A stretch of 42,137 nucleotides of DNA from IMG/VR virus record IMGVR_UViG_3300050821_004113, positions 1-42,137 of that record. One strand, written 5' to 3'. Under the pieces are notes generated by a model, which was given only the letters and a program-made list of their open reading frames with translations, did not search any database and had not been told where the DNA came from. Every line of letters begins with the position of its first letter. Within the stretch, counting starts at the first letter, position 1. The translations under genes were made by a program, and so were the position numbers. Shown here piece by piece: positions 1 through 42,137 of the stretch. The DNA comes from a virus.

Positions 1-191
1 TGTCCCGAACTCTGTCCCCAACGCTGTCCCCAACGCTGGCCCCAACGCTGGCCCCAACGCTGTCCCCAACGCTGGCCCAAACCCTGTCCCGAACGCTGTC
101 CCAAACCCTGTCCCCAACGCTGGCCCGAACGCTGTCCCCAACGCTGGCCCGAACGCTGTCCCCAACGCTGTCCCCAACGCTGTCCCGAACG
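1..191. repeat. 12-bp tandem repeat, left terminal part (about 16 units)
   Basis: Units read TGTCCC or TGGCCC, then CAAC, GAAC or AAAC, then GC. Nearly all variation is at two positions, T/G at base 3 and C/G/A at base 7; three units (starting at 1, 73 and 97) also carry TC or CC instead of GC. Every unit is 12 bp, so the minus-strand frame of the DUF6745-type gene is never broken. It is not a CRISPR array: there are no spacers and the unit is coding. Confidence 0.97.
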
Positions 192-427
192 TCCTTCAAA
201 AATTTCTTGTCCAGAATAATCGCGCGTGTAATTCCTTGGGATAAGGGTGATCCACACCAGATGATCTTTTTCGGAGGCGGTAGGCCTGCAATTCCATACA
301 TCTCCCGAATGGCAGCTTCAGCCTTCGGTCGATCTGCAGGCTCGGTAGAAAGACCGATTTTTGTCCACTTCTCAATGAAGTCAGGAAACTTAGCGATTTG
401 CTCAGCCGTCAATAATTCTATTTTCAT
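1..427 (-). CDS. DUF6745-type repeat protein, N-terminal part (runs off the left end)
   Basis: Reading from ATG at 427 leftward, the frame stays open to base 1 (142 codons). The first ~75 residues are a globular segment ([14 protein letters not shown]..., ...[16 protein letters not shown]...). Tetrapeptide repeats of the form S-V-(G/R/W)-(D/A) follow to the end of the window. The same gene resumes at 42137 and ends at 41294 with a typical DUF6745 C-terminus. The start lies 3 nt after the stop of the upstream gene (TGA GCC ATG), so the two are cotranscribed. Function is unknown; the family is common in phages and bacterial accessory regions. I am confident of the family because both halves match its usual layout. 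Confidence 0.88.
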
Positions 428-430
428 GGC

Positions 431-766
431 TCAATCCGCCACGATCCGAGGTTCCTGATCATCCGACCACTCCACCTGATTTGGAATAGCATAGATGCCG
501 GGAGGAACTTCAATACGCGAATGCTCCTCGTGCTCTAGGTACGCAGTTTTCACGACATGCAAAAAGCGTTCTTTCTTCATCGTCTGGCGCACATATACCT
601 TGCGAGCCTCAGCTCCCCGGAAACTATGCATGTGCCCGGTGGCCTCACCATGCTTAAGGATCACATCGCCTGGGATATCGATGATCGTTGCATCATCGGG
701 CGTGGATTTGACGGCAATGAGGGCGCAATCGCCCTGGCGGAAGTTAGTATCGATTAGCTTGCTCAC
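431..766 (-). CDS. Conserved phage protein of unknown function (111 aa)
   Basis: An ATG start at 766, with its stop 3 nt before the DUF6745 start. The sequence has a small beta-rich look, with RQGDCALIAV near the start, LKHGEATGHMHSF in the middle, and EHEEHSRIEVPPGIYAI and a VAD end. I recall this pattern from phage proteins found beside DUF6745 genes. The conserved His residues (GEATGHMH, EHEEH) suggest metal binding or a cupin-like fold, but that is inference. It lies second in the leftward operon. Confidence 0.82.
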   Translation of the reverse strand: MSKLIDTNFRQGDCALIAVKSTPDDATIIDIPGDVILKHGEATGHMHSFRGAEARKVYVRQTMKKERFLHVVKTAYLEHEEHSRIEVPPGIYAIPNQVEWSDDQEPRIVAD

Positions 767-787
767 TTGATTGCTCCGTATGAATGG

Positions 788-1228
788 TTAAAGCGAACGT
801 ATGCCGGTGGTGCGATGCACGCGGCCAGATTTGATCTTCCCGTAAGGCTCCTTTTTCTTGGGTTGCGGCGAAGTGCGGGGCTTCAATTGATTCCATTCCG
901 TAATCCTGCCCAATGTATATTCGCCTGGAGAAAAATCCTGATGCCTGTCGAAGGATACTAACTCTCGGGCTATTGCTGCGGGAACCTGATAACGAATCGC
1001 CTTCCTGCCTTTGATCATATAGGCCCTGGAAAGGGAGATGATTGCGCCATCAAAGCTACGTTCACACGCTTTAGCCAGTGCGCAACCATTCGGATTCTTC
1101 TTCGATCCTGCCGCAGAATCCTTTTCCGTCACTGAAATCGTCAAGGGCTTTGTCGCATCCACCACCAAATTCACTTCCGGATGATATTTGCGGACAATTC
1201 CTAAAGCTGACTTTTGAGAAGGAAGCAC
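788..1228 (-). CDS. Conserved hypothetical protein (146 aa), first gene of leftward operon
   Basis: ATG at 1228, about 43 nt downstream of the TSS expected from the promoter at 1278-1305. The protein has a mixed alpha/beta core (LVVDATKPLTISVT, NPNGCALAKACERSFDGA, ...FDRHQDFSPGEYTL) and a basic, proline-rich C-terminal tail after residue ~115. I recognise the pattern as a phage hypothetical family with a conserved C-A-x-A-x-A-C segment, but know no function. Being first in the operon with the 431-766 and DUF6745 genes, it may be an early gene. Confidence 0.78.
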   Translation of the reverse strand: MLPSQKSALGIVRKYHPEVNLVVDATKPLTISVTEKDSAAGSKKNPNGCALAKACERSFDGAIISLSRAYMIKGRKAIRYQVPAAIARELVSFDRHQDFSPGEYTLGRITEWNQLKPRTSPQPKKKEPYGKIKSGRVHRTTGIRSL

Positions 1229-1246
1229 ACAATTCTCCTGTTCCGA

Positions 1247-1273
1247 TTCCGATGGATCCGATGGATCCGATGG
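1247..1273. repeat. Three tandem 9-bp repeats (WTCCGATGG) near the leftward transcription start
   Basis: Units at 1247-1255, 1256-1264 and 1265-1273 (the first begins TTCC instead of ATCC). They lie in the 5' leader and initiation region expected from the leftward promoter, upstream of the start at 1228. They could be iterated operator sites for the XRE protein encoded at 1335 or simple slippage; there is no direct evidence for either. Confidence 0.6.
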
Positions 1274-1277
1274 GCGT

Positions 1278-1305
1278 ATTATCCACGTCGAATAACACTT
1301 GTCAA
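1278..1305 (-). promoter_or_regulatory. Leftward sigma70-type promoter
   Basis: On the minus strand: TTGACA (1305-1300), a 16-bp spacer, then GATAAT (1283-1278). A consensus -35 and a near-consensus -10 stand ahead of the 788-1228 gene. The -35 overlaps that of the rightward promoter, so the two probably compete. Confidence 0.65.
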
Positions 1306-1326
1306 ACTATTTTTATCCTGTAGAAT
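1299..1326 (+). promoter_or_regulatory. Rightward sigma70-type promoter
   Basis: TTGTCA (1299-1304), a 16-bp spacer, TAGAAT (1321-1326). The expected start near 1333 falls on or just before ATG 1335, so the XRE mRNA could be leaderless, as is known for lambda cI from PRM. This is inferred from spacing alone. Confidence 0.5.
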
Positions 1327-1334
1327 TAATGCCC

Positions 1335-1589
1335 ATGGTAGATCCAATCAAAGAACTGCGCAAACGGCAGCTCCAAGAGGGCTTTAATCAGGCCGAATTA
1401 GCCGAGGAAATCGGCGTCAGTTCGCCATTTTTGTGTCTGGTGCTGGCTGGCAAGAAATCGCCAGGACCTAAGATCCTGGAATATTTGGGAATGTCTGAAG
1501 TCAAGCGATATGAACGCATCTCAACTGACTCTGGCGGAAGTATCGGCAAGGATCGAAAACGATCAGCTCGTGCTGGAAGCGGCGGCTGA
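1335..1589 (+). CDS. XRE-family helix-turn-helix regulator (Cro/CI-like, 84 aa)
   Basis: Residues ~5-55 form a Cro/C1-type HTH: LRKRQLQEGFNQAELAEEIGVSSPFLCLVLAGKKSPGPKILEYLG. The recognition helix is around GVSSPFLCLVLAG. The C-terminal ~25 residues are basic and low in complexity. ATG 1335 and ATG 1329 are both possible; no Shine-Dalgarno precedes either, consistent with a leaderless message. It is the first rightward gene at a divergent promoter pair, which suits a switch regulator. The longest frame, from TTG 1299, overlaps the promoter and is unlikely. There is no second repressor gene and no integrase nearby. Confidence 0.8.
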   Translation: MVDPIKELRKRQLQEGFNQAELAEEIGVSSPFLCLVLAGKKSPGPKILEYLGMSEVKRYERISTDSGGSIGKDRKRSARAGSGG

Positions 1590-1701
1590 GGATCAGTTAT
1601 GCGGATACGGTCTAGCCATTGCACGCACTTGGCAACTATGGGCTATCCAGCATGAGCGTCCACTTCGGCCGACTGATAAAGAACGTCCCACCCAGTCCTG
1701 A
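1510..1701 (+). CDS. Small hypothetical protein (63 aa) overlapping the XRE gene
   Basis: ATG at 1510, in a different frame from the XRE gene, which it overlaps by 80 nt. The residue pattern is protein-like: LTLAEVSARIENDQLVLEAA then ARTWQLWAIQHERPL. It is a predicted two-helix acidic protein with no recognised family. The long overlaps on both sides lower confidence; it may replace the apparent low-complexity tail of the XRE gene as the real coding frame there. Confidence 0.45.
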   Translation: MNASQLTLAEVSARIENDQLVLEAAAEDQLCGYGLAIARTWQLWAIQHERPLRPTDKERPTQS

Positions 1702-1804
1702 TGGCCTGAAGCGCAAATGCTCACGCTGCAAGGATTGGAGACCAGTGGCGGGAGGATCGATTGTGAATCGTATCTTCACCTGTTTGGCGTGTAAGAGGGT
1801 TTAA
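1652..1804 (+). CDS. Small zinc-ribbon-like protein (50 aa)
   Basis: ATG at 1652. Two CxxC pairs, CSRC (residues ~27-30) and CLAC (~44-47), separated by a short beta-like segment, suggest a single zinc ribbon. It overlaps the preceding small frame by 50 nt and ends 2 nt before the next gene. A DNA- or RNA-binding role is possible, but no family is recognised. Confidence 0.55.
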   Translation: MSVHFGRLIKNVPPSPDGLKRKCSRCKDWRPVAGGSIVNRIFTCLACKRV

Positions 1805-1806
1805 GC

Positions 1807-2103
1807 ATGAAGATTGATTGCGGAGTTGAAAGAAAGTCGCTAACAGATAAGGAATTGAGGCAATTGAAGAAGTGGCGCACCCAAGGGGATCGTTGGCGTG
1901 CACGTCATGCGCATTTGACGGTTTGGCACCCATGGTTTGCATGGTATCCAGTTCGGCTCAAGGATCACAATTGCCGATGGTTTGAATGGGTCGAGCAGCG
2001 CAAGGAATTTTACGGAGGCGTATACGTGACAGGTTTTATGATCCGGAATACGTATTATCGTGCCTCAGAAACGAAAAACCCCAGCTTGGAAGCTAGGGCT
2101 TGA
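1807..2103 (+). CDS. Conserved small phage protein (98 aa), tryptophan-rich
   Basis: ATG at 1807 with GAGG about 9 nt upstream. An N-terminal helical part (LTDKELRQLKKW) is followed by an aromatic core, WHPWFAWYPVRLKDHNCRW then FEWVERR-like. Small phage proteins with this W-F-A-W-x-P-V-R-L core are common; no function is known to me. The final ~15 residues overlap another candidate frame at 2060. Confidence 0.75.
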   Translation: MKIDCGVERKSLTDKELRQLKKWRTQGDRWRARHAHLTVWHPWFAWYPVRLKDHNCRWFEWVEQRKEFYGGVYVTGFMIRNTYYRASETKNPSLEARA

Positions 2104-2149
2104 CGTACCGGGGGGACCGGATTATGTTGCTGGTACTGATGCAGCGTGA
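2060..2149 (+). CDS. Possible 29-aa micro-ORF
   Basis: GTG at 2060, in a frame offset from the 1807 gene. It encodes a short basic-to-neutral peptide with AWKLGLDVPGGPDY, which looks more protein-like than the competing frame through 2100-2291. There is no clear Shine-Dalgarno. Tentative. Confidence 0.35.
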   Translation: MPQKRKTPAWKLGLDVPGGPDYVAGTDAA

Positions 2150-2377
2150 TGAATCCTACCGATATTCTTCGGTAGGTGCAAATTCCGCTCTTTATGTCGC
2201 CAGTGCTGCGTTAATTCGTCGGCCAACCGGTCCAGTCGCACGCAAGTCCGGGGAACCCTCGCTGGGGGCTTGTATCCATGCGCGAGGCTAAACAAAGCAG
2301 GGAGGTTGCCTCCTCACTTTCCTGCGCCTTATGGGGGGGGGAGGGGGGGTTTTGGGTTCCGGGTCTAGGAGGCAGGG
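2150..2377 (+). other. Intergenic leader with two hairpins and G-tracts
   Basis: No convincing gene. It holds an 8-bp perfect hairpin CCTACCGA/TCGGTAGG (2155-2162 with 2169-2176, 6-nt loop), a small GGAGG/CCTCC hairpin (2301-2313), and four G-runs of 9, 7, 3 and 3 (2333-2363) that fit an intramolecular G-quadruplex pattern. A strong AGGAGG Shine-Dalgarno for the next gene follows at about 2367-2372. The only open frame here (from TTG 2100) has no protein-like pattern. Confidence 0.55.
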
Positions 2378-2665
2378 ATGTACGTATATTTCATCAGGGC
2401 ACGGGGCAAACCTCAACGGCTGAAAATAGGTAAGGCTTCTGATCCTGATCGGCGGCTGAGAGAACTTCAAACCGGATGTCCTTACCCGCTGTCGATTGAG
2501 GCGAGGATCAAGTGTCGAAGCGATTCTCATGCGTTTCAGGTCGAACGAGCTGCTCATGAATATTTTGCAAAGGAACGAACCCAAGGAAAATGGTTTAAAT
2601 GCACTGACTACCTCCTATCGAGAGTGTGGGGATTCACTAATTGCTTGCCTGATGATGGTGTTTAG
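2378..2665 (+). CDS. GIY-YIG-type nuclease, T5orf172/MUG113 group (95 aa)
   Basis: ATG at 2378 behind AGGAGG. It has the hallmarks of this GIY-YIG branch: VYFIRA (replacing GIYxYIG), LKIGKASDPDRRLRELQTGCPYPL, a helical stretch with AFQVERAAHEYF, and a KWF signature. The length suits a stand-alone catalytic domain with no DNA-binding extension. Such genes occur in phages as free endonucleases of unclear target. It lies alone between two gaps, behind the G-rich leader, so it may be a mobile insertion. Confidence 0.82.
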   Translation: MYVYFIRARGKPQRLKIGKASDPDRRLRELQTGCPYPLSIEARIKCRSDSHAFQVERAAHEYFAKERTQGKWFKCTDYLLSRVWGFTNCLPDDGV

Positions 2666-2715
2666 GGAGTCCCACGGGGAAAGGGGTTGAATCATGCCTG
2701 AAGAGGTTTGGGGAT

Positions 2716-2985
2716 ATGTCCGATGATAGCTGCTTGAGGTCCAATCCCCAGTACCGGGATTTGTTCAAAGACAAGCCTGTTGCTGCCCGTGCTGCAGTGG
2801 AATGGCTGCCTGCCCATGAAGGCATCATGAACAGCAGATGCGGCAAATATCAGTGCCGAAAGCAAGGAAATCCTCCTATTTATTCCCTGTGGAATGCTAG
2901 GCTAGGAGACCTTAGAGTCCGGTTGATCCGCGATGGGTTTAAGTCCTTTTCCGAAGTAGTCGATTTCCTACGAAGGCAGCCGTGA
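2716..2985 (+). CDS. Hypothetical protein (89 aa)
   Basis: ATG at 2716. No family recognised. The middle has paired Cys (CGKYQC, residues ~42-47), and the C-terminal helix region is FKSFSEVVDFLRR. It is the first gene of a train in which each stop overlaps the next start through 4509. Its TGA (2983-2985) overlaps the GTG start of the next gene (2982). Confidence 0.7.
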   Translation: MSDDSCLRSNPQYRDLFKDKPVAARAAVEWLPAHEGIMNSRCGKYQCRKQGNPPIYSLWNARLGDLRVRLIRDGFKSFSEVVDFLRRQP

Positions 2986-3266
2986 GTGATTGGGAATTAG
3001 ACTGCATCCATTGGCATGGAGAGATCCTGACCGGGGACTTCAGGCACTGGTGCAATGATTGGGATGATCTGCCGATCGATGAATCCTGCAGCGAATTTGC
3101 ATGTTGCTGCTGTGACTTTCGGGAGCGCAACACATTGGCGGAAGTGCATCGCGCCAGACTTGACGCGGAATACGAAGCTGAACGCGCAAAACATCCGGAA
3201 TGGACTGATTTCGATGCTTTTTTGAGCTTCGACAGCGAAGGCCGATATCTGGAGGCGGAAGAGTGA
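2982..3266 (+). CDS. Hypothetical acidic cysteine-containing protein (94 aa)
   Basis: The GTG start at 2982 is supported by a GTGA overlap with the previous stop. It is strongly acidic, with a Cys cluster (EFACCCCDF, residues ~37-45), many Trp, and an alpha-helical C-terminal half (AEVHRARLDAEYEAERAK). No family recognised. Its stop overlaps the GTG of the next gene in the same way. Confidence 0.68.
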   Translation: MSDWELDCIHWHGEILTGDFRHWCNDWDDLPIDESCSEFACCCCDFRERNTLAEVHRARLDAEYEAERAKHPEWTDFDAFLSFDSEGRYLEAEE

Positions 3267-3403
3267 GTCCTACGACTCTTGGATTTCTGGCTGCTTTGGA
3301 TGGCCTGACGTTCCTCGATAACCCTTTTGCGGAAGGCGTGAATGAGTTCCGTAAGTGGATTGATGGATTTTGCCATGGAATCGGCGGGAAGCATCTCGCA
3401 TGA
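3263..3403 (+). CDS. Small hypothetical protein (46 aa), coupled on both sides
   Basis: GTG 3263 overlaps the TGA of the upstream gene (GTGA) and its own TGA overlaps ATG 3400 (ATGA). The peptide (LGFLAALDGLTFLDNPF, then FRKWIDGFCHGIG) looks like a compact helical protein. The double stop-start overlap is the main evidence that it is translated. Confidence 0.68.
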   Translation: MSPTTLGFLAALDGLTFLDNPFAEGVNEFRKWIDGFCHGIGGKHLA

Positions 3404-3696
3404 GACGTGCGGCCAAACGTGACAGCTCCGAGCCTGACATCGTGCGTGACTTAGGAAAACTCGGATTCGATGTGGTAAAGCTGAAGCTTCCGGTAGATCT
3501 GGCGATCCGCAAGAAATCCTGGCCTGGGGGCCTGTTCATGATGGCCGAGGTAAAGAACGCGACCAAGACTGGGACTAAACCCGCTCCCAGAAGCGATAGG
3601 AAGGCGCAGACGGCCTTTATCGAACAGCACGGTGTCCCAGTGGTCACCGACATCAACGACGCTATAACCGCCTTAAAAGCGGTCTGGGAGATATGA
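3400..3696 (+). CDS. VRR-NUC / PD-(D/E)xK-like endonuclease (98 aa)
   Basis: ATG 3400 is chosen by the ATGA overlap; the frame reaches upstream to 3370, but that part is not needed. Catalytic pattern: SEPDIV (E11), VDLAI (D33), then WPGGLFMMAEVKN giving E50-V-K52 on the central strand, and AQTAFIEQHG as the trailing helix with Gln. This matches the VRR-NUC branch of the restriction-endonuclease fold, where stand-alone copies in phages are thought to process branched or flap DNA. Substrate is not evident here. Confidence 0.8.
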   Translation: MRRAAKRDSSEPDIVRDLGKLGFDVVKLKLPVDLAIRKKSWPGGLFMMAEVKNATKTGTKPAPRSDRKAQTAFIEQHGVPVVTDINDAITALKAVWEI

Positions 3697-3848
3697 TGAA
3701 CATTGAGGATTGGGAAAAACACACCCACGATGATTACGACCTGTACCTGCTGAAACCGAAGCAGGCTAAGTTCAGTGGCGAATTCTGGGTCACTGTAGGA
3801 GGGATATTCGTCATGCTGTGTTTTGCAGCCGCGATATATCTGGCATGA
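3693..3848 (+). CDS. Small single-span membrane protein (51 aa)
   Basis: ATG 3693 (or the adjacent ATG 3696) overlaps the previous stop. A soluble acidic N-terminus (IEDWEKHTHDDYDLYLL) is followed by one hydrophobic helix, FWVTVGGIFVMLCFAAAIYL, and then the stop. It is predicted to be a tail-anchored inner-membrane protein with the N-terminus cytoplasmic. Its place among early accessory genes argues against a holin. It is linked by ATGA to the next gene. Confidence 0.68.
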   Translation: MMNIEDWEKHTHDDYDLYLLKPKQAKFSGEFWVTVGGIFVMLCFAAAIYLA

Positions 3849-4117
3849 GCAAATGGATAAAGCCCCCTGGAGGGAATCGTATCTATCTCCACTGTGAATG
3901 TGGGCAAGCTATTGAATTGGCTCGCAGAAGTGGTAACCTGTATTTAGAGAGCAAGTCCTCGAAATACCATTTTGATCAGTGGCTTACGGATCATGAGAAG
4001 TGTTCAGCGAATCCGGATCATTTCAAGCTCGCGCACGATTTCCAGCCTAACCATGATGTTGCGCCCGCGGCCGATCCAGTATCAAACGCAGTACGGCTAG
4101 CGCTCGTAAAATCATGA
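3845..4117 (+). CDS. Hypothetical protein (90 aa)
   Basis: ATG 3845 by ATGA overlap. The N-terminal half has beta character with a CxC (YLHCECGQAIELARR), and a conserved-looking HFDQWLTDHEKC segment follows. One Cys pair plus His/Cys could bind a metal, but no family is recognised. It sits directly upstream of, and coupled to, the GroES-like gene. Confidence 0.65.
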   Translation: MSKWIKPPGGNRIYLHCECGQAIELARRSGNLYLESKSSKYHFDQWLTDHEKCSANPDHFKLAHDFQPNHDVAPAADPVSNAVRLALVKS

Positions 4118-4509
4118 GGAACATCCAAGCCGACGGCGCGAGAATTCAGAACGAGCTGAACGCGTATGTTCCTGAGAACTTCGACATTCGCCCAACCGAG
4201 GATCGAGTCGTCATTGAAATCCTTCCTTGGAAACCCTCAAAGATCATCGAGGTAGCCAGTAAGCGCAAGGTCCGGGGTAAGATCCTGGCTGTAGGTCCGG
4301 GATCCTATCCGTGGAAGTATGATGGTCCGAAGGGTAAGCGTACAAAACGCTGGAGGTCCAAGGTATTCGTGCCTACTTCAATGAAGCCAGGCGAGGAAGT
4401 GGAACTGGGCGGATTGGAGATCGAGGAATACTTACACCAGACCTTCATGTGGGGTACCAAACGAGTGCTTCTTTGCCAGGAAAGTGACATTGCATTTATC
4501 CACGAATAA
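4114..4509 (+). CDS. Phage GroES-like co-chaperonin (Cpn10 fold, 131 aa)
   Basis: The Cpn10 core is clear: FDIRPTEDRVVIEIL (first strand with the RPLxDRV-like motif), VRGKILAVGPG (dome-side strand), FVPTSMKPGEEVELGG, and a closing strand VLLCQESDIAFI. It is longer than bacterial GroES (~97 aa), with an N-terminal extension and an insert (YPWKYDGPKGKRTKRW) where the mobile loop or linker would lie. Known phage relatives (T4 gp31) replace GroES to fold capsid protein with host GroEL. A role in coat folding fits here but is inference. Coupled upstream by ATGA. Confidence 0.85.
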   Translation: MRNIQADGARIQNELNAYVPENFDIRPTEDRVVIEILPWKPSKIIEVASKRKVRGKILAVGPGSYPWKYDGPKGKRTKRWRSKVFVPTSMKPGEEVELGGLEIEEYLHQTFMWGTKRVLLCQESDIAFIHE

Positions 4510-4840
4510 AACCATTCTTTCCGGCACTTTGCATCGCCTCTACGCGTGGGGGAGATGGGGCGGCCAAGTGAATCTGGGATACCCCAGTCAAAGCGCAGGA
4601 TTCACTGAACATCTCGCAAAACTTCCAGTTTGGACTAAGGAAAATCCTGATCCAGATATTTTGGCGACCGATAAAGCTGTGAGCGCAATTGAGCCTGAAT
4701 TCAAAATATTGATAGTGGGCAAATATCAATGGCGCACTTCATGGAGTGATATGGCTCGAAGATATGGATGGTCTAAGGCCACCTACTTTCGCAAACTCGA
4801 AAATGCTCATTGGGCTGTACACACCTATCTCGGTCATTGA
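4484..4840 (+). CDS. Q-like late antiterminator (118 aa)
   Basis: It resembles the phage antitermination Q family: LHRLYAWGRWGG near the N-terminus, LGYPSQS, then DKAVSAIEP, and a C-terminal HTH-like part, SWSDMARRYGWSKATYFRKLENAH. GTG 4484 has AGGA just upstream and overlaps the GroES-like gene by 26 nt. The gene sits before the terminase and late genes, the classic place for a protein that lets RNA polymerase read through terminators into the late operon. No separate qut site is evident. Confidence 0.72.
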   Translation: MTLHLSTNKTILSGTLHRLYAWGRWGGQVNLGYPSQSAGFTEHLAKLPVWTKENPDPDILATDKAVSAIEPEFKILIVGKYQWRTSWSDMARRYGWSKATYFRKLENAHWAVHTYLGH

Positions 4841-4908
4841 CACGGCTGAGACTGGGATGATAAATTCCATTCCATTATTGACAACTGTCCCTAAAGCGAG
4901 GTGATCCA

Positions 4909-5088
4909 ATGTCTCGAAACGAGAACAAGCCATCCATAAAGGGCATTAAAATGCCCCACGCCAAGGACACCACCGTTCGCCATGAGGAATACGCCGGCAG
5001 TCACGGATCGGATGGCGTCAGTTTCAAGATGCCCTCGGATGCTCAGTGTACGGATCATTCGAGAGTACGGACGCCGGAGCACAAGTGA
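4909..5088 (+). CDS. Small hypothetical protein (59 aa)
   Basis: ATG 4909 with GAGG/GAGGTG upstream. The peptide is hydrophilic and His/Lys-rich (KPSIKGIKMPHAKD, RHEEYAGSHGSDGV) with no hydrophobic core, so it is probably disordered or a structural-protein accessory. Its stop overlaps the GTG start at 5085. Confidence 0.6.
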   Translation: MSRNENKPSIKGIKMPHAKDTTVRHEEYAGSHGSDGVSFKMPSDAQCTDHSRVRTPEHK

Positions 5089-5312
5089 GCTTTGAGCGGG
5101 AAAACACCTCTAGTGGCAAAGTTCAGCAGCCGGCCGGATCGGTCAAAGAATCTGGTACTCGCACGGTTGCAAAAGTATTGGGAGCAGGCGAGCCTGGAAA
5201 GGCAAGCGGTTTCCGCCCGGGTGGACATGGACCTGGCTACAACTATGTAGGCGGCCGCTCAGGCATGCAGGTGAAGATTCCAAGCGTCAGGGACCAGTCC
5301 AAGGTCAAGTAA
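5085..5312 (+). CDS. Small glycine-rich hypothetical protein (75 aa)
   Basis: GTG 5085 is chosen by GTGA overlap; the frame extends to 5046 but would then share 43 nt with the previous gene. The protein is Gly/Ser-rich and basic (GSVKESGTRTVAKVLGAGEPG, FRPGGHGPGYNY). Its stop TAA overlaps the next ATG (TAATG). Function unknown. Confidence 0.62.
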   Translation: MSFERENTSSGKVQQPAGSVKESGTRTVAKVLGAGEPGKASGFRPGGHGPGYNYVGGRSGMQVKIPSVRDQSKVK

Positions 5313-5467
5313 TGCCCCACAAGGCCCCAGGGGAGTCACTTAGCGCTTATATGGACAAGTTCATGTCTGACGCTGCTGATCGAAAGAAATGGCCGAAAGC
5401 CAAACAAAGGGCCGCTGTAGGGTATTCCGAAGCCCGTGAAGCGAAGAAGAAGTCCAAACGTGGGTAA
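5312..5467 (+). CDS. Small conserved phage protein (51 aa)
   Basis: ATG 5312 within TAATG. The pattern APGESLSAYMDKFMSDAADRKKWPKAKQRAAVGYSEAR is one I associate with small phage proteins near head genes: a helix with D-x-F-M, then KQRAAVGYSE and a basic tail. Function not known. Confidence 0.68.
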   Translation: MPHKAPGESLSAYMDKFMSDAADRKKWPKAKQRAAVGYSEAREAKKKSKRG

Positions 5468-5642
5468 GCCCGGCAGAAAGCCCATTGAGCCGCGCATCGA
5501 GAAGTTGGAGATCGAATTCGCTCGCCTTGAAACAGAATTGCATGAGCTGCGGCAGAGATTCGCATTAGCTCCGACCATCGATGTTCCACGTGGAACATAC
5601 CAATCACAGTTCGATAAGTGGCCCGGCAATGGCGGCGCGTAA
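5460..5642 (+). CDS. Small coiled-coil protein (60 aa)
   Basis: GTG 5460 overlaps the previous stop by 8 nt. Residues ~12-42 form a heptad-like helix (IEKLEIEFARLETELHELRQRF). The DNA of its C-terminal part contains the parS-like palindrome (5582-5597), which encodes D-V-P-R-G-T. It overlaps the terminase small subunit by 14 nt. Confidence 0.6.
   Translation: MGKPGRKPIEPRIEKLEIEFARLETELHELRQRFALAPTIDVPRGTYQSQFDKWPGNGGA
5582..5597. promoter_or_regulatory. parS-like ParB-binding palindrome
   Basis: TGTTCCACGTGGAACA, a perfect 16-bp palindrome. It differs from the general bacterial parS consensus (TGTTTCACGTGAAACA) only by one symmetric pair of substitutions, and from memory matches the Pseudomonas-type parS core GTTCCACGTGGAAC. 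It occurs once in the window, inside the overlap zone before the terminase genes. Chance occurrence of an exact 16-mer in 42 kb is about 1 in 100,000. Confidence 0.7.
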
Positions 5643-5940
5643 TAGGACTTGGACGCCAGAAGTTGTGCGGCAGAAGATCCGCACTAGTATGTTAATCAAT
5701 AGGTTGCAGAATCACGTGCTTGGTCGGCTGGAGATGACTAAGACTCAGATTCAGGCAGCTGCGATACTTTTGCGCAAGACTTTGCCAGACATGGTGGCCT
5801 CTGCGGACACAGCCCGTCCGCTTGACCGGATGAACGATGAACAGCTCATTGCCGCCGTTAACTCCATTAGAGGCTACCTCGCTACTGAAGCAACTGGAGA
5901 CGGAACTGCAGCGTCGGCAGAGCGAGCGGCGCTTAACTGA
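5629..5940 (+). CDS. Terminase small subunit (103 aa)
   Basis: ATG 5629. The protein is an N-terminal DNA-binding helical region, WTPEVVRQKIRTSMLINRLQNHVLG, then MTKTQIQAAAILLRKTLPDM, a pattern I know from small terminase-like phage proteins. It is followed by an acidic/alanine-rich tail. It lies immediately upstream of, and overlaps by 104 nt, the large subunit. In this role it recognises the packaging start and regulates the motor. The longer frame from ATG 5581 begins on the parS-like palindrome and lacks a Shine-Dalgarno. Confidence 0.78.
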   Translation: MAARNRTWTPEVVRQKIRTSMLINRLQNHVLGRLEMTKTQIQAAAILLRKTLPDMVASADTARPLDRMNDEQLIAAVNSIRGYLATEATGDGTAASAERAALN

Positions 5941-7276
5941 CTATCGACCGTATCTTAAGCAGGCAGAGTTCCATGCTGCGGGAGCCACTTACCGGCAAAG
6001 GCTGCTCATGGCGGCGAATCAGGTCGGTAAGACATTGGCTGCTGGGTTCGAGCTTGGAATGCATACCACGGGTATGTATCCGGATTGGTGGCGGGGTCGC
6101 AGATTCGACAAAGCCACCACCTGGTGGGCTGCGGGGGTAACGGGTGAGAGTACACGGGATAACCCGCAGAGGATTCTCCTCGGGCGTCCAGGGGCGTGGG
6201 GGACTGGAGCCATCCCTAAAGTCAATATCGTGGACACTTCTTCAGCAAGAGGCCTTGCAGATGCTGTGGACACAATACGAATTAGGCATCTTGACGGCGA
6301 AACGTCTTCCATACAGCTCAAGTCGTATGAGAAGGGCCGCGAGAAGTGGCAGGGCGAAACGCTTACTGGAGGGGTCTGGTTTGATGAAGAACCCCCCCAA
6401 GCGATTTACACTGAAGGACTGACGCGTACCAATGCCACCGGAGGCATGACGCTCATCACCTTTACGCCTTTATTGGGCATGACCGAGGTCGTGAGACGCT
6501 TCTTGCTTGAGCCATCCGCAGATTGTCATGTGACGACAATGACCATCGAGGATGCCGAGCACTACACGCCAGAACAGCGTCTGGCGATTATCAATACCTA
6601 TGCTCCTTATGAGCGGGATGCCAGAACACAAGGCATTCCACAGTTGGGATCTGGTCGAGTATTCCCGCTAGGGCAGAATGAGATCGAATGCGAACCATTC
6701 GCTATCCCGAAAGAATGGGTGCAGATCTGCGGCTTGGACTTCGGTTGGGATCATCCCAGTGCAGGCATACGCATGGCATGGGATCGGGACGCCGATATCC
6801 TGTATGTCATCGCAGCCCACCGAGCTCGTGAACAGACGCCGTTGATGTTTGCAGGCGCCGTAAGACCTTGGGGTGGCTGGCTCCCCTGGGCATGGCCGCA
6901 TGATGGTCTGCAGCACGATAAGGGTTCAGGAGAACAACTCGCCAAACAGTACCGGGATCATGGTCTGAACATGTGCAAGGTCAAGGCGAGCTTTCCAGAC
7001 GGCACGAATGGGTTTGAAGCAGGCATCTCTGAGATGCTGGATCGCATGGAGACTGGCCGCTTAAAGGTTTTCAAGCATTTGTCGCAATGGTTTGAGGAAT
7101 TCAATCTGTATCACCGCAAGGAGGGGCTCATAGTGAAGCTGAATGACGATCTGATCTCGGCCACTCGCTACGCCATGATGATGAGACGGTATGCAGTGAC
7201 GCAGTTTCAGTCGATCAGGAATGTGCCTGAGTTTCAATCTCGGGCCCGGGCCGATGGCTTGAGTTGGATGGAGTGA
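5837..7276 (+). CDS. terL: Terminase large subunit (479 aa)
   Basis: ATPase domain: a Walker A-like AANQVGKT at residues ~59-66 and a Walker B VWFDEEP at ~180-186. Nuclease domain (RNase H-like): GLDFGWDHP (D301), HDGLQHDKG (D356) and LNDDLISATRYAM (D437/D438) supply the metal-binding acids. The length is normal. ATP-driven packaging of DNA through the portal and cutting of the concatemer are the known roles of the family. The start at 5837 gives a long overlap with the small subunit, but the N-terminal helix (LLKQLETELQRRQSERRL) is family-like, so the true start is at or close to this. Confidence 0.93.
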   Translation: MNSSLPPLTPLEATSLLKQLETELQRRQSERRLTDYRPYLKQAEFHAAGATYRQRLLMAANQVGKTLAAGFELGMHTTGMYPDWWRGRRFDKATTWWAAGVTGESTRDNPQRILLGRPGAWGTGAIPKVNIVDTSSARGLADAVDTIRIRHLDGETSSIQLKSYEKGREKWQGETLTGGVWFDEEPPQAIYTEGLTRTNATGGMTLITFTPLLGMTEVVRRFLLEPSADCHVTTMTIEDAEHYTPEQRLAIINTYAPYERDARTQGIPQLGSGRVFPLGQNEIECEPFAIPKEWVQICGLDFGWDHPSAGIRMAWDRDADILYVIAAHRAREQTPLMFAGAVRPWGGWLPWAWPHDGLQHDKGSGEQLAKQYRDHGLNMCKVKASFPDGTNGFEAGISEMLDRMETGRLKVFKHLSQWFEEFNLYHRKEGLIVKLNDDLISATRYAMMMRRYAVTQFQSIRNVPEFQSRARADGLSWME

Positions 7277-7279
7277 CTC

Positions 7280-7594
7280 ATGATGCGGATCATTGACATA
7301 ACTGGAGAGCGCAAGATTGATAAAGCGATATGGATCTGTGACGGCTGCGGTCAAAGTTCCGTTATGACGTTCCCGAGTGCCTACATGCCACGGCGCCAGT
7401 GCAATCACAATGGATATCAGATTTGGTGTATGCGCCCCGTGAATCACTTGGCGCAATGGTTTGATGATCACATCGAGGAGTGGCAAGAGGAATGGCGCAA
7501 AAAATCAGACGAGCGAGCGGAAAAGGCCGAGTACGAGTCAAAGCGCTTGAGGGCGTTGCGCGGTGAGCGGCCGTCGCTGAGGTTCGGGAAATGA
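7280..7594 (+). CDS. Hypothetical protein with N-terminal Cys pair (104 aa)
   Basis: ATG-ATG at 7280, 3 nt after the terL stop. CDGC (residues ~20-23) with a later Cys (RRQCNHNGYQIWC) suggests a small zinc-binding N-terminus. The C-terminal half is a charged helix (WQEEWRKKSDERAEKAEYESKRL). It sits between terminase and portal, so a head-assembly accessory role is possible. No family recognised. Confidence 0.68.
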   Translation: MMRIIDITGERKIDKAIWICDGCGQSSVMTFPSAYMPRRQCNHNGYQIWCMRPVNHLAQWFDDHIEEWQEEWRKKSDERAEKAEYESKRLRALRGERPSLRFGK

Positions 7595-7612
7595 CCGCCA
7601 TAGATGGATTGA

Positions 7613-9739
7613 ATGCCGACATTACCGGCTGAATCCCATCAGCCAGCCACCGATAAGAAACAAATCTTTGCCGAAGCCGCCGAACGCCTGCGCATTGCTC
7701 AGGAAGCCGAAGGGCTAAACCGCCAAAAAGCGGTGATCGATCTTGAGTTCGAGGACGGCCAGCAGTGGCCTGATGACCTTTACAACCTGAGAAAGGTCAA
7801 CAAACGCCCCACACTTACGATCAACCACACCCGCGCAATGGTGAAGCGGGTTGTGAACAACATGCGAGAGCAGAGACCTCGCATCAAGGTTCACGCTGTC
7901 GGCCAGGGAGCTGACAAAGACATCGCCCAGAAGCTCCAAGGCATTATCCGCCACATCGAATACAGATCCTCCGAGGCTGTCGGATATGACCTAGGAGGAG
8001 AGTTCGCAGTCAAGATGGGGTGGGGCTACTGGCGGGTGGGATCAGCTTATATCGATGATATGAGCTTTGAGCAGGAACTGGAGATCTGGCCGGTTTACAA
8101 CCCCTTCACCGTATACATGGATCCTGCGGCCCGGGACTGTACGGCTTCGGATGCTGAATGGTGCATCATCTCGGAGGAGATGAAACGTTCGGAGTTCGAA
8201 CGAAAGTTCCCCAGGACCATTGAAACAGAGTGGACCGAAGGGGCAGCAGGGGATCAGCAAGCCTCCCAATGGCAGACAAAGGAGATGATCCGCTTAGCGG
8301 AGTATTTCCGATTCGTCAAACGAGAGGATGAGCTGATCAAGCTCTCAGACGGCCGGAGCATGTATGACAGCGAGTATCGGCGGAAGTCTGATGTATTTTC
8401 CGCTGCCGGCCTTACAAGAGCTAAGGACCTCAGGGGGCGTGACATTCGGCGGCCTACTTATCGAAAGCAGCTAGAATGGCACCGCCTTAACGGAAGCCAG
8501 GTTGTGGAGTCAGTGGAACTGCCTGGCAAGTGGATCCCGGTCATACGATGCGAAGGTAATACGCTTGACCTGAACGGACAGATCCGCAGGAAGGGCATGG
8601 TCCGGGACATGATGGATGTCGGCCGGATGTACAACTATTGGCGCACCTGCGAGACGGAGATGATTGCTCTGGCTCCCCGGGCACCTTGGATTGGTACCGC
8701 ACAGCAGTTCCAGGGACACCCTGAGTGGAACGATGCCAATCAGAAGCCTTACAGCAAGCTTACCTATAATGCGGACTTTTTAGAGCAGCCAGACGGCTCG
8801 AAAGTCCCATTGCCCGCTCCGCAGCGGGTTGAGACTGTAGCGGTGCCGGCAGGATTCGTGCAGGCGGCTGAGTCTGCGATGAAAGACATGATGATCCTGG
8901 CGGGAATGCCGCATGAGCCTGGCCAGGATGCTCCTGGAGTAGTGGTGAGTGGAAAAGCCTTACGACAGCGCCAAGCGATCAGCGATATCTCCCACTTCCA
9001 GTACTACGACAATCAGACCCGCTCGATTGCGCAGACTGGTCGAGTGCTCCTGGACCTTATACCCCAGTACTACTCTGAAGAAAGAATGCAGAGAATCGTC
9101 GGTGATGATGGTGTGCCTTCCACCGTTCAGATCAACTCCCCCGGAATCGATGCCATCAAGAACGATCTATCGGTGGGACGCTACGATGTCGTCATGGACA
9201 CAGGTCCAGGATATGAGACCAAACGACAAGAAGAAGCCGAACAGACCGTAGATTTATTGAAGATAGGACCTTTAGCTGAGGCTGCTGTAAAGGCCGCACC
9301 GGATCTGATCTTCCGGGCCTTTGGCATGGATGAGATCGCGGATCGCATCGCCATTACGGTCCCAGAAGGCATGCAAAAGGCACTGGAAGGCATGCCGCAG
9401 GATGCGCAGAACATCATCAAAGGTGTGATGCAGCAGCTGCAGGTAGCCAACCAGCATATCCAGCAATTGGAACTGGAGCAGAAATACGGACTTGGCAAAG
9501 CGCAGATTGCCGCCAATGCCAAGGTTCACGACACCCAAGTGGATGCTGCGACGAAAGTGCACGACACCAGCACTCGCGCAGCAACAGAGATCGACAAAGC
9601 CCATATCGGAGCCCAAGCAAGCATTGCAGTGGCTGAGATAGGGCAGGCCGGAAAGTTGATGGACTCACACGTTAAGGGCAAGTACGCCCAGGAATCTGAA
9701 AAAGCAGCAGCAAAGGCCGAATCCAAATCAAACCCTTAA
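7613..9739 (+). CDS. Portal protein, P22 type (708 aa)
   Basis: The size is close to P22 gp1 (725 aa). The N-terminal region has the P22-portal hallmarks: DLEFEDGQQWPDDLYNLR, RPTLTINHTRAMVKRVVNN, EYRSSEAVGYDLGGEFAVKMGWGYWRV and YNPFTVYMDPAARD. The C-terminal ~110 residues form a long helix rich in Gln/Ala/Lys (barrel-like), with repeated KVHDT segments at ~640-655. It forms the dodecameric DNA channel at one head vertex. The position after terL and before scaffold and coat is canonical. Confidence 0.92.
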   Translation: MPTLPAESHQPATDKKQIFAEAAERLRIAQEAEGLNRQKAVIDLEFEDGQQWPDDLYNLRKVNKRPTLTINHTRAMVKRVVNNMREQRPRIKVHAVGQGADKDIAQKLQGIIRHIEYRSSEAVGYDLGGEFAVKMGWGYWRVGSAYIDDMSFEQELEIWPVYNPFTVYMDPAARDCTASDAEWCIISEEMKRSEFERKFPRTIETEWTEGAAGDQQASQWQTKEMIRLAEYFRFVKREDELIKLSDGRSMYDSEYRRKSDVFSAAGLTRAKDLRGRDIRRPTYRKQLEWHRLNGSQVVESVELPGKWIPVIRCEGNTLDLNGQIRRKGMVRDMMDVGRMYNYWRTCETEMIALAPRAPWIGTAQQFQGHPEWNDANQKPYSKLTYNADFLEQPDGSKVPLPAPQRVETVAVPAGFVQAAESAMKDMMILAGMPHEPGQDAPGVVVSGKALRQRQAISDISHFQYYDNQTRSIAQTGRVLLDLIPQYYSEERMQRIVGDDGVPSTVQINSPGIDAIKNDLSVGRYDVVMDTGPGYETKRQEEAEQTVDLLKIGPLAEAAVKAAPDLIFRAFGMDEIADRIAITVPEGMQKALEGMPQDAQNIIKGVMQQLQVANQHIQQLELEQKYGLGKAQIAANAKVHDTQVDAATKVHDTSTRAATEIDKAHIGAQASIAVAEIGQAGKLMDSHVKGKYAQESEKAAAKAESKSNP

Positions 9740-9751
9740 CGGAGTATTTCC

Positions 9752-10474
9752 ATGGCTAATCCCGGTCCTGCCCAAGCAGGCATTCCGAATACTGAACTGT
9801 ATGTTTCGAACGGTCCGATGTCCCGCGTCATCTATCCTGTTGGATTCACCAACGGTAATGCGATTGGCAACGGATCGGTTTCATTCCAGTACTTCAACTG
9901 CACCTATCCGATCTCAGCTTCGAGACTGGATTGTCTTTTGGAGATGTCGCAGGCCACTGCTGCAACGACTGCCACCGCGGCAGCGCTCATTACCGCCATC
10001 GGCGGCATCTATCAGACCGCTGCGAGCACGAATACGGCAGGTACGACCAACTATATCAACCTTCTGTCGGCGGCTTCCCAGACCTATTCATGGACCTGGG
10101 CAAGCAACTCAGCAGGATCGACGCAGTTCTCCTATGGTGCGATTCGTCCTCTGTCAGTTCCCCTGAATGTGAATATGGCGCAAGGCGAATATCTGGTGGC
10201 CTTTGGTATTTCCACCAGCAATTCGAGCGTGGGATTATCCACGACTGCATTGGCGCACAGCATGTCGGTCCAGGTGTGCTCGACCAATCAGACTGCGGTC
10301 AACTATGCAGAACTGACTGCTGCCACGAATGCCTCGACTAACCTATGGGGTGGGCTGGGTGTGTACTCTGCGGCCACGGGAGCATTGCCCAATACCGCTC
10401 CGGTCACTGCAATCAACCAAACCGGCGCCAACCTTGCCGATGGCATCTTCGCTTTCGTACTTCGGAACTACTGA
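9752..10474 (+). CDS. Putative virion surface/decoration protein (240 aa)
   Basis: ATG 9752 after ACGGAG. Rich in Ala, Thr, Ser and Asn with few charges, typical of extracellular beta-structure. From residue ~45 on it follows the same order of motifs as the C-terminal ~200 residues of the 16605-19049 protein: a leading S-x-(Y/F) strand, then R-x-D, G-x-Y, QTYSWTW, RPLSVPLNVN and EYLVAFGI. This suggests a shared jelly-roll-like module. A head decoration or fibre role is inferred from composition and location. Confidence 0.72.
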   Translation: MANPGPAQAGIPNTELYVSNGPMSRVIYPVGFTNGNAIGNGSVSFQYFNCTYPISASRLDCLLEMSQATAATTATAAALITAIGGIYQTAASTNTAGTTNYINLLSAASQTYSWTWASNSAGSTQFSYGAIRPLSVPLNVNMAQGEYLVAFGISTSNSSVGLSTTALAHSMSVQVCSTNQTAVNYAELTAATNASTNLWGGLGVYSAATGALPNTAPVTAINQTGANLADGIFAFVLRNY

Positions 10475-11217
10475 TGCAAAAGCCTTCTTTCACGGTTGCT
10501 GACTTTGCTGGGGTCCATAACAAGGACTTGCAGAAAACCAATGCCAGAATCTTGAAAGGAGGCTCATGGCGTAAGCAACGGGTGTGCGTGATCATTCCCG
10601 CAGCCGATACCATTCCTGCCAAAGTAGCGCTCTCACACTGGAATCTCGCTTTCCCGCCCAATAACGGAGTGGTGAGGATTCTGGCTCAGGGGATGGAAGT
10701 GGGAGATGCGTATTCTCAGGCCATTGAGAACATCCTCAATACCCCTGATTTGAAGGACTGGGAATATATCCTCACCATCGAGCATGATAATTGCCCTCCT
10801 TCGGATGGGGTTATCAAACTTATCGAGCAGATGGAGAACCACCCGGAACTTGCCTGCATCGGAGGCCTCTACTTCACTAAAGGGGATGGAGGCTGCGCGC
10901 AGATCTGGGGTGATATCAAAGATCCGGTAATCAACTATCGCCCCCAGGCTCCGGATGTAAATGGTGGCCTGGTTGAATGCTATGGAACCGGAATGGGCTT
11001 CAATTTATGGCGGTTGGCCATGTTTAAGGATGCTCGAATCAAAAAGCCCTGGTTCAGAACGTTGAATGGGAAAGATGGACTTGGGGTGGGAACACAAGAT
11101 CTCACATTCTGGTCCGAAGCTAGAAAATACGGCTATCGATGCGCCATTGATTGCTCGGTAAAGGTCGGACATTACGACTTGACTGGGGCTTTCGGAGTTG
11201 CCGATACGATGTATTGA
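10474..11217 (+). CDS. GT-A fold glycosyltransferase-like protein (247 aa)
   Basis: ATG 10474 overlaps the previous stop (TGATG). The sequence follows a GT2-type pattern: RVCVIIPAADTIPAKVAL at the N-terminus, AYSQAIENIL, WEYILTIEHDNCPP with E-H-D in place of DxD (~103-105), ACIGGLYFTKG, GTGMGFNLWRL, and GTQDLTFWSEARKYGY near the C-terminus. Family members transfer sugars from nucleotide donors. Among head genes, it could decorate capsid or fibre proteins. The frame extends to 10345 but that part overlaps the decoration gene. Confidence 0.75.
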   Translation: MQKPSFTVADFAGVHNKDLQKTNARILKGGSWRKQRVCVIIPAADTIPAKVALSHWNLAFPPNNGVVRILAQGMEVGDAYSQAIENILNTPDLKDWEYILTIEHDNCPPSDGVIKLIEQMENHPELACIGGLYFTKGDGGCAQIWGDIKDPVINYRPQAPDVNGGLVECYGTGMGFNLWRLAMFKDARIKKPWFRTLNGKDGLGVGTQDLTFWSEARKYGYRCAIDCSVKVGHYDLTGAFGVADTMY

Positions 11218-11236
11218 ATTAGGCTTTAATGCCATA

Positions 11237-11260
11237 ATGACCATCCTAATAGGAGGTCGT
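11237..11260 (+). promoter_or_regulatory. Hairpin occluding the ribosome-binding site of the endonuclease VII-like gene
   Basis: GACC-a-TCCT pairs with AGGAGGTC (11239-11247 with 11251-11258, AAT loop, one bulged A), extended by A-T and U-G pairs. The AGGAGG Shine-Dalgarno of the 11262 gene lies wholly in the stem. Confidence 0.6.
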
Positions 11261-11261
11261 C

Positions 11262-11840
11262 ATGGTGTTAACAGCAGCGCAAAAGAGCGCTCGGTATCGG
11301 GCCAAGGATGTAGAGGCCTATAGGGCACGCAAGAATGCCCTAGTCAAGCTTCCACATCACAAAGAACAGCGGCGCTTATATGCCAAACAGTGGCGTGACA
11401 GGAATAAAAAACCTCGTAAGCCACGGCCGCGCAAGTGGACAGATGAGCAGCTCATGGAGCGCAAGCGAGAATACGCGCGCAAACATGCCGCCGCGAATCG
11501 AGAAAAGCTGCGCTTAAGAAGCGCGTTTTATTATCAGAAATACAAAGCGGATGGCACGATTTTGGCGCGCCAACGCAAGTATTCTCTGAAGAAGAAGTAC
11601 GGGATAACGCCTGAGCAGTATCAAGAAATGCTGCTCAAGCAAGATTCAAAATGCGCCATTTGTCTCGGAACAATGGTGACTTCTGGAGCACGACACATGC
11701 ATGTGGATCATTGCCATGAAACTGGCAGGATCAGAGGAATTTTGTGTCATGTGTGCAATACGAAACTTGGATGGTTTGAGCGCTTTAGGGCGCAGATAAA
11801 GAGGTATTTGGATGGCAAAGCGAGCCTTGAAGGCAGTTGA
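11262..11840 (+). CDS. Endonuclease VII-type HNH homing endonuclease (192 aa)
   Basis: Basic N-terminal two-thirds (many R/K, repeated helix motifs around KREYARKHAAANREK), then the Endonuclease_7 domain: YGITPEQYQEMLLKQDSKCAIC (C131, C134), HVDHCHETGRIRGI (H150, H152) and CHVCNTKLG (C162, C165), which bind zinc and form the beta-beta-alpha-Me site. It lies between the glycosyltransferase and the methyltransferase and overlaps the latter by 29 nt, as a freestanding mobile endonuclease would. It has its own strong Shine-Dalgarno inside a hairpin and a possible promoter upstream. Confidence 0.85.
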   Translation: MVLTAAQKSARYRAKDVEAYRARKNALVKLPHHKEQRRLYAKQWRDRNKKPRKPRPRKWTDEQLMERKREYARKHAAANREKLRLRSAFYYQKYKADGTILARQRKYSLKKKYGITPEQYQEMLLKQDSKCAICLGTMVTSGARHMHVDHCHETGRIRGILCHVCNTKLGWFERFRAQIKRYLDGKASLEGS

Positions 11841-12384
11841 AGTTCAGGAAGACATCAAACTTGATTTGGGGTGCGGGCCGAGAAAAAAGGGGAATGATTG
11901 GATTGGCGTTGATCGCCGTAAGTTCGACGGCGTGGATATCGTCCATGACCTTCTGAAGACTCCCTGGCCGTGGAAAGACGGATCTATTGCCGAGATCCAC
12001 ATGTCCCATACGATGGAACACTTCACCGGCCGTGAACGGGTGAAGATCGTCAATGAGATGTATCGAGTGATGCGAGTGGGAGCGAAAGCCACCGTCATCA
12101 CCCCTCACTGGTGCTCAAACCGCGCTTATGGGGATTTCACTCACCAGTGGCCGCCGGTGTCGGAGATGTGGTTCTACTACCTTTCCCAGAAATGGCGGGC
12201 TGAGAACGCCCCGGACAATGACATCAAATGGAATCCCGATGGATATTCATGCGACTTTGAATGCTCATGGGGCTATTCGATTCATCCCACCTTTGTGGTG
12301 AAGAATCAGGAAGCCCAGCAGCACGCCATGCAGTTCTACAAAGAAGCTGTACAGGACATGACCTGTACCTGGGTAAAGAAGTAA
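11812..12384 (+). CDS. Class I SAM-dependent methyltransferase (190 aa)
   Basis: Motif I LDLGCGP at residues ~18-24, the acidic ribose-binding GVD at ~32-34, then HDLLKTPWPWKDGS, SHTMEHF, NEMYRVMRVGAKATVITPHW and YGDFTHQWPPV. This is the short phage/methyltransferase-11-like type. The target could be sugar, protein or small molecule; it has no DNA-methylase NPPY motif. Next to a glycosyltransferase, methylation of a virion-linked glycan is plausible. ATG 11812 has AGAGG upstream. Confidence 0.82.
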   Translation: MAKRALKAVEVQEDIKLDLGCGPRKKGNDWIGVDRRKFDGVDIVHDLLKTPWPWKDGSIAEIHMSHTMEHFTGRERVKIVNEMYRVMRVGAKATVITPHWCSNRAYGDFTHQWPPVSEMWFYYLSQKWRAENAPDNDIKWNPDGYSCDFECSWGYSIHPTFVVKNQEAQQHAMQFYKEAVQDMTCTWVKK

Positions 12385-13358
12385 TGGGTAAAGTCATCAC
12401 ATCCAATGGATTGCCGGAATTCATCGAAAAAGGCACCGTCACTCACATCCCCGATCATAAGCCTTCCAAGGAAGCCCCACCGCTTGAGGTGAAGAAGGAT
12501 CCACCGATAGTAGATATCGGCGAGAAGGTGGCTGAGAAACCTTTGGAAGTGGATCCCAAGCTTGAAAAGCAGATCGAGTCAGAAGAGACGGTTCCGACTC
12601 TCTCTGAGGATTCACGCAAGTACGTGAACAAACAGCATCGCTTGCGCAAGGAAGCCGAAGAAGAGGCTGCGCTGTCGGAGTCTTTGGCGCGTGAGCAGTT
12701 CAATCGCGCGACATTGGCTGAAGAGAAAGCGCGAGCTTTGGAGGCTGAGCTTTCTCAATTGAAAAAGCCCCCTGAGACTAAGGTTGAGGAACCGAAGTTC
12801 CCCCTGGCCCAGGATTTCGTCAAAGACAACAAATTCGACCAGGACGCTTATCAGAAGGCCGTCACGGATTACAACAAAGCCGAAACCAAACGGCTTTTGG
12901 ACAATGAGCGCCAGGAACGCGAAGTGGCGCAGATCAGAGCGAAAGTTGAAGCATCGTGGGATGTGGCGCGAAAGGCCCATCCTGATTTCGATGAAGTGAG
13001 AGCGAAGGTTGAAGGTACTCCAGCGGATATGGTTCCGCAGTTCGTCAGAGAATACATCGTAGACAGCGATCTATCGGGTGAAGTGGCCTACTACTTGTGG
13101 ACCCACGCCGATGAGACGCAGCGAATTGCAGGCCTCTCGCCCATCCGCGGTATCGCGGAGTTGGGCAAGATTCAGGCAAAACTGGCCACAGCGGAGCAGA
13201 AGGCTCCGATTGTGGAAGTCAAGCCTGAACGTCCCGGAGCACCCCCTCCCATTACCCCGATCTCCACTGCAGGGGCTGGAACTGTAAATACGGATCCTGC
13301 CAAAATGTCATTTGCAGAACTTCGGGCTTATCGGAAGGAAGAGCGCCGAAAGAAATAG
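12384..13358 (+). CDS. Scaffolding protein (324 aa)
   Basis: ATG 12384 within TAATG; the frame running upstream to 12261 is antecedent to the real start. It is highly charged and helical: a Pro/Glu-rich N-terminus, a long coiled coil at ~80-145 (HRLRKEAEEEAALSESLARE...), a DFVKDNKFDQDAYQKAVTDY segment, and a basic C-terminal end (FAELRAYRKEERRKK) as used by scaffolds to bind coat. Position just before the coat gene matches P22 gene 8. Function is inferred from order and composition. Confidence 0.82.
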   Translation: MGKVITSNGLPEFIEKGTVTHIPDHKPSKEAPPLEVKKDPPIVDIGEKVAEKPLEVDPKLEKQIESEETVPTLSEDSRKYVNKQHRLRKEAEEEAALSESLAREQFNRATLAEEKARALEAELSQLKKPPETKVEEPKFPLAQDFVKDNKFDQDAYQKAVTDYNKAETKRLLDNERQEREVAQIRAKVEASWDVARKAHPDFDEVRAKVEGTPADMVPQFVREYIVDSDLSGEVAYYLWTHADETQRIAGLSPIRGIAELGKIQAKLATAEQKAPIVEVKPERPGAPPPITPISTAGAGTVNTDPAKMSFAELRAYRKEERRKK

Positions 13359-13366
13359 GCGCGGTG

Positions 13367-13390
13367 CTCCTAAATCAAACCATTTAGGAG
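13367..13390 (+). promoter_or_regulatory. Perfect hairpin containing the coat-gene ribosome-binding site
   Basis: CTCCTAAAT (13367-13375) pairs with ATTTAGGAG (13382-13390), 9 bp with a 6-nt loop. The Shine-Dalgarno AGGAG of the coat gene (ATG 13399) is the 3' end of the stem, so initiation should depend on opening it. Confidence 0.65.
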
Positions 13391-13398
13391 AACTTTTC

Positions 13399-13495
13399 AT
13401 GACTCAACAGCTACTCACCATGTCCTACATAACGAATGAATCGTTAGTAGTACTGGAGAACGAGCTGGTCATTGCGAATCGAGTTGAGCGTCAGT
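13399..13495 (+). CDS. Major coat protein, exon 1 (32 codons plus 1 base)
   Basis: ATG 13399 opens with a P22-coat-like N-terminus: QQLLTMSYITNESLVVLENE then LVIANRVERQ. In the unspliced message the next codon is TAA (13495-13497), so translation would stop at 32 residues. Spliced at T13495 the frame continues as Q-Y-S-N-E-F-A-Q-T-G-A-K-V-G, exactly the expected family sequence. The 5' exon ends in U, as group I introns require. Confidence 0.88.
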
Positions 13496-14189
13496 AAACG
13501 AACCTGCTGACATTAAATGCTGTGAACTCGGTGAAACTCTCGTGTAAACTAACGAGACAATACCGAGCCAAGGCTTTATGCAAATTTGCAGCGCTTGCGG
13601 ACTGGAAAAGTCTTTGGATGACTTCTATCGGGGAACCAGTAGAGGGAAGTCCAGAATATTCAGGGAATGCAAGGCATGCAGCATTTTGAGGGCGCGTAAG
13701 TCCTATCAGAGCAATCGGGCAGAACGCCGTAAAAAGGCTAATGCCTATATGACTGATAAGCGGCAGCGCACTAAGGATGCAGTATTCGCTGCATATGGTG
13801 GCTATGTTTGCGCATGTTGCGGTGAAACACAGAAAGAATTTCTTTCTCTGGATCACATCAATAATGATGGAAACAAGCATCGAAAAGGTATTACAGGAAA
13901 GAGGCATTTTGCCGGATTCCACACCTACTCTTGGTTAGCAAAGAATGGGTTTCCGAGTGGTTATCAGGTGTTATGCATGAACTGTAACTGGGGCAAGAGA
14001 TTCACTGGAATCTGCCCACATAAAGCAAGGTGTAACGACTATCCGCAAGGAGTAGGCTCAAGTGAGCCGAAGCGCAGCACTCCCGACCTAACTTTAGTGG
14101 TCGGGAAGAAGATATAGTCTCATCTGCATCGTGAGATGCAGTAGCCGAAAGGCAGATACCGCCCAACGAGCGGTATTGAAAGATCAATG
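13496..14189 (+). ncRNA. Group I intron (td-like, subgroup IA2 probable) in the coat gene
   Basis: 5' site: exon GTCAGT (13490-13495) pairs with GCTGAC (13506-13511), giving P1 with the required U-G wobble at the splice site. A P4/P5 region follows: CTCGGT...ACGAGACAATACCGAG (about 13527-13567). The 3' core resembles T4 td closely: ACGACTATCC-NNNN-GGAGTAGG, then TCAAGTGAGCCGAA (14036-14073), a GTCGGGA hairpin, AAGATATAGTC (about 14108-14118) and CTGCATCGTGAGATGCAG (P9-like). The intron ends in G14189 of AATG, as td does. Splicing restores the coat frame. An HNH ORF occupies the P6-side loop. Confidence 0.92.
13578..14117 (+). CDS. Intron-encoded HNH homing endonuclease (179 aa)
   Basis: N-terminal zinc finger with CSAC (4-7) and CKAC (31-34), a basic linker, then an HNH core: CACCGE, LSLDHINNDGNKHR (91-102), YSWLAKNGFPSGYQVLCMNCN (C133, C136). 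This is the common intron/phage HNH type that cuts the intronless allele to spread the intron. The last ~35 residues are read from the ribozyme core (P3/P7 region), so that part is constrained by RNA structure, not protein function. No strong Shine-Dalgarno is visible before ATG 13578. Confidence 0.88.
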   Translation: MQICSACGLEKSLDDFYRGTSRGKSRIFRECKACSILRARKSYQSNRAERRKKANAYMTDKRQRTKDAVFAAYGGYVCACCGETQKEFLSLDHINNDGNKHRKGITGKRHFAGFHTYSWLAKNGFPSGYQVLCMNCNWGKRFTGICPHKARCNDYPQGVGSSEPKRSTPDLTLVVGKKI

Positions 14190-15454
14190 ATTCAAACGAA
14201 TTCGCACAGACCGGCGCCAAAGTCGGAAATACCGTCAACATCCGCCGACCGCCTCGCTACATCGGCACCTACGGCCCTCCGCTGAACGTTGAGGATACGT
14301 TTGAGACCTACCTTCAGGTGGTGCTGAACTATCAGTTCCATGTGGATGTTCAGTTCACGACGCAGGATCTTGCTTTGAGCATGGATATGTTCAAGAAGCG
14401 GATCCTGAAGCCCCAGATCGCAACCGTGGCAAACCGTATCGATGCGGATACCGCCCAGTACTGCACCTTGAATACCGCGATCTCATTAGGGTCCCCTGGC
14501 ATTCAGCCGGCCTCCTATAAGATCTTCTCCGATGCCCGTGCAACGCTTGCAATGGAGGCGTGCCCCACGGAGGGTGAGAAGAATTGCGTACTGGATCCGA
14601 TCACCATGTCGGCGGTCACGGATTCTCAGGGCGGCAAGTTCAACCCGCAGGCCAGAATCAGCGAATACAACGAGAAGGGCCTGATTGCCAAGGAATGGGC
14701 AGGACTTGATTGGTGGGAGGATCAGAACATTCTGTCCTTCACCACTGGTGCCCAGACAGCTACGGGTGCAATCACCCTGTATGCCACGGGTGGCACCTCG
14801 GCGCTTCTGACCTCCGGGTGGGCCCAGCAGGGTGTTTTGGGCATGCAGGGCTTCACTGCATCCTCACCTGCGGTGAAGGTGGGCGACATCATCCAGCTCG
14901 CGAACGTCTATCCCGTCAATCCTCAGAACCGTCTGCAGTACGGCCGGACGCTGCGACAGTTCGTGGTTCTGCCCCCGGGTGGATTCGGAGCACCTCAGAA
15001 TGGCGCTGCGACGACTGGAATCTATTTCTCGCCCGCAACCATCCTGAATGGCACCTTCAACAATTTGACCGGCGTATACACTTCGGATGGTTCAGGCTTC
15101 GTATCGGTAACGATTGGCGGCTGCGTCATCTCCGGTGGTCAGTTCCAGAACGTGACGGCACAGCCCACTCCCACGGCGGCGGTGACGATCAACGGTGGAT
15201 CGACCTACGCATCCACTGTTACTCCTCAAGGGCTGGTATTCCACAAGTATGCCTTTGCATTGGCCTTTGCGGATCTGCCACTTCCTTCAGGGGTGGAGAT
15301 GGCGGCTCGTGCCTACGATGATGAGGATGTCGGGATGTCAATCCGCATGGTGACTCAGTATACGATTAACAATGATAGCGAACCGACTCGGGCCGACGTG
15401 TTGTACGGCCCGGCATCTTTGTATCGTGATCTGGGCATCCGGATCTGCGGCTAA
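14190..15454 (+). CDS. Major coat protein, exon 2 (P22 coat-like)
   Basis: Exon 2 starts at A14190; joined to exon 1 it gives a 453-residue protein (P22 gp5 is 430). Family features: FAQTGAKVGNTVNIRRPPRY right after the junction, then VQFTTQDLALSMDMFKKRIL and ANRIDADTAQY, and the late MAARAYDDEDVGMSIRMVTQYTINND. ATG 14318 is internal. The protein forms the icosahedral head on the scaffold. A strong terminator follows. Confidence 0.9.
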
Positions 15455-15459
15455 ACCAT

Positions 15460-15484
15460 AAGGGCCCTTCGGGGCCCTTTCTTT
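15460..15484 (+). terminator. Intrinsic terminator after the coat gene
   Basis: AAGGGCCC, a TTCG tetraloop and GGGCCCTT form an 8-bp perfect stem followed by TTTCTTT. It would reduce read-through from coat into the decoration-like genes unless an antiterminator is active. Confidence 0.88.
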
Positions 15485-15497
15485 AAGGAGAAATCCC

Positions 15498-15839
15498 ATG
15501 CCCGGCGCATCAGCCGTTGCATCAGGCAACGAACTACTCGATACGATGTTGTATGTCACGATCACCCCTCCCGCCACCATTACCACCGCTGTTTTGACTC
15601 AGCAGAACGTCACCATCAATGGATTGGCATTGGGAGATTGCATTTCCTGGAACATGCTCACCTTCACCAGCACGCTCATTTCGGTGACGAATATGTACGT
15701 ATCGGCCGCCAATACCTTGACGATCACCTGGAGCACGGAAGGCGCCACGGTGAGCAATGCGGCAGCCCAGAACTTCATTTTGGAGCTCGTCAGGCCGAAT
15801 ATCGTTCCCTACACCGCCTTACCGAATGCGCTTGAATAA
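15498..15839 (+). CDS. Small virion-type protein (113 aa)
   Basis: ATG 15498 after AAGGAG. Low in charge, Thr/Ala/Val-rich, with predicted beta-strands throughout (MLYVTITPPATITTAVLT, LISVTNMYVSAANTLTITW). Composition and place after coat suggest a head decoration or structural protein; no family recognised. Its stop overlaps the next ATG (TAATG). Confidence 0.65.
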   Translation: MPGASAVASGNELLDTMLYVTITPPATITTAVLTQQNVTINGLALGDCISWNMLTFTSTLISVTNMYVSAANTLTITWSTEGATVSNAAAQNFILELVRPNIVPYTALPNALE

Positions 15840-16384
15840 TGGACCTCAAATACGGTAGTGGCCCAGCTGCAAGCCTGTATCACTATGCACATGGATCCTC
15901 GGTATATGTAGCCTATGCAACAGGAGTCACAGCACTTCCTGCATACTCAGCCACGACACTGGGGCCCATCCTCTATAACGGCAATACCGGCAATCCTCCC
16001 AGAAAAGCCGTCATTATTGGAATCACGGTGGGGCTTACCACCGCTTCGGCTGCGGCGGTTTCAGTAGGTCTTGCCGGGGGAGTAAGTGTTGCACCGATCA
16101 ATACAACTGCGATCACACTTGCTTCCAGCACCAATGAATTCGGCAAACTGCCCACCATGTCCGTTTATGGTGCCGGAACAGTATCAGCAGCTCCTTTGAT
16201 GTATTGGCCGCTGGTGAATCTGGATACTGCTGCATTGACGGCGAATTCCCTTGAGAACATGTGGATTCCACTGGACGGGGGAATTGTCGTTCGACAAGGT
16301 TCATACATCGCCCTGGCGGCATCAGCCACTGCAACGACATCTGTGCTGGAATTTGGGATTGTCTGGGCGGAACTCCCCACGTGA
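15839..16384 (+). CDS. Putative structural/decoration protein (181 aa)
   Basis: ATG 15839. Ala/Thr/Gly-rich and beta-predicted, with YHYAHGSSVYVAYATGV at the N-terminus, then KAVIIGITVGLTTASAAAVSVGLAG, and a C-terminal jelly-roll-like run ending VLEFGIVWAELP. It has few lysines, as surface virion proteins often do. Function inferred from composition and neighbours only. Confidence 0.65.
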   Translation: MDLKYGSGPAASLYHYAHGSSVYVAYATGVTALPAYSATTLGPILYNGNTGNPPRKAVIIGITVGLTTASAAAVSVGLAGGVSVAPINTTAITLASSTNEFGKLPTMSVYGAGTVSAAPLMYWPLVNLDTAALTANSLENMWIPLDGGIVVRQGSYIALAASATATTSVLEFGIVWAELPT

Positions 16385-16608
16385 GCGGACCTGAAGCCAA
16401 GGTCACCGAGAATGTGAGAGTCAAATCTCATGCGGTGGAAAGCAAGAAGCCGCAAATTGCTCCCTTGGCATCCCATGTCACGACCGTTGCGCATGAGAAT
16501 GCGAGATCCTTGGAAAATCATCCTCCGGATTTCATCCCTCTTGCATCCTCTGATTCTCCGACCCTGGTAGGCAATCCTCACATACCCGTCGTGGAAGATG
16601 GCAAGTGA
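16381..16608 (+). CDS. Small hydrophilic protein (75 aa)
   Basis: GTG 16381 by GTGA overlap with the previous stop; its own stop overlaps GTG 16605. Rich in Pro, His, Val and Ser with no hydrophobic core (VKSHAVESKKPQIAPLASH), probably disordered. It may be a linker or chaperone for the adjacent repetitive protein; unknown. Confidence 0.6.
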   Translation: MSGPEAKVTENVRVKSHAVESKKPQIAPLASHVTTVAHENARSLENHPPDFIPLASSDSPTLVGNPHIPVVEDGK

Positions 16609-19049
16609 CCGCAGTCAATCCCGGGGCTGGGACTAACAGCACAGCGAACGTCGCGGGGCGACTGGGTGTTGCATGGTGGGACAGTCAAGGAACCGGGTTA
16701 GTCGGTCCACAGGGCCAGAATATTCCCTTAGGAGGCGGCGGAGTTGGGATCTCCGCAGGGGTCAATTTCCAATCCACGGGGACCGTTAATTTCTCCAATG
16801 CCAATGGTGTCACCTTTGGCCTTGATAACTTCGGGAATCTCACCGCCACGGTGACTCCTGAAGCTGCCGCAGGACTTGCGGCGATTGAGGCGGGAACTCA
16901 AACCCAGACATCAGGAACCCTGGTATTCGCCAATTCCAATGGCTTGACATTTGGAATGTCGAACAACTCGGTGATTACCGGATCCTATACGGTCCCCACC
17001 CAGACGGTTCAGACCCAGGCTTCCGGGAATCTTGCAGGAACAGGCTTTACCAGCACCACGACCAATGGTACGGCGATTGTTGGGACGAACAATACCGCAG
17101 GATTGTCCTTAGCTTATCCGCTGTACCTGACGACTTACGTAGGACAGACGACTCAGACTCAGCCGGCCGGCAATATTGCAGGGGCTGGTACGACGACGAC
17201 GACCCAAGCCGGATCGACGCTGGGAGCCACCCAGAACAGCAATGGGCTGTCTCTGGCAGTTCCTGTATGGATTACGACCTATGTGGGACAGACCACCCAG
17301 ACGCAGCCTGCGGGCAATATAGCCGGGATCGGGACAACCACTACTACTCAAGGGGGGTCCACATTAGGCGCCACCTTGAGCACCAATGGGCTTTCCCTGG
17401 CTATTCCAGCCTGGTTGACAGTGGCTGCGGGAGGAGGGGGCTTCACGGGTGGGGTGAGTACCGGGGGTAATACCGTAGGTAACACGGGTGCCTATACCGG
17501 CCAGCTGATCTTTGCCGGGGGCAACAACATCACGTTATCTGTGAGTTCTGGAGCTGGGGGTGCCCAGACCATTACCATTTCTGGAGCGAATGCTGGGGGG
17601 GCCCAGACCGGCATCTCCGGGATCATTGTATCCAATGCGACCTATACATCCGGGACTGTCAGCTTCTCCAATGCCAATGGATTCTCCTTCGGCTCAAGCG
17701 CTGGGCAGGCCATTACAGGCTCGTATACCGTACCCTCTGTTGCAGGTCTGATATCTGCGATAGCCGTCTCAGGGGGAGCAGGGAACAGTGTAGCGGCTAC
17801 TGAAATGAGTTTCTTGAACTCCAATGGATTCACCTTTGGAGTCTCCACTGCCGCAGGTGCCGCGAGCATTACGGGATCCTATACCGTGCCGGTAACGGCT
17901 GGATTGATCTCCTATATCAATGTCTCTGCCGGAGCGGCCAATGCGAACCTGACTAATTTTACTCTATCGAACTCCAACGGTATCAGCTTTGGCTTAAACG
18001 CCAGTACGATCACCGCAAGTTATACGGTTCCATCAACCGCAGGCCTGATATCTGGGTTGAATATATCCGGAGGCGCCGGGAACAGTAAGTCGGCCGTCTC
18101 TGGCATGACGTTCTCCAACGCCAATGGAATAACGTTCGGGGTGAGTACTGGCGCCAATGTAGTGACGGTGACAGCTTCCTATACTGTCCCGGCAGCGGGT
18201 CTGACGACGGGCGGTTACTACGCCACCGGCAATACGACCAATAACAGTTCCACCACTTTGGCATTGAGTGCACAAAGTTTCAATGCACTGGGCGCCATGA
18301 CGATGGGATTCAGCAATGGATCCATTCAGGTTTCAGCCCCTGCAACCTCCTCGATATCCGGCACAGGATTGGTATCGATATCGGTAAACGCCTCTACGAT
18401 CAGTATTGGTGCGGCGCTTGCGCAATTGTCGTTCTACCAACCTCTGGGCCCAGTACAGAACACGACGGTTACGCAAAACGGTGCGGGGAGCGTCCAGGTT
18501 TATCCGGCGATTGCTGCCTTTCCTTTCACTGCAACTCGTGCGGATATCATGGCCTCAGTGTCGGCTGCGGCATTGGCTTTATCGACCGAAGCTCAAACTC
18601 TGTCGCTATATTTAGGGCTGTATTCGCTAAATGGCTCTACGCTCTCACTCGCATCATCCGGATCACAGTCGTATGCATGGACAAACAGCAGTGGAGGATC
18701 TACCGCATCCATCACTGGCATGAGGCGTTTCTCCGCGCCCATCAATGTCAATTACACCGGAGGGTTTGACCTTTTCGTAGGCATCATGACCAATACGACA
18801 TTTGCCAATACAAATGGCATTTCACTGAGCAATATGGTCGTACCGCTGGGTCCCGGGCCGCAGTTGCAAGGATTGATCGGTCAAACTCAGGTCAACAGCA
18901 TGCAGTTTGTTCCAGGACAAGGGTTCTTCTCAGTGACTTCCGCTGCAATGCCGGTCTCCATGGGCTTATCGGCAATATTGGGAGCAGGCTCTGGAGGCAA
19001 TGCCGTTGATTATTACGCGCCCCTTCAATTTGTGAATATCACTGCATAG
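16605..19049 (+). CDS. Large repetitive fibre/adhesin-like virion protein (814 aa)
   Basis: GTG 16605. At least six imperfect repeats carry F-x-N-(A/S)-N-G-(x)-(T/S)-F-G and end in ITGSYTVP (residues ~60-530). Between ~145 and ~270 are two closely matching blocks, YVGQTTQTQPAGNIAGxGTTTTTQ, each followed by NGLSLAxPxW. The last ~200 residues share the module of the 9752 protein (QSYAWT, RRFSAPINVN, FDLFVGIM). Almost no Lys, Arg or Cys. A beta-rich head fibre or decoration is likely; a host-binding role is possible because it is the largest surface-type protein besides the spikes. Confidence 0.78.
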   Translation: MTAVNPGAGTNSTANVAGRLGVAWWDSQGTGLVGPQGQNIPLGGGGVGISAGVNFQSTGTVNFSNANGVTFGLDNFGNLTATVTPEAAAGLAAIEAGTQTQTSGTLVFANSNGLTFGMSNNSVITGSYTVPTQTVQTQASGNLAGTGFTSTTTNGTAIVGTNNTAGLSLAYPLYLTTYVGQTTQTQPAGNIAGAGTTTTTQAGSTLGATQNSNGLSLAVPVWITTYVGQTTQTQPAGNIAGIGTTTTTQGGSTLGATLSTNGLSLAIPAWLTVAAGGGGFTGGVSTGGNTVGNTGAYTGQLIFAGGNNITLSVSSGAGGAQTITISGANAGGAQTGISGIIVSNATYTSGTVSFSNANGFSFGSSAGQAITGSYTVPSVAGLISAIAVSGGAGNSVAATEMSFLNSNGFTFGVSTAAGAASITGSYTVPVTAGLISYINVSAGAANANLTNFTLSNSNGISFGLNASTITASYTVPSTAGLISGLNISGGAGNSKSAVSGMTFSNANGITFGVSTGANVVTVTASYTVPAAGLTTGGYYATGNTTNNSSTTLALSAQSFNALGAMTMGFSNGSIQVSAPATSSISGTGLVSISVNASTISIGAALAQLSFYQPLGPVQNTTVTQNGAGSVQVYPAIAAFPFTATRADIMASVSAAALALSTEAQTLSLYLGLYSLNGSTLSLASSGSQSYAWTNSSGGSTASITGMRRFSAPINVNYTGGFDLFVGIMTNTTFANTNGISLSNMVVPLGPGPQLQGLIGQTQVNSMQFVPGQGFFSVTSAAMPVSMGLSAILGAGSGGNAVDYYAPLQFVNITA

Positions 19050-19058
19050 GAGTAATGA

Positions 19059-19502
19059 ATGCCATTCCCCGCATCAAACGGCACGATCCCGCTGACGCTT
19101 GAACAAGCGTGGTCAGGGGCGCGCCTTACTGCACAACAGATCCAGCAGCAAGCGAACGCGCTCAATGCGCAGATTCCTAATGGGGTTTCCTTGCAGAGCA
19201 TTCTCAACTCACTGCAATTCTTTGCAACGCTGAATGCACAGTTGACGCAATACGCGGCCGTTCCGGGACTTGCGGCCTACGCCCAGGCTCAGATTAGCAA
19301 TCCGAGTTTCGATGTTGCCGGTGCCTTCAATGCCATGCAAACCGCGCTGGTCGCCGCGGCGACATGGATCGCGCAGAACTTCCCCTTCTCGACCTATACG
19401 AGCGTCAACGCGCAAGGATTTGTTGTCTATGCGCCCTTCACCGCGGGGCAGCTCGCGCCGCTTGCCACGCTTCTGACGGCGCTTTCCGCCACGATTGATT
19501 AG
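19059..19502 (+). CDS. Alanine-rich helical protein (147 aa)
   Basis: ATG 19059. N-terminal TLEQAWSGARLTAQQIQQQANALNAQIPNGVSLQSILNSLQFF, then Ala-rich helices with PSFDVAGAFNAMQTALVAAATWIAQNFPF. Unlike its beta-rich neighbours it is helical. Its composition (A/Q/N/L) resembles the 88-aa product at 33185 (ALINTIEALQTFV, FASWIASLRAL). Function unknown. Confidence 0.68.
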   Translation: MPFPASNGTIPLTLEQAWSGARLTAQQIQQQANALNAQIPNGVSLQSILNSLQFFATLNAQLTQYAAVPGLAAYAQAQISNPSFDVAGAFNAMQTALVAAATWIAQNFPFSTYTSVNAQGFVVYAPFTAGQLAPLATLLTALSATID

Positions 19503-19516
19503 GACGGAACGACGCG

Positions 19517-20158
19517 ATGTCGTTTACCGTCAATAATTCTGCTGCTAATACCACCACTGGCGGCACATCGGTATCTGTAAGCATTTCTATTCCGACAGGG
19601 CATAGTGTCGGAGTTATCGCTCGCAGCACCAATGCTGGAACTCTCTCGGTAACTGGAAATAATGCCTACACTATAGGCAATACAGTCATCGGTTCTTTTA
19701 GCGACCAATTGAAGTCCTTTTACTCCTTGGGTATAGGGTCTTCAGAAACGGCGATCGTTCTTAATAGCACTGCCTCTGAATTTCTGTCCTTTGTGGTGTG
19801 GGATATTACGGCCACGGGAACGATTGCCTACGCGGACAGTGAAGGCCAGTGCTATGTGTTCAATAATCCCTCCACCACAGACGGGGTCACTACTGGATCG
19901 ATGACCCTCACATCCGCTGATGGGCTATTGATATCAGCAGGGTGGGATCCAGGCGGCGGTACGCTTACAATTGGAACTGGGTTTACTGCTGATGCCACGG
20001 CGTTGGCGATGGTGAGTGAACACAAGGCAGTCACCGCCTCTGCTGCGGCAACGTGGACGGACAACACCGCAAACTCTCGCCCAGTTGTTATGGGCCTAGC
20101 GTTTCAGGTATCGGGCGGAGGTGGTGGCAATACTGCCTCCATTGCGTGGATAACATGA
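19517..20158 (+). CDS. Beta-rich virion-type protein (213 aa)
   Basis: ATG 19517. Strand-rich throughout (SVSVSISIPTGHSVGVIARST, GTLSVTGNNAYTIGNTVIGSF, LLISAGWDPGGGTLTIGTGF) with a Gly-run near the C-terminus (SGGGGGNTASIAW). It looks like a carbohydrate-binding or decoration-type sandwich, but no family is recognised. Coupled to the next gene by ATGA. Confidence 0.68.
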   Translation: MSFTVNNSAANTTTGGTSVSVSISIPTGHSVGVIARSTNAGTLSVTGNNAYTIGNTVIGSFSDQLKSFYSLGIGSSETAIVLNSTASEFLSFVVWDITATGTIAYADSEGQCYVFNNPSTTDGVTTGSMTLTSADGLLISAGWDPGGGTLTIGTGFTADATALAMVSEHKAVTASAAATWTDNTANSRPVVMGLAFQVSGGGGGNTASIAWIT

Positions 20159-20421
20159 TCATGGGGAATTATATCGGCATGGATTTTCTGGCAGCAACAG
20201 CCACTCTTAATGCAACCGGATTGGTCGCAACCGCTCCCAATGAAGTGAAGATCAAATCCGGTGGGATGTCCCAAATGGGAGTGGTGATTGCTCAATCCAT
20301 TGCTTCAGGAGCCACGGTGTCAACCGGGCAGACTGTCACTTTCACAGTGAATAAACCCTTTGGACAGTTCCCAGCAAGCGAACAGAACGAACCTATTCCT
20401 TACTGGTATTTCCTGCAATGA
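20155..20421 (+). CDS. Small structural-type protein (88 aa)
   Basis: ATG 20155 by ATGA overlap. Beta-predicted: MDFLAATATLNATGLVATAP, VKIKSGGMSQMGVVIAQSI, QTVTFTVNKPFGQFP. Function unknown; it directly precedes and overlaps the tail adaptor gene (ATGA at 20418). Confidence 0.65.
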   Translation: MIMGNYIGMDFLAATATLNATGLVATAPNEVKIKSGGMSQMGVVIAQSIASGATVSTGQTVTFTVNKPFGQFPASEQNEPIPYWYFLQ

Positions 20422-21632
20422 GTGGAAACGTAACGACATCCGCGAACGATCTGATCCAAGGAGCGGCATTGAATATTAATGCTTTCGCTCCCGGTCAGCC
20501 AATGTCCTCCACCATCGCTTCCACCTGTATGCAGGTGCTGAATGATCTTCTGGATTCTCTTTCGACCGATCAGGCATTCGTCTACACCCAAACCGAAAAC
20601 ATCGTCCAATGGACCCCTGGACAATATCAGTACACGATAGGAAATCCGGTTGCCGGAACCTTTCTAGGATTCACTTCCACTCTTACCGGGATGACGAATC
20701 TCATCGTCGGGGTGACGAATCTTGCAACCATCGGCCCAACCTTCACTTATGGGTACAACAATGCTGACGCGTTTGTGGGCGGTACTCTCACGGATGTCAA
20801 TTCGGCCATCCCTGCAAACACCACCATTGTCTCTTATTCTGTTGGTGCTATTACTGCTGTCACTTTTTCAGGTGCTCCGACTGGAACATCAGCTACTGTC
20901 TCAGGATGGGCAGGAGGTCTCCAATACGGCCTGATGACCTTCTCCGATGGAGAAACCCGAACCTGCTCCATCACGGCATTAGGGGCGGCGAACTGGACCC
21001 CGGCATTGACCGGAACGCCCACCGCTGGCAGCAATTCCTTCAACAGCGCCTCGATCATCATGTCGGGCTCTGCAACCTCCAGCGCTACAACGGCCGAGAC
21101 TATTACCTATACGACTCCGGGGAATTTTGCCTTTCCCCGCCCGTTGAGGTTTAGGACTGGATTTACCCGAATCACGACGGGTAATGCTGCAGGATTGGAC
21201 TACTGGTTCGAATTTGTGTCATTGGATCGATACAACGAGATCGGCTATAAAGGCGTTCCTGGACCGTGGCCCTACCTTGCGGCGCTCCAACCTACCTTTC
21301 CGCTTGCCACACTTTGGGTCTATCCGCAGCCTTCCCTGGCTGGAACAGTCTTTCTCTATACCGATCTGATCCTGACTGAATTTACGAATCTCACCCAGTC
21401 GGTGAATCTTCCGCAAGGATACAACCGGGCACTGAAGAAGCTTTTGGCCCTGGAACTGTGCCCGATCTTCGGTAAAACCCCTTCGCCTCAACTGATATTG
21501 CAGGCAAAGGAATCCAAGGAGTTCCTGAAGAATCTGAATGCATCTCCTGTGATTACGCTCAGGTATGACAGCGATTTGATCCATAGCCGCCATACTGACG
21601 CTTCTTTTATCGTCGATGGGGGTTTTCGTTAG
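20418..21632 (+). CDS. Tail adaptor / head completion protein, P22 gp4-like (404 aa)
   Basis: The N-terminal helical part matches the gp4-like pattern: SANDLIQGAALNINAFAPGQPMSSTIASTCMQVLNDLLDSL. A beta-rich insert follows (~65-230, with many G/T/S). The C-terminal half has the conserved run RPLRFRTGFTRI, YNEIGYKGVPGPWPYLAAL, LWVYPQPS and LPQGYNRALKKLLALELCPIFGK. P22 gp4 (166 aa) sits under the portal; this one is enlarged by the insert. Its place just before the gp10-like gene agrees. Confidence 0.8.
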   Translation: MSGNVTTSANDLIQGAALNINAFAPGQPMSSTIASTCMQVLNDLLDSLSTDQAFVYTQTENIVQWTPGQYQYTIGNPVAGTFLGFTSTLTGMTNLIVGVTNLATIGPTFTYGYNNADAFVGGTLTDVNSAIPANTTIVSYSVGAITAVTFSGAPTGTSATVSGWAGGLQYGLMTFSDGETRTCSITALGAANWTPALTGTPTAGSNSFNSASIIMSGSATSSATTAETITYTTPGNFAFPRPLRFRTGFTRITTGNAAGLDYWFEFVSLDRYNEIGYKGVPGPWPYLAALQPTFPLATLWVYPQPSLAGTVFLYTDLILTEFTNLTQSVNLPQGYNRALKKLLALELCPIFGKTPSPQLILQAKESKEFLKNLNASPVITLRYDSDLIHSRHTDASFIVDGGFR

Positions 21633-21654
21633 TAGAATCAATATGTTATGATAT

Positions 21655-21671
21655 AGCCTTTATAGGAGGCT
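21655..21671 (+). promoter_or_regulatory. Hairpin occluding the ribosome-binding site of the HNH gene
   Basis: AGCCT (21655-21659) pairs with AGGCT (21667-21671), extendable by U-G and A-U pairs outward. The 7-nt loop and 3' arm contain the AGGAGG Shine-Dalgarno for ATG 21675. A TATGAT -10-like element lies just upstream (about 21646-21651). Confidence 0.5.
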
Positions 21672-21674
21672 GTC

Positions 21675-22166
21675 ATGACAAATTCGCTTGATTCGCTATG
21701 GAAGAAGGTGGAGAAACGCGGCCCAGATGAATGCTGGGAATGGCGCGGCTATAGGAATTTCACTACCTATGGGAAGGGCGGCTATGGCCGGATGGACTTG
21801 TTGGGCCTGAAAGGGGTTTATGTCCATCGGATTGCATATTTATCTGCCAACCCTGGAGCTTTGACGCTGAGCCGCAAGACCGATCTTCAGGTCCTGCATA
21901 AATGCGACAACCCCATTTGTTGCAACCCAGCGCATCTAATGCTTGGGACTAATGCAGACAACGTGGCAGACATGATGAATAAGGGGCGCCAGACGCGGTA
22001 CAAAAGTACCGAGTCGCCAAGAGCGAAATTTACGGAGGAAGAAGTCTTTTGGATTCGGATGGCAAAGAAATACGGCGCGACAGTGAAAGCTCTTGCGTTA
22101 CTTCATAGGGTCAGCATGTCGTGCATCAGCCATCTGCTCTATGGGCGTAGCTATCAGGATGTCTAA
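21675..22166 (+). CDS. HNH homing endonuclease with C-terminal HTH (163 aa)
   Basis: N-terminal DECWEWRGYRN and YGRMDLLGLKGVYVHRIAYL (residues ~18-55), then HNH_3 core VLHKCDNPICCNPAHLMLGTNADNVADM (73-100), and a C-terminal helix-turn-helix-like part (FTEEEVFWIRMAKKYGATVKALALLHRVSMSCISHLL). It lies exactly between the gp4-like and gp10-like genes and abuts the latter by TAATG, as a freestanding homing endonuclease would. Its leader resembles that of the 11262 gene. Confidence 0.87.
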   Translation: MTNSLDSLWKKVEKRGPDECWEWRGYRNFTTYGKGGYGRMDLLGLKGVYVHRIAYLSANPGALTLSRKTDLQVLHKCDNPICCNPAHLMLGTNADNVADMMNKGRQTRYKSTESPRAKFTEEEVFWIRMAKKYGATVKALALLHRVSMSCISHLLYGRSYQDV

Positions 22167-23914
22167 TGTTTGAGGGGGTATCGACCTCAATAGTCGGCCC
22201 TTCATACCAAGCTCCCATGACTCTGCAAGATGCAGAGGATGCAATCAACTGGTACTTGGAGGTTGCCGAGGTAGATGGCGCCAAAGAGCCCATAGCGATG
22301 CTGGGGGCTCCAGGATTGAATACGGTACTGACTACCACTACAGGGCCGGTTCGTGGCCTGTGGTGGCTCCCCGGCAGCCAGCAGGCATTGGCGGTGGTAG
22401 CTCAATATTGCTATCTCATCACGATTCTGGTTCCTGGCACTGCCACGACTGAAGCGGTCCTGGGATCATCCTTGATTGGAACATTGCTGACCAATGCCGG
22501 CCCGGTCTCGATGAGAGATAACGGAGTCATCCAGAACAATGAAGGTGGATTTGTTCTGATCGTAGATGGGCTCTACGCCTATTACTATCGGATGTCGGGA
22601 GCGGGAACGATCTCCTTTACAGGAGGGGTTCAATCAGGCCAGACGGTCATATCTCTGCCTTCAACGATTCCCTATGGATTGGTGATCGGAACAGCCACGA
22701 CGCTGACCGATACTTCTGGGTACATTCCGCCAGGGTCATTGTTCAACTTTGTTGATTACAATACTCCTGCACTGGGAATGAGTCTTCCGGCAACGGGTAC
22801 GAATCCTGCTGAAACGATCACTTTGACTATTCCGGCTTTCGGACAGATCTTGGATCCTGGTTTGGTATCAATGTCGAATCTGGCCTTCATCGAAGGATGG
22901 CTGATCGGAAATGAAGTCAACACTCGCACATTCGTTACGACAGGGCCTACACCCTATACGCTTTTGTTTCCTCCTTCTTTCTTCGCGCTTAAAGATTCGA
23001 GTACGGACAACCTCGTAACGCTGCAGGAAAACAACCGTGAATTGTGGCTTGTCGGAGAGCGAACCTCAGAGGTTTGGTACAACAGTGGACTCACTAATTT
23101 CAGCTTCTCTCGAATACCTGGGGTTGGACCCCAAATCGGATGTGCTGCGAAATACAGCATCAGCCGTCTTGGTCCGTCTTTGGTATGGCTTGCCAAGAAC
23201 GAACAAGGAGAGAACTTCGTAGTAGCCACCGATCAGTATGGCTGGGATCGCATCTCAAATCATGCAATGGATCATGCAATAGCCTCCTATCCTGTGACTT
23301 CAGATGCCATTGGGTATTCGTATGAGGAAGATGGGCACCTGTTCTATGTCCTGATTTTCCCCACGGCCGATGTGACATGGTGTTATGACGCCACGGTTTC
23401 CAATCAGTTGAAGAAACCCAGCTGGCACAAACGTCTGTCGTGGAACTCATCGACCGGGCAGTTCCATCGGCATCTGTCCAATTGCTACATGGACTTCGCG
23501 GATATGCGGATCGTAGGGGATTATCAGAATGGGAATCTGTATCAGATGTCCCGCTCCTATTATACCGATGCGGGAGCGATCTTAAGAGCTGTCAGAAGAT
23601 CAAAGCATGTCTGGCAGAAAGGCAATCGACAGCGATTGTTCTTCGCCCAGCTTCAGGTGGAATTCACTCCGGGAGTGGGGTTACAGACAGGCCAAGGGTC
23701 CAATCCTCAATGCATGCTTCGATGGAGCGATGACGGTGGATTTACGTGGACCACCGAACAATGGGTCACCATTGGCGCAGCGGGAGAAACGCGAAACCGT
23801 GCCATCTGGTATCTGTTGGGCGAATCCCGTGATCGGGTGTGGGAGATCAGCTTCACCGATCCTGTAGCGCGGGACATCATCGGTTCTACTGTGTATGTAG
23901 AGGCGGCTGCGTGA
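22166..23914 (+). CDS. DNA stabilization / tail needle-base protein, P22 gp10-like (582 aa)
   Basis: N-terminal SIVGPSYQAPMTLQDAEDAINWYLEVAEVDGAKEPIAMLGAPGL is the gp10-family signature. A predicted beta-propeller follows, with VRGLWWLPGSQQALAVV, MRDNGVIQNNEGGFVLIVDG, LVTLQENNRELWLVGERTSEVWYN and GCAAKYSISRLGPSLVWLAKNEQG. The length is above P22 gp10 (472 aa). In P22, hexameric gp10 plugs the tail after packaging. ATG 22166 overlaps the HNH stop. Confidence 0.87.
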   Translation: MFEGVSTSIVGPSYQAPMTLQDAEDAINWYLEVAEVDGAKEPIAMLGAPGLNTVLTTTTGPVRGLWWLPGSQQALAVVAQYCYLITILVPGTATTEAVLGSSLIGTLLTNAGPVSMRDNGVIQNNEGGFVLIVDGLYAYYYRMSGAGTISFTGGVQSGQTVISLPSTIPYGLVIGTATTLTDTSGYIPPGSLFNFVDYNTPALGMSLPATGTNPAETITLTIPAFGQILDPGLVSMSNLAFIEGWLIGNEVNTRTFVTTGPTPYTLLFPPSFFALKDSSTDNLVTLQENNRELWLVGERTSEVWYNSGLTNFSFSRIPGVGPQIGCAAKYSISRLGPSLVWLAKNEQGENFVVATDQYGWDRISNHAMDHAIASYPVTSDAIGYSYEEDGHLFYVLIFPTADVTWCYDATVSNQLKKPSWHKRLSWNSSTGQFHRHLSNCYMDFADMRIVGDYQNGNLYQMSRSYYTDAGAILRAVRRSKHVWQKGNRQRLFFAQLQVEFTPGVGLQTGQGSNPQCMLRWSDDGGFTWTTEQWVTIGAAGETRNRAIWYLLGESRDRVWEISFTDPVARDIIGSTVYVEAAA

Positions 23915-24243
23915 TTCAGAAACGCGGGATACCTACCTACGAGCAGCCTTTGCAGACAGGGGGCAATATGTCGGCCTCCTGGCGGCGATGGTTTCACGAT
24001 ATCGAGGTCGGAACTCCCCCTGCGAATGAAGTACAAGTTACCGTTACTGCATCCCCATTTTCGTATCAGGCACCTTCTAGGGGAGCAATCATCATCAATG
24101 GTGGCAGCGTATCAAAGGTCGCTTTCACAAGAGCTGGAACATATACCACGGGTCAGACCTCTGGAATGTTTTCAGTCTCACTCGGAGATATTCTGGTTGT
24201 GACCTACGCCTCAGCTCCCTCGATTACCTTTATTCCATCATGA
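23911..24243 (+). CDS. Small tail-associated protein (110 aa)
   Basis: GTG 23911 by GTGA overlap with the gp10-like stop. N-terminal GIPTYEQPLQTGGNMSASWRRWFHDIEVG, then a short beta domain with VQVTVTASPFSYQAPSRGAIIINGGSVSKVAFTR. Phage proteins beginning SASWxRWF are often short virion or tail accessories; no firm function. Coupled to the next gene by ATGA. Confidence 0.66.
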   Translation: MIQKRGIPTYEQPLQTGGNMSASWRRWFHDIEVGTPPANEVQVTVTASPFSYQAPSRGAIIINGGSVSKVAFTRAGTYTTGQTSGMFSVSLGDILVVTYASAPSITFIPS

Positions 24244-24842
24244 AAGTTCTAGTGGTGGATGACTTTGTGAGAAATCCGGACGAGGTGAGGCAGTCCGCAT
24301 TGATATCAGGGTTTGGAACCTGGCATCCCACCAATACGATTCTCGCCTATGAGAACTATGACGGGGTGAACATCAACGGCAAACACTCGACATTGATCAA
24401 AGCGCTGACAGATTCCATGGGATGCTCGATCTATCCGGAAAGCATGATCTTTCGAGTAACGGGAGAAAAATCCGATCCATCGAGGATTCATTCTGATCGG
24501 ATGTTCGGGATGTACTCCTGCATCGTCTATCTCTCCAGGGAATACGAGGCTTCTGGAACCGGCTTTTATCAGAACATCAGGACTGGATCATGTGAAATGC
24601 CTGCTGTTGGCAGCGTGGTAGGAACTGCTGAGTTCGATCTATTGAAGAGTGAAATGGATGAAGCGAACGAGAAAGACTGGAAGCAAGTGCATTACGTGGA
24701 AGGAAAATACAACCGGGCTTTGATCTTCAAAGCACCCCTTTATCATGCCCGCATACCTAAATTCGGCAAAGGGACGACTCCGGAGGATTCTCGAATGATC
24801 TGGGTGTGCCATTTTGACGTGGGGGGCATTGGCTGTGTTTGA
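24240..24842 (+). CDS. 2OG-Fe(II) oxygenase-like protein, DUF6445 type (200 aa)
   Basis: ATG 24240. The double-stranded beta-helix iron site is visible: H84-S-D86 (RIHSDRMFGMYSCIVYLS), with the distal His in LYHARIPKFGKG (H169) and a basic residue (R172) for 2-oxoglutarate just after. GTGFYQNI and YNRALIFKAP fit the family. Such enzymes hydroxylate proteins or small molecules using O2 and 2-oxoglutarate. Its place among tail and ejection genes suggests either virion-protein hydroxylation or a carried-in function; the substrate is unknown. Confidence 0.75.
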   Translation: MKVLVVDDFVRNPDEVRQSALISGFGTWHPTNTILAYENYDGVNINGKHSTLIKALTDSMGCSIYPESMIFRVTGEKSDPSRIHSDRMFGMYSCIVYLSREYEASGTGFYQNIRTGSCEMPAVGSVVGTAEFDLLKSEMDEANEKDWKQVHYVEGKYNRALIFKAPLYHARIPKFGKGTTPEDSRMIWVCHFDVGGIGCV

Positions 24843-25638
24843 GGGATGGGTTGCCGGCGCCGCAATAGGTACAGCAGTCGCAGGTATAGGAGGGGCTGCC
24901 ATAGAGGGAAGTGCGGCCTCTGGGGCTGCGCAGACGCAAGCCAATGCTGCCACGAACGCGCAGAACATCTCAGAGCAGGAATTCAACACCATAACAGGGC
25001 AAGAGCAGCCCTTTATGAATGCGGGCTATGGAGCCCTCTCGACGCTCAATCAGGATCTGGGGACAGCGCCCAATAATGGCACTGGCGCTCCTGGTTCTTA
25101 TGGTTCACTGACGCAGCCATTCAACGCCTCGGACTTCCAATCGCTTTCCCCGGCCTATCAGTTCCAGTTGCAACAGGGACAGCAGGGAGTACTGAATCAG
25201 GATGCTTCCGGCCAAGGCGCATTGTCGGGCGCCACGATGAAGGATCTGATCGGCTACAATCAGAACTATGCGAATACCTCATTCAACAATGCTTTCAACC
25301 AGTATCAGACGCAAAACCAGAACGTCTATAACCGCCTGCAAGGCATTGCCGGATTGGGGCAGGCTGCGGCTTCCAACACGGGGGCTCAGGGTACGGCTCT
25401 TGCGGGACAGGCTGCGCAGTCTGCTACGAATGTAGGCACCGCACAGGCGGCAGGACAGATCGGAGTGGCCAATGCTGCGGCCGGAGGATTGTCGAGTTTG
25501 AGCGCTCTGCCATGGCTGTATGGGAACCCTGGTGGTAATGGAGGCATCGGAACAGGCTTAGGGGGTAGCACGAGCCTGACTAACCCACTTGCCGGCGCGA
25601 GCTTCAATTCAACTGGCTACGATCCCGCGGCAGATTAA
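24835..25638 (+). CDS. Ejection / DNA transfer protein 1 (267 aa)
   Basis: GTG 24835 overlaps the previous stop; TTG 24814 is the alternative. It begins with a Gly/Ala membrane-active stretch (VAGAAIGTAVAGIGGAAIEGSAASGAA) and continues Gln/Asn/Ala-rich and helical (FQLQQGQQGVLNQDASGQGALSG, YNQNYANTSFNNAFNQYQTQ). This is the look of podovirus ejection proteins and of the T7 and P22 pilot proteins. Gene order gp10-ejection-spike agrees. Named by order and composition, not by a domain. Confidence 0.72.
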   Translation: MFEGWVAGAAIGTAVAGIGGAAIEGSAASGAAQTQANAATNAQNISEQEFNTITGQEQPFMNAGYGALSTLNQDLGTAPNNGTGAPGSYGSLTQPFNASDFQSLSPAYQFQLQQGQQGVLNQDASGQGALSGATMKDLIGYNQNYANTSFNNAFNQYQTQNQNVYNRLQGIAGLGQAAASNTGAQGTALAGQAAQSATNVGTAQAAGQIGVANAAAGGLSSLSALPWLYGNPGGNGGIGTGLGGSTSLTNPLAGASFNSTGYDPAAD

Positions 25639-25647
25639 GGAGCCCAG

Positions 25648-27006
25648 ATGCCGGATATGATTCCAGTTGGAAATACAGGGGTCCAGCCTGATCCCCTGGG
25701 CTCCATTTCCAAAATAATTGGATTGCAATCCGCTCAGGTCGGTTTGCAGCAGCAAAGACAGAACCTCCAAACCGGACAGTATCAACAGCAAGCCGCACAG
25801 GCCGGAGCCCAGCAGGAACAGCAGAAGAACGCCGAATATCAGGCGGCGCAGAAAGTCGCGGTTCAAGGAGCCCAGTCAGGAAAATATACGAATGCTGATG
25901 GTTCCTTGAATCGCCAGCAGCTGGCCGATGATATTACGACCGTGGCGCCTACTTATGGCCAGGGGATTGCCGGACAGCTTTTGTCGCAGGCCAATGAGAT
26001 CATATCGAATAAGCAGGCGGTTCAGAATCTGACGACTGATAAGCGTGCGATCATCGGCAACACATTGGGATCTTTGGCCGGCGATCCTACGGTGGATCAA
26101 TCCAAGGTGATCAACGGACTTGAGGCGCTACGCCAGCAGTATCCGGATGACAAACAGATGAGCCGGATGCTGCAAAGCCTAGGGGGGGCGATTCCACCGG
26201 GTGCCGGAGGCCCTCAGTTGCAGCAGATCTTGAATTCTGCCGCATCCTCTATGACTGCCAAACCTTCTATACAACCCGGAACGAATGCCGCCAGTCAGAA
26301 TATCAACCGAGGTACATTCAGCGGCCAGATGACGCTGCCCGGAGGCAGTGCGCCTAATCCGACAGGTCCACAAGTCGCAGCTCAGGCCACTACTCAGACT
26401 GGCGCTTCTGCTGGAGATAATGCTCGGTTCAATCAGATCTCCGAGGACAATCAGCGCGGTCAGTCCATGCTTGCTCTATCCCAGCAAGTAGGAAATCTTG
26501 CAGATCAGGTTCGCACTGGCAAACTCTCAGGAGAATGGGCCAATCGACTTGCTGTGCTGCAGCAAGACAACCCCGGTATTACTGCGCGACAGATGTTGGG
26601 TAAATATGCCGCTCAGCTTAAAACCATGGCTGAGTCAGGAGCTTCAACTGATGCAGAACGCTCGACTGTGGAAGCGGGCATGCCCAATCCTGACAATATG
26701 GATCCTGCAGCAGTCAAGGAAGCCGCTCAGTATGTAGGCGGAATGGGAGCCATGCGCAACGCGCGAGACCAGGTAGCCTTTCAGTACATCCAGAAAAATG
26801 GCAGTACGGCAGGACTTCGGGCTGTGGATGACCAATTCATGCAACATGCGGATCCTTTTGTTTATACCTATAAGTCTTTGCCGGCCGGCTCGGAAAGGCA
26901 GCAGTTCCTACTCAAACGATTCGGGGATGGTTCCAAGATCACAAATCAGGCCGGTCTGCAGCAATTCCTGGATCAGCAAAGCATCGTGAAGCACTATGGC
27001 GGATAG
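25648..27006 (+). CDS. Ejection / internal virion protein 2 (452 aa)
   Basis: ATG 25648 after AAGGAG. Strongly Gln/Ala-rich N-terminal coiled region (IIGLQSAQVGLQQQRQNLQTG, QQQAAQAGAQQEQQKN), then helical parts and a C-terminal segment (QFLLKRFGDGSKITNQAGLQQFLDQQSIVKHYGG). The second of three such proteins, matching the usual set of three pilot proteins in P22-like phages. It overlaps the next gene by 11 nt. Confidence 0.74.
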   Translation: MPDMIPVGNTGVQPDPLGSISKIIGLQSAQVGLQQQRQNLQTGQYQQQAAQAGAQQEQQKNAEYQAAQKVAVQGAQSGKYTNADGSLNRQQLADDITTVAPTYGQGIAGQLLSQANEIISNKQAVQNLTTDKRAIIGNTLGSLAGDPTVDQSKVINGLEALRQQYPDDKQMSRMLQSLGGAIPPGAGGPQLQQILNSAASSMTAKPSIQPGTNAASQNINRGTFSGQMTLPGGSAPNPTGPQVAAQATTQTGASAGDNARFNQISEDNQRGQSMLALSQQVGNLADQVRTGKLSGEWANRLAVLQQDNPGITARQMLGKYAAQLKTMAESGASTDAERSTVEAGMPNPDNMDPAAVKEAAQYVGGMGAMRNARDQVAFQYIQKNGSTAGLRAVDDQFMQHADPFVYTYKSLPAGSERQQFLLKRFGDGSKITNQAGLQQFLDQQSIVKHYGG

Positions 27007-28603
27007 CACTGGGGATCCGGATGCCGATGCGGTTTTGGGTATTGGCGCTTCCTCGGCGCCTATCCCCATTACAGCCTCTACGGGCGATCCGGATGCAGAT
27101 GCCGTTCTGCATATGACTGCTACCGGAACGGTTCCTGCCAAGGGCTATACGGCGAAACTAGCGGCAGCAGGAGAGGCTTTTGATAAAGCTGCTGGAAGCG
27201 GCTTGACTGGCATTGGGAATACTATTGCTGCTGCTCTAGATGTTGGAACCCATATGGCCACCAGTGTGGCTGGGGATGTTGCTGGGGCGGCTACATCAAT
27301 CTTTTCCCAGAATCCACAAAAAGGCGCTGCAGTCCAGAAAGCCATTGCGGATGTGGGAGCACCCACTACGCCAGCCGGGAAGGCTGCTGAACAGTACGTC
27401 GGAGCACTGACTTCTCCGGTAGGAGAATTATTGCATGCTCCGGTGGCATTTCTACAGGAAGGCGGACATCCGATTGCTGCCCAAACAGTGCAGGCCGGTG
27501 AAGATCTATTGCCGGCAGCTTTGGGTGGTAAAGAAGCTGATACTGCCAGGTTGGCATCTCGCGCAAGTGCTGTGGATCTTTTGAACAAAGAAGGTATTCC
27601 GACATCGATCGCGCAATCCACTGGGTCCAAACTCGCTCAGCATATTGAACGGGCGAGTGCCATGACAGGGGATTCAGCGGCAGAGTTTGCCGGACAGCAG
27701 GCAAATGGATTTAACCAAGCTGTTCTGCGGCGAATCGGGGTGATGGATCCTGATGTCACCGCTGCTACACCAGATGTTATGGCAGATGCTAAAGCCAAGA
27801 TCGTAGGTGTGATGAACGATGTGGCCACACGCAATCATCCGGCCTTTGATCCACAGTTGCAATCTGACATACAGTCGATTCGAGCGGATGCAATGAGGCA
27901 ATTACCGGCCAGCGATGCTAGACCGTTGGAAGCAAATCTCGATGATATCGAAGCCAATGCTAAGGCAAATGGCGGAAATTTGGATGGGACCTTCGTTCAG
28001 AAGGTTCGATCCAATATCAGTGCTTTGAGAATGAATCCTGGAACTGCTCCATTGGCGGCTGACTTACAGGATGCATTGGATAATGCAGTTCAGAGAACTG
28101 CCACTGCAACCGGCAATCAGGCAGATGTAGCGGCACTCACCAAAGCACGGGCTCAATACCGGGCCATGAAACAGATTGAGCCCGCAATTGATCCATCTAC
28201 TGGAGACATCAGCCCATTGCGTCTTATGAGTTCCCTGACGGTCAAATCAAACCGACCCCAAGCATTGTATGGAGTGGGAGATCAGAGCCTCATGGATCTT
28301 GCGAGGGCCGCAAAACAAGTACTGCCAGACAGGCTTGGAAATTCTGGCACTGCCGAAAGAATGGTTGGGCCATTGGGAGCAATTGAGACTTTGGGAAGCG
28401 GGGAACCATTCAAGGCTGGAGTGAAACTGGCTGCCGGGACTTTGGGGCTCAATACGCTTGGGAAAGCGATGAGAGGCCAAGGATTGCCTGGCTTGGCAGC
28501 AAAAGGCATCGGAGCAGTAAGTGGTCCTATCGGCGCAGTAGTCAAGCCAGCAGCCAAAGGCTCCATTGCTGGACTCATCGAATCCAACGCAGGACAGCAA
28601 TGA
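26996..28603 (+). CDS. Ejection / internal virion protein 3 (535 aa)
   Basis: ATG 26996. The N-terminus has a duplicated STGDPDADAVL motif (residues ~4-14 and ~28-38) separated by SSAPIPITA. Long alanine-rich helices follow, with a central LNKEGIPTSIAQSTGSKLAQHIER region resembling large ejected proteins. The C-terminus is Gly/Ala/Pro-rich (LPGLAAKGIGAVSGPIGAVV). Likely part of the trans-envelope channel formed at DNA injection, by analogy with P22 gp16/gp20/gp7. No enzymatic motif seen. Confidence 0.73.
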   Translation: MADSTGDPDADAVLGIGASSAPIPITASTGDPDADAVLHMTATGTVPAKGYTAKLAAAGEAFDKAAGSGLTGIGNTIAAALDVGTHMATSVAGDVAGAATSIFSQNPQKGAAVQKAIADVGAPTTPAGKAAEQYVGALTSPVGELLHAPVAFLQEGGHPIAAQTVQAGEDLLPAALGGKEADTARLASRASAVDLLNKEGIPTSIAQSTGSKLAQHIERASAMTGDSAAEFAGQQANGFNQAVLRRIGVMDPDVTAATPDVMADAKAKIVGVMNDVATRNHPAFDPQLQSDIQSIRADAMRQLPASDARPLEANLDDIEANAKANGGNLDGTFVQKVRSNISALRMNPGTAPLAADLQDALDNAVQRTATATGNQADVAALTKARAQYRAMKQIEPAIDPSTGDISPLRLMSSLTVKSNRPQALYGVGDQSLMDLARAAKQVLPDRLGNSGTAERMVGPLGAIETLGSGEPFKAGVKLAAGTLGLNTLGKAMRGQGLPGLAAKGIGAVSGPIGAVVKPAAKGSIAGLIESNAGQQ

Positions 28604-28669
28604 CTACTTGGTTCGACCGCCTTGGCAGTACAGAAACAGCAGAACGAATACGATGATTCCGATGATCAT
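28604..28669 (-). CDS. Possible antisense membrane micropeptide (21 aa)
   Basis: The 28604-28711 gap between ejection and fibre genes has no convincing plus-strand gene, only short peptides of 18 and 20 aa. On the minus strand ATG 28669 opens MIIGIIVFVLLFLYC-QGGRTK, an almost ideal single transmembrane helix, with TTGACA at 28705-28700 upstream but a weak -10. It is surrounded by plus-strand genes, so expression is uncertain. Confidence 0.25.
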   Translation of the reverse strand: MIIGIIVFVLLFLYCQGGRTK

Positions 28670-28711
28670 GACTGACTGTCTCATACAGCAGGGACTGGAT
28701 GTCAATACTGT

Positions 28712-30556
28712 ATGACGACTTATACATTAAGTCCTACTGGGATTGCTAAATTCTTCGATAACTCAGGGGCACCCCTTGCTTATGGTCAACTGACGACTTG
28801 GGAAGCCGGGACCACAACTCCCATTGCGACATATTCAAACTATGCCGGAGCCATTAACACCAATCCGATCATCCTGAGTGCCAGGGGAGAATGCTCATTA
28901 TGGCTGCTACCGAATGTCGCATACAAGCTGTCGCTGACTGATGCGAATGGAAACCTGATCTCAGGTTACCCCGTCGATCAGATCATCAATAGCCAGCTTC
29001 TGACGCTTTATGGAGGGGTTGATTTCGGCTCACCCAATGCCTACGAGATCACCTATTCGGCCCCCTACACCAGTTACACGGCCGGCAATCCGGTCATCTA
29101 TTTCATTGCGAGCAACAGTAATACCGGCCCATCGACCATCAATGTCAATGGACTTGGAATAGTCCCTATCGTCAATCCGAACGGATCTCCACTCACGGCA
29201 GGGCAGATCGTCAACAATCAGATGGTGCAGATCGTCTGGCAGAACGGTCAATTTATTCTCACCTCCATAGGAGCAACCACAGGATTGAATATCGGAACAT
29301 TCGGTGCTGAAGCTTCTATTGCGGCGGCGAATGTCACTGATTTGGGATCAACCGGCAGTCATACGGTCAATGTGACCGGATCCTCCGTCATCACTTCCCT
29401 AGGGACTTCAGCATCGATCAACGCCCCGATATTCATGGTGAGATTCTCCGGAACCAATACCCTCACTTACAATGCAACCTCTCTGATCACGCCCTCCGGC
29501 ACTAGCATCAACGTGAACACCGGGGATGCAATGCTTGCGGAATATCTAGGATCTGGCAATTGGAAGATTCTCATATACCAAGGAACGCTGAACACCTCCC
29601 AGTACGTGGCCAGAACCACTCAAGGAACAACCACATCCAGCACTGCAATTACCATCGATACCCAGTTGCAATTGTCTTTGACAGCAACCGGGACCTACAT
29701 CGTTCAAGGCTGGATCAACGATGCTGGAGGCACCTCTTCAGGAGGTCTTTCAGGCGGCATCTATTACTCCGGGTCACTGCTGAATGGATACTGGTCATCC
29801 AATGGAGTAGGGACTTCAGTTACCACGGTTCCCCTCACAGCCATCGGGACAGCAGCAGAGATGCAGTCCGCTCAGACAGGCGTGGGATCCATGCCGATCA
29901 TAGGGATGATCCAGGCAACCTCTACGGGCACTTTATCGTTCAACTGGGCGCAGCATTCAAGTAATGCTACGGCCTCCGTGGTGAGTCCCGGGAGCTATCT
30001 GGAGGCTACTTACGTGACGAATATGGCCGGCGGATTCATCCCCGTTACTTATTCGTTCAACACTGCAGGATCTTTCACCTTCACCATTCCCACTGGAGCC
30101 ACGACGCTGACACTGGAAGCATGGGGTCCTTCTGGGGCAGGAAGTACAGCTGGCGGAGGCGGAGGTGGAGGGGGATCAGGCGGATATTGCAAAACGATCA
30201 TCACAGTCAGTGGAGATGGGGGAGAAACCATCAATTACACCGTGGGGATTTTAGGAACGACTTCCAGCGCTGCCACCAATTCCACCGTGACCAGCGGGAC
30301 ATTCTCCCTCACTACTATTACCGCAGGAGCGGGCGGCAATGCTTCAGGATCTACGGCCGGAGCGGCTGGAACGGCTACTGGGGGCACTACGACGAATACG
30401 GCCGGAAATGCAGGAGTCGCAGGAGGATCCGGAGGCACCGGAGGTGCTCCGATATTTGGAACCTACGGAGTAGGTCAACCCGGTGGCCAGGGATCACCCA
30501 CTCCCTATCCGGCATTCCCAGGCGGCAATGGACTTGTAGTGTTTCACTTCGCATGA
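28712..30556 (+). CDS. Tail fibre with glycine-rich C-terminus (614 aa)
   Basis: The N-terminal ~100 residues (YTLSPTGIAKFFDNSGAPLAYGQLTTWEAGTTTPIATY, ...NPIILSARGECSLWLLPNVAYKLSLTDANG) form the anchor domain shared with the next gene. Beta-rich shaft domains follow. The last ~150 residues open with FTFTIPTGATTLTLEAWGPSG and a Gly-run, then GNGLVVFHF at the very end: the glycine-rich tail-fibre tip domain. Likely attached to the tail machine and binding the host surface. The first part shows no enzymatic motif. ATGA links it to the spike gene. Confidence 0.84.
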   Translation: MTTYTLSPTGIAKFFDNSGAPLAYGQLTTWEAGTTTPIATYSNYAGAINTNPIILSARGECSLWLLPNVAYKLSLTDANGNLISGYPVDQIINSQLLTLYGGVDFGSPNAYEITYSAPYTSYTAGNPVIYFIASNSNTGPSTINVNGLGIVPIVNPNGSPLTAGQIVNNQMVQIVWQNGQFILTSIGATTGLNIGTFGAEASIAAANVTDLGSTGSHTVNVTGSSVITSLGTSASINAPIFMVRFSGTNTLTYNATSLITPSGTSINVNTGDAMLAEYLGSGNWKILIYQGTLNTSQYVARTTQGTTTSSTAITIDTQLQLSLTATGTYIVQGWINDAGGTSSGGLSGGIYYSGSLLNGYWSSNGVGTSVTTVPLTAIGTAAEMQSAQTGVGSMPIIGMIQATSTGTLSFNWAQHSSNATASVVSPGSYLEATYVTNMAGGFIPVTYSFNTAGSFTFTIPTGATTLTLEAWGPSGAGSTAGGGGGGGGSGGYCKTIITVSGDGGETINYTVGILGTTSSAATNSTVTSGTFSLTTITAGAGGNASGSTAGAAGTATGGTTTNTAGNAGVAGGSGGTGGAPIFGTYGVGQPGGQGSPTPYPAFPGGNGLVVFHFA

Positions 30557-32343
30557 CATTAGCTCAACTCTCCCCAACTCCGGTATTCAAGGCTTTCGCC
30601 AATGATGGAACTCCGTTGGCCTATGGGAAGCTTTACAGCTATATCGCCGGCACCACAACTCCCCAGGCAACCTATCCGTCACAAAGCGAATCCACGCCAA
30701 ACACTAATCCGATCACTCTAAATGCTCGTGGAGAGTGCGCGCTGTGGCTTGATCCGACGCTTTCTTATAAGTTCAATCTGACGGATGCGCTGGGGAATCA
30801 GATCGCCGAGTATCCGGTGGATAACATTGTTGGAGGATACTATCCAGCAAGTTCCCCTATTGACTCGGTAAATATCCACTACGACATCACGGCAGGTGAG
30901 ATTGCAGCCGGAGTGACTCCTGCCGTCTATTCCTATCCACCCCCAGACATTCGTCGTTATGGGGCAATCGCCTCGCCAGCTTTTGATTGTCAAACTGCGT
31001 TCAACAATTGCTTAAGCTCAAACAATGTGGCCTACGTACCTCCTGGAATGTGGTACTCATCCCAGATAACAGTACCTGGCGGGGCCTACATTTATGGTGA
31101 TTGGAAGCCGTCAGGAGTAATGCCATTCACTCCTGGGTCACAAACTATTTTGTTCAACTGTTCAGGAACTGGATTTCCGAGCGGTGAATCACTTCTCACC
31201 AAGTTTCAGAATCTGATCATCTATGGAAATGGCGCTACCAGTTGCATTGGTATATACGGTCAGTACGTTGATAATCTGGAACTGGATTCTGTAATTCTGG
31301 ACGGAGTATTCAAGTCAAACATCTACGTCACGGACGGCCAATATCTGTACTTGCGAAAGGTCCGATGCAATGGCGCGGTGAACTGGAATGTGTATGTCAA
31401 TTATACGACCGGGCTTGCGGGAGCTAATTGCTGGAGCTTCATAAAGATATCTGATTGCGAGTTCTATAGTTGCGAATCCACCGGCATAAGCGGCAGTCAG
31501 CAGGGCGCCGTATATCTTGGTAATGTCGCAGCTTTGCAGATGATCAACACTGACTTTCTGGGTAATGACGCTCTTGGTCTCATTTGCGATCAGACCTATG
31601 ACATGTCAGGCCCGCAGGGATCCTCGGGTTTCTACATTGCGAACTGCGAGTTCGATTCCAATGCATCGGCTGGAGCACAGTTCAATCGTTGCCGTAATAT
31701 CACAGTTTCCGGATGTTGGTTCTCCAGCGGAAGGACTAATAAGAATTCCGGGCTTGTATTCAATAATTGCGCAGACTCTCGAATCCAAGGATCGGATTTC
31801 TTCGCATGCGGTGATAATGGCATTTATTTGAGCGGCTCTACGCAGATTGCGATCATTGGAAATAGTTGTGGCGCCAATGGGCAAACCCAAACTGCCGGGG
31901 TTGGGGCGGGAATCCTTTTGGGGTCCAGTACGTACTGTAAGGTGGCGCACAACATCTGCACCAATAACAACTACGGATACTTATCCCAGCTGCAGCAAGT
32001 TGGGGTGACGGAACAAGGCAGCGCGGATTTCAACACGATTACCGACAATACCGTTACCGGCAATGTGGTTACGGGCTTGTTCTATAGTGGCGCCCACACC
32101 ATCATTAGAGACAATCTGGGATTCGCAACTGAAAGCTCCGGTGTTACGGGCGCGATTGCTACCGGCGCGACCGTGACGCACGGTCTTGGAGTCACGCCGG
32201 CACTTGTCTTGTTGACCCCTCTGGATGGCACACCTACGGGAGTGTTCCCGAGCGCGTTGGGTTCTTCAACATTCACCATCAACTTTGCGGGCGGTGGCTC
32301 ACACGCATTCAACTGGCGCGCGCAGGGTGGAAATTCTCCATGA
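30553..32343 (+). CDS. Tailspike with right-handed beta-helix (596 aa)
   Basis: ATG 30553 by ATGA overlap. Residues 1-100 repeat the anchor domain of the preceding fibre (LSPTPVFKAFANDGTPLAYGKLYSYIAGTTTPQATYP, NPITLNARGECALWLDP). DIRRYGAIA at ~135 starts a pectate-lyase-like solenoid with many N-x-I/V-x-x-C/N rungs (ISDCEFYSCESTGI, IANCEFDSNASAGAQF, ITVSGCWFSSG). The tip ATVTHGLGVTPALVLLTPL to the end is a common fibre C-terminal beta domain. Such spikes often depolymerise capsule or O-antigen; catalytic residues cannot be assigned by eye. Confidence 0.87.
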   Translation: MTLAQLSPTPVFKAFANDGTPLAYGKLYSYIAGTTTPQATYPSQSESTPNTNPITLNARGECALWLDPTLSYKFNLTDALGNQIAEYPVDNIVGGYYPASSPIDSVNIHYDITAGEIAAGVTPAVYSYPPPDIRRYGAIASPAFDCQTAFNNCLSSNNVAYVPPGMWYSSQITVPGGAYIYGDWKPSGVMPFTPGSQTILFNCSGTGFPSGESLLTKFQNLIIYGNGATSCIGIYGQYVDNLELDSVILDGVFKSNIYVTDGQYLYLRKVRCNGAVNWNVYVNYTTGLAGANCWSFIKISDCEFYSCESTGISGSQQGAVYLGNVAALQMINTDFLGNDALGLICDQTYDMSGPQGSSGFYIANCEFDSNASAGAQFNRCRNITVSGCWFSSGRTNKNSGLVFNNCADSRIQGSDFFACGDNGIYLSGSTQIAIIGNSCGANGQTQTAGVGAGILLGSSTYCKVAHNICTNNNYGYLSQLQQVGVTEQGSADFNTITDNTVTGNVVTGLFYSGAHTIIRDNLGFATESSGVTGAIATGATVTHGLGVTPALVLLTPLDGTPTGVFPSALGSSTFTINFAGGGSHAFNWRAQGGNSP

Positions 32344-32396
32344 CTGCAAAAGATCACAGCGCCTATACATATGGATCCATAGATAATTATGAGTGA
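32340..32396 (+). CDS. Possible 18-aa micro-ORF after the spike
   Basis: ATG 32340 overlaps the spike stop by ATGA; the short hydrophilic peptide (TAKDHSAYTYGSIDN) ends in a TGA a few bases into the next micro-ORF. Evidence is positional only. Confidence 0.3.
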   Translation: MTAKDHSAYTYGSIDNYE

Positions 32397-32454
32397 GCCC
32401 AATGACCTCCTAATCAAGACCGGGCCTCCTGGATCAGCACATGAACGGCATTGA
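32389..32454 (+). CDS. Possible 21-aa micro-ORF, holin-leader-like
   Basis: ATG 32389 overlaps the previous micro-ORF. The start SEPNDLLIKTGPPGS resembles the soluble N-terminus seen before the first membrane span of some phage holin-like proteins, but the frame stops at 21 residues. The next gene (ATG 32441) overlaps it and begins with a membrane span, so this could be a broken or split holin leader. Confidence 0.35.
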   Translation: MSEPNDLLIKTGPPGSAHERH

Positions 32455-32650
32455 CGCTCATGATCTACTGCATATCGGCTCATCCATCGTCGGCCTGATC
32501 GTGACTGTTGCGGTCATCAAGACTGACATCAGATGGATACGAAAATGGTGCTCGGAGCATAAGGAAAGTGACGACGCAGGCTTTGAACGGGCGCGTGAGG
32601 ACATCCGCGAGCTGCGCACTGCAATGCGGGAGATGGAAAGTCGAAGATGA
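32441..32650 (+). CDS. Small membrane protein, holin/spanin-type candidate (69 aa)
   Basis: One hydrophobic segment near the N-terminus (LHIGSSIVGLIVTVAVIKTDI, residues ~9-29), then a charged helix (ESDDAGFERAREDIRELRTAMREME) that is probably a coiled coil. The layout of one span plus coiled coil suits a lysis accessory (holin or i-spanin-like). Position ahead of the endolysin supports this. Coupled by ATGA to the next gene. Confidence 0.62.
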   Translation: MNGIDAHDLLHIGSSIVGLIVTVAVIKTDIRWIRKWCSEHKESDDAGFERAREDIRELRTAMREMESRR

Positions 32651-32991
32651 GCAAGCTTGCACGCCTCATCGCGCAGGAAGAGGGCTTCGGGATTCCTGGG
32701 GCCATTCCGACGATCGATCACAATCCAGGAGACCTCCGCCATTCGCCGCACAGCTTTCACACCGTTGCGGCGCCGAATGCAATCGGCCAGATCGATGATG
32801 ACGCGGACGGCTGGGCGGACCTGGAGCGGCAGTTGAACTTGTACGCCGAGCGCGGGCTGACGCTCGCCGAAGCTATTGAGGACTACGCGCCGGCCCCTGA
32901 GAACAATACCGCAGGTTACCTGCAATACGTGTGCGACGGGCTGCCGATGGCCTCTACCGCGACTGTCGCGCAGGCACTGGAGATTCCATGA
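32647..32991 (+). CDS. Endolysin/muramidase-like protein (114 aa)
   Basis: ATG 32647 within ATGA. IAQEEGFGIPGAIPTIDHNPGDLRHSPHS at the N-terminus (E11/E12, then D24-H-N-P-G-D), then IGQIDDDADGWADLERQLNLYAERGLTLAEAIEDYAPAPENNTAGYL. This is the pattern of small phage lytic-transglycosylase-like or structural P5-like proteins. The catalytic Glu is probably in EEGF. It lies between two small membrane proteins, as expected for an endolysin. No signal peptide. Confidence 0.72.
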   Translation: MSKLARLIAQEEGFGIPGAIPTIDHNPGDLRHSPHSFHTVAAPNAIGQIDDDADGWADLERQLNLYAERGLTLAEAIEDYAPAPENNTAGYLQYVCDGLPMASTATVAQALEIP

Positions 32992-33188
32992 AGACGTGGA
33001 CCTGGTTTACCCAACACGGCGACGATGTTTTCGCGTTCATCGCGTTTTCCGCGGTGTCGCTGATGCAGTCCGGGCTTCTTGACCCAGTCGCGGTCAAGTG
33101 GATAGCCCAGATCGCGGCGCTGGCGGCCATAGCCCACAAATGTTTTTTTCCTACTCAGCCGGCGACCCCGGCACAGGTGAAAGTATGA
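32988..33188 (+). CDS. Holin-like small membrane protein (66 aa)
   Basis: ATG 32988 by ATGA overlap. Two hydrophobic stretches: DDVFAFIAFSAVSLMQSGLL (~12-31) and AVKWIAQIAALAAIAHKCFF (~34-53), then a short Pro/Ala-rich tail. Size and the two spans suit a class II holin. Together with the 32441 product there are two membrane candidates; I cannot tell which forms the hole. Confidence 0.65.
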   Translation: MKTWTWFTQHGDDVFAFIAFSAVSLMQSGLLDPVAVKWIAQIAALAAIAHKCFFPTQPATPAQVKV

Positions 33189-33451
33189 GCACTCCCAATC
33201 CCGTTCTCGTCGCCGCCGCGCCGGCATTGATCAATACCATCGAGGCCCTGCAGACCTTCGTGGCCAATATGGGCACTGATCCCACTCAGTACGCGGTCAA
33301 GTTCCCTGGCGCCCTGCAGGTGCTTCTGGGCTCCGTGGAGTTGCAGTTGCCGGTACTGGCATCCAGTGAAATCGGCGCGCTGCAGACGGCCGCCAATGGC
33401 AAGTTCGCCAGTTGGATAGCCTCACTGAGAGCGCTGACGCCGACCGCGTGA
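33185..33451 (+). CDS. Small helical protein in the lysis region (88 aa)
   Basis: ATG 33185 by ATGA. Ala/Leu-rich, amphipathic helices (LVAAAPALINTIEALQTFVANM, LQVLLGSVELQLPVLASSEIGALQTAA), no clear span. It resembles the helical product at 19059 in composition. Function unknown. Its stop overlaps GTG 33448. Confidence 0.62.
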   Translation: MSTPNPVLVAAAPALINTIEALQTFVANMGTDPTQYAVKFPGALQVLLGSVELQLPVLASSEIGALQTAANGKFASWIASLRALTPTA

Positions 33452-33990
33452 AGCACATCGACTTCGCCTACCGCTTAGGCCTCGGGATTTCATCCTGGGG
33501 CATTGCCTATTGGGGCGGCGGCGGGTGGAGTCATGTGGACATGATCGATGATGACGGCCAGTGGTGGGGCGCGCGGTCGGACAAGGTCGGCGGACAGCCG
33601 GCAGGCTTCTACCCGCGCCCCCCTGACTATGAGACCCATATCAAGGACCTCATGATCCTGAGACTTGAGGTCTCAGTCGTGCAGCACTCAAACTTCTGGG
33701 TGAAGGCAAAGCAGATCAAGGGCGATCCTTACAACGTCCGCGGCATTCTCGGATTTGCTTTGGACAACAACTGGACCGAGAAGAAGCACTACTTCTGCTC
33801 CCAGGCCTCGGCTGCGCTCAAGCGCCATGCCGGCATCATCCACCCCCTGCACCACAAACTGTTCAAGGTAACCCCGGGGGATGACGCCCTGATTGTCAGC
33901 TCCCACGGGGGGATCCCGATGCCACCCCCAAAGTGGTTCAAGGGCTGTCACCACTCTCGGCTAAAGCATGGTATGAACGTCCGGATATGA
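33448..33990 (+). CDS. Permuted NlpC/P60 (YiiX-like) cysteine peptidase/amidase (180 aa)
   Basis: GTG 33448 by GTGA. GGGGWSHVDMIDDDGQWWGAR puts the conserved His (H29) before the nucleophile Cys (C118) in HYFCSQASAALKRHAG, the circularly permuted papain-like order. A motif DPYNVRGILGFA lies between them. Relatives cleave peptide or lipid amides; next to the endolysin it may be a second cell-wall hydrolase. It is the last rightward gene and overlaps the facing minus-strand gene by 30 bp. Confidence 0.75.
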   Translation: MKHIDFAYRLGLGISSWGIAYWGGGGWSHVDMIDDDGQWWGARSDKVGGQPAGFYPRPPDYETHIKDLMILRLEVSVVQHSNFWVKAKQIKGDPYNVRGILGFALDNNWTEKKHYFCSQASAALKRHAGIIHPLHHKLFKVTPGDDALIVSSHGGIPMPPPKWFKGCHHSRLKHGMNVRI

Positions 33991-34161
33991 CGGCTTCACG
34001 CTATCTATTGCTGCCCACGCCAGCCATCCGGTGAGCATTCCAGCGCGCAGGCCGAGCATGTATCCGGGTGAGGGCGTCAGTCCCATGTCGGGCCGAATCG
34101 CGCGCCAACGTGAGGTGCGCAGATCTTCGAACCAGACATCGAATGTGGATTCTTCGCTCAT
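33961..34161 (-). CDS. Hypothetical protein, last gene of leftward arm (66 aa)
   Basis: ATG 34161 by ATGA overlap with the upstream stop; the longer frame to 34362 only shadows the upstream gene. N-terminal ESTFDVWFEDLRTSRWRAIRP, then a moderately hydrophobic segment (LGLRAGMLTGWLAWAAIDSV) that could touch membrane. Convergent with the peptidase gene, with no terminator between them. Confidence 0.6.
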   Translation of the reverse strand: MSEESTFDVWFEDLRTSRWRAIRPDMGLTPSPGYMLGLRAGMLTGWLAWAAIDSVKPSYPDVHTML

Positions 34162-34418
34162 GGCTGGATCCTGCGCGGGCACATCGTGCATCGTGTTTTG
34201 TCGGTCCGATAGCCGACCGGCGGACAATCGCTGCACAATCCAACCCAATGTGGCTCCGTCGCCGAGTATGCGGGCGTTACCCTGATGCGACCTCCGCACC
34301 AATGGCAGTACGGATACAGTTCGCACCCATCGTCCAACTGCCACTCTTCTCCATCCGGACAACCTGGCGTATAGACGGAAGCGCCTTCCTCAATTGGCGT
34401 CCACTCACAGACCTTCAT
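34158..34418 (-). CDS. Cysteine-rich zinc-binding-type protein (86 aa)
   Basis: ATG 34418 by ATGA overlap. Cys pairs CHWC (~38-41), CSDC (~62-65) and CTMC (~77-80) with others indicate one or two zinc ribbons. Acidic N-terminal half. It may act in transcription or nucleic-acid binding; no family recognised. Confidence 0.62.
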   Translation of the reverse strand: MKVCEWTPIEEGASVYTPGCPDGEEWQLDDGCELYPYCHWCGGRIRVTPAYSATEPHWVGLCSDCPPVGYRTDKTRCTMCPRRIQP

Positions 34419-34585
34419 TTGCGCACCTTGGCCGCAGCCTTGATGATCCCCTGAGACAATGAGCCACCCCCGTGCTTGCGTAGCTTGTCGGCCACAATGG
34501 GCGGTAGATGTACCTGGTAACGCTGGCCGGGCTCTCCGGTGAAGGAGGGCCGGCCTACGGGCCGCTTGGGCGGCGTCCCGGTCAT
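34415..34585 (-). CDS. Small ribbon-helix-helix-like protein (56 aa)
   Basis: ATG 34585. KRPVGRPSFTGEPGQRYQVHLPPIVADKLRKHGGGSLSQGIIKAA: basic N-terminal arm, one strand (RYQVHL) then two helices, the order of a ribbon-helix-helix repressor. An operator-like inverted repeat lies at 34834-34877 just upstream in the same arm. Function inferred. Confidence 0.6.
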   Translation of the reverse strand: MTGTPPKRPVGRPSFTGEPGQRYQVHLPPIVADKLRKHGGGSLSQGIIKAAAKVRK

Positions 34586-34758
34586 GCCGGGAGCCTCCAG
34601 TTGCGCGGGCCCTGAGCGACCTTGCCTTCGACTGCACAGGGCGCCGTCTCGCGCCAGGGAGCCCACTTGTAGCCGTAGCGCGGATCGCGGTACTGGCCAC
34701 GAGTAAACACCTTTCCTGTTTCTGACACGGCGAACTGCACGCGGCTGGTGAAGTCCAT
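34582..34758 (-). CDS. Small hypothetical protein (58 aa)
   Basis: ATG 34758 has GAGGG about 8 nt upstream, which decides it over ATG 34818. Aromatic/basic: SRVQFAVSETGKVFTRGQYRDPRYGYKWAPWRE. First gene after the promoter at 34833-34860. Function unknown. Confidence 0.58.
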   Translation of the reverse strand: MDFTSRVQFAVSETGKVFTRGQYRDPRYGYKWAPWRETAPCAVEGKVAQGPRNWRLPA

Positions 34759-34832
34759 CGTGCATCCCTCGAAAGTCTGTACTGCCTTGGCCACTTTTCT
34801 CTCCCGTCGCCAGAACATCTGGCATGGGTATT

Positions 34833-34860
34833 AATATACACCGTAATTACTCCAAGTCAA
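34833..34860 (-). promoter_or_regulatory. Sigma70-type promoter for the 34758-33961 genes
   Basis: Minus strand: TTGACT (34860-34855), 16-bp spacer, TG-extended TATATT (34838-34833). The -35 overlaps the stop codon of the upstream gene. It would let the last four leftward genes be controlled separately. Confidence 0.62.
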
Positions 34861-34877
34861 GACATTTCGGTGTATAT
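34834..34877. promoter_or_regulatory. 10-bp inverted repeat framing the promoter (operator candidate)
   Basis: ATATACACCG (34834-34843) and CGGTGTATAT (34868-34877) are perfect inverted arms with a 24-nt centre holding the -35 box. Arm spacing of about 34 bp centre to centre is close to three helix turns, so paired repressor binding is possible. The nearby ribbon-helix-helix-like gene is one candidate. Confidence 0.5.
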
Positions 34878-35174
34878 ATTCTTTAGGGCCTCCCCCATCG
34901 GGCGTCGGTAGCCCCAATCTCCTACGGCCCCGAAGGCCTGATAGAAGATCTCATTGGGTATCGCTGGCGGCTCGTATCTGCCTTCCACGCCAGCCACGAA
35001 GCGCGCTAGGACGCGAATCAGCTCCGACCCCTCACGGATAGCCGTCGCATCTTCGTCGGTCGTATTGTCGTTAATGGTGCCGTGGATCTGATCCGCGATC
35101 CGGCGCATGCAGCGGTTAAGCTGGTATCTCGCATCGGCCATGCTTTGGCCATCCTTGGGCACGGAAGCATTCAT
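34857..35174 (-). CDS. Hypothetical protein (105 aa)
   Basis: ATG 35174 by ATGA overlap. N-terminal helices (MADARYQLNRCMRRIADQIHG), an acidic middle (DEDATAIREGSELIRVLARFV), and the C-terminal RPMGEALKNIYTEM that is encoded by the inverted-repeat arm. No family recognised. Confidence 0.66.
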   Translation of the reverse strand: MNASVPKDGQSMADARYQLNRCMRRIADQIHGTINDNTTDEDATAIREGSELIRVLARFVAGVEGRYEPPAIPNEIFYQAFGAVGDWGYRRPMGEALKNIYTEMS

Positions 35175-35392
35175 GCCGCTGCGCCCGGCTTCTCGGCGAA
35201 CTCAACTACTTCCAGCGGTACGCTGCGCTTCGTGTGGGTGCAGACCTGCAGTTGCACCTTCACGGTGCGCAGAATCTCGCGGGCCTGGGCGGCAATGGCG
35301 TCGCCCTGCGCGGGCTGCATCTTGTCGCTCTTGATGTCGTTTAAGGTCTCCCATAAGGCGTTCTTGAGGTTAACCGCTGATAAGGCTTGCAT
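35171..35392 (-). CDS. Conserved small phage protein (73 aa)
   Basis: ATG 35392. LKNALWETLNDIKSDKMQPAQGDAIAAQAREILRTVKVQLQV is a helical pattern I know from many small phage proteins that accompany early or accessory genes, often with unknown function. Overlaps the upstream gene by 23 nt and the next by ATGA. Confidence 0.68.
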   Translation of the reverse strand: MQALSAVNLKNALWETLNDIKSDKMQPAQGDAIAAQAREILRTVKVQLQVCTHTKRSVPLEVVEFAEKPGAAA

Positions 35393-35882
35393 AGGCTCGT
35401 CTCCGTAATTGGGCTTTGTTGATGGTCCCGTTGGCGAGACCGATTTCGTACTTGGTTGCGCGGTTGGCGACGACTCGCTCTAACCGCCTCAGCAGCAGGA
35501 AGGATTCGGCAAACGGTCCGAACATCCTCCCGGCTCGATATTTCGCGTCGTACCGCCGCTTCCAGCGCACGTAGGCCGGTTGGCGGCAATACTGGACATG
35601 CAGGTGCATTCTGGCCTTGCGCGCCTTGGCGGCCTTCACGGGGTCGTAGGTAGCCTGAAAGTAGGCGCGCTTCTTGGCCTTTAGGAGCGCCCGGTTCTTG
35701 CGCCGGTATTCGCGGTCGTACTGGCGCTTTTCCTGAACCTTCTGCTCTTTGGTCTTGTGCTGGCTTCGATCCAGACCGAAGCACACTTTGTCGCAATAGA
35801 TAGGAGCGCCAATCTTCAGCGCGCGATTAATCGCGCCGATAGGCTGCTTCACGGTCTTTCCGCAATGTGCGCACGCGGTCAC
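35370..35882 (-). CDS. Basic zinc-finger protein (170 aa)
   Basis: ATG 35882. N-terminal CAHCGKTV (4-7) with IYCDKVCFG (~29-35) forms a four-Cys finger. A long, very basic helical region follows (EYRRKNRALLKAKKRAYFQAT, MHLHVQYCRQ, WKRRYDAKYRAG). It resembles the DNA-binding half of HNH-type phage proteins, but I see no HNH core, so nuclease function is not claimed. ATGA links it to the next gene. Confidence 0.66.
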   Translation of the reverse strand: MTACAHCGKTVKQPIGAINRALKIGAPIYCDKVCFGLDRSQHKTKEQKVQEKRQYDREYRRKNRALLKAKKRAYFQATYDPVKAAKARKARMHLHVQYCRQPAYVRWKRRYDAKYRAGRMFGPFAESFLLLRRLERVVANRATKYEIGLANGTINKAQLRRRAYASLISG

Positions 35883-36025
35883 GGCTTCGCTCCCTCCCGA
35901 TCCTGTAACGGTTGCGCGTTCTCACGCTTGAATGCTTCCCACGCATCGGCTGCAACACCGGTATTGCCGGCTCTGCGCATCCACTCGATGCGCTCGAAGC
36001 GCGTCAGGCGGTTCCACCAGGTCAT
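35879..36025 (-). CDS. Small conserved phage protein (48 aa)
   Basis: ATG 36025 is preferred to ATG 36079, since the extra 18 residues only shadow the upstream gene. MTWWNRLTRFERIEWMRRAG then TGVAADAWEAFKRE is a pattern common to small phage proteins. Function unknown. Confidence 0.64.
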   Translation of the reverse strand: MTWWNRLTRFERIEWMRRAGNTGVAADAWEAFKRENAQPLQDREGAKP

Positions 36026-36038
36026 GCCAAGTTCTGCA

Positions 36039-36173
36039 TCAGATGTCTGAACCGGTAACGTCCTCAATGCTGCGGTCATCCACTTCTCCCGCCGGCAGGT
36101 GGCCGGCTTTGATCAATTCTTTGAGCCACGCAGCCGCCTTCGGCTCGTTCTCGTTGTAATAAGCTACGGTCAT
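36039..36173 (-). CDS. Detached N-terminal piece of a cytosine-methyltransferase-like protein (44 aa)
   Basis: ATG 36173. VAYYNENEPKAAAWLKELI then GHLPAGEVDDRSIEDV is, as I remember it, the leader found ahead of the FAGIG motif in phage Dcm-like C5 methylases. Here the frame stops right after VTGSDI, and no FAGIG or PC motif is found in any neighbouring frame. It is either a remnant left after loss of the enzyme or a short protein in its own right; the intact ATGA coupling with the upstream gene suggests it is still translated. Confidence 0.6.
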   Translation of the reverse strand: MTVAYYNENEPKAAAWLKELIKAGHLPAGEVDDRSIEDVTGSDI

Positions 36174-36409
36174 GTCTCGAACGACAAGCATTCGCGCGCG
36201 ATGTTCACTACGCGCCAATAGCAGGCTTCCTCGGTCTCATCGATCCACTCAGGCCGCAGTTCGTCCTCGGCTATCAACTTGAGCGCCCCCCGCAGCCGCT
36301 CGAAGTCTTCAATGCGCACGTACTGCTCAGGCAGCTCCGGGTGCTCGACCGAATAGAGCATTGCGTCCGGGATGCTGAATATTTGGATGTTTGAATACTT
36401 TGAGGTCAC
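36170..36409 (-). CDS. Hypothetical acidic protein (79 aa)
   Basis: ATG 36409 with ATGA overlap on both sides. An N-terminal strand region (KYSNIQIFSIPDAMLYSV) and a helical acidic C-terminus (IEDFERLRGALKLIAEDELRPEW). No family recognised. Confidence 0.63.
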   Translation of the reverse strand: MTSKYSNIQIFSIPDAMLYSVEHPELPEQYVRIEDFERLRGALKLIAEDELRPEWIDETEEACYWRVVNIARECLSFET

Positions 36410-36882
36410 GGCTGCGCGTCCTTCTCGGGTCCGAAGTAGTGGGAATCAATCTCCCGCTTCAGCGTCAGCTCCCATGATTCGTCGGTATCCCAGCCTTTAT
36501 AGGCGTCCGCAACTACACTCGCGCAGCGGTCGGCATCTGACATCAGCCAACGCCACCACGCGGCATCGCTAGGGCGCACCAGATGATGCATGGCCTGCGC
36601 ATCGGATTGGGCCTGCTGCGCCTTGAGATTGGCGTTATCGCGCTGTAGAAACTGTATGTGAGCATTCAGCCGTTCGATCTCAGCCTGCTGCGCTTCCATG
36701 AACTCGATCAGCGGCAGGCGCTTGCCGTCGATGCTGCCAGAGCCCACCAGTTCACGGGCGCCCTCCAGGCTGATCACATTTGAGGGGACCGAATCACCAC
36801 GCGCCACAAAGTTGTGGTTGTATCCCGTAAGCCCGTCATGAGGCTGGCCACAAGTTCCACACAATGACTTATTCTGAGCCAC
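36406..36882 (-). CDS. Coiled-coil protein with N-terminal Cys pair (158 aa)
   Basis: GTG 36882 overlaps the previous stop; the frame to 36993 shadows the upstream gene. CGTCGQPHDG (~8-17) is a half zinc ribbon, IEFMEAQQAEIERLNAHIQFLQRDNANLKAQQAQ (~57-90) is a coiled coil, and WWRWLMSDADRC follows. Function unknown; a regulatory or scaffold role is possible. Confidence 0.62.
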   Translation of the reverse strand: MAQNKSLCGTCGQPHDGLTGYNHNFVARGDSVPSNVISLEGARELVGSGSIDGKRLPLIEFMEAQQAEIERLNAHIQFLQRDNANLKAQQAQSDAQAMHHLVRPSDAAWWRWLMSDADRCASVVADAYKGWDTDESWELTLKREIDSHYFGPEKDAQP

Positions 36883-37129
36883 CGCAGCCTCCCTTGAATA
36901 TCCCTGCATTACGCATTTCGTCTTTCGTGGTCGTGAGCGACCAGGGAAGTACGACATAGCCGAAGCCGTCATCGTCCACCCACATGCGACCATCCGCGCG
37001 GGCCTCCGCGATCTGCAAGGTGGTCAGCTCGCCGGTGCATACGATTCGACCCTCACTGCGGGCGCGCTGCAAGAAGCGAAGGGCATTGACAGGGGTCTCA
37101 TTAGCCCCGTAGCCGGTTGGATCGCTCAT
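36869..37129 (-). CDS. Hypothetical protein (86 aa)
   Basis: ATG 37129 by ATGA overlap. VNALRFLQRARSEGRIVCTGELTTLQIAEARADGRMWVDDDGFGYVVLPW: a helix followed by a small beta part. Gly-rich end. No family recognised. Confidence 0.62.
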   Translation of the reverse strand: MSDPTGYGANETPVNALRFLQRARSEGRIVCTGELTTLQIAEARADGRMWVDDDGFGYVVLPWSLTTTKDEMRNAGIFKGGCGGSE

Positions 37130-37269
37130 TTCTGCATGTCTTCCCACTGATAAAACCACGTGTCGTCACATCCATAGCCTGTGACCGCATAGGGCTTCGT
37201 GAGGCGCAACCAGCACGCGTATGCCATCGCGTAGCCCAGCGTTACAATCCCTTGGGGGACGTTACTCAT
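37126..37269 (-). CDS. Small hypothetical protein (47 aa)
   Basis: ATG 37269 by ATGA overlap on both sides. Aromatic-rich: GIVTLGYAMAYACWLRLTKPY then CDDTWFYQWEDM. Function unknown. Confidence 0.58.
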   Translation of the reverse strand: MSNVPQGIVTLGYAMAYACWLRLTKPYAVTGYGCDDTWFYQWEDMQK

Positions 37270-37574
37270 CTGCGCCCCACGATGTCGTTCGTGACCTCGA
37301 CCGCGAACCGCAGCGCCATCGCGGCGACCTGGATGGCCTCCTTGCGCATGGCTCGCAGGTCGCGCCGTCGCTGGTTCGTCTTGACGTGGTCCCACAACTC
37401 ATCCATTTCCTCGGACAGGACGCCCCATCCTTCGTGCGCGGAGTTGAACGCCGGCCAGTTGTTCCGGGCGGACTTCAGTTCCGCAAAAGCGAGCGCGACG
37501 GCTTCCTCGTTGCTCATCATGGTTAGGGCTGGCGCCATGGCCTCGTTGTTCGCCCGTTCCTGCTCAGCGCTCAT
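37266..37574 (-). CDS. MazG-like all-alpha protein (102 aa)
   Basis: ATG 37574 after AGGAGA. NEEAVALAFAELKSARNNW, then AHEGWGVLSEEMDELWDHVK with the EExxE-type acidic helix, and LRAMRKEAIQVAAMALRFAVEV with a second acidic/hydrophobic helix. This order is typical of short phage MazG-like NTP-PPase relatives. Whether it hydrolyses dNTPs or (p)ppGpp is not clear from sequence. Confidence 0.66.
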   Translation of the reverse strand: MSAEQERANNEAMAPALTMMSNEEAVALAFAELKSARNNWPAFNSAHEGWGVLSEEMDELWDHVKTNQRRRDLRAMRKEAIQVAAMALRFAVEVTNDIVGRR

Positions 37575-37707
37575 AGCGGCTCTCCTTGACCTTCGGCGGG
37601 TTACAAGCCACGCACGCAGCTTTGCTTGAGCTGCTGAAATGCTGCCCGTCGAACGGACAGATTCCGCGCTCGACCATCGCCGTCATGCGGTCGATCGAAC
37701 CCCTCAT
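37564..37707 (-). CDS. Small Cys-containing protein (47 aa), start uncertain
   Basis: ATG 37707. MTAMVERGICPFDGQHFSSS then AACVACNPPKV suggests a zinc knuckle and looks like a real protein. However, the best Shine-Dalgarno (AAGGA) serves ATG 37735 in another frame, which yields a less protein-like 43-residue product ending TAA. Either the start is as given, or a frameshift joins the two. Confidence 0.48.
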   Translation of the reverse strand: MRGSIDRMTAMVERGICPFDGQHFSSSSKAACVACNPPKVKESRYER

Positions 37708-37744
37708 CGTTGAATATGACGCTTACACTTTCCATTTGATTTCC

Positions 37745-37876
37745 TTACTGACTCTCTGGTAATCGATGCCACACTGGCCTGCCTTGAATGAGCTTCACGC
37801 CCCAGAACTCACTCCCCACACGATAGATATGGGTAAATCCGTGGGATTTGCAGAGGCTTATCTGCTCTGGGGTCAT
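37745..37876 (-). CDS. Small hypothetical protein (43 aa)
   Basis: ATG 37876 with AGGA about 7 nt upstream. Compact beta-like peptide: TPEQISLCKSHGFTHIYRVGSEFWGVKLI then WHRLPE. Its stop overlaps the Shine-Dalgarno of the next gene. Function unknown. Confidence 0.57.
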   Translation of the reverse strand: MTPEQISLCKSHGFTHIYRVGSEFWGVKLIQGRPVWHRLPESQ

Positions 37877-37889
37877 GGCGTTATCCTGT

Positions 37890-38024
37890 TCATTTCATCA
37901 CCCTGCGAATGAAAGCCCGTATCCGCTCCCAATGTTCGGGACGGATCCACACATGCTTCAGCACATACCCTCTCTCACGCATTTTGGCTCTCTGATCGGC
38001 CTTTATTTGAGATTGAGACTTCAA
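37890..38024 (-). CDS. Small conserved phage protein, MazE/RHH-like (44 aa)
   Basis: TTG 38024, with GGAGGGA about 10 nt upstream and a TTGA overlap with the upstream stop, is preferred over ATG 38084. IKADQRAKMRERGYVLKHVWIRPEHWERIRAFI is a widespread small phage pattern (helix, strand with W, helix), reminiscent of antitoxin-like DNA-binding folds. Function not known. Confidence 0.62.
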   Translation of the reverse strand: MKSQSQIKADQRAKMRERGYVLKHVWIRPEHWERIRAFIRRVMK

Positions 38025-38209
38025 GAGAAAAGATCCCTCCCACGACGGGAAGCCTGTACAGACTGATGGAGATAGACATCCCACTGTGAACCCAGGATTT
38101 TGAGGCTTTTATCCCCCACATCCTTGCTACCTTGCACCTGGCGGTCTTGAATAAATTGAGCCTTGCCAACTTTAATCATGAGCCTTGCGTACTTCAGATC
38201 GAATGTCAC
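38021..38209 (-). CDS. Small hypothetical protein after the tRNA (62 aa)
   Basis: GTG 38209 lies 6 nt past the tRNA 3' end; ATG at 38179 is the alternative. TFDLKYARLMIKVGKAQFIQDRQVQ, then LKILGSQWDVYLHQSVQAS. The longer frame to 38299 reads through the tRNA and is artefactual. Its stop overlaps the next TTG start. Confidence 0.52.
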   Translation of the reverse strand: MTFDLKYARLMIKVGKAQFIQDRQVQGSKDVGDKSLKILGSQWDVYLHQSVQASRRGRDLFS

Positions 38210-38214
38210 CGCAT

Positions 38215-38289
38215 TGGTGACGCTAACAGGATTCGAACCTGCAACACCCCTATTATGAGTAGGATGCTCTACCGTTGAGCCATAGCGTC
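38215..38289 (-). tRNA. tRNA with CAT anticodon (Met or lysidine-type Ile), CCA encoded
   Basis: 75 nt on the minus strand. Acceptor GACGCTA/TAGCGTC, D stem GCTC/GAGC, anticodon stem TCCTA/TAGGG with loop CTCATAA, T arm GCAGG-TTCGAAT-CCTGT, discriminator A and encoded CCA. All stems pair. The CAT anticodon fits elongator Met or Ile2; the two cannot be told apart here by eye. Confidence 0.95.
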
Positions 38290-38358
38290 GATTTGTCACT
38301 TACGTTGTAACCCCGTTCTATCGTTTCAGTTTTACTCTGCGCGTAGGGATCTTTGGGT

Positions 38359-38874
38359 CTACTCTTCTACCAGTTCAGTCGTCGCATTGATGATCTCAAG
38401 CGTACCATCGATCAAAGATGGTTCGGACCGATACACGGACAACATCTTGTCCCGTTCCACGGGATCGAAATACCGCACCAACTTCACTTCGGTGACCGGC
38501 TGACCCGGCCCTGTCTGGATGATCTGCTCCTTCAAGTTCCGATCTCCCAGTTGGGACCAGATAGACATTTCCATCGTCGCAAGATCCCGGCGACGATGAA
38601 TCCACTCTGCCACCGTCTTGGTCACATGTTTGCCGTCGAGTTCGATGGCGACTTTGGTGGCAAGATTGGTGCGCTGGATCGCGAGCCGCAAAGAAAGAAT
38701 TTCCTTGACGATATCGTGATGCGCCTGAATCCACTCACTCACCCGGCTTTTCTGATCCGGATACAGTTCCGTCTCAATCGACAGCCGAACACAGTGTTTC
38801 TGAACCTTGTCTCGAAGATCTCCGGCCTTGGTTCCAAGGTCCTTTATCTTCTTCATGGTCTGAATCAGTTTCAT
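38359..38874 (-). CDS. DIP1984/septicolysin-like coiled-coil protein (171 aa)
   Basis: ATG 38874 after AAGGAG. Helical throughout, with MKKIKDLGTKAGDLRDKVQKH at the start, then AHHDIVKEILSLRLAIQRTNLATKV, TKTVAEWIHRRRDLATMEMSIW, and an end EIINATTELVEE. The repeated I-x-x-T-N/T-x-x-T pattern recalls the DIP1984 family of bacteria. Function unknown in either. It is the largest gene of the mid-arm. Confidence 0.6.
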   Translation of the reverse strand: MKLIQTMKKIKDLGTKAGDLRDKVQKHCVRLSIETELYPDQKSRVSEWIQAHHDIVKEILSLRLAIQRTNLATKVAIELDGKHVTKTVAEWIHRRRDLATMEMSIWSQLGDRNLKEQIIQTGPGQPVTEVKLVRYFDPVERDKMLSVYRSEPSLIDGTLEIINATTELVEE

Positions 38875-38923
38875 GACTTGCTCCTTGATGGAGGCTGGAC
38901 ATTAGCACGGACATGACCACTGA

Positions 38924-39238
38924 TCAAGTATTAGGCCATCTAAATTTCAACTGGACATCGGTTTGCGCAAGCAGATTTTCATCATTCCCATAATGGGCAC
39001 GAAAGGGCTTGGAGCCGTAAGCCAGTGAGGGCCCGAATCTGTGCTCTGCAGTAGTTTTGGTCATCCCGGATGGAGCGATTCCACGGTGATGCCAGATTCC
39101 CAACGGGACGGTATATCGATGTCCTCGACGCTTATTGCCGGATAGCAGATGATGTATTTCTACTTTTCCACAATCTTCGAGCCTGCGATCCAAAAAGCAG
39201 GCAATGCAACCGATGACGAATAACTCATGCTTATCCGG
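38924..39238 (-). CDS. Ref-like HNH nuclease, start codon missing
   Basis: GCIACFLDRRLEDCGKVEIHHLL, then HRYTVPLGIWHHRGIAP, EHRFGPSLAYGSKPF and YGNDENLLAQTDV match phage Ref-type recombination nucleases (P1 Ref is RecA-dependent): zinc Cys and a Glu-x-His-His and Trp-His-His site. Codons from the TAA at 39241-39239 to GCIAC contain no ATG, GTG or TTG; the first TTG (39193) lies after the conserved Cys pair. Either a rare ATT/ATC start is used or the gene lost its start when the neighbouring XF1762 gene arrived. Confidence 0.7.
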   Translation of the reverse strand, partial: PDKHELFVIGCIACFLDRRLEDCGKVEIHHLLSGNKRRGHRYTVPLGIWHHRGIAPSGMTKTTAEHRFGPSLAYGSKPFRAHYGNDENLLAQTDVQLKFRWPNT

Positions 39239-39241
39239 TTA
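39227..39241. repeat. 15-bp inverted repeat, left copy
   Basis: ATGCTTATCCGGTTA, the exact reverse complement of 39720-39734. It covers the stop of the XF1762 gene and the missing start region of the Ref-like gene. Confidence 0.9.
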
Positions 39242-39706
39242 TCGCCCATTTGTGAATCTGATTTCCCATAACACGCGGGCTACCCCGCCAGTGCCTATGG
39301 GGTCTCGGACCACCTTGGATTTGCCACTGGATTCGGCCCAGCTGCTGCGAGCGGCTAACTCTTTCACCTTTACGAACCCTGCCGCTTTTAGGCTCGCGCC
39401 GGATTCATCGGCTTGCGTATACGTGATGACCCGCCGATATCCCATAGCCTTCGCAGCACGCGATACGGCCCCGTACAGCATTGAATTTGCATTGGCTGTA
39501 CCGTCCGTGCAGGTTCGATTTACCTCAAGCGTCAGACCATCATCGAACGCCCGCGCCACAGGACGCCCGGCCATTGCCACACCCACTTGTTTGTCAGCGC
39601 CCCAAAGCGCGATGCTGAACTTATGGCCGCGCGGCGGCTTGTTGTGCCGGTGCAGTTCGGCTACGAAAGCGCAGGCTTGCCGAAAAGTTGCGGGTTTAAT
39701 ATTCAT
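39239..39706 (-). CDS. XF1762-family GNAT-like protein (155 aa)
   Basis: ATG 39706 by ATGA overlap. KPATFRQACAFVAELHRHNKPPRGHKFSIALW, LEVNRTCTDGTANANSMLYGA and MGYRRVITYTQADESGASLKAAGF are the XF1762-family hallmarks, a GNAT-fold group common in phages with no known substrate. Flanked by 15-bp inverted repeats, so it may be a recent cassette. Confidence 0.85.
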   Translation of the reverse strand: MNIKPATFRQACAFVAELHRHNKPPRGHKFSIALWGADKQVGVAMAGRPVARAFDDGLTLEVNRTCTDGTANANSMLYGAVSRAAKAMGYRRVITYTQADESGASLKAAGFVKVKELAARSSWAESSGKSKVVRDPIGTGGVARVLWEIRFTNGR

Positions 39707-39795
39707 GGCGATTGGGTTCTAACCGGATAAGCATGGAATAACTTATCGAAACGCTCAATGTCATCTGGCGATAAAGGCCCGGTTGAATGCTTCAT
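39703..39795 (-). CDS. Small hypothetical protein (30 aa)
   Basis: ATG 39795 with AGGAG upstream and ATGA overlaps on both sides. MKHSTGPLSPDDIERFDKLF is amphipathic and helical. The right inverted repeat encodes its HAYPV. Function unknown. Confidence 0.55.
   Translation of the reverse strand: MKHSTGPLSPDDIERFDKLFHAYPVRTQSP
39720..39734. repeat. 15-bp inverted repeat, right copy
   Basis: TAACCGGATAAGCAT, inside the 30-aa gene upstream of XF1762, pairs with 39227-39241. The two copies bound about 480 bp. Confidence 0.9.
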
Positions 39796-40115
39796 ACGTT
39801 TCCGCTCCTGCGATTGGCGTTAACCGATCTCCATGTGTCCACGATCAAAGCTGCAGTGGTTCTGCGGGCCCGTACACGCTCGAAAGCCAGGAGCGATTTG
39901 CAATGAGCCTCGACCGCTGTTTGAACATCCGCTGAGGTCTCAGCAATCGCTTTGCGTTCTTCCACATTCCCATCGGCCGTCAGAAATACTCGTTTCTTGG
40001 CCAGATCCAATGCATATTCCTTTGCTGCCACATCGGTTTTCATCTGAGCCGACAATTCATCTGTTTTGATCAGATAGTCGATGGCTTTCTGGCATCTTTG
40101 ATCGTCAATGATCAC
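39792..40115 (-). CDS. Hypothetical helical protein (107 aa)
   Basis: GTG 40115 by GTGA overlap. IIDDQRCQKAIDYLIKTDELSAQMKTDVAAKEYALDLAKKRVFL and SADVQTAVEAHCKSLLAFERVRARRTTA: long charged helices. It resembles Gp157- or ERF-adjacent accessory proteins by position after an SSB-like gene, but no family is certain. Confidence 0.65.
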   Translation of the reverse strand: MIIDDQRCQKAIDYLIKTDELSAQMKTDVAAKEYALDLAKKRVFLTADGNVEERKAIAETSADVQTAVEAHCKSLLAFERVRARRTTAALIVDTWRSVNANRRSGNV

Positions 40116-40297
40116 GGCGCCCACCGCTGGGTAGCCAATCCTCGATAAATCACCTGTCCGGTCAATACCGCTCTCACTCCCGGAGGATGCGTCTTTCGCC
40201 ACTCCCGCATGTAGGCGGCATGACACCTTCGGCAGGATCGTTTGCCTAATACCTTATGCGGGCAGATCTGATGATGACGGGGCATGGTGCGTCGCAT
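40112..40297 (-). CDS. Small zinc-finger protein (61 aa)
   Basis: ATG 40297 within TGATG. CPHKVLGKRSCRRCHAAYMREWRKTHP, with Cys/His spacing like small basic phage zinc fingers (and like HNH N-termini). A DNA- or RNA-binding role is likely; no nuclease core. Confidence 0.62.
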   Translation of the reverse strand: MRRTMPRHHQICPHKVLGKRSCRRCHAAYMREWRKTHPPGVRAVLTGQVIYRGLATQRWAP

Positions 40298-40884
40298 CAA
40301 AATGGAATATCGTCTGGATCTGCTTCACCCTCTCCGTCCTGTTCCTGTCCTTCATTCGGATCAGGTTCGCGGATATCCACCGCCAATGCAGTCCCCGTCC
40401 TTAGCTGTTCGGCAGATCGATATCCGACTGCGGTCCAAGCGAAGATGTCCACGGGCTTTTTGATGAGCCCGGCAGCGATGGCTGATCCGACGATATTGGA
40501 GACGTACCGGGACAGATCTCCGGTCGGGATATCCCACCCCTGGCTCTGTGGCCTCTCCGCAGGGCTTTTGGGCCATGATTGACCATTCCCCCTATCTTGG
40601 GGAGAGTTTGGCGATGCGGCCCTCTGCGCGGCTCCTACGGCCTGTGCTGGCTTGAAATCGGCCGGACGCCATTCATTCAGGAACCAGGTCGGATTCCTGC
40701 TGTTACCGAAAACCTGGCTGGAAGTTTCCGCCTCGATGGTCAGTCCCAAGGCAGGCATGCGCAATCCCTGCTTGACGTAATACGCATCCTGCCAGTTGTT
40801 CTTCCCATCGAAATAGACTCGATCCTTGCCGTTCTTGGACTGATCGATATGAGTTACTGTGTGGACAGACACGGGCATCTCCAT
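40297..40884 (-). CDS. Single-stranded DNA-binding-type protein with acidic C-tail (195 aa)
   Basis: ATG 40884. An OB-like N-terminal part (VHTVTHIDQSKNGKDRVYFDGKNNW, ...LGLTIEAETSS, WFLNEWRPA) is followed by a disordered Pro/Gln/Ser linker, a helical segment, and the end GEGEADPDDIPF, which is the SSB-type acidic tip that binds partner proteins. This is the only evident replication or recombination protein besides Ref. OB fold is inferred. Confidence 0.7.
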   Translation of the reverse strand: MEMPVSVHTVTHIDQSKNGKDRVYFDGKNNWQDAYYVKQGLRMPALGLTIEAETSSQVFGNSRNPTWFLNEWRPADFKPAQAVGAAQRAASPNSPQDRGNGQSWPKSPAERPQSQGWDIPTGDLSRYVSNIVGSAIAAGLIKKPVDIFAWTAVGYRSAEQLRTGTALAVDIREPDPNEGQEQDGEGEADPDDIPF

Positions 40885-40967
40885 TTCAGCATTTCGGCCA
40901 TTTCACGCTTGAGGGCTGCAAGTTCGGCATGAGCTGCTTCAGCTCTTCTGCGCTGTTCATCCGTCAC
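40854..40967 (-). CDS. Small helical peptide (37 aa)
   Basis: GTG 40967 with AGGGG upstream. VTDEQRRRAEAAHAELAALKREMAEML is a single charged helix. It overlaps both neighbours (11 nt upstream, 31 nt downstream). Function unknown. Confidence 0.48.
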   Translation of the reverse strand: MTDEQRRRAEAAHAELAALKREMAEMLKWRCPCLSTQ

Positions 40968-41091
40968 GGAACTGTCCCCTACGTTTTATCAGATCTTCAG
41001 GATCCTTCGGCCAGCGGCGTTTGGGCAAAGAGCCGATACCGATCATGAGCAATCCCAATACTGCCAATCCGCTGAGGATGTAGGGGCTCAC
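40957..41091 (-). CDS. Small membrane protein (44 aa)
   Basis: GTG 41091 by GTGA overlap. One membrane span, YILSGLAVLGLLMIGIG (~4-20), then a basic tail KRRWPKDPEDLIKRRG. Probably type-I inner-membrane peptide; role unknown. Confidence 0.58.
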   Translation of the reverse strand: MSPYILSGLAVLGLLMIGIGSLPKRRWPKDPEDLIKRRGQFRDG

Positions 41092-41297
41092 AATGCTTGA
41101 ACCTTGAGTCCATTCAGATCCGCCAACTCGGCTTTGAGGCGCTCGTTATGCGATTGGATCTCGCTAACCTGTCCATTGGTGAAGGCAAGATCATAGAACA
41201 CCGAAAGCAATCTCATTCGTTCGCCATCGGTGATTCGTTCCGCATAGGCGTCGATGAAGGCGACGATCCATTCGGTACGCTGCTGTTCTTTGGTCAT
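41088..41297 (-). CDS. Small hypothetical protein (69 aa)
   Basis: ATG 41297 overlaps the stop of the DUF6745 gene (ATGA). TEWIVAFIDAYAERITDGERMRLLSVFYDLAFTNGQV then a coiled-coil-like IQSHNERLKAELADLNG. Alpha-helical. No family recognised. It continues the leftward operon that begins at 1228. Confidence 0.64.
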   Translation of the reverse strand: MTKEQQRTEWIVAFIDAYAERITDGERMRLLSVFYDLAFTNGQVSEIQSHNERLKAELADLNGLKVQAL

Positions 41298-42137
41298 GAT
41301 TCATACCTCGGCGCATAGTCTTGCGGTCGTTTGTAGAAGAGAGTTCCATCCTGGTTGCGCCAGGTGGACGCCATGGCCGCATGACAGTCACGAGAAGCTA
41401 ATCCATGATAGGCGGTTGGCTGGATCCGCAAATTATATTCCTTGATTGACCCATCCGGTTCCGGAGTCGAATTCATGACCGATATCATGATGATGTCGGA
41501 ATCATCAGAACGTGGTTTGCGATAGAGCTTTGCTCCCTGCAATCCACGGACGTAGTAATTATCTGGTAATGAATGGACAATCTCAGCACCAGAATCTTTG
41601 ATGTAACGAGATGCTCCGAAACGCTCGATCATTACGCGGCGTATTTCCGCATTGGCTTCGCCATCAATCTTCGAGGATGTAATGTCTTGAGGAGATTCAA
41701 TGATCCACGCCGGGACTCTTACACCATGAACCGCATAAATTGCCCAACCATCCGGATAGGCGCATGCGGGTCCTGCAAGGGAGTGCAACCTCCCTCTTTC
41801 ATCGCGTAACAGGACACTGTGTCGTTCTGAAACCCAGCAAATATTTTGATGGGGAATCGCCCAGCCGGCAGATGCACAGAGATTCCATAAACCGGATAAC
41901 TTTTCGGTCTGTGCTCTGAGATTCAACGCTTGATGGAAGAAATGATAGAAAGCCAGCCACCCCGCATCATGTTGGCCATAAACGCTGTCCCCAACGCTGG
42001 CCAGAACGCTGGCCCGAACGCTGGCCCGAACGCTGGCCCGAACGCTGTCCCCAACGCTGTCCCCAACGCTGGCCCAAACGCTGGCCCGAACGCTGTCCCC
42101 AACGCTGGCCCCAACGCTGGCCCCAACGCTGTCCCAA
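41294..42137 (-). CDS. DUF6745-type repeat protein, C-terminal part (enters from the right end)
   Basis: The frame is open from base 42136 and ends at TGA 41296-41294 (280 codons visible). About 12 tetrapeptide repeats come first, then [15 protein letters not shown], a helical stretch, and the family core with [20 protein letters not shown] and [10 protein letters not shown] followed by [13 protein letters not shown]. The start at 41926 given by a naive ORF call is internal. For the frame to match the part at 1-427, 4+12n bases must be missing between the two window ends, as expected for a broken tandem array. The stop overlaps the start of the next gene (ATGA at 41297-41294). Confidence 0.9.
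41986..42137. repeat. 12-bp tandem repeat, right terminal part (about 12.7 units)
   Basis: The same 12-mer as at 1-191, ending mid-unit at TGTCCCAA. The unit order does not match that at the left end over any long overlap, so the ends are not a simple terminal redundancy. Joining them directly leaves 4 bases (modulo 12) missing from both the repeat register and the reading frame. Confidence 0.96.

Follow-up and report, generated by a model that had tools for sequence, protein, structure and literature searches.

The major coat protein gene of the phage genome analysed here (hereafter the window, the whole 42,137-nucleotide stretch at positions 1 to 42,137 of IMG/VR record IMGVR_UViG_3300050821_004113) is split by a group I intron of 694 nt that carries an HNH endonuclease-like ORF. 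This was what the original prediction had proposed from the letters of the sequence, and every element that it named was found at its place; its range, 13399-15454, holds for the whole split gene, but the intron itself occupies 13496-14189. The intron very probably splices from the coat mRNA, with probable HNH-mediated homing into intronless alleles, and we infer splicing in cells, endonuclease cleavage and homing from what is known of this intron family.

The interrupted coat gene

The window is a tailed-phage genome in which terminase, portal, scaffold, coat and head-closure genes follow in order. The features of this region are as follows:

5837-7276: terminase
7613-9739: portal
12261-13358: scaffold
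13399-13495, + strand: coat exon 1 (97 nt; codons 1-32 and the first base of codon 33; ends CAG-T)
13496-14189, + strand: group I intron (694 nt; IA-like, with P7.1/P7.2 between P7 and P3; Rfam Intron_gpI and covariation across relatives)
13578-14117, + strand: HNH homing-endonuclease-like ORF (179 aa; phrog_2255 HNH endonuclease)
14190-15454, + strand: coat exon 2, to the stop codon (begins ATTCAAACGAATTC)

Read from the coat start at 13399 through the unspliced sequence, codon 33 is TAA and the frame closes after 32 codons. Joining 13495 to 14190 gave an open frame of 453 codons (...VERQ-YSNEFAQTGAKVG...), the product of which matched PF11651 P22_CoatProtein (E=2.8e-34) and the phrog_283 major head protein (E=5e-62, spanning residues 1-453), while residues 1-32, encoded by exon 1, aligned to intronless coat relatives. 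With the match extending over the product length, the interrupted gene is that of a P22-type major coat protein. An intein would be open in frame with its host protein; here an in-frame TAA stands at the insertion point. Direct reading thus confirmed the predicted CAG-T exon end, the following in-frame TAA, the P1 pairing of GTCAGT with GCTGAC and the 13495-14190 join.

Anatomy of the intron

The elements of the intron were assigned as follows:

13490-13511, + strand: P1, exon GTCAGT (13490-13495) with guide GCTGAC (13506-13511); U.G wobble at the 5' splice site
13518-13524, + strand: P3 5' strand TGCTGTG, pairing with CGCAGCA at 14073-14079 (sequence reading, covariation)
13527-13567, + strand: P4-P5 (CTCGGT/ACCGAG; TCTCGT/ACGAGA; sequence and Rfam alignment)
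13573-14026, + strand: P6a stem, GCTTT (13573-13577) with AAAGC (14022-14026); the ORF starts in the P6a loop (sequence reading)
14037-14041, + strand: P7 5' strand GACTA, pairing with TAGTC at 14115-14119 (covariation)
14055-14068, + strand: P7.2 hairpin GGCTC-AAGT-GAGCC (sequence, alignment)
14081-14106, + strand: P8 hairpin TCCCGACC/GGTCGGGA (sequence)
14125-14140, + strand: P9 hairpin TGCATC/GATGCA (covariation)
14189, + strand: terminal G of the intron, 3' splice site (the junction restores the frame and conserved residues)

Both P7 strands are contained in the td-like core motifs ACGACTATCC (14035) and AGATATAGTC (14110), and the interval between P7 and P3 holds two hairpins, at about 14041-14052 and 14055-14068, which were aligned in 19 introns. 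By these P7.1 and P7.2 hairpins, rather than by formal subgroup typing, the intron is IA-like. The T4 td intron is a group IA2 intron in the thymidylate synthase gene, with the ORF of I-TevI, a GIY-YIG endonuclease, in its P6a loop. The window intron resembles it in the IA-type core with P7.1/P7.2 and in the location of the ORF in the P6a loop, but differs in the host gene and in the endonuclease, these being coat and HNH, respectively. All related introns that were delimited end in G. The P10 pairing of the window intron looks weak, with 3 bp by eye compared with the 6 bp (TTGAAT/ATTCAA) of the intron in the relative L050. Judged by the sequence of its core, the U.G pair of P1, the terminal G and the in-phase junction, the segment 13496-14189 is a group I intron.

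Covariation, covariance models and alternative readings of the insert

For the covariation counts, helix strands were assigned by hand from fixed motifs. P1 was paired in 88/96 cells, and its terminal U.G was present in all 16 related introns, at differing sites and with differing P1 sequences. P3 was paired in 129 of the 130 cells of 19 introns, with compensatory changes at four of its seven positions; P7 was paired in 90/90 cells, with a concerted two-pair switch from GACTA/TAGTC to GATCA/TGATC in four relatives; and P9 was paired in 109/109 cells, with many compensatory changes.

A match to the Rfam group I model, for which the original prediction had suggested a search, was also detected, below the gathering score: in a permissive search of 951 nt, Intron_gpI matched over the full model with 39.5 bits (E=2e-8), the gathering score being 50. 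When the whole window was searched at the gathering score, the intron was missed and nothing but tRNA was reported, probably because the ORF in the P6a loop puts hundreds of bases inside the model. In the intronless loci, 147 kb in total, Rfam detected no intron. A calibrated model of the 3' core gave 94.8 bits (E=1.8e-20) for the window intron, which was itself in the training set, and across 775 kb around the coat genes of the clade its matches at E<0.01 were coat introns only.

One different reading is that a free-standing HNH gene broke the coat gene, which would now either be dead or yield two proteins. Phages are known to have split essential genes, and exon 2 contains internal GTG starts, e.g. 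at 14318. Against this stand the complete, covarying catalytic core on either side of the ORF, the pairing of P1 with the exon and an exact, in-phase junction; exon 1 by itself encodes only 32 residues, and the rest of the coat frame is open and conserved. We consider this reading highly improbable. A second one, that of a degenerate group I intron that does not splice or of an assembly chimera, would be in line with the score under the Rfam gathering score, the weak P10 and the metagenomic origin of the contig. It is equally improbable in our judgement, as the core helices are all intact, the HNH ORF is open, and the coat gene would be lost if the intron did not splice. A one-off assembly error is unlikely because the same intron is present in a second, separately assembled contig (99.93% identity and 11 mismatches over 14.9 kb).

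The reading that we favour is that of an active group I intron. The transcript would fold into P1-P9, guanosine would attack after U13495 at the P1 U.G pair, and exon 1 would then attack after G14189, yielding a joined mRNA for the 453-aa coat protein. Since translation of the unspliced mRNA from the coat start would end after 32 residues, head formation would need splicing and, with no full coat protein predicted from the unspliced message, splicing would have to be efficient in late infection. Few late proteins are expressed as strongly as the coat protein, so that with an intron in its gene the entire supply of heads would hinge on a ribozyme, and splicing efficiency would become a direct fitness trait.

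Intronless alleles and different introns at one site

The survey of coat alleles covered the 80 nearest coat loci in IMG/VR, 76 of which were complete at the 5' end. Intronless relatives, which the original prediction had suggested looking for, were abundant: 71 of these 76 loci were uninterrupted, and five were interrupted (L002, which is nearly the window virus, L039, L050, L052 and L074). Intron presence was patchy among coats that are 67-83% identical. None of the relatives seen carried the insert in frame in its coat protein, the finding that would have spoken against an intron.

Introns of 202 nt in L039 and of 260 nt in L050/L052 follow the same base as in the window and share its P1, but both are ORF-less and have different cores. 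A 718-nt HNH-bearing intron with the P1 of the window (GTCAGT/GCTGAC) lies at the corresponding base of L235, the coat of which is only 33% identical. One exact coat site thus hosts four different introns beside empty alleles, which provides a natural test of homing and replacement. Sliding exon identity between the window and the same-site intron alleles L039 and L050 showed no rise around the site, so that no trace of recent gene conversion is visible among the three. Apparent second coat pieces in L147, L204, L206 and L213 were chance local matches and not introns, and matches to the P1-signature pattern in L085 and L087 were likewise due to chance, neither being a coat gene. We name no host, because the bacterial genome contigs gave no relative of the window coat protein and a single distant HNH match.

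The HNH ORF and probable intron mobility

The intron ORF (13578-14117) matched the HNH endonuclease families phrog_2255 (E=1.5e-15) and phrog_1035 (2.4e-10), and no Pfam family at E<=0.1. By reading, it contains the motifs CxxC ... DHINNDG ... CMNCN. Its last ~30 codons run through the catalytic core, and its stop codon TAG lies inside the P7 3' strand. The family match and the metal-binding and catalytic motifs indicate that the ORF probably encodes an HNH homing endonuclease, the activity and target of which are predicted. Three more endonuclease-like genes, all free-standing, were found in the window (T5orf172/MUG113 at 2378-2665, endonuclease VII at 11262-11840 and an HNH_3 type at 21675-22166), making four with the intron ORF.

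In a mixed infection, the HNH protein would probably cut intronless coat alleles near the site, and repair would copy the intron in; the intron would thus persist by homing into such alleles. It might instead splice yet no longer be mobile, the HNH ORF being a passenger under vertical inheritance. Splicing and homing are separable, exon identity is not raised around the site, and the HNH proteins mostly group by insertion site: in the HNH-domain tree the proteins at coat base 81 form one group (99/98), and the window protein and that of the same-site L235 join weakly (40/82), deeper branches being poorly supported. The open ORF with its CxxC and DHINNDG motifs, the patchy presence described above and the HNH relatives found in capsid genes whose products are quite different argue against loss of mobility, which we regard as unlikely. 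The tree itself fits endonucleases that are tied to sites with occasional shifts, without proving it.

Introns at other coat sites and in other capsid genes

Introns were found at five coat sites besides that of the window. HNH introns lie at coat base 53 (L094, L095, L099, L101-L103 and L151) and at coat base 81 (L089, L090, L092 and L093), and L082 (GenBank MW202674) has a coat intron at base 255. The intron at base 135 of L074 is 82% identical in sequence to the L050 intron, and a second intron lies near codon 434 of the same gene; two introns within one capsid gene were also seen in L107 and L091. Among capsid genes of the N4-gp56 type (PF13252), six further HNH loci are introns, three of the six having been checked against Pfam, and L104 apparently has another, by eye. 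An intron also lies near the start of an N4-gp56 type capsid gene in GenBank MW202512.

The intron-split capsid gene of MW202674.1 (L082, 3001-4516) is annotated as two P22 coat entries and a hypothetical one, and that of MW202512.1 (L272, 2750-4447) as an 'icea protein' and a short major capsid protein. Apparently, these coat genes are listed as fragments since their introns were unrecognised; where the major capsid protein serves as a survey marker, such genes would be missed or truncated. Introns with the core motif used for sampling below were also observed directly 5' of SU10-type major capsid exons (L306, L322, L329, L337 and others), often with a head scaffolding gene upstream.

Capsid genes as a proposed intron habitat

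Among 48 HNH relatives, 19 had a core recognised by the model or were the window's own twin; major capsid genes house 18 of these 19, the exception being L110. We rejected a strictly capsid-specific HNH lineage, given the similar intron of L110 in a gene that looks phoH-like by eye. At 2700-3450 of L110, the related HNH ORF of the group I intron takes a different position in the core, and the phoH-like gene also seems, by eye, to bear an intein.

From the intron side, 80 contigs were taken by a 23-base core motif. This sample is biased, since the motif came from an alignment of mostly capsid introns, and it includes some duplicate contigs; its proportions are indicative only and do not stand for all phage introns. 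A P22- or N4-type capsid exon adjoins the intron in 13/80 contigs, and 10 more have a downstream exon matching a different major head protein family, with 3 further by tally, so that a major head protein exon adjoins in at least 26/80 of this motif-biased sample. The other exons included 8 of DNA polymerase, 3 of RNA polymerase and 2 of ribonucleotide reductase.

The original prediction had called a coat-gene site less usual, and this part needs correcting. In the biased core-motif sample of environmental phage contigs, introns adjoin capsid exons more often than polymerase or nucleotide-reductase exons, and capsid introns have been published. The major capsid gene of LittleE, a cluster J mycobacteriophage, has a probable group I intron, with splicing shown by RT-PCR and protein N-terminal sequence (PMC3706429). 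As in the window, exon 1 ends in U, the intron ends in G and an endonuclease ORF lies inside it; set beside the window by description, LittleE differs in its HK97-like capsid with a delta domain, its length of 819 bp and its LAGLIDADG-related ORF on the opposite strand (PMC3706429). The same paper also cites a group I intron in the structural capsid gene of the lactococcal phage Tuc2009, which is likened to ours by the description given there (PMC3706429). These were the two published capsid introns retrieved by a search of the open-access literature, which returned none on P22- or N4-type capsid genes. Homing-endonuclease-bearing, self-splicing introns, with RNA data in support of the splicing, also occur in essential genes of the phages ICP1, in tape measure and terminase genes (PMC10448857), and Jug (PMC12363816); the host genes named there are tape measure, terminase, nrdD and DNA polymerase, and not the major coat gene (PMC10448857, PMC12363816).

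Capsid-gene group I introns are thus already known, and what deserves further attention is the repeated targeting of capsid genes by several intron types at many sites. With many sites in several capsid gene families, these genes look like a favourite intron target rather than an odd one. A broader proposal, to which we give an even chance, is that major capsid genes are a main home of one branch of phage IA introns, that a related HNH set carried introns, or was carried by them, into several of at least six P22-type coat intron sites and about seven N4-gp56 sites, and that different intron types share a site in different phages. If this is true, the textbook homes of phage introns (td, nrd and polymerases) would reflect which phages were cultured first.

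Other features of the window

A single tRNA with a CAT anticodon lies at 38215-38289 on the minus strand. Tandem 12-bp repeats of one kind occur at both contig ends (1-191 and 41981-42135), in minus-strand frames encoding DSVGxSV-type repeats, and the genome is probably circular or permuted, with the contig ends falling inside a single repeat gene. Upstream of the coat gene, a hairpin at 13367-13390 (CTCCTAAAT..ATTTAGGAG) masks the ribosome-binding site and may control coat translation. Among 67 distinct upstream regions in the window's clade, 44 have such a stem of 6 bp or more, in sequences that vary with compensating changes, compared with 7.2 expected from shuffled 5' arms.
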